Below are positions 1-22,097 of a stretch of 22,097 nt of DNA, piece after piece. The stretch comes from a virus. The number at the start of each line of letters is the position of its first letter. Positions within the stretch are counted from its first letter, which is position 1. The stretch is from IMG/VR virus record IMGVR_UViG_3300018421_000250, positions 1 through 22,097 of that record. The stretch is one strand, 5' to 3'. The position numbers were made by a program, and so were the translations under genes. The notes beneath the pieces are model-generated. The model was given only the letters and a program-made list of their open reading frames with translations, ran no database searches and was not told where the DNA came from.

Positions 1-817
1 AAAGACTCGCGCCCTCAAGGCAGAGTACACCACTGAGTTGGCTCAGGATCTCAAGGCTGTTCACGGTCTTGACGCTGAGACTGAACTCGCCAACATTCTC
101 AGCACTGAGATTCTTGCTGAGATTAACCGCGAGGTTGTTCGCACCATCTATCGCAACGCCAAGTTGGGCGCACAGCAGAGCGACCTTTACTACAAGGGTG
201 GTTCGACCGCTGGTGCTGGTGGTCTATCTGGTGGTGGTGTAACTGGTCTTGGTGGTGTCTATGACATCCAACTTGACTCTGATGGTCGTTGGTCAGCAGA
301 GCGTTTCCGTGGTCTCGTCTATCAGATCGAGCGTGAGGCAAACGTCATTGCTAAGGAAACTCGTCGCGGTAAGGGTAACATCGTCATCTGCACCTCAGAT
401 GTCGCTTCTGCTCTCGCCATGTCTGGCTTCCTCAACCTAACTCCAACTCCATCGGTTCCCGGTTATGCCGATGACACTCAGAACACCTTCGTTGGTAGCC
501 TAAACGGCAACATCAAGGTCTACATTGATCCTTATTCGGTCAGTGGTTCTGACTACATCTGCGTTGGTTACAGAGGTAACAGCCCATATGACGCTGGTAT
601 GTTCTACTGCCCATACGTTCCACTACAGATGGTTCGTGCAGTTGGTGAGAACACCTTCCAGCCCAAGATTGGCTTCAAGACTCGTTACGGTCTTGTCAAC
701 AACCCATTCGTTTCTGGTGATTCAGTAGACCGTTCTGATCCATCAGCAACCAATTCTATCAGAAACAATCAGTACTATCGAATCTTCCGTGTCGATTCGA
801 TTCACGGTTCTGTCTGA
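1..817 (+). CDS. 23: Major capsid protein gp23, C-terminal half (5' end outside window)
   Basis: This gene encodes the subunit that forms the hexamers of the T4-like capsid shell. The window enters it in frame at base 2, and 271 residues plus the TGA stop are visible. T4 gp23 is about 520 residues, so roughly half is present. Recognition rests on the segment with AVHGLDAETELANILSTEI and EINREVVRTIY, and on the C-terminal blocks YCPYVPLQMVRA and FQPKIGFKTRYGLV, which are hallmarks of gp23 in marine T4-like phages. A glycine-rich stretch (GGSTAGAGGLSGGG) lies near visible residue 65. Codons often end in C and the DNA is richer in G+C than the fibre gene that follows, as expected for a very highly expressed protein. 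A strong hairpin terminator lies just after the stop. Confidence 0.95.
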   Translation, partial: KTRALKAEYTTELAQDLKAVHGLDAETELANILSTEILAEINREVVRTIYRNAKLGAQQSDLYYKGGSTAGAGGLSGGGVTGLGGVYDIQLDSDGRWSAERFRGLVYQIEREANVIAKETRRGKGNIVICTSDVASALAMSGFLNLTPTPSVPGYADDTQNTFVGSLNGNIKVYIDPYSVSGSDYICVGYRGNSPYDAGMFYCPYVPLQMVRAVGENTFQPKIGFKTRYGLVNNPFVSGDSVDRSDPSATNSIRNNQYYRIFRVDSIHGSV

Positions 818-840
818 TAAGTAACACACAACACGGCTTG

Positions 841-875
841 AGACGGGAAGAGGGAAACCTCTTCCCGTCTTTTTT
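841..875 (+). terminator. Intrinsic terminator after gp23
   Basis: The arms at 841-853 and 858-870 are perfect 13-bp complements and enclose a GAAA tetraloop. A run of T follows at 870-875. It lies 23 bases after the capsid stop codon, so it should end the abundant capsid transcript before the giant fibre gene. Confidence 0.93.
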
Positions 876-900
876 ATACATAATAAGTAACCATAGGAGA
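875..900 (+). promoter_or_regulatory. Candidate late promoter and ribosome binding site of the giant fibre gene
   Basis: TATACATA at 875-882 differs at one base from the T4 late promoter box TATAAATA, which gp55-loaded RNA polymerase recognises. It lies immediately after the gp23 terminator and about 26 bases before the start of a structural gene, where a late promoter is expected. An AGGAGA ribosome binding site at 895-900 stands 8 bases before the ATG at 909. The box is short and partly shares the terminator T-run, so the promoter call is tentative. The ribosome binding site is convincing. Confidence 0.45.
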
Positions 901-908
901 AAGTAAGT

Positions 909-3900
909 ATGTCAAATGCATGGACTAATATATTTGATCTGTTGGATGAAAATTCTCAGATAATGTATGTTTCTAATGATGGTAATGATGGCACTGCTCA
1001 AATATATTCTAAGTCCGACTCTGAGATTGGAACTTCCCCTGAGTTTCCTACAGGAACAATCTATCCTTATGAAACATGGGAAGCAGCATATGCAAACATT
1101 AGACCAAACAAAAAAGACTGTGTTCTTTTTGCCAGAGGAAATACGTTTGAACTAAGAAATGGACTATTTACTCACGGTGGAAACTTTATTCCTACGCACG
1201 GACCAACTGCTGACCCACTTTCAACAATAATTGGATCATATGGTTTAACTGCAAATGATCGACCACTTATTACGACTCCGATATATCAAACACTTTCCCT
1301 TACTGGTGGTGTTGGTGATTTTAGTGTTGGTGAATATGTGGAAGGCTACCAATTGGGCGGGAATACAGCAGATGCTCCCGGCGGAACATTTTCTGCTTTA
1401 GTTGAATCTTGGAATTCTACGAGCAAACAACTAGTTGTAGTGGGTCTTACTGATTACCAGCAATTTGGCTTGAGTGGTGATTCTGATTTTTGGGGAGCCA
1501 CCATCACAGGACTTTCTTCTGGAACAGAGTATATAATTAATACAGACCCAGAGGTCTATGAAAAAGAAGAAGAACTAAGACCTCGCGCCCAACCAATCAT
1601 ATCCATTACAGGTCTTAAAGACACTTATCAAAATGCTTGTTTGGGTTTGTTTTCTCTTAACATAAAGACAGCAGGAACAGATGATCGTACTGCGAGTTGT
1701 ATTGCTATAAATGGAGCAAAAAATATTTATATCGAAGATTGTTTTCTTCGAGGTGGTATTGAAGTTGAAACATATTCTCATGGGAATCAGGGATATATTT
1801 CTTATCCCGGTAATATTCACATTTATAGATCAATAATTGTAGATGCATCTAGAAGAAGAGGAGGACACCACCAAGGATTGTTCTTGTCTGGTGTTGTTGG
1901 TGTTACTCTCGAAGAATGCGTCATGGACAGAAATGGTTATGCTGAAAATCCCATAGATCCAAGCACATGGTCTCAGCCACTAAAAACTGTAAATAATAGT
2001 GCTACAAATGCCGTAGAAACCGGCACTGGTGTTCAGCCCCATAGAACATGGTTCAGCAGAAACATCTATGCGTCTAGTTACAAAAACCTAAACCTCAAAG
2101 GAAACATTCTATCTAGAAGTGCATCTTCTCACCAAATGAGAAACGGTGGTGTTGCTGAAAGAAATGCATTTTTATGGAATGATTCTGCTCTTGCTCCAGC
2201 CATTCTATCAGCAAGAGAATGGGCTTCTGGAATTAACCTTGATAGAAACTTGGTTATGCACGAAGATCACCTTTTAGCAGCAGCCTTGGCTTCCGGTGGT
2301 ATGCAACCTGCTCTTGGTGGGGGCAATCAATTAATTGCAACTGAAAATATATTTTCAGGATTTATAAGACCAACGAGAGGATTGCTTTCATTTACTTCAT
2401 TCGGTGACTATGACATTACAAGTAGAGCATTAACAACATCACTCATAGGAAACAATAAGTTTTATCACCAACTTCCTGTTGGTGTTCCTATGGGAAGTGA
2501 TGCTCCATCTCTTTCGTTCAATACAGGTTTGACTGGAATAGAAGACTCATTATTCATCGGTGACTACATTTCATCCTCAAACGCAGACCTACAAAAGAAC
2601 GGAAATAAGAAATATGCATACGTCACTGGAATTTCTCATGGATCTGTTGCAGGAACTACAATTGAAATTGCTGCTGGTGGGTTTGGTCTAACTCCCGGAT
2701 ACACCAATGCAGATGATTTTTATCTTTTCAGTCACGGCGGCAGTACATCGGAAGAAATAACTCTACCGTCAGAAGAGGGAGAAAGAGCAACAGTAAACAA
2801 CAACGTATTTTTGACATACGACGAAGGCACGGTAATAAGTTTTAGATCAGTAAATCCAGATAGCAATTGGAATAATGGTATCAAATCATATGTTGGTTCT
2901 GGCAATGTTGTGGCTAGAATAGACAATACAAAAGCAAAACCACTTGCATTTGTAACCAGCGAAGACGCTAACTCTGAAACAGGAAATCTTCCTCCCACAA
3001 CATGGAGTTATGGAAGCAACTTCTTCAACCAATCTGAATATGGAGATTCACAACAGACTCCAGCAGGAACAAGAGAATTTAATAGTCTTGCTGAATTTCA
3101 AGTGGAAGGCTGGGAACCCAATTCAATAGAATATTCAGACATAACAACTTTAGGTACAACTTTAGGTTGGGAAACAACACAAGATGCCCAAGGAAGATAT
3201 AGTTGGGATAAAGATATTGTTTCTTATATGGAATCAATTGATGGTTCTTATGTTGTAGATGAAAATGTTACCGTTGACGATGGTGTTCCCACAGAAAACA
3301 AAAGAGTTGGTGCAATAAAAGTTTGGGAACTTCTTGCTGGTGTCGGCGGAGGAATCACACAATGCAACGTAGACGATCCTTTGTCCGAAGCAGACGCAAA
3401 ACTAACCGCACGAAGGTATCATGCATTTTTAACCTTCATAGAACGAGCCAGACAAAATAACCGATACAACTGGGACGAAAATTATACAGCAGACCGTCTA
3501 AATGACTACATGCGTTCCGGTCTTTCTATGGAGGCTGTTTCTGATACAGAATTTACTGCAATACAACCAGAACCACTTTTAATAGTTGGCGATTATGGTT
3601 TTAGTGGAGACTACGAGGGGGGTCCATATGCAGGTGAAACTGGTGCCACGGGAGCCACTGGAGCCACTGGAGCCACTGGAGCCACAGGAGCAACGGGTGC
3701 AACTGGTGCTACAGGAGAAACTGGTGCAAACGAAGAACAAGAAGGAAATGAAATAATGAGTTACGATTCAAACGGTTTCACAATATTAACACCTGCTTCT
3801 GATAGCAGATTGATGTATGTTTCCGCAGATGGCAATGACACAGAAGCCGCTGCTGTAAACAACGGAAAAGGATACTACCTGCCGAGCGATTCCGAAATCG

Positions 3901-6900
3901 GCTCCGATCCGACTAATCCAGTTGGTCCAATTGTTGCTTATGCAACTCACTTTGAAGCAGCAAAACGAGTTCGTTTATCAAGATCAACTGGAGAAGATGA
4001 AAATGGATTTCCTGTCTATGGATCAACCGACGAAGTAGGATACCCCGATTGGGTTCTGTTGCGCCGCGGCGACTCCTTTCTTGAAGATCCCATATTGCAG
4101 CATCCGAACAGCGGAAGAACTGCATCGTTCTCTCTTGGTCGACTTCTTGCCGGTTCGGGTGAACCAGTTACTGGTTGGAATGAAGAGAAACAACGCCTCT
4201 GGTACACCTGCGGTCCATGGCGAGGACGAAGCGTTTCCGAACCTGCCGTCGTCACAGCGTGGGGAAATACTGCTGACGCTAGACCTATCTTAAGCGGTTT
4301 TTCCATCTGTGGTGCAGGTCGGCATCTTCGAATAGTGTCCATTGATCTTGGAAATAACAATATGGGTTGGGGATGGGGCAACATAACCAACCATTCTGCC
4401 AAGGATATTCTCGTCGAAGACGTTAGGATGAAATCTTTAGGCGCGGTTAACAAATATGTTGCTCCCCAATTTCCATCCGAACCCGGTCTGTTAATCCGGC
4501 GGAATGTCATCTACGGCAACTTCAATCCCGATGGTCACAATCAGGGGTTCTTCCTCTACTCTCCTGAAACACATATAACAATTGAGGAAAACGTCTTCGA
4601 CAAGAACGGATTCAAGGAAGATCCCAACGAGCCGACGACATGGACACGCGGTATCGGAACGACCGACCCTCGACCGGTCGGACAAGGTGTGCAGCCCCAA
4701 CGGACCTACTTCGACCGGAATATGTACCTTTCCAATTACAAAAACTTAAAGGTCCGGGGCAACATCGTTGCAAGGGGTGGTGGTGGTTCGAGTCTACAGA
4801 TGCGTTGTGGTGGATTGTGCGAACGTAATCTGTTCCTGTTTTGCCAACAATCAGTGGGTGCTGGACACCCACAGAGTGACCAGAACCGATGGACCGACTT
4901 TCTGTTCAAACACAACATGATGCTTCACGACGACCTCTTTTTGCCGACGGGTGGGTGGGGGATAGGAATGTCAGCGAATGGAATAAACAGTTCGATAGTT
5001 ATAGATGACAATATTTGTGCCCACTTTCATAGGTATACAAATGGTGGTGGAATAGGTAATAGGAGTTTTGGTATTGGACCAAAAACGGTCGACATTTATA
5101 ATTCAGCGGGTGCGCTATATTATGGTATTTTGCAAAATAATGTTGCTGACCATCGCTATGGTGCCGGCGGCGTAGTATTAACCCTTGCGAATTATGAAGG
5201 ACTTGGTTACGATGGTTATGATCCAACCACGGGCGTAACAAATGCAGACGGAGCAATAATCTATAACCTTTTTGCTGGAGGAAATCAAATATCCTGCATA
5301 GTAGATTTTGATCTGTATGGTAATCAAACCGAATCTGTGTTTGTTAGTAGTTATAGAGATACACCAAACGAAAATATTGATTTTGGAAACAGTGTTGGAA
5401 ATTTATACCATGCAGATTTTCAAAATTCATACGGTGATCCGCCAACATTCAAACCTAACAATTTAGGTGTTGGTGTTGCGGTAAGCGACTTCAACTCTCA
5501 TAGAGAACAAGGCTATGATAGTGCGTCCACATTTGTAGAAAATAACTTTGAAGAGTTCAAAACACTTGCTGGTTGGACTTCTCCAGACAGAGACATCGTT
5601 TCCTACATGGAAGAAATTGATCCTGCTTATATAGTTGATGAAGATGTTTATGTTGATTACACCACAACCGGAACCAAACAAAATCCCCGACAAAAAGTAT
5701 GGGAGGTGCTGGACGAGGGAAGCGGCGATCCCGCCAAGGAGGCGTGGGCAAAACAGTGTGCTAGACGCTATCACGCTGCTTTAACTTTTCTAGAAAGATG
5801 CAGAAACAGAAGAAAATACAATTGGGACAATAATTATACAGCAGATGCCGTTAATAATTACATCAGAGAAGGATATGGAAAAGACTCTGTAGGTGGAACA
5901 TACGATGATAGATCAGTTGAATATAGAGTTCAGGATTACATCACCGAATGTTCCCTGCTACAAGTCGGCAATCCTCCAAGAACACCTATAGCACATGAAG
6001 GAGGAATTGGCTCTTTTGGTGTTGCATTAAGTATAACCGGATGTACTGCATGGTCTGCGTCTTGTGTAGAAGACTGGGTAACGATAACGGAAGGTGACGT
6101 AACCAACACCGGTGAAGGTACTGTAGTTTTTTCTGTAGAGCCACATACAGCAAATACCGGCAGAACAGCAGAAATTTCAATTAGTCCACACGGTATTACA
6201 CACACCATCATTCAAATAGGTGTAGGGGAAAAATGTTTTTACTCAGTAGGGGATAGAACATTTAAAAATCATATAGAACGTATCAACAAAAGAGTGAAAC
6301 TAGTGACAGTTCACCCCAATGTTGGGTGGACAGCAGGCACAGATGGCAGTTCATGGTTAACATTGCATACAACATCTGGAACCGGGGATGGTCTCATATA
6401 TTTTAGCCTAGAAGAAAATAAAACCACAGAAAACAGATTAGCAGAGATATACATAGGTCCAGAAGAAACTAGTCAGATTACATCCACCATTATTCAATAT
6501 GGAAATCCTGATGCGGAGTTTTGTTATGTTTCTTCTATAGATCCAATAACAAGAGAATTATCAGACTTTAATACAGACACTGGTTTAACATTCGGTGTTT
6601 CTATGGAAGAGGGAAATACTTGTGAGTGGTCAGCATCCACAAACAGCAATTTTATAACAATCACGAATTCTACTGGAGTTGATAATGATACGGTGGTATA
6701 TAATATAGATGAAAATATAACAGACACTGGTAGAACCGGTGAAATATCTATCGGAGGATTAACCCATTCTGTTTATCAACCGGGAAATCCTGATGTGCCT
6801 TTAGAATGCTCTGCTTCCTCTATAGATCCAATAACAACAGAATTATCAGACTTTAATGCAGACACTGGTTTACAGTTCGATTTTTCTCTAACTGATAATG

Positions 6901-8621
6901 CCTGTGAATGGACAGCCTACACAAACAGTAATTTTATAACCATCAAAAATTCATCTGGAACTGGTAGTGGTGCTGTTAATTATAAAATATCTGAAAATAT
7001 AACAGACACTGGTAGAACAGGTGAAATATCCATCGGAGGATTAACCCATTCTGTTTATCAACCGGGAAATCCTGATGCTGGGTCAGTTGATTATTGTGAT
7101 GCTTATTCTATAGAACCAACAATAGAAACATTATTGACCCCTACTCTAGAAAGTGATTTACAATTCAATGTCTATATGAGCAACATCAATATTATAGATC
7201 CCATTGGAGACAGTTGTAACTGGTTAGCAACTACAAACAGCAATTTTATAACAATCACGAATTCTACTGGAGTTGGTGATGGTACGGTGGTATATAATAT
7301 AGATGAAAATACAGCAGACACTGGTAGAACCGGTGAAATATCCATCGGAGGATTAACTCATTCTGTTTATCAACCTGCATCTTTTATCTCTCAAGAATGT
7401 TTCTTTGATGGTATAGATTCCGAAAAACAAAATTTAAACTATACTGCATCAACTGGAATAACATTTTATGTTGAGATGAATACTGAAGATTGTGGATGGA
7501 CAGCATCTACAAGCAATGAGTTTATAACAATCACAACTGCATCTGGAAATGGTAGTGGTAATGTAGTATATGGTGTGGACCAAAACAACACACAAGAAAT
7601 AAGAACAGGTGAAATATCAATTGGAGGATTAACTCATTCTATTAGACAAGGAATTGTATTTGGTTTAACTCAATCTTCCAGTGATCTTTTTGATAAAGAA
7701 GTCAAAGTCGCGTCAACATATACAACGACAGAAAAACTATCTAGTAATCTAGTGGTATTGTTTGATCCTCTTCCCAGCGAAGCAATGAATGAATCACTAA
7801 GAAACAGAGGGTTTCATCAATATATGATCATCTATGGATCATCAGATCCAAACCACAAGACAGGAACTATAGATGATACCAGAGTAATTGATTTCATCAG
7901 AGAAAAGTACGGAGACAATCCTACTGGTTATGGTGTTCTTGATTTTGAAACTCCTTACTTTTCAAACATTCTAAACCAAGATATTGGTTCCGATGACTTC
8001 AATCAATCTAAACAAGAATTGATTAGTTTAATACAAAGCGTAAAAACAGAATTTCCAAATGTTTCTTGGACACTATACGGATTTCCTGTGTTAAAACAAT
8101 GGCCTGAAAACAATTCTTGGTACAACCTAACACCGCGAGATAGAGAAAACATACTGGAAGATTCACTCGAAAGAAACAGCGATATAATGTCCAATATGGA
8201 TTGGCTTGCACCCAGCGTATACGACCATTATGACGACGAAGTACACAATCACACTGCCGGATTTTTAGAAGGAGAACGCTTATATAGATTCTATGCAGTG
8301 GAATTGTGTAGAAGATTTAACTCCACTTTTTCTCCAAGTTCTCCAAAACCAATTTATCCCTTTGTAAGTCCTATGTTTTGGAATACGGGCAATGTAGAGT
8401 ATAATATGAAGAAAATAGATTCTGAAGAATTTGTTAGAGATCAAATTCAAGGTCTTTTAGACAATAACGTGGATGGAATTGCATTTTGGACTGGTTTAAA
8501 ATATTGGGTAAGAATTGCAACTAGCAATGAAGACTATGGAACTCCCCAACAAGAAGCAAGAAACGCTTTCACAAAAGATTACTTTGATGGAACGGAACCA
8601 AACTGGCAAGGAAACATATAA
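909..8621 (+). CDS. Giant multidomain tail fibre / adhesin-like protein (2570 aa)
   Basis: This is a very large structural or receptor-binding protein, probably at the tail fibre or baseplate periphery. Residues 1 to about 872 form a module with repetitive short-strand sequence typical of right-handed beta-helix (pectate-lyase-like) proteins. Residues 909-941 are collagen-like Gly-X-Y triplets. Residues 950 to about 1657 are a second, diverged copy of the first module: both have an LMYVS or IMYVS strand, SDSEIG, GVQPxRTxFxRN, YKNLxxxGNI, DIVSYME, ARRYHA and NYTAD. Residues 1677 to about 2252 hold six BACON-like Ig-type repeats. Residues 2252-2570 are a barrel-like domain shared with the protein encoded at 9322-10617. 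There is no signal peptide. Start 909 has a good ribosome binding site. The stop overlaps the next start (TAATG). The fibre role is inferred from architecture and position; exact receptor and enzymatic activity are unknown. Confidence 0.8.
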   Translation: MSNAWTNIFDLLDENSQIMYVSNDGNDGTAQIYSKSDSEIGTSPEFPTGTIYPYETWEAAYANIRPNKKDCVLFARGNTFELRNGLFTHGGNFIPTHGPTADPLSTIIGSYGLTANDRPLITTPIYQTLSLTGGVGDFSVGEYVEGYQLGGNTADAPGGTFSALVESWNSTSKQLVVVGLTDYQQFGLSGDSDFWGATITGLSSGTEYIINTDPEVYEKEEELRPRAQPIISITGLKDTYQNACLGLFSLNIKTAGTDDRTASCIAINGAKNIYIEDCFLRGGIEVETYSHGNQGYISYPGNIHIYRSIIVDASRRRGGHHQGLFLSGVVGVTLEECVMDRNGYAENPIDPSTWSQPLKTVNNSATNAVETGTGVQPHRTWFSRNIYASSYKNLNLKGNILSRSASSHQMRNGGVAERNAFLWNDSALAPAILSAREWASGINLDRNLVMHEDHLLAAALASGGMQPALGGGNQLIATENIFSGFIRPTRGLLSFTSFGDYDITSRALTTSLIGNNKFYHQLPVGVPMGSDAPSLSFNTGLTGIEDSLFIGDYISSSNADLQKNGNKKYAYVTGISHGSVAGTTIEIAAGGFGLTPGYTNADDFYLFSHGGSTSEEITLPSEEGERATVNNNVFLTYDEGTVISFRSVNPDSNWNNGIKSYVGSGNVVARIDNTKAKPLAFVTSEDANSETGNLPPTTWSYGSNFFNQSEYGDSQQTPAGTREFNSLAEFQVEGWEPNSIEYSDITTLGTTLGWETTQDAQGRYSWDKDIVSYMESIDGSYVVDENVTVDDGVPTENKRVGAIKVWELLAGVGGGITQCNVDDPLSEADAKLTARRYHAFLTFIERARQNNRYNWDENYTADRLNDYMRSGLSMEAVSDTEFTAIQPEPLLIVGDYGFSGDYEGGPYAGETGATGATGATGATGATGATGATGATGETGANEEQEGNEIMSYDSNGFTILTPASDSRLMYVSADGNDTEAAAVNNGKGYYLPSDSEIGSDPTNPVGPIVAYATHFEAAKRVRLSRSTGEDENGFPVYGSTDEVGYPDWVLLRRGDSFLEDPILQHPNSGRTASFSLGRLLAGSGEPVTGWNEEKQRLWYTCGPWRGRSVSEPAVVTAWGNTADARPILSGFSICGAGRHLRIVSIDLGNNNMGWGWGNITNHSAKDILVEDVRMKSLGAVNKYVAPQFPSEPGLLIRRNVIYGNFNPDGHNQGFFLYSPETHITIEENVFDKNGFKEDPNEPTTWTRGIGTTDPRPVGQGVQPQRTYFDRNMYLSNYKNLKVRGNIVARGGGGSSLQMRCGGLCERNLFLFCQQSVGAGHPQSDQNRWTDFLFKHNMMLHDDLFLPTGGWGIGMSANGINSSIVIDDNICAHFHRYTNGGGIGNRSFGIGPKTVDIYNSAGALYYGILQNNVADHRYGAGGVVLTLANYEGLGYDGYDPTTGVTNADGAIIYNLFAGGNQISCIVDFDLYGNQTESVFVSSYRDTPNENIDFGNSVGNLYHADFQNSYGDPPTFKPNNLGVGVAVSDFNSHREQGYDSASTFVENNFEEFKTLAGWTSPDRDIVSYMEEIDPAYIVDEDVYVDYTTTGTKQNPRQKVWEVLDEGSGDPAKEAWAKQCARRYHAALTFLERCRNRRKYNWDNNYTADAVNNYIREGYGKDSVGGTYDDRSVEYRVQDYITECSLLQVGNPPRTPIAHEGGIGSFGVALSITGCTAWSASCVEDWVTITEGDVTNTGEGTVVFSVEPHTANTGRTAEISISPHGITHTIIQIGVGEKCFYSVGDRTFKNHIERINKRVKLVTVHPNVGWTAGTDGSSWLTLHTTSGTGDGLIYFSLEENKTTENRLAEIYIGPEETSQITSTIIQYGNPDAEFCYVSSIDPITRELSDFNTDTGLTFGVSMEEGNTCEWSASTNSNFITITNSTGVDNDTVVYNIDENITDTGRTGEISIGGLTHSVYQPGNPDVPLECSASSIDPITTELSDFNADTGLQFDFSLTDNACEWTAYTNSNFITIKNSSGTGSGAVNYKISENITDTGRTGEISIGGLTHSVYQPGNPDAGSVDYCDAYSIEPTIETLLTPTLESDLQFNVYMSNINIIDPIGDSCNWLATTNSNFITITNSTGVGDGTVVYNIDENTADTGRTGEISIGGLTHSVYQPASFISQECFFDGIDSEKQNLNYTASTGITFYVEMNTEDCGWTASTSNEFITITTASGNGSGNVVYGVDQNNTQEIRTGEISIGGLTHSIRQGIVFGLTQSSSDLFDKEVKVASTYTTTEKLSSNLVVLFDPLPSEAMNESLRNRGFHQYMIIYGSSDPNHKTGTIDDTRVIDFIREKYGDNPTGYGVLDFETPYFSNILNQDIGSDDFNQSKQELISLIQSVKTEFPNVSWTLYGFPVLKQWPENNSWYNLTPRDRENILEDSLERNSDIMSNMDWLAPSVYDHYDDEVHNHTAGFLEGERLYRFYAVELCRRFNSTFSPSSPKPIYPFVSPMFWNTGNVEYNMKKIDSEEFVRDQIQGLLDNNVDGIAFWTGLKYWVRIATSNEDYGTPQQEARNAFTKDYFDGTEPNWQGNI
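3633..3731 (+). repeat. Collagen-like Gly-X-Y repeat within the giant fibre gene
   Basis: Eleven consecutive Gly-X-Y triplets are encoded: GET, eight GAT, GET and GAN. In the DNA this is a 9-base tandem repeat (GGAGCCACT and close variants). Such stretches in phage fibres usually form a trimeric collagen-like stalk. Here it links the two beta-helix modules, at residues 909-941. Confidence 0.9.
3742..3758 (+). promoter_or_regulatory. Internal ribosome-binding-site-like sequence and in-frame ATG at the module 2 boundary
   Basis: AAGGAA at 3742-3747 is followed after 8 bases by an in-frame ATG at 3756. That ATG encodes the methionine that begins the second beta-helix module (MSYDSNG). The context resembles the initiation sites at 8608-8623 and 9310-9324. 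It may be a remnant of an ancestral separate gene or an active internal start giving a 1621-residue product. No direct evidence of use is available. Confidence 0.45.
4021..4980 (+). other. GC-rich, codon-atypical island inside the giant fibre gene
   Basis: Within the second beta-helix module, G+C rises sharply: 65% over 4621-4680 and 63% over 4201-4260. It falls abruptly to 32% over 4981-5040. GC-ending codons such as CGG, GCG, CCG and ACG are frequent here and rare on both sides. A small second patch occurs at 5701-5760 (67%). The pattern suggests that the core of this module was acquired from another genome by recombination within the gene. Confidence 0.7.
6639..6795 (+). repeat. Near-identical DNA repeat copy 1 (BACON-like unit 3)
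   Basis: The stretch encoding NSNFITITNSTGV through GRTGEISIGGLTHSVYQ is repeated almost base for base at 7001-7075 (second half only) and 7231-7375. Such identity inside diverged repeats points to recent duplication or gene conversion among units 3 to 5. Confidence 0.85.
7001..7075 (+). repeat. Near-identical DNA repeat copy 2 (BACON-like unit 4)
   Basis: This copy encodes ITDTGRTGEISIGGLTHSVY and the linker GNPD. It matches the end of unit 3 with only scattered base changes, and also ends in the CCGGGAAATCCTGATG linker. Confidence 0.85.
7231..7375 (+). repeat. Near-identical DNA repeat copy 3 (BACON-like unit 5)
   Basis: The first half matches 6639-6680 almost exactly, and the second half matches both other copies. 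The GNPD linker is lost here and replaced by an unrelated linker. Confidence 0.85.
7662..8618 (+). other. C-terminal barrel-like domain of the giant fibre protein (possible glycoside hydrolase)
   Basis: Residues 2252-2570 align along their length with residues of the separate protein at 9322-10617. Shared blocks include YGDNP/YGDKE, GYGxLD[FY]E, EFPxxxWTxYGxPxLKxW, DWLxPSxYxxYDxxVH and GxAxWxxxxYxxR. A D-x-E pair lies at D2345 and E2347. The order of these blocks (acidic pair on a strand, W-x-x-YGFP strand, W-x-x-PSxY strand) recalls the TIM-barrel hyaluronidase-like (GH56) family. This assignment is by eye and uncertain; the paralogy between the two proteins is clear. Confidence 0.55.
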
Positions 8622-9253
8622 TGCGCACAGTAGAATCATATTTAGCAGAAGAATCTTCGGTTTTAGTAGAGCAACTTATGTTAGCAGCATTTGGTGCTGC
8701 CGGTGGTTTAGAGGAATCAGTTCAACCAGAAGATCAAACACCGACAGATATAGGTCCAATTGCAACTCAACCATCAAACCAAAACTACATTTATCAGACA
8801 TACTACAGATTTGTATTGCAGGAAATGCCCAACCTAGAATACTTCATAACTAAAGTATCACTACCAAGTTTTGGTTATGATAGTGCTATTGAGCAACCCA
8901 ATAGATTTTCACTTATTCGACATCCAGCAAGTAAAGTTGTTTTTAGTCCTCTTGAAATGTCATTTCTAGTTGATGAAAACATGGAAAACTGGCTAGAAAT
9001 ATACAACTGGATTCGTAGAACAAGTGTTGTAGATGATCACAGAGACATACTAGAAGACACCAAAGAACATTTTACTCAAGGAACATTATTCATTACCAAT
9101 AGTGCAATGAATCCCAATCTAGAGGTTACTTTCTACAATATGTTCCCAATATCTGTAAGTGGATTTGAATTTGACAGTCAAATTACAGATCTTACTCCTT
9201 GGACTGCAAACGTAACCTTTGCTTATGATTACTACGACATCAAAAAACTTTAA
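8621..9253 (+). CDS. gp19-like (tail-tube family) structural protein
   Basis: This is a 210-residue protein. After a low-complexity N-terminal region of about 55 residues, it has the pattern of T4 gp19-family tail tube proteins of marine myoviruses: YRFVLQEMPNLEYFITKVSLPSF, a segment with ASKVVFSPLEMSFLVDEN, MENWLEIYNWIRR, a strand giving TLFITNSAMNPNLEVTFYNM, and FPISVSGFEFDS near the end. That fold also occurs in the gp54 tube initiator and other baseplate proteins. The major tube subunit normally sits next to the sheath gene, so this could instead be a paralogue that seats or connects the fibre. Its ATG overlaps the stop of the giant gene (TAATG) with AAGGAA 7 bases before it, so the two are probably translated together and may assemble together. 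Confidence 0.65.
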   Translation: MRTVESYLAEESSVLVEQLMLAAFGAAGGLEESVQPEDQTPTDIGPIATQPSNQNYIYQTYYRFVLQEMPNLEYFITKVSLPSFGYDSAIEQPNRFSLIRHPASKVVFSPLEMSFLVDENMENWLEIYNWIRRTSVVDDHRDILEDTKEHFTQGTLFITNSAMNPNLEVTFYNMFPISVSGFEFDSQITDLTPWTANVTFAYDYYDIKKL

Positions 9254-9262
9254 ACTTTCTTC

Positions 9263-9290
9263 TTGACAGATAATAAAACCTATGTACACT
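9263..9290 (+). promoter_or_regulatory. Sigma70-like promoter before the 431-aa barrel protein
   Basis: A perfect -35 box TTGACA at 9263-9268 is followed after 16 bases by TACACT at 9285-9290. Transcription would start near 9297, giving a leader of about 25 bases that contains AAGGAA 6 bases before the ATG at 9322. It sits in one of the few non-coding gaps of the window and shares its layout with the promoters at 10614 and 17479. Confidence 0.7.
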
Positions 9291-9321
9291 CTGAGTGTCA
9301 ACGAAGGAAAAGGAAACATAT

Positions 9322-10617
9322 ATGCTCTCTAGAATACTAAGATCTCTTAAGGGTGATACCCAAGTCAAAGTCAAACAGAATCCAGAACTTGCTCCTCCAC
9401 TAGTTCCAGAAGAAGAACTTACTCTTCCTGATCTCTTGTCTGCATGGGGAACATACGATCCAACATACGATTTAAACGGAGATGGAATTGTGAACGGAGA
9501 AGATCTTGGTTTGTTTCTTCTTCGTAAACCACCAGCAGAAGAAAAGGAAGATCGAAACCTGATTCTCTATCCACAACACGGTGTTCTATCAACTAGGTTT
9601 CCAGTTCCTCCAATGTATGATGCCATTCTCAAACTTGAACAAGAAGAGGAGATGGATCAATTTGCAAGAAGAAGAGCAGGTGCAGAAACCTATTACATCT
9701 GGTATGCATCTTGGGATATTGGTCATGGCAAAGAAACTGGTAGTCTCAGTATCAATGAAGATCAGATCATAGAAAATGTTAGAAAGTATTATGGAGACAA
9801 GGAACCAGAGGGTTATGGACAACTAGACTACGAGGGTAACTTCTTCCGTGGATTGGACAAGGGAGAAGGAACTGTAGAAAATCAAGAAGCAACGCGAGTC
9901 ATGCTCAAGGCACTTCGTCGAATGAAGCAAGAGTTTCCCAAGATGAAGTGGACCTATTATGGTTTACCTATGCTGAAGTATTGGCTTCCACACCCCTCAC
10001 CCACAAATGCATATACATGGGTCAATGCTCCTTTGGAAGTAAAGATACAGGAGATCGAACACAAGTATGCAGCATATAGAGAACTTCTATCAGAGTGTGA
10101 TTGGTTGAATCCTTCGTTCTACAATCGCTATGATCCTGATGTTCATAAAAACAACATAGTTGCCAGAGAAGCAACATATAGAAAAGAACTGGTTGTTTTC
10201 TGTCATATGTTCAATGAAAGACTTGGAACCAACAAACCAATCATACCAATGACATGCCCTTGGTATGTTGCTGGTGGTAAGGTTGAATATGACTATAAGA
10301 CTGTTCAAGATCAGTTTATGCTTGACACTGTTATCAATCCTTATCTGGAAGAAGGTGTAAATGGTTTTGCATTGTGGTATGCACACAGTTACTATGCTAG
10401 ACTTGCATTCGAATACAACTCCAACACCAGAAATCCAAAGCACTATGATGCCTTTATCAAAAACTACAATCAAGATCCAAGAAGGTTTGATCTGGAGAAT
10501 ATGACACCCGAACAAAGCATGGAGTGGAAAGATCTCTACATGGAGAAGTCCAGTGAAACGATTCTCAATCACATGAAGGTGATGAGAAGTTCAATGGATC
10601 GGTTTTATTCTACTTGA
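9322..10617 (+). CDS. Dockerin-like motif plus barrel-like (possible glycoside hydrolase) protein, 431 aa
   Basis: The start ATG at 9322 is chosen because AAGGAA lies 6 bases before it. A GTG at 9295 in the same frame is less likely because it coincides with the predicted transcript start. Residues 38-49 read LPDLLSAWGTYD with more following, then an EF-hand-type loop D50-x-N52-G-D54-G-x-V-N58-x-x-D61 and DLGLFLL. This matches one half of a dockerin-type calcium-binding repeat. Residues from about 115 onward form the same domain as the C-terminus of the giant fibre protein, with D169-Y-E171, KWTYYGLPMLKYW and DWLNPSFYNRYD. No signal peptide or membrane segment is seen. The likely role is a virion-associated or secreted enzyme acting on host glycan, or an accessory fibre part. 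The enzymatic role is inference from distant resemblance to GH56-like barrels. Confidence 0.6.
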   Translation: MLSRILRSLKGDTQVKVKQNPELAPPLVPEEELTLPDLLSAWGTYDPTYDLNGDGIVNGEDLGLFLLRKPPAEEKEDRNLILYPQHGVLSTRFPVPPMYDAILKLEQEEEMDQFARRRAGAETYYIWYASWDIGHGKETGSLSINEDQIIENVRKYYGDKEPEGYGQLDYEGNFFRGLDKGEGTVENQEATRVMLKALRRMKQEFPKMKWTYYGLPMLKYWLPHPSPTNAYTWVNAPLEVKIQEIEHKYAAYRELLSECDWLNPSFYNRYDPDVHKNNIVAREATYRKELVVFCHMFNERLGTNKPIIPMTCPWYVAGGKVEYDYKTVQDQFMLDTVINPYLEEGVNGFALWYAHSYYARLAFEYNSNTRNPKHYDAFIKNYNQDPRRFDLENMTPEQSMEWKDLYMEKSSETILNHMKVMRSSMDRFYST

Positions 10618-10641
10618 CTAGACATGATAGTGTGATATACT
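10614..10641 (+). promoter_or_regulatory. Sigma70-like promoter of uvsY, predicting a nearly leaderless mRNA
   Basis: TTGACT at 10614-10619 overlaps the stop codon of the upstream gene. TATACT follows at 10636-10641 after 16 bases. The expected transcript start is near 10648, two bases before the uvsY ATG at 10650. No Shine-Dalgarno sequence is visible. Confidence 0.7.
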
Positions 10642-10649
10642 TCTAAACT

Positions 10650-11084
10650 ATGAATCTCAAAAAGATCAAAGAGATGGTTGAACGAGATACCATCATTGAC
10701 GAGACAAAACTTGACACTGAGTCTCTTCGTCTTCCTCAGTTGCACAACAAGTATCTGAACATATACTTGGACGCCAAACTCATTCTCGAACGCAAAGAGA
10801 ATGAGTTTCGTCGTATGCGCAAACTGAAGTGGATCTACTATACAGGAAAGATGGACGAGGAAACTTTGCAACGATTGAATTGGGAACCTTTTGAGTATAA
10901 GATTCTCAAGCAGGACATGGCAATCTACATGGAAGGTGATGATGATCTGATTACACTTTCTGAACAGGTGACATACTACAAGGAGTTGTGTCAGTATGTT
11001 GATTCTGTGGTAAAGGAGATCACCTATCGTCACAACAAGATTCGAAACGCGATTGATTGGAATAAATTTCTAGCCGGCAATTAA
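10650..11084 (+). CDS. uvsY: UvsY-like recombination mediator
   Basis: UvsY loads the phage recombinase UvsX onto gp32-coated single-stranded DNA and is essential for recombination-dependent replication in T4. The 144-residue protein is close to the 137 residues of T4 UvsY. It has the same layout: an N-terminal FIDSTKLQ-like segment (TIIDETKLDTESLRLPQL), the K-L-x-[WL]-x-YY-[ST]-G block (LKWIYYTGKM) near residue 60, and a C-terminal helix ending in an ITYRHNKIRNAIDWNKF segment. It is highly charged and helical, with no membrane segment. UvsW follows 18 bases downstream, as part of the usual recombination cluster. The start codon lies directly behind a sigma70-like promoter without a ribosome binding site, which is unusual. 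Confidence 0.88.
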   Translation: MNLKKIKEMVERDTIIDETKLDTESLRLPQLHNKYLNIYLDAKLILERKENEFRRMRKLKWIYYTGKMDEETLQRLNWEPFEYKILKQDMAIYMEGDDDLITLSEQVTYYKELCQYVDSVVKEITYRHNKIRNAIDWNKFLAGN

Positions 11085-11104
11085 TTCCCTACATATTGGG
11101 GAAT
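11084..11104 (+). promoter_or_regulatory. Hairpin covering the uvsW start codon
   Basis: ATTCCCT at 11084-11090 can pair with GGGGAAT at 11098-11104, giving 7 pairs including one G-U around a 7-base loop. The second arm contains the A and T of the uvsW start codon and the only G-rich stretch upstream, which is too close to the ATG to be a normal ribosome binding site. It could restrict uvsW translation from read-through transcripts, as start-site hairpins do for some T4 late genes. The role is inferred. Confidence 0.4.
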
Positions 11105-12617
11105 GACAGATATACTGGTTGAATATGTTGATAGTGTAAATATAAGAGTTCGGTGCGAGCGAGGCATTGCAAAAGAACTCTCAGACTATTTTACTTTCAA
11201 AGTTCCCGGTCACACCTACATGCCTGCATATCGCAAGCGAATATGGGATGGTCAGATCAAACTCTACAATATGTTTTCTCAGTTGATCTACGCAGGTCTT
11301 GAAAACTATGTGGAGTCTTTTGCCCATGCGCGTGGATATACGTTTGTGAAATCAAGAGGAGGAACAAAGATACCACCACCGGGAAATGCTCATACAACTG
11401 AGCATCTGCTTTCATATGCGGAAGAAAAACTTAAGATTCCAATGAAACCACATGAACATCAATTGGATGCCATTCGTCATGCTCTCTATGCAAATAGAAC
11501 TCTTCTGGTTTCTCCTACAGGCTCAGGTAAAAGTCTGATGATATACACTATGGTTCGCTATCACTTGGATAAACTACCCAAGGACAAAAAGATATTGATC
11601 ATTGTTCCAACAACAAGTCTGGTGTCTCAACTGTATTCTGATTTCAAGGACTATGCAAAGAATGACAAGTGGTGTGTGGAAACCAACTGTCACAGAGTAA
11701 TGTCTGGCATAGAGAAGGATGATCTTAAAAAGAGAGTCATCATCTCCACATGGCAAAGCATATACAAGCAACCCAAAGAATACTTTTCCAAGTTTGGTGC
11801 TGTGTTTGGAGATGAGTGCCATCTTTTCAAGGCTAAGTCACTTACTTCAATAATGACCAAACTGGAGGACTGTCCTGTGCGTATAGGAACAACAGGAACA
11901 CTTGATGATTCACTGACACACAAGTTGGTAATCGAGGGGTTATTTGGTCCTGTGTATGAGGTGACAAAGACGAAGACACTTATGGAAAGAAAGTTGTTGT
12001 CAACACTCAAGATAGATGCTATACTTCTCAAGCATTCAGAGTCGGTGAGATCTGAACTGAAAAGATCCACATATCAAGATGAGATAGATTACATCGTGTC
12101 GTGTGAAGAGAGAAATAGGTTTGTGTGTAGATTGACAAACAACCTCAAGGGAAACACATTGGTTCTGTTTCAGTTTGTGGAAAAGCATGGAAAGGTATTG
12201 CATCAGATGATGAAGAAGGAGTTTCCAGATAAGCAAGTGTTTTTTGTTCATGGAGGAACAGATGCAGAGCAAAGAGAAACCATTCGAAAGTTCGTTGAAA
12301 AGACAGAAAATGCTGTCATCATTGCGTCCTATGGAACCTTCAGCACTGGTGTATCCATCAAACGCCTACATAATATTGTGTTTGCATCTCCATCCAAAAG
12401 CAGGATTCGAGTGTTGCAAAGCATAGGTCGGCAATTGCGGAAGTCGGAGCATAAAGATGTTGCAAAACTATATGACATCGCAGATGACCTCTCTTGGAAA
12501 AAATACAAGAACCACACACTCCGTCACTTTGAGGAAAGGCTCAAAATATATGATGGTGAAAGTTTTCAATATGCCCAAATCAATATCAACCTAAAAGGAG
12601 GGCTAAATGTCGCATAG
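11103..12617 (+). CDS. uvsW: UvsW-like DNA/RNA helicase
   Basis: UvsW is an SF2 helicase that unwinds R-loops and branched DNA, drives fork regression, and shifts T4 replication from origins to recombination. The 504-residue protein matches the T4 length (about 502). Visible motifs are Walker A SPTGSGKS at about residue 137, motif II DECH at 237, motif III GTTGT at about 262 and motif VI QSIGRQLRKS at 439-448. The N-terminal region of about 110 residues corresponds to the substrate-binding domain of T4 UvsW. Its end overlaps the next gene by 11 bases, suggesting coupling. Initiation is unusual: there is no proper ribosome binding site, and the start codon lies in a potential hairpin. Confidence 0.95.
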   Translation: MTDILVEYVDSVNIRVRCERGIAKELSDYFTFKVPGHTYMPAYRKRIWDGQIKLYNMFSQLIYAGLENYVESFAHARGYTFVKSRGGTKIPPPGNAHTTEHLLSYAEEKLKIPMKPHEHQLDAIRHALYANRTLLVSPTGSGKSLMIYTMVRYHLDKLPKDKKILIIVPTTSLVSQLYSDFKDYAKNDKWCVETNCHRVMSGIEKDDLKKRVIISTWQSIYKQPKEYFSKFGAVFGDECHLFKAKSLTSIMTKLEDCPVRIGTTGTLDDSLTHKLVIEGLFGPVYEVTKTKTLMERKLLSTLKIDAILLKHSESVRSELKRSTYQDEIDYIVSCEERNRFVCRLTNNLKGNTLVLFQFVEKHGKVLHQMMKKEFPDKQVFFVHGGTDAEQRETIRKFVEKTENAVIIASYGTFSTGVSIKRLHNIVFASPSKSRIRVLQSIGRQLRKSEHKDVAKLYDIADDLSWKKYKNHTLRHFEERLKIYDGESFQYAQININLKGGLNVA

Positions 12618-13173
12618 ACTAAAGATACTGAAACTGAAAAGTGGTGACAATCTCATCGCTGAGTTGACAGAAAGTAACAAGACAACACTAAAGTTGTTTC
12701 GTCCGATGGAGATCAAATACATGAACTTTGTTGATGGTCTTGGTCGCCGACATGAGGCTATGGTCCTCACTGACTGGTTGAAATCAACAACATCCAATGA
12801 ATTTGTAGTTGACAAAGACTTTATACTTGGTATATTTACACCAAGTTCTGATGTTCTGAAGGTATACTCCAAACAAAAAGAGTTTGATGATAACAATCCA
12901 GAAACATCAGACGAAAAGGGTCTTGCAAACCTTTTCAATGACATAGAGAAACAAATCAAAAACATGAATACAGGTGATATATTAAAACATCTAAAAGGTC
13001 TAGAAGAGGAAGAGGATTTTAGTGATGACGAAGAGTCTCCAGAAGACTTGATAAGAAACATCATTCAGCAGCAAAAAGGCAAGAAAGAAAAACTGATTGA
13101 TGAAGAGGCTGATCCAAAATACGGATCAAGTTATTGTGACTGGTCTCCAGACCCAGAGGATTATCTTTCATAA
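12607..13173 (+). CDS. Conserved phage protein with Sm-like N-terminal region
   Basis: The function of this 188-residue protein is not established. The first 85 residues (KILKLKSGDNLIAEL, then LFRPMEIKYMN and FILGIFTPSSDVLKVY) have the strand pattern of an Sm/LSm-like small beta-barrel, which in other phages and bacteria binds RNA or single-stranded DNA. This is a pattern-based guess. An acidic stretch (EEEEDFSDDEESPED) follows around residue 135, and a polar tail ends in DPEDYLS. A strong AAGGAGG site at 12595-12601 precedes the ATG, which lies inside the end of uvsW. The gene sits directly before the late sigma factor gp55, so a role in late transcription or mRNA handling is conceivable. 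Confidence 0.6.
   Translation: MSHRLKILKLKSGDNLIAELTESNKTTLKLFRPMEIKYMNFVDGLGRRHEAMVLTDWLKSTTSNEFVVDKDFILGIFTPSSDVLKVYSKQKEFDDNNPETSDEKGLANLFNDIEKQIKNMNTGDILKHLKGLEEEEDFSDDEESPEDLIRNIIQQQKGKKEKLIDEEADPKYGSSYCDWSPDPEDYLS
12809..12836 (+). promoter_or_regulatory. Possible intragenic sigma70-like promoter upstream of gp55
   Basis: TTGACA at 12809-12814 and TATATT at 12831-12836 are separated by 16 bases, the same layout as the gap promoters. It lies within the Sm-like gene, about 330 bases before gp55. It could be a chance match inside coding sequence. Confidence 0.3.
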
Positions 13174-13174
13174 T

Positions 13175-13720
13175 ATGTCAGAAGAAAGCCACTATGTAGA
13201 TAATGAAAAGTTCCTAAAGGCAATGACCGAGTGGAAGAGACTCGTCGTTGAGGCAGAGAACACTGGAGATGAAAAACCACCCATACCTGATTATGTTGGC
13301 GAGTGTTTTCTTTTGATAGCGGAAAGACTTTCTCTTAGAGCAAACTTCATAAACTATCCATATAGAGAAGAAATGATAGGCGATGCCATAGAGAATTGTG
13401 TTCAGTATGCCAGTAACTTCTGTCCAACAAAGTCAAGCAATCCCTTTTCATACTTCACTCAGATTATCTACTATGCTTTTCTTCGCAGAATCCAAAAGGA
13501 AAAGAAGCAGAACTATATCAAGTACAAGATACTAGAAACAGCAGACAGTGTTGGTGACATTGCTAAACTACTTGATCCAGATAAGATGTCCAACAACCCC
13601 TACGCTGACTTCTTCAATCTTACATCAATGGATATAGAAAACTTCACTCCCAAAAAGAAAAAGTCAAAGAAGACTAATAAAAAGGATGATGGAGAAGATC
13701 AATGCGAATCGCTATTCTAA
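13175..13720 (+). CDS. 55: Late-transcription sigma factor gp55
   Basis: gp55 replaces host sigma70 on RNA polymerase and directs it to the short late promoters, with gp33 and the gp45 clamp as activators. The 181-residue protein is near the T4 length of 185. It shares the block order of T4 gp55: NEKFLKAMTEWK, LIAERLSLRANFINY, EMIGDAIENCV, NPFSYFTQIIYYAFLRRIQKEKKQ and YIKYK. The start MSEESH at 13175 is chosen over an upstream in-frame ATG at 13097, because the latter would add 26 residues unrelated to gp55 read inside the previous gene. The last residues, QCESLF, look like a sliding-clamp-binding peptide. They are encoded in the 19-base overlap with gp47. Confidence 0.93.
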   Translation: MSEESHYVDNEKFLKAMTEWKRLVVEAENTGDEKPPIPDYVGECFLLIAERLSLRANFINYPYREEMIGDAIENCVQYASNFCPTKSSNPFSYFTQIIYYAFLRRIQKEKKQNYIKYKILETADSVGDIAKLLDPDKMSNNPYADFFNLTSMDIENFTPKKKKSKKTNKKDDGEDQCESLF

Positions 13721-14748
13721 CCGATACTCACTTTGGCGCGCGTAACGACTCACAACAATTTTTAGATTACTTTCTTGGTTTCATTGAGAACCAATTTCTT
13801 CCTGCTTGCAAAGAGCAAGGAATAGACACAATAATTCATCTTGGTGACTTGATGGATAGAAGAAAGTTCGTCAACTTCAATACACTCAATCAGGTTCGTG
13901 AAAGGTTCATCGAGAAACTGGAAGAGATGAACATCACGATGTATTGTCTTATTGGAAATCACGACACATACTACAAAAACACCAATGACATAAACTCAAT
14001 CAAAGAATTGTTTGGTGATCGCTATACTAGATTTATTGTCATAGAAAATCCATCTGAGATAGAAATCGGCAACAAGGTCTTCGGAATGATTCCTTGGATC
14101 AACAAGGAGAACAAAGAAGAGTGTGATGAGTTTCTAAAGAACACGCACGCAGATATCGTCTGTGGTCACTTTGAACTTAGAGGTTACGAGGTGATGAGGG
14201 GTGTCCAGTTTGATGGAGGAATGAACGATAATCTTCTTAGAAGGTTTGATCGAGTATGGTCTGGACACTTTCACACTAGACACACAAAAAACAATGTTCA
14301 GTATCTAGGAACACCTTATCAAATAACATTTTCAGATCTACACGAACCAAAAGGATTCTACATCTATGACACCACAACAGATCAGTTGAACTTTGTGGTC
14401 AATGAGGATAGAATGTACCTACATATTGATTACACAGATGATTTGATGATTTCAGATTTGAGTCATTATGAAGGTAAGTATTTAAAAGTTTTTGTTCGGG
14501 AAAAGAAAAGTCAAAGTAAACTGGATACACTTGTCGATAATCTATATGATGCAAAAGTTGCAAGCGTAACCATAATTGAGAATGATAATAGTAGCATAGA
14601 AGACAATGAACTTGCTGACATGACATTGGATACATTAGCGTTGATCTACAAAGAAGCCGAAGATTTCTATGCTCAAATGGAAGAGATAAATGTATCCAAA
14701 CTCAAGAATCTAATACAAGACATATACATGGAGGCAATATCACAATGA
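13702..14748 (+). CDS. 47: Recombination endonuclease subunit gp47 (Mre11/SbcD family)
   Basis: gp47 is the metal-dependent nuclease partner of gp46. Together they resect DNA ends to start recombination and degrade host DNA. The 348-residue protein (T4: about 339) shows all phosphoesterase motifs: D8-x-H10, G48-D49-x-x-D-R, G85-N86-H87-D88, G155-H156 and G188-H189-x-H191. The C-terminal region after residue 230 is the usual capping and gp46-binding part. The start lies inside the end of gp55 with GGAGAAG just before it. The end overlaps the next small gene by ATGA. All catalytic residues are present, so the enzyme should be active. Confidence 0.96.
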   Translation: MRIAILTDTHFGARNDSQQFLDYFLGFIENQFLPACKEQGIDTIIHLGDLMDRRKFVNFNTLNQVRERFIEKLEEMNITMYCLIGNHDTYYKNTNDINSIKELFGDRYTRFIVIENPSEIEIGNKVFGMIPWINKENKEECDEFLKNTHADIVCGHFELRGYEVMRGVQFDGGMNDNLLRRFDRVWSGHFHTRHTKNNVQYLGTPYQITFSDLHEPKGFYIYDTTTDQLNFVVNEDRMYLHIDYTDDLMISDLSHYEGKYLKVFVREKKSQSKLDTLVDNLYDAKVASVTIIENDNSSIEDNELADMTLDTLALIYKEAEDFYAQMEEINVSKLKNLIQDIYMEAISQ

Positions 14749-14954
14749 CCGAAGAAGAAAACCCCTCAGAGGGATTGGGAGATACCGTAGAAAAAATCAT
14801 TCACAAGGTTGGTGATGGACTCAAGATCGAGTACATAAAAAAGAAGAAGGATTGTGAACCCTGTCGCAAGAGAAAAGAAATGCTCAACAATCTTGTTCCA
14901 TACAACAACACAAAAAAACCCTGCAATAAATGTAACCAAAAGAAAGGAGGATAA
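14745..14954 (+). CDS. Small CxxC protein between gp47 and gp46
   Basis: This is a 69-residue lysine-rich protein of unknown function. Two CxxC pairs (CEPC at about residue 37 and CNKC at about 61) could bind one zinc ion. Between them lies RKRKEMLNNLVPY. The N-terminal part is acidic and then amphipathic (EKIIHKVGDGLKIEYIKKKK). It starts with ATGA overlap to gp47, with GGAGG at 14730-14734, and its stop overlaps the gp46 start (TAATG). This tight packing makes it certain to be co-translated with the nuclease pair and suggests a DNA-bound or accessory role, though that is inference. Confidence 0.75.
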   Translation: MTEEENPSEGLGDTVEKIIHKVGDGLKIEYIKKKKDCEPCRKRKEMLNNLVPYNNTKKPCNKCNQKKGG

Positions 14955-16675
14955 TGATTAGATTTAAGTATGTTGAATTCCAGAACTTCGGTAGTTTTGG
15001 AAACAATCCGACAAAGATAAACCTAGACAAACATAGAACAACTCTTGTTTCTGGTATGAATGGTCACGGAAAATCCTTTGCACTACTGGATTCTGTTACC
15101 TTTGCTTTGTTTGGAAAACCATTCAGAAAGATAAACATACCTCAACTAGTCAATACCATCAACGAGAAAAGTTGCTTGGTGGAAGTTGTGTTCCATGTTG
15201 GGGAAGATGAATATAAAGTCATAAGAGGAATCAAGCCAAAAAGATTTGAGATATACAAGAACGACAGTCTCATCAATCAAGATGCAAAGGCTAAAGACTA
15301 CCAAAAGATGCTTGAGGAAAATATTCTCAAGATGAACTACAAGTCATTCACACAAGTTGTGATTCTTGGTAGTTCATCCTTTGTTCCTTTTATGCAGTTG
15401 TCTGCTTTAGACAGAAGACAAGTCATCGAAGATGTTCTGGACATTCAAGTGTTCTCTGAGATGAATGTTGTTCTTAAGAATAGAGTGTCCCTAAAGAAAG
15501 AAGAGTTGAAGGATCTTGAGCGAGACATGAATACAATCAAGTCCAAGATCGAGATGCTTGAGTCTCATATCGAAACGCTCCGAGAATTAGATCAGTCAAA
15601 AATAAATGATCTTCAACAAGAGATCGAAGAGATTGAAAGTGGAGTAGCCGATAAAGAGAAGGCAATAGATTCTCTCATTGAAAGTCAAACAATTCTACTG
15701 GAAAAAACCAGCAAGATAGAAACGATCAAGAAGTCACTAAACAAGTTTGAAAATACACGAACAATGATCAAGTCAAACCATGATCGCATTGAAAGAACAC
15801 ACCAAGAAACTGAGGAAATGCAGACATGCCCGACATGCACACAAGACGTTCCCACCGAAACAAAGCAAGTTCTTATCGAAAGATTTGAGGACAAGAAGAA
15901 ACAATACACCGATGGTTTGATGAAAATTGACAAAGAGATTGAATCAGTAAACAAGGAATTGGATTCACTTCGAGAGGTGTCCTTGAAACTAAAATCAGTA
16001 CAGGAGAAGATTGTTCAACTTCGCGGTGAGGTAGACTCGAACAAAAAGTATACAACCAAATTGCAGAAAGAGATCAAAGAGTTGTCAGAAAAGACATCCG
16101 ATTCAGAAAGCACCAAGTCTGCAACAGATTTAAAAGACAACAAAATTCAACTTGATGAGTTGATCAAGACAAAGAGTGAATACAAAGAGGATGCTCTTTT
16201 ACTAGGTTGTGTTGGCAATCTTCTCAAAGACACTGGAATCAAGTCAAAGATCATTCGTCACTACTTGCCTATCATCAATAAACTGATCAACAAGTATCTT
16301 GCTGACATGGGTTTCTTTGCACAGTTTCACTTGGATGAAAACTTCAACGAAACAATTAAGAGCAGACACAGAGACAGTTTTAGTTATATGTCATTTTCAG
16401 AGGGAGAGAAGATGCGAATAGACTTGGCTCTTCTTCTTGCATGGAGAGAGATCGCCAGACTCAAGAACAGTGCCAACACAAATTTGCTGATACTGGATGA
16501 AGTCTTTGACTCATCATTGGATGTTGTTGGAACCGATGAGTTCTTAAAACTCATGCAGGTTCTAAGTGGAAACACAAACATATTTGTAATCAGTCACAAA
16601 TCAGATCAACTGATAGACAAGTTTGAGAATCAAATAACTTTTGTCAAGAAGGGAAACTTCAGTAAACTACAATGA
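14954..16675 (+). CDS. 46: Recombination endonuclease subunit gp46 (Rad50/SbcC family)
   Basis: gp46 is the ATPase of the gp46/gp47 complex; its ATP cycle controls access of DNA to the gp47 nuclease. The 573-residue protein (T4: 560) has Walker A G34-M-N-G-H-G-K40-S41, then a long coiled coil from about residue 170 to 420. The coil is interrupted by a zinc hook C292-P-T-C295. The ABC signature SFSEGEK begins at residue 480, and Walker B LLILDE has D515 and E516. Walker A has His where SbcC-type proteins often have a Ser or Ala, a mild variation. A strong AAGGAGG lies only 3 bases before the ATG. The end overlaps the methyltransferase start (ATGA). Confidence 0.96.
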   Translation: MIRFKYVEFQNFGSFGNNPTKINLDKHRTTLVSGMNGHGKSFALLDSVTFALFGKPFRKINIPQLVNTINEKSCLVEVVFHVGEDEYKVIRGIKPKRFEIYKNDSLINQDAKAKDYQKMLEENILKMNYKSFTQVVILGSSSFVPFMQLSALDRRQVIEDVLDIQVFSEMNVVLKNRVSLKKEELKDLERDMNTIKSKIEMLESHIETLRELDQSKINDLQQEIEEIESGVADKEKAIDSLIESQTILLEKTSKIETIKKSLNKFENTRTMIKSNHDRIERTHQETEEMQTCPTCTQDVPTETKQVLIERFEDKKKQYTDGLMKIDKEIESVNKELDSLREVSLKLKSVQEKIVQLRGEVDSNKKYTTKLQKEIKELSEKTSDSESTKSATDLKDNKIQLDELIKTKSEYKEDALLLGCVGNLLKDTGIKSKIIRHYLPIINKLINKYLADMGFFAQFHLDENFNETIKSRHRDSFSYMSFSEGEKMRIDLALLLAWREIARLKNSANTNLLILDEVFDSSLDVVGTDEFLKLMQVLSGNTNIFVISHKSDQLIDKFENQITFVKKGNFSKLQ

Positions 16676-17478
16676 TGAAGATAAAGCGACCAACAAAACA
16701 TAAGTCTCTCTTGCGTTATCCCGGTGGCAAATCATTTGCATTGCCGATCATTCTTCCATACTTTCCAGAAGGAATAACAGAGATGGTATCTCCTTTTTTT
16801 GGTGGTGGTTCCATAGAAATAGAATGTGCATACAACGGCATTCGTGTTCATGGATATGATCTGTTTGAGCCTATCGTAAACTTTTGGCAACAGGTTTTAC
16901 ACAACAAGCGGGCATTGTATTACGCGATTAAAAAGTATCCTATTCCACTACCCAAAATCAAGTTCTACGTTTTACAGAAGTCTTATGATGATCTGAAAGA
17001 TCCAGTGGAGAAGGCTGCTGCATTCTTTGTTCTCAACCGAACAAGTTTTTCTGGAACAACCTTTTCAGGAGGCATGTCACCAAAACAACACAGTTGGAAC
17101 AATGCTTGTTTGGAAAAACTTAGAGAGTTTCAGGTTGGTGGTATATTCAATAACAACAAACTCAGTGTAGAACTTGCTGATTTCAATGAATCAATGACAA
17201 AACATCAAGATCTTTTTGCATACATGGACCCACCATATCTGCTAGAGACATCCAATCTGTATGGTGATCGAGGTAGCACACACAAGGATTTTGATCATGT
17301 TGGCTTCTTTGAAAAGGTAAAGCAGATGAAGAACAAGTGGGCAATATCATACAATGGACATCCAGATCTACTCAAGATGTATGATGAATATAATATAGTA
17401 AAGGTTGATTGGCAATATTCTATGAAGACCAAGGGTGGAACAAAACCATCCGATGAAATATTGATTATGAACTACTGA
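16672..17478 (+). CDS. D12-class (Dam-like) adenine-N6 DNA methyltransferase
   Basis: This enzyme transfers a methyl group from S-adenosylmethionine to adenine in a specific DNA site. The 268-residue length is typical of Dam-type enzymes. Motif X is R15-Y-P-G-G-K20, motif I is SPFFGGGSIE at 40-49, and motif IV is D186-P-P-Y189. FNRTSFSG-type residues occur as VLNRTSFSGTTFSGG near residue 125, as in the D12 family. The site may be GATC as in T4 Dam and E. coli Dam, but specificity cannot be read here. The probable role is protection of phage DNA from restriction or control of packaging and transcription. No partner endonuclease is seen. Translation is probably coupled to gp46, because no ribosome binding site is evident. 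The ATG at 16675 could also be used. Confidence 0.92.
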   Translation: MMKIKRPTKHKSLLRYPGGKSFALPIILPYFPEGITEMVSPFFGGGSIEIECAYNGIRVHGYDLFEPIVNFWQQVLHNKRALYYAIKKYPIPLPKIKFYVLQKSYDDLKDPVEKAAAFFVLNRTSFSGTTFSGGMSPKQHSWNNACLEKLREFQVGGIFNNNKLSVELADFNESMTKHQDLFAYMDPPYLLETSNLYGDRGSTHKDFDHVGFFEKVKQMKNKWAISYNGHPDLLKMYDEYNIVKVDWQYSMKTKGGTKPSDEILIMNY

Positions 17479-17506
17479 TTGACAATCCAAAAGATCGAGG
17501 TATACT
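17479..17506 (+). promoter_or_regulatory. Sigma70-like promoter predicting a leaderless mRNA for the gene at 17513
   Basis: TTGACA at 17479-17484 directly follows the methyltransferase stop codon. TATACT at 17501-17506 follows after 16 bases. The expected transcript start is at about 17513, exactly the A of the next ATG. GAGG at 17497-17500 lies inside the promoter and 12 bases from the ATG, so it could serve only on read-through mRNA. Confidence 0.75.
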
Positions 17507-17512
17507 TTCAGC

Positions 17513-17983
17513 ATGAACATCTTCGTACTAGACAAAGATCCAATCGTTGCAGCAAAAATGCAGTGTGACAAGCATGTGGTGAAAATGGTTTTAGAAACTG
17601 CTCAGATGCTTTGCACCGCTCATCCGAAAGATGCTGCTCCATACAAACCAGCATACATCAACCATCCATGCACTGTGTGGGCAAGACAGTCCGTTGATAA
17701 CTACAGGTGGTTATCTATTCATGGTCTTGCTCTTGCTTTGGAGTATAGAAACAGATACAAAAAGATTCACAAGTCTGAAAAGGTGATTATGTGGTGTCAC
17801 GACCATATTCCACAAATACCAACCATCGGAATCACATCAAGACCCAAGTGTATGCCTGACAAATACAAGGTTCCGAGTGTGGTTCAATCATATCGCAATT
17901 ACTATAATGGAGACAAAGCGGGCTTTGCCCAGTGGAAGTTTTCAGAATCTCCTGAATGGTTTATGGGAGAGTTCGTAAAATGA
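17513..17983 (+). CDS. Conserved phage protein of unknown function (CDKHVVKM family)
   Basis: This 156-residue protein belongs to a family I recognise from many marine and other phages by its N-terminus, MNIFVLDKDP and then C18-D19-K20-H21-VVKM. Other family marks are ETAQMLCTAH, NHPCTVWAR, the block MPDKYK, and YRNYYNGDK near the end. The N-terminal D-x-H helix faintly resembles phage pyrimidine-dimer DNA glycosylases, so a DNA repair role is possible but unproven. It opens a transcription unit directly behind a promoter, with no usable ribosome binding site of its own on that transcript. Its last codons overlap the epimerase start (ATGA). Confidence 0.8.
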   Translation: MNIFVLDKDPIVAAKMQCDKHVVKMVLETAQMLCTAHPKDAAPYKPAYINHPCTVWARQSVDNYRWLSIHGLALALEYRNRYKKIHKSEKVIMWCHDHIPQIPTIGITSRPKCMPDKYKVPSVVQSYRNYYNGDKAGFAQWKFSESPEWFMGEFVK

Positions 17984-18966
17984 ATCACTCTAAAATTTTA
18001 ATTACGGGTGGTGCTGGATATATAGGATCGCACGCGGTAGCATCTATATTGGCAACAAATAGATCTGTTGTTGTGGTGGACAGAGACAAGGAAGCCTGCG
18101 ACAATCTGATAAACATTTTTGACAACAACAAAAACTTGAAGGTTCATTGCACTGATATAGACAATGATGTGTGGATGGATGGTATATTAGAAAACGAAAA
18201 ACCAACAGCATGTTTGCATTTTGCTGCTGACATATCGGTTCCTGAATCCGTATCAAATCCACTTAAATATTATCACAACAACACAGCAAAGACAATAAAC
18301 TTATTAAAGCGATTGAATCGACATGGTGTGCATAGGTTTATATTCTCAAGCACTGCTGCCGTATACGGCTTGCCGGAAAATGCCGAGGACATAACAGAGA
18401 CAACTCCATGCAAGCCGACCAATGCATATGGTAATTCAAAGTTAATGGTTGAGTTTATACTCAAGCAAATGTCAGATACCATTCCAGCATTTGAGTATAC
18501 CTCATTCAGATATTTTAATGTTGCAGGAACTCATATGTCTGGAAAAGTATATGATTCCCGATGGAAAGAAAAAGAAAATGTTTTTCCTAAGTTCATAAAC
18601 GGTATTTTACACCAAGAAGGAAAGATCGAAGTCTATGGTGCAGATTATCCAACAAAGGATGGAACTGCTATAAGAGACTACATACATCCCGAAGATGTAA
18701 TATCAGCAACCATGATTGCTCTTGACAACGATATCACTGGCGTATACAATCTTGGGTCGAATGAAGGATCGTCTGTTTGGGATGTTGTTGAGAAATTTGT
18801 TTCGGTGACAAATCAAGAATTGGATGTCCTTCATAAAGACAGAAGGAAAGGAGATCCAGCAGTTCTTGTTGCTAATTCTAGAGCGTTTAGGGCAATATCA
18901 GGTTGGGAACCTGCATATACACTAAAGGACATGGTTGCCACTGCTTGGAAAACTTACGGTATCTAA
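17980..18966 (+). CDS. galE: UDP-glucose 4-epimerase-like (GalE) short-chain dehydrogenase family enzyme
   Basis: GalE interconverts UDP-glucose and UDP-galactose with bound NAD. The 328-residue protein is close to E. coli GalE (338). The NAD-binding motif TGGAGYIGSH is at residues 9-18, the catalytic Ser-Thr region is FSSTAAVYG, the Tyr/Lys pair is Y150-x-x-x-K154, and the substrate loop is RDYIHPEDV. The start at 17980 is chosen because GGGAGA lies about 10 bases upstream and because it gives the usual short lead to the first strand; an in-frame ATG at 17956 would add eight unrelated residues. It is a metabolic gene between DNA-replication genes. It may supply sugar nucleotides for glycosylating phage DNA or proteins, or alter host surface glycan. 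Related nucleotide-sugar specificity cannot be excluded. Confidence 0.85.
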   Translation: MNHSKILITGGAGYIGSHAVASILATNRSVVVVDRDKEACDNLINIFDNNKNLKVHCTDIDNDVWMDGILENEKPTACLHFAADISVPESVSNPLKYYHNNTAKTINLLKRLNRHGVHRFIFSSTAAVYGLPENAEDITETTPCKPTNAYGNSKLMVEFILKQMSDTIPAFEYTSFRYFNVAGTHMSGKVYDSRWKEKENVFPKFINGILHQEGKIEVYGADYPTKDGTAIRDYIHPEDVISATMIALDNDITGVYNLGSNEGSSVWDVVEKFVSVTNQELDVLHKDRRKGDPAVLVANSRAFRAISGWEPAYTLKDMVATAWKTYGI

Positions 18967-18967
18967 G

Positions 18968-20059
18968 ATGAAAAACAAAAAGGCTTATATCGAAAGAGCG
19001 TTTGGATCGGAACCAGTTTGGAATGGAGATACTGAAAACTTGGATGTAGATGTTCTCCGAGCAATCAACTGGTATGTTGGTGGTGATAAGAAGAACTACA
19101 AGAAGTGGACAATAGAGTGGATGAAGAGCAAGGACAGTCCTTGGACAAAGGATCAAATTGATCTAGTCCGAAGATGCCCTCTTAGTGACTTCAAGCACTT
19201 TGGTCATTATTGCAGAATGCTCTCCAGAGGATTTCCAGCCACCGAATCCATCAATAAGGTGGTAAACACGGAACTCAATTCCTTAATCGACAAGGGAAAA
19301 AACAAGAAGAATTCTCGTAAAGAGAATAGCATTTCTCCACACGAACGAATGAGAGAGCAAGTCTCAGAGTTTGCAGGAGAGTTGATGGAAATATGCGACA
19401 AGGGTATGGAATCCATCAAAGAGAAAAAGACATACCACAAGACATTCAAGTTTGACGATTGGCTTCAGCAGAGAGATGTAGGATACAAGCAATCGGAAAT
19501 GCTTGGAGAACTTTTTAGTCCTGCTCTTGCAGAGTTGGATGAACTTCTCAAGGGGAAAGACAAGCAACTTGTAGAGGGATATTCTTTTCTCAAGAAACCA
19601 CAGCAAAAGCAACTTCACAAATTTATGATGTCTCTTGTCACTTCTTGCTTCAAGAGAAGTGCCAGCAACAAGCCTGTGCGTCGTAAGCGAAGAATAAGCC
19701 CGAGAAAGATCGTATCAAAGGTGCAATACCTTCAAAGTCACAAAGACTATGGACTAAAGAGTGTTGATCCCATTGATCTCATCGACTCAAAGAAAGTTGT
19801 AGTTTACAATACCAGATACAACATTCTTGGTGTATACTATGCAAAGGAACATGAGACAATGACAGTCAAGGGAACCACGATTCAAAACTTCTGCCCACAA
19901 AAGTCTGAGTGCAGAACAATAAAGAATCCAACCAAGATCATCAAAACGATCAAAAATGAAAGTTCACTTGATAAGATTTGGAACGCACAGCACAGTATGA
20001 TCAAATCACCAAATGGAAGACTCAACGAACATACAGTGATACTTAAGGTATTCAAATGA
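18968..20059 (+). CDS. Conserved hypothetical protein, basic, 363 aa
   Basis: I do not recognise a domain. The protein is rich in Lys and charged throughout, with a basic stretch VRRKRRISPRKIVSKVQYL near residue 240 that could contact nucleic acid. The last 90 residues (VVVYNTRYNILGVYYAKEHE and then VKGTTIQNFCPQKSECRTIK) look like a separate beta-rich part. The ATG at 18968 is chosen because it opens immediately after the epimerase stop; an in-frame start at 18935 would overlap the epimerase by 32 bases without gain. Its end overlaps RNase H by ATGA. Its place in the replication cluster suggests a DNA-related role. Confidence 0.75.
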   Translation: MKNKKAYIERAFGSEPVWNGDTENLDVDVLRAINWYVGGDKKNYKKWTIEWMKSKDSPWTKDQIDLVRRCPLSDFKHFGHYCRMLSRGFPATESINKVVNTELNSLIDKGKNKKNSRKENSISPHERMREQVSEFAGELMEICDKGMESIKEKKTYHKTFKFDDWLQQRDVGYKQSEMLGELFSPALAELDELLKGKDKQLVEGYSFLKKPQQKQLHKFMMSLVTSCFKRSASNKPVRRKRRISPRKIVSKVQYLQSHKDYGLKSVDPIDLIDSKKVVVYNTRYNILGVYYAKEHETMTVKGTTIQNFCPQKSECRTIKNPTKIIKTIKNESSLDKIWNAQHSMIKSPNGRLNEHTVILKVFK

Positions 20060-20928
20060 TACTCCTAGACACAAACCAATTGTTTTTGGCTTCATACTTT
20101 GTTCACCGAAAGATGCATGGTGAACTACACGAAGGAATGCTCAGACATTTGTTTCTGAACACAATTCGCATGTATAGAAAGCAGTTCAAAAATGATTACG
20201 GAGAAGTTGTTCTCTGTCTTGAATCCTCGAACTGCTGGAGAAAGGAAATCTTTCCCAATTACAAGGCAAATCGAAAAAAGGCAAAGGATGAGCATGACTG
20301 GAAGACCGTGTTTGAGTATTTTGAGAACTACCTCAAAGAGATCAACGAAACCTTTCCTTGGATGATGCTTCGAGTTCCAACAGCAGAGGCAGATGATATC
20401 ATTGCTGTTGTTTGTCAACAGTTTCATTGTGACGAAAAGATTCTGATTCTATCGAACGACAAGGATTTCATGCAACTACAGAGATACCCTTCGATCAAGC
20501 AATACAGCCCGATCAAGAAGGAACTACTGGTATGCACTCATCCAAAAGACTTTCTTCTCGAACACATTCTAAAGGGAGATGTATCCGATGGAATTCCAAA
20601 CATTCTATCTGATGATGATACCTTTGTTTCCAGTGGAAAGAGACAACGATCTCTTGGAAAGAAGAAGATGCTTCAAATGATTTCTGATGGAAACTTGTCC
20701 GACATGAAGCATTGGGAAAGGAATCAAACTCTTGTTGACTTCACTAGAATTCCTGACAACATTCGAGAAACAATCATAGATCAGTATATCACCGAGAAAG
20801 CAGCAAGAGAACAACAGAAGAACAAGATCAGTTCTAGACCGGGTGGTGGGTTGTTTACTACAGTTTCTAATTACCTAATCGAAAAGGAGTTGACTAATCT
20901 AACCGACTTGGTAGGGGATTTCATATGA
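20056..20928 (+). CDS. rnh: T4-type RNase H (5'-3' FEN-like nuclease)
   Basis: T4 RNase H removes RNA primers and a short stretch of DNA from lagging-strand fragments. The 290-residue protein (T4: 305) keeps the block order of the T4 enzyme: LLDTNQLFLAS with D5, VVLCLESSNCWRKE with E56, AEADDIIAV with E111, D113 and D114, SNDKDF with D135 and D137, ILKGDVSDG with D175 and D178, and DFTRIPDNI near residue 235. T4 Asp71, a metal ligand, corresponds to E56 here, a conservative but unusual change. The start overlaps the preceding stop (ATGA), and the end overlaps the next gene the same way. gp45 lies close downstream, consistent with the lagging-strand machinery. Confidence 0.93.
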   Translation: MILLDTNQLFLASYFVHRKMHGELHEGMLRHLFLNTIRMYRKQFKNDYGEVVLCLESSNCWRKEIFPNYKANRKKAKDEHDWKTVFEYFENYLKEINETFPWMMLRVPTAEADDIIAVVCQQFHCDEKILILSNDKDFMQLQRYPSIKQYSPIKKELLVCTHPKDFLLEHILKGDVSDGIPNILSDDDTFVSSGKRQRSLGKKKMLQMISDGNLSDMKHWERNQTLVDFTRIPDNIRETIIDQYITEKAAREQQKNKISSRPGGGLFTTVSNYLIEKELTNLTDLVGDFI

Positions 20929-21128
20929 AAAACAAGAAAGACAAAAAGACAGGAGAAAAGGGAAGATTCGAAGAGCATGATTATTTCGAGTATTATAAGA
21001 ATGCCAGAAAAGGTGAGAAAAGAAATCGAAGGCACCGAGTAAACGAACACATTCGAGATTTTGTTCAAGGTAACATGACACCAGAGGAGTATGAGGAACA
21101 TTATGGCGACTATGACTACGAAGAGTGA
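20925..21128 (+). CDS. Small highly charged hypothetical protein
   Basis: This is a 67-residue protein of unknown function, with a basic N-terminal half (KKDKKTGEKGR, then KNARKGEKRNRRHRVNEH) and a very acidic end (EEYEEHYGDYDYEE). AGGGGAT at 20913-20919 gives a good ribosome binding site, and the ATG overlaps the RNase H stop. The charge split and its place directly before the clamp gene hint at a nucleic-acid-associated or clamp-regulating helper, but this is only context. Confidence 0.7.
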   Translation: MKNKKDKKTGEKGRFEEHDYFEYYKNARKGEKRNRRHRVNEHIRDFVQGNMTPEEYEEHYGDYDYEE

Positions 21129-21138
21129 AAAGAAGACA

Positions 21139-21813
21139 ATGAAACTATCAAAAAGATCCATAGACATTCTGAAAAATTTTAGCAGTATCAATTCAAACCT
21201 ACACATCGTCCAAGGAAAGAATCAAGTCATTGTTTCTGGTCCAAAAAACATCATGTGTGAAGTTGAGTTCGAAGAAGACTTTCCCGCAGAGTTTGCTTTG
21301 TGGGATCTGAGTAAGTTTTTAGGAACTCTCTCCTTATTTGATGATCCAGAACTAGAATTTCTAGACAAGAAGATGATAATTTCCAATGGACCCACGAACG
21401 TAGTTTTTCATTATGCAGAACCAAAGTTGGTAAAGGGATGCAGACCGGAAACCGATTTCAAGATGCCGGAAAGCGTCATTGACTTTGAGATCAGCAACAG
21501 AGAGTTTGTGGAAATACAAAGGGCATCATCTGTTTTGGGTTTGCCTGATTTGTGTGTTACAAACAACGATAGTGGTATTGACATCATTGCGTTGGACAAG
21601 AATGATCCTACTAGCAATAGTTACTCTATTCGTGTTTCAGAAGATGCACCGAATGCCACATTCAAGATGTATCTAAAGGCTGAGTACCTAAAACTTCTTC
21701 CGGGCGATTATGAAGTATCAATCGCAGAGAAGGGAATAAGTCAGTTTAGACACAAGACAGAGAAGATGACGTATCACATTGCAATGAGTGCAGCATCAGT
21801 ATACAATGGATAA
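21139..21813 (+). CDS. 45: Sliding clamp gp45
   Basis: gp45 forms the trimeric ring that tethers the phage DNA polymerase and also activates late transcription through gp55 and gp33. The 224-residue protein matches T4 (228). The N-terminus MKLSKRSIDILKNFSSINS is close to T4 MKLSKDTTALLKNFATINS. DLSKFLGTLSLF corresponds to the T4 DLNGFLGILSLV block, and KLLPGDYEVSIAEKG lies near the end. The start at 21139 is chosen on this likeness. An in-frame ATG at 21103 has a better ribosome binding site (GAGGA) and would add 12 residues, so it is a real alternative. The end overlaps the gp44 start. Confidence 0.95.
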   Translation: MKLSKRSIDILKNFSSINSNLHIVQGKNQVIVSGPKNIMCEVEFEEDFPAEFALWDLSKFLGTLSLFDDPELEFLDKKMIISNGPTNVVFHYAEPKLVKGCRPETDFKMPESVIDFEISNREFVEIQRASSVLGLPDLCVTNNDSGIDIIALDKNDPTSNSYSIRVSEDAPNATFKMYLKAEYLKLLPGDYEVSIAEKGISQFRHKTEKMTYHIAMSAASVYNG

Positions 21814-22097
21814 AATGAAGACAGAAGAATTTCTATGGGTTGAAAAATATCGACCGCAAACTATTGACGATTGTGTTCTACCAGATAACCTGAAGAAAAC
21901 CTTTCAGGACATCGTTGAGAGTGGAGAGATGCAAAATCTCCTTCTTGCCGGTGGACCGGGTTGTGGCAAGACTACAGTTGCCAAAGCATTGTGCAACCAA
22001 CTAGGATCTGATTACATCACCATCAACTGCTCGGAAGAAGGCAACATTGACACTCTGCGAACAACCATTCGAGAGTTCGCTAGCACAGTATCTCTTT
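21806..22097 (+). CDS. 44: Clamp-loader large subunit gp44 (3' end outside window)
   Basis: gp44 is the AAA+ ATPase that, with gp62, opens and loads gp45 onto primed DNA. About 97 residues are visible. WVEKYRPQTIDDCVLP corresponds to the T4 QKYRPSTIDECILP segment, and Walker A is GGPGCGKTT, followed by VAKALCNQLGSDYITINCSE. T4 gp44 has GTGKTT at this place. The start could be ATG 21806 (overlapping the gp45 stop) or ATG 21815 just after it; neither has a clear ribosome binding site, so translation is probably coupled to gp45. The gene continues past the window end and gp62 is expected next. Confidence 0.93.
   Translation, partial: MDKMKTEEFLWVEKYRPQTIDDCVLPDNLKKTFQDIVESGEMQNLLLAGGPGCGKTTVAKALCNQLGSDYITINCSEEGNIDTLRTTIREFASTVSL

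Follow-up and report, generated by a model that had tools for sequence, protein, structure and literature searches.

The giant fibre gene described here is probably a mosaic adhesin, of the tail fibre or spike type, built from parts that are found separately elsewhere. Its two homologous modules seem to have been joined from different lineages rather than to represent a fresh local duplicate. The gene is carried on a 22,097-base IMG/VR record of a T4-like phage, and the window analysed spans the whole record. The gene order in the window was gp23, the fibre gene, a gp19-like tube gene, the gene for a 440-aa protein, UvsY, UvsW and gp47/gp46-like genes. The fibre ORF encodes 2570 aa with a layout of module, collagen-like stalk, module, six BACON domains and GH56-like domain, all joined in one frame. 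The first and second modules are referred to as N and M. The features were located as follows.

2–817, + strand: C-terminal part of the gp23 major capsid protein, at the record edge (Pfam Gp23 E 5e-97; phrog_138).
840–877, + strand: strong intrinsic terminator 3' of gp23 (14-pair stem, T run), common to the sister phages (L038 alignment).
883–8725, no strand assigned: exchanged cassette (blastn matches to L037, L038 and L039 end at 882 and restart at 8726).
909–8621, + strand: giant fibre gene, 2570 aa.
909–3524, + strand: N module, residues 1–872, homologous to M, from which its fold is predicted.
3631–3727, + strand: collagen-like (Gly-Ala-Thr)n stalk (9-bp tandem repeat; PHROG tail-fibre matches; sub-threshold Pfam Collagen).
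3742–3747, + strand: AAGGAA, Shine–Dalgarno (SD)-like, 8 nt upstream of ATG 3756; strength not exceptional.
3754–3759, + strand: TAATGA, two +1-frame stop codons overlapping the internal ATG; resembles TAATG at the fibre/gp19 junction (8619–8623).
3756–3758, + strand: in-frame ATG (Met950), at the start-codon position of free-standing M-type module genes.
3756–5882, + strand: M module, residues 950–1658, predicted right-handed beta-helix with C-terminal helices (structure model, Foldseek; sister to podovirus modules in the trees).
5990–7700, + strand: six BACON domains, about residues 1695–2264 (Pfam BACON E 2.3e-23, six stretches; TRF).
7749–8618, + strand: predicted C-terminal GH56-like TIM-barrel domain, with an LDFE motif near residue 2345 (structure model; PDB matches; homologues).
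8621–9253, + strand: gp19-like tail tube protein (phrog_45 E 1.7e-26), its first ~35 residues within the exchanged cassette.
9295–10617, + strand: 440-aa protein with a GH56-like domain at 9646–10470 and an EF-hand/dockerin-like stretch (33% to the fibre C-terminus).

The initial annotation of this DNA had proposed that the gene consists of two duplicated fibre genes fused head to tail, with a start-like site kept inside. The ordered blocks on which the proposal was based (MYVS, SDSEIG, GVQPxRTxFxRN, YKNLxxxGNI, DIVSYME, ARRYHA and NYTAD) were all present in both modules and collinear. Protein alignment confirmed that N and M are homologous, with three collinear BLASTP matches between residues 1–872 and 950–1658 that scored 117, 103 and 42 bits (E 2e-31, 1e-26 and 1e-7, respectively), against a maximum of 27.7 bits reached in 200 shuffles of M. 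Identity between the two modules was 34–36%. The collagen-like stalk expected between them was found as the 9-bp array at 3631–3727; Pfam PF01391 scored 15.3 bits, below its cut-off of 27.2, while a GAT repeat and matches to tail-fibre PHROGs were seen.

Relatives were found using the GVQPxRTxFxRN pattern, which gave 13 viral contigs, every one encoding the module; no relative was found among named phages. T4-like contigs carried stand-alone module genes of ~680–720 aa (whole genes in L003, L005, L008, L012 and L013), flanked by gp15 or a collagen-like fibre gene and, on the opposite side, by gp16, gp17 and gp18. For the podovirus-type contigs, the module lay directly 3' of the portal gene and was followed by other domains and BACON. 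Genes combining module and BACON were present in podovirus contigs L017 and L091 and in the T4-like contig L093, where the gene precedes terminase and sheath genes (named by reading the proteins). Given these stand-alone and module–BACON genes, the separate-gene forms anticipated for relatives do exist. A second ORF with the same N–M fusion was not found among the fetched loci, and hence no intermediate was seen. The syntenic relative L019 has gp21-, gp22- and gp23-like genes followed by a single module, collagen, a further segment and a GH domain; the segment reads as LamG-like, with no Pfam match. In L017, the module gene was divided over two reading frames close to where the module ends (9914–11788 and 11472–14906), either a real split or a sequencing error.

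To place the two modules, three maximum-likelihood trees were compared. M grouped with the podovirus modules of L017 and L011 (support 100/99), and N grouped with the T4-like stand-alone clade (98/98, 100/97 and 96/96), showing that the two modules fall on separate branches of a single family. Forcing N and M as sisters cost 44–46 log-likelihood units and was rejected (AU p 0.0008, 0.0004 and 0.0007); the two are not each other's closest relatives, and on these tree tests a recent tandem duplication within the lineage was rejected. Composition agreed with the trees: third-position GC was 0.25 in N and 0.23–0.26 in the T4-like stand-alone modules, and 0.39 in M (peak 0.62) and 0.66–0.74 in the podovirus modules, whose contigs have a GC content of about 43%.

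Tandem duplication of one fibre gene within this lineage, followed by loss of the stop codon between the copies, would account for the shared order of blocks, the head-to-tail arrangement and the start-like site kept at 3756. It is nonetheless very improbable in view of the rejected sister grouping, the 52% identity of M to a podovirus module versus about 34% to N, the difference in third-position GC, and the occurrence of one module in L019 and none in the close sister phages. The initial annotation was thus supported as to homologous modules, separate-gene relatives and an M-type start at Met950, and not supported as to tandem duplication in this lineage. The trees exclude no more than a sister relationship of N and M, and would also suit ancient paralogues arising from a duplication in a distant phage ancestor, with both copies kept here and one lost elsewhere. 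This is improbable too, since repeated losses would be required, the close sister phages are without any module, and the podovirus alleles and Planctomycetota gene described below show frequent module transfer. The N branch was long, about 2 changes per column, and its exact place is therefore less sure than that of M. Since the L019 module grouped apart from N, the origin of N is not apparent from this syntenic relative.

Under the preferred mosaic reading, an M-type module gene with its own ATG would have been placed in frame behind a module–collagen fibre, leaving the ATG as a relic. As had been noted, ATG 3756 is an in-frame codon, with AAGGAA ending 8 nt upstream. Comparison of free-gene starts further supported the claim that the second module begins at this methionine. 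In the free M-type genes and in L019, the start codon was 13–17 residues upstream of a conserved SR/SK, and Met950 was at 16; the free M-type starts were at most 3 residues from Met950, and those of L016, L017, L021 and L091 were at its position. By reading, no Met was found at this position in six proteins with an unrelated N-terminal extension before the module (L018, L027, L029, L030, L032 and L033). The chance of a Met with an equally good site within a given 5-residue stretch was 0.6%, and of a Met alone 5%. The SD-like site itself, at -5.7 kcal/mol, ranked 12th of the 118 in-frame internal ATGs of the window and third of 28 within the fibre, and a stronger site was present at 4968, which is not a domain start; it was therefore ruled out as proof of a working start. 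The signal at 3756 thus lies in position rather than SD strength: position supports a relic start, whereas strength does not establish that the site is used. A relic start codon is the probable reading of ATG 3756, and most likely one polypeptide is made.

A start at 3756 that still works, giving the full fibre together with a shorter M–BACON–GH product, is unlikely. The AAGGAA, the coincidence with the free-gene start position at 0.6% chance and the use of a similar AAGGAAACATATAATG site by the real gp19 start all point towards it, but the modest rank of the site and the stronger one at 4968 do not, and no close fibre relative was available for a comparison of conservation. Two products would be only weakly favoured by the SD-like site. 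Nothing useful on receptor-binding proteins with an internal start was found in a literature search.

Reading in the +1 frame stops at TAATGA, which lies exactly over ATG 3756. TAATG also forms the real fibre/gp19 junction, and the podovirus portal and module genes meet in ATGA overlaps; a single base might therefore distinguish the fused ORF from two overlapping genes. That the single ORF reflects such a one-base indel, natural or from assembly error, is nevertheless doubtful at best, as an ATG preceded by TA and followed by A is no rarity by chance alone and the single record is open in frame.

Comparison with sister phages at the nucleotide level showed the whole unit between gp23 and gp19 to be an exchanged cassette. 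Up to base 882 of the window, L037–L039 matched it at 95% identity, and from 8726 onwards at 92–98.5%, with no DNA similarity between by blastn. For L037–L040, gp23 and gp19 were separated only by a GH56-like gene (399-aa), without module, stalk or BACON, and the more distant relatives L041, L042 and L044 had no GH56-like gene at the locus. The left edge of the cassette was just 3' of the gp23 terminator and the right edge was inside gp19, whose N-terminus in sister phages carries an EF-hand stretch that is absent from the window gp19. Since sisters 92–98% identical on both flanks hold only the 399-aa protein at this locus, the fibre is best described as an exchanged, layered cassette. The sharp end of identity on both sides might also be produced by chimeric metagenome assembly, with a 7.8-kb cassette wrongly joined into a gp23–gp19 backbone. 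This is extremely improbable, because there is one intact 2570-aa frame, the hybrid gp19 is in frame, a GH domain occurs at the same place, and L019 independently has module, collagen and GH directly 3' of gp23. EF-hand/dockerin-like stretches (DLNGDGIVNGEDLG; DYNGDGNVDGADLG) were observed in the 440-aa GH56-like protein (9295–10617) and the sister gp19 N-terminus (L038, 6998–7855); Dockerin_1 was sub-threshold for those stretches (E 0.09–0.15 in L089 and L038).

The podovirus contigs L016, L017 and L091 were 91–99% identical in their upstream flanks, with identity dropping towards 40% from the module ATG and recovering past the module end, and their modules shared 36–44% protein identity. These contigs carry quite different module alleles on one backbone, with the switch at the start codon. 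Between the L091 module (841–2670) and L032 (3171–4988), a metagenome-assembled gene of Planctomycetota, DNA identity was 81% over 1838 nt; this may point to transfer, in either direction, between a phage and a bacterium. At two other bacterial loci the neighbours of the module gene were CheA/response regulators (L030) and glucose/sorbosone dehydrogenase (L029), which places the module on chromosomes too. None of Pfam, PHROGs and NCBIfam, as scanned here, names the module family. A tentative extension of these observations is that an undescribed beta-helix module family of ~700 aa could be a trading unit for surface recognition among T4-like phages, podoviruses and Planctomycetota, its cassette edge being its own start codon. 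The phage studied here would then stack two alleles, possibly with an internal start still in use, giving two specificities on one fibre.

Fusion, sharing across morphotypes and domain shuffling of fibres have been described already, and the present case is a variant of these. The T5-like phage DT571/2-ABF has a natural LtfA–LtfB fusion of two fibre genes into one chain (PMC4728585). Both cases combine two receptor-domain fibre genes in one polypeptide, with one-gene and two-gene forms coexisting in relatives; there, however, a deletion fused neighbours, whereas here homologous modules of different branches are joined inside an exchanged cassette. The host-recognition module of Alteromonas phages A5, V22 and P24 (PMC10579305) similarly involves adhesin parts shared horizontally across phage morphotypes, but belongs to another fibre family and moves as whole gene sets; here a ~700-aa unit is swapped with a start codon as its edge, and also occurs on Planctomycetota contigs. 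Enzymatic and binding fibre domains likewise recombine in varied order in a study of receptor-binding protein domain shuffling (PMC10684548), which is a general survey and differs in this from the unnamed family treated here. Tandem BACON repeats in a phage protein are described for crAss-like phages (PMC6949934); the repeats here differ in belonging to a T4-like phage and in having a beta-helix module on one side and a GH56-like domain on the other. The fibre offers a concrete route to giant phage fibres, in which gene-sized modules of different phage lineages are joined at a start codon. The cassette of uncultured T4-like phages and podoviruses is also linked to a Planctomycetota gene, and through this link host assignment and recent exchange of modules can be put to the test.

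To predict the function of the modules, M was modelled and compared with known structures. In the model (pLDDT 74, pTM 0.84), M formed a right-handed beta-helix with terminal helices, and N would be expected from its sequence homology to have a similar fold. The nearest PDB matches of M by Foldseek were PL6 lyases and GH136, both weak (TM about 0.24–0.33 by query length), and M was also near phage beta-helix proteins. Family profiles over 18 module members gave mainly Beta_helix (6/18), and no sequence family of known activity matched the module. Of the putative catalytic residues relative to PL6, the Arg of the QMR block was kept and the candidate Lys of YKNL was not. With no PL6 Pfam match in any of the 18 members and this Lys not kept, membership of the PL6 polysaccharide lyases was rejected. 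The likeness to PL6 lyases, GH136 beta-helix enzymes and, for the C-terminus, GH56 hyaluronidases is thus at the fold level only; the fibre domains differ in having no sequence-family match, and their activity is putative. The best reading is a layered adhesin, putatively binding and perhaps cleaving surface glycans through two different modules, and its architecture suggests a location in the virion. The modules would serve as beta-helix units for binding or cleaving glycans at the surface, the BACON repeats as spacers that bind carbohydrate, and the GH56-like domain in the binding or cutting of a polysaccharide. By carrying two different modules, a single fibre may engage two glycans or receptor variants. 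The gene joins three units in one frame, the N-type module plus its collagen stalk, the M-type module plus the BACON repeats, and the GH56-like domain, and related contigs have these parts as whole genes or otherwise combined.

The BACON array scored 82.4 bits for PF13004 (cut-off 25) in six stretches, and a recent 282-bp duplication was observed within it (6530–7077, 83% matches). The C-terminal domain, of about 290 aa, was homologous to the 440-aa protein two genes downstream (33%, E 9.5e-37). The top six PDB Foldseek matches of its model (pLDDT 73) were hyaluronidases (GH56), with E 1e-8 to 9e-7 and TM about 0.5; no GH56 sequence-family match was obtained in Pfam or PDB profile scans. The GH56 catalytic pair is Asp-x-Glu. 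Among the homologues, the Glu of the D-x-E motif was kept in all six and the Asp in five, with His in L019. A GH56-like domain at the variable locus between capsid and tail-tube genes is unusual. The podovirus L017, which has the M-like module gene, was also seen to encode a further GH56-like protein of 415 aa at 55345–56226 of its record (67,122 bases), with 30% to the C-terminus of the fibre.

What the first reader, a model, noticed from the sequence alone, without database searches (positions are those of the whole stretch)
7662..10617. The same barrel-like domain serves as a fibre tip and as a separate protein two genes on
Residues 2252-2570 of the giant protein and the main part of the 431-residue protein align over about 300 residues with shared blocks such as GYGxLD[FY]E, WTxYGxPxLKxW and DWLxPSxYxxYD. 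A D-x-E pair is kept in both (D2345/E2347 and D169/E171). The block order recalls hyaluronidase-like GH56 barrels. One copy may be fixed to the virion while the other is free or docked, acting on the same glycan.
Basis: partly seen in the sequence, partly recalled or inferred. Interest (0 to 1): 0.72.

Follow-up and report, generated by a model that had tools for sequence, protein, structure and literature searches.

The report
Twin hyaluronidase-like enzymes in marine phage
A T4-like phage known only from environmental DNA carries two related copies of a barrel-shaped domain that most resembles animal and venom hyaluronidases, one at the end of a giant tail-fibre-like protein and one as a separate protein, probably to cut sugar chains on its host's surface; no phage in the collections searched was known to use this enzyme type.

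Summary
The last ~300 residues of the 2570-aa BACON-repeat fibre and the 431-aa protein two genes on share a domain (32% identity over 281 aa, E 6e-38), with the quoted motifs and the D-x-E pair.

The GH56 idea, made by eye, is well supported by structure. Template-free AlphaFold2 models of both copies (modest confidence: pTM 0.64 and 0.60) rank the six GH56 hyaluronidase entries first: Z 11.8-13.9 and 14.1-15.7, next unrelated entries 9.5 and 9.9. Foldseek agrees. A weak profile hit to wasp hyaluronidase (E 2.5) pairs the phage D, E and YGxP tyrosine with that enzyme's active-site Asp107, Glu109 and Tyr180.

By sequence it is not GH56: the Pfam profile finds nothing and the disulphides are missing.

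Sister phages carry, at the same place, a 398-aa stand-alone version instead of the fibre. No relatives turned up in annotated phages, plasmids or bacterial genomes by the searches run.

Best reading: paired GH56-type glycosidases that cut an N-acetylhexosamine-containing host glycan during adsorption. Fold is fairly firm; activity, substrate and virion location are inferred.

The parts
909..8621 (+). giant fibre-like gene, 2570 aa: two paralogous N-terminal units, collagen-like GAT linker, BACON repeats, GH56-like C-terminal domain
   Evidence: BACON PF13004 E 2.3e-23, six stretches; tail-fibre PHROGs hit the GAT stretch; halves 35% over 232 aa and 48% over 127 aa
3633..3737 (+). collagen-like GATGAT... 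linker between the two paralogous units
6006..7649 (+). tandem BACON-repeat stalk
   Evidence: six stretches of PF13004, five of PF19190
7662..8621 (+). GH56-like barrel domain at the C-terminus of the fibre
7941..7949 (+). codons of D2345-F-E2347, predicted catalytic D-x-E
   Evidence: aligned with wasp Asp107/Glu109; end of predicted strand 75-82
8076..8078 (+). Y2390 of YGxP, aligned with wasp active-site Tyr180
   Evidence: PMC6892566
8220..8222 (+). Y2438 of PSxY, proposed counterpart of bee Tyr227 (by motif and order only)
   Evidence: inference
8487..8489 (+). W2527 of G.A.W, proposed counterpart of bee Trp301 (by motif and order only)
   Evidence: inference
8621..9253 (+). gp3-type tail protein (tail-tube fold), 210 aa, between the two copies
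9322..10617 (+). stand-alone 431-aa protein with the same domain (GTG 9295 possible start)
9421..9528 (+). single dockerin-like calcium-loop repeat near the N-terminus of the 431-aa protein
   Evidence: dockerin 6kg9 E 0.0095; PF00404 at 9463-9507, E 0.006, below cut-off
9826..9834 (+). codons of D169-Y-E171, predicted catalytic D-x-E of the 431-aa protein
10507..10617 (+). conserved C-terminal helix of the stand-alone protein, absent from the fibre copy

Best explanation
Both copies are glycoside hydrolases built on a GH56 (hyaluronidase)-type barrel. The fibre copy sits at the far end of a long BACON-repeat stalk and would cut a host-surface polysaccharide as the phage adsorbs. The 431-aa copy is a second, diverged enzyme with its own dockerin-like repeat and C-terminal helix, either docked elsewhere on the particle or released. 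By analogy with GH56, the Glu of D-x-E donates the proton and the substrate's own N-acetyl group, held by the Asp and conserved tyrosines, acts as nucleophile, so the substrate should contain a beta-linked N-acetylhexosamine. Shown here: homology of the two copies, predicted fold, conservation of the D-x-E and tyrosine. Inferred: catalysis, substrate, virion location, division of labour.
For: Homology E 6e-38. Fold: six GH56 entries rank 1-6 for both models, with a gap of more than 2 Z units (fibre tip) and more than 4 (ORF431) to the next rows. Foldseek: for the fibre tip GH56 takes ranks 1-5 at 1.7e-7 to 9.9e-6, next 2e-4; for ORF431 the only five hits below 1e-3 are GH56. Register: HMMER pairs the phage D-x-E and YGxP tyrosine with 2atm positions 107, 109 and 180, named as active-site residues in PMC6892566, where the Asp+Glu double mutant was dead. 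The motif GYGxLDxE resembles wasp GIGVIDFE and lacks the earlier Asp residues of the GH18 DxxDxDxE signature. Purifying selection on ORF431 between lineages: dN 0.29, dS saturated. Tandem BACON repeats sit in tail-associated proteins of other phages (PMC6949934).
Against: Models have low mean pLDDT (58.9, 55.6) from a five-row alignment; Foldseek TM-scores are only about 0.5 or less. Sequence-only evidence is not significant (best GH56 profile hit E 2.5; two sub-profiles miss GH56; PF01630 finds nothing). The two disulphides of the wasp enzyme cannot form (fibre domain has one Cys). No cohesin was found in the held fragments, so docking through the dockerin-like repeat is unsupported.
Confidence: 0.6

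Rival explanations
1. The domain keeps the GH56-like fold but works as a glycan-binding receptor tip (pseudo-enzyme) in one or both copies.
For: Fibre tips are commonly receptor binders; no activity can be shown here; the two copies have diverged to about 32% identity.
Against: D, E and three aromatic pocket-type residues are invariant in all four divergent versions, whereas loss of catalysis usually frees the acid residue.
Confidence: 0.2
2. The domain is a TIM-barrel hydrolase of another family (GH18/GH84/GH5-like), for example a tail-associated peptidoglycan or chitin-type hydrolase, and the GH56 rank reflects a model bias.
For: GH5_18, GH18 and heparanase-type barrels follow in the lists; viral predicted structures give a GH18 protein first at E 4.6e-4; models are of modest confidence.
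Against: GH56 leads by clear margins in both models and both programs; the GH18 DxxDxDxE signature is incomplete (only D-x-E kept).
Confidence: 0.15
3. The fibre fusion is an assembly chimera, and only stand-alone copies exist in nature.
For: No other contig was found to carry the giant gene, and four sister contigs have a 398-aa gene there.
Against: One open frame of 2570 codons; the fused domain is the counterpart of the gene that sits at that very place in sisters (about 40% identical, shared C-terminal AFTKDYFxGTEP tail); sequence flanking the swap is 92.6-98.5% identical to the sisters.
Confidence: 0.05

Closest known systems
GH56 hyaluronidases (bee Api m 2, wasp Ves v 2, human HYAL1 and PH-20)
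   Same: Predicted barrel fold, D-x-E pair, YGxP tyrosine in register, block order PSxY and G.A.W
   Different: 13-18% identity in structural alignments, not detected by Pfam PF01630, no conserved disulphides; GH56 is described from mammals and venoms (PMC11669647), this is in a phage
Phage hyaluronate lyases of family PL16 (HylP of streptococcal phages)
   Same: Phage tail-associated enzymes against a host uronic-acid polysaccharide; collagen-like Gly-X-Y stretches occur in some
   Different: PL16 is a triple-stranded beta-helix lyase, not a barrel hydrolase (PMC11669647, PMC12254123)
crAss-like phage BACON-repeat tail proteins
   Same: Tandem BACON repeats in a large tail-associated protein (PMC6949934)
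   Different: This is a T4-like phage and the array ends in a GH56-like domain
Clostridial dockerins (6kg9 and others)
   Same: DLNGDGxVNGxDL calcium-loop repeat
   Different: Only one loop, below Pfam's cut-off, no cohesin found

Membership tests
GH56 (Glyco_hydro_56, PF01630) | Sequence similarity to family members (basis of CAZy/Pfam membership) | tested here: not met
   PF01630 gives no match at E<=10 in the window or six sister records; hmmscan of five members none; best PDB profile hit to GH56 E 2.5
GH56 (Glyco_hydro_56, PF01630) | Distorted (beta/alpha)7 TIM-type barrel of the hyaluronidase type | tested here: met
   Six GH56 entries top both lists, Z up to 13.9 and 15.7; Foldseek E to 1.7e-7 and 9.8e-6. 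Strand count not resolved; models of modest confidence
GH56 (Glyco_hydro_56, PF01630) | Catalytic Asp-x-Glu at a strand end | tested here: met
   Invariant D/E aligned with wasp 107/109, at or next to the end of a predicted strand
GH56 (Glyco_hydro_56, PF01630) | Active-site tyrosines and Trp (bee Tyr184, Tyr227, Trp301) | tested here: inconclusive
   Tyr184 counterpart (wasp 180) in register; Tyr227 and Trp301 counterparts assigned only by motif and order, invariant in A2
GH56 (Glyco_hydro_56, PF01630) | Two disulphides of the eukaryotic enzymes | tested here: not met
   Fibre domain has a single Cys
GH56 (Glyco_hydro_56, PF01630) | Endo-hydrolysis of hyaluronan/chondroitin with substrate assistance | not testable with these tools
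   needs an assay
GH18 chitinases | DxxDxDxE signature on strand 4 | tested here: not met
   Aligned stretch is GYGVLDFE / GYGQLDYE / TYIMVDFE; only the final D-x-E is kept
Dockerin type I (PF00404) | Two calcium-binding loop-helix repeats, above family cut-off | tested here: not met
   One loop, 11.9 bits against a cut-off of 22.9
BACON repeat protein | Tandem PF13004 domains above the cut-off | tested here: met
   82.4 bits against 25, six stretches

The most novel reading that the evidence does not exclude
A phage lineage owns a previously unseen clade of GH56-type glycosidases, duplicated into a fibre-tip copy and a particle-docked or secreted copy, showing that the hyaluronidase barrel, known from animals, also exists as a viral depolymerase with a different, bacterial substrate.
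Probability: 0.5. Interest if true: 0.75.

Novelty: new variant of a known kind. Interest (0 to 1): 0.6.

Why it matters
Hyaluronidases of the GH56 type are described from mammals and venoms, while known phage hyaluronidases are PL16 beta-helix lyases (PMC11669647). A phage clade with the GH56-type fold and pocket would widen the range of phage depolymerase chemistry, give a small version of the barrel without the disulphides that may express easily in bacteria, and bear on where the GH56 barrel came from. The swap between a stand-alone gene and a giant-fibre fusion at one locus shows how a phage may move an enzyme onto or off a stalk.

Tried and rejected
Sequence libraries: Pfam, PHROGs and NCBIfam give nothing informative for the domain. 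Relatives: none in 50,697 phage records, plasmids, GTDB species contigs by pattern scan, or viral contigs beyond the sister group and one 66-kb contig; pattern scans miss distant relatives. An own degenerate pattern (D-x-E ... YGxP....W) gave 108 stretches; an A2 profile found no new relatives among them. Profiles from each copy type alone do not pick up GH56 in PDB sequences. The viral structure library listed no hyaluronidase among its best 50 rows. A search for prokaryotic GH56 proteins, to build a family profile for profile-profile comparison, could not be centred on any genome; a genome-contig scan with the neighbouring epimerase-like protein gave no anchor. Paper searches for GH56 in phages found only reviews and venom or saliva papers.

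Full report
What the window is. The window is a virus record of 22,097 bases with a T4-like order: gp23 major head protein (end of the gene, phrog_138), a 2570-aa fibre-like gene, a gp3-type tail protein, the 431-aa protein, UvsY (phrog_231), a UvsW helicase and further replication genes. Prochlorococcus phage P-SSM2 has gp23, a phytanoyl-CoA dioxygenase, gp3 and UvsY in the same order, and Methylophilales phage Melnitz has gp23, a tail-tube-type protein and UvsY. The slot after gp23 therefore takes accessory genes. The host is unknown, and 'marine' rests on the nearest annotated relatives being phages of marine bacteria, not on sample data.

The observation. The C-terminal domain of the fibre and the 431-aa protein are homologous at E 6e-38, with the motifs as quoted. 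Adding a 460-aa relative from a 66-kb contig (L005, 56% to the 431-aa protein) and the 398-aa sister protein (L001) leaves 42 invariant columns, among them D, E, the YGxP tyrosine, the PSxY tyrosine and the G.A.W tryptophan.

Sister phages show a cassette swap. Four contigs (L001, L002, L003, L006) match the window at 95.5% across the gp23 gene and at 92.6-98.5% from within the gp3-type gene onward, but between these points carry a 398-aa protein in place of the 7.7-kb fibre gene. That protein is the same domain with a short leader. It is closer to the fibre tip (about 40% over 300 aa) than the fibre tip is to the 431-aa protein (33%), and the two share a C-terminal AFTKDYFxGTEP tail. So a duplication most likely came first, giving the fibre-slot type and the 431 type, and the fibre-slot copy exists both alone and fused to a stalk. 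Which state is older cannot be told.

Fold. AlphaFold2 was run without templates on shallow alignments (five rows). The fibre-tip model has mean pLDDT 58.9, pTM 0.64; the 431-aa model 55.6, pTM 0.60. VIA-align ranks six GH56 entries first in both: bee 1fcq/1fcu/2j88, wasp 2atm, human PH-20 9jub and HYAL1 2pe4, Z 11.8-13.9 for the fibre tip (next 9.5) and 14.1-15.7 for the 431-aa protein (next 9.9). Foldseek gives E 1.7e-7 for the fibre tip and 9.8e-6 for the 431-aa protein; for the latter only GH56 chains score below 1e-3. The two models share alignment rows, so they are not fully independent.

Active site. The combined profile's weak match to wasp hyaluronidase (E 2.5) pairs the phage D-x-E with chain positions 107 and 109, and the YGxP tyrosine with position 180 (counted from the printed stretches, which end at 110 and 186). 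PMC6892566 names Asp107, Glu109, Tyr51, Tyr180, Tyr223 and Trp296 in hymenopteran hyaluronidases of this numbering and reports that the Asp+Glu double mutant is inactive; PMC4619011 gives bee Asp111, Glu113, Tyr184, Tyr227 and Trp301. The score is not significant on its own; the register is what counts. Counterparts of Tyr227 and Trp301 are proposed from motif and order only. In both models the D-x-E lies at or just past the end of a strand.

Mechanism proposed. GH56 enzymes retain configuration with the substrate's N-acetyl group as nucleophile and Glu as acid (PMC12254123). If the phage domain works the same way, it needs a beta-linked N-acetylhexosamine. A fibre-borne copy would open a capsule or slime layer at adsorption. 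The 431-aa copy has a single dockerin-like calcium loop and a conserved C-terminal helix. In the sister phages the gp3-type protein next to it carries the same kind of loop in an N-terminal extension, which hints at a shared attachment system on the tail; no cohesin was found in the held fragments, so this is only a lead.

Membership. By sequence it is not GH56: PF01630 finds nothing and the disulphides are lacking. I file it as GH56-like in fold and pocket, working like a GH56 enzyme with moderate probability, not as a member.

Novelty. No relative in annotated phages, plasmids or species genomes by the scans used, and no hyaluronidase-type match among the best 50 rows of the viral structure library. 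Reviews place GH56 in mammals and venoms, and phage hyaluronidases in PL16 (PMC11669647). Pattern-based scans can miss distant relatives, so the family may be wider than it looks here.

Noticed in passing
L001:5108-5959 (also L002, L003): The sister phages' gp3-type tail protein has an N-terminal extension with a dockerin-like calcium loop (DYNGDGNVDGADLGILL), like that of the 431-aa protein; the window's version of this gene lacks it.
   Followed up: partly
L005:3795-4148 (- strand): A 117-aa protein with a similar dockerin-like loop on the 66-kb contig that also carries the 460-aa relative; best PF00404 score of the set (19.8 bits, below cut-off).
   Followed up: partly
window 909-6005: The N-terminal two thirds of the giant protein are two diverged copies of one large unit (35% over 232 aa, 48% over 127 aa) joined by a collagen-like GAT linker; no relatives found elsewhere.
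   Followed up: partly
window 882-8736 against L001 3873-5442: Cassette swap: 7.7-kb fibre gene in the window, 398-aa gene in sisters, between a near-identical gp23 gene and the rest of the region.
   Followed up: yes
window 17956-18966: A 336-aa protein that reads like a NAD-dependent sugar epimerase (judged by eye, no family search run), next to replication genes; a pattern scan of species genomes confirmed no relative.
   Followed up: no
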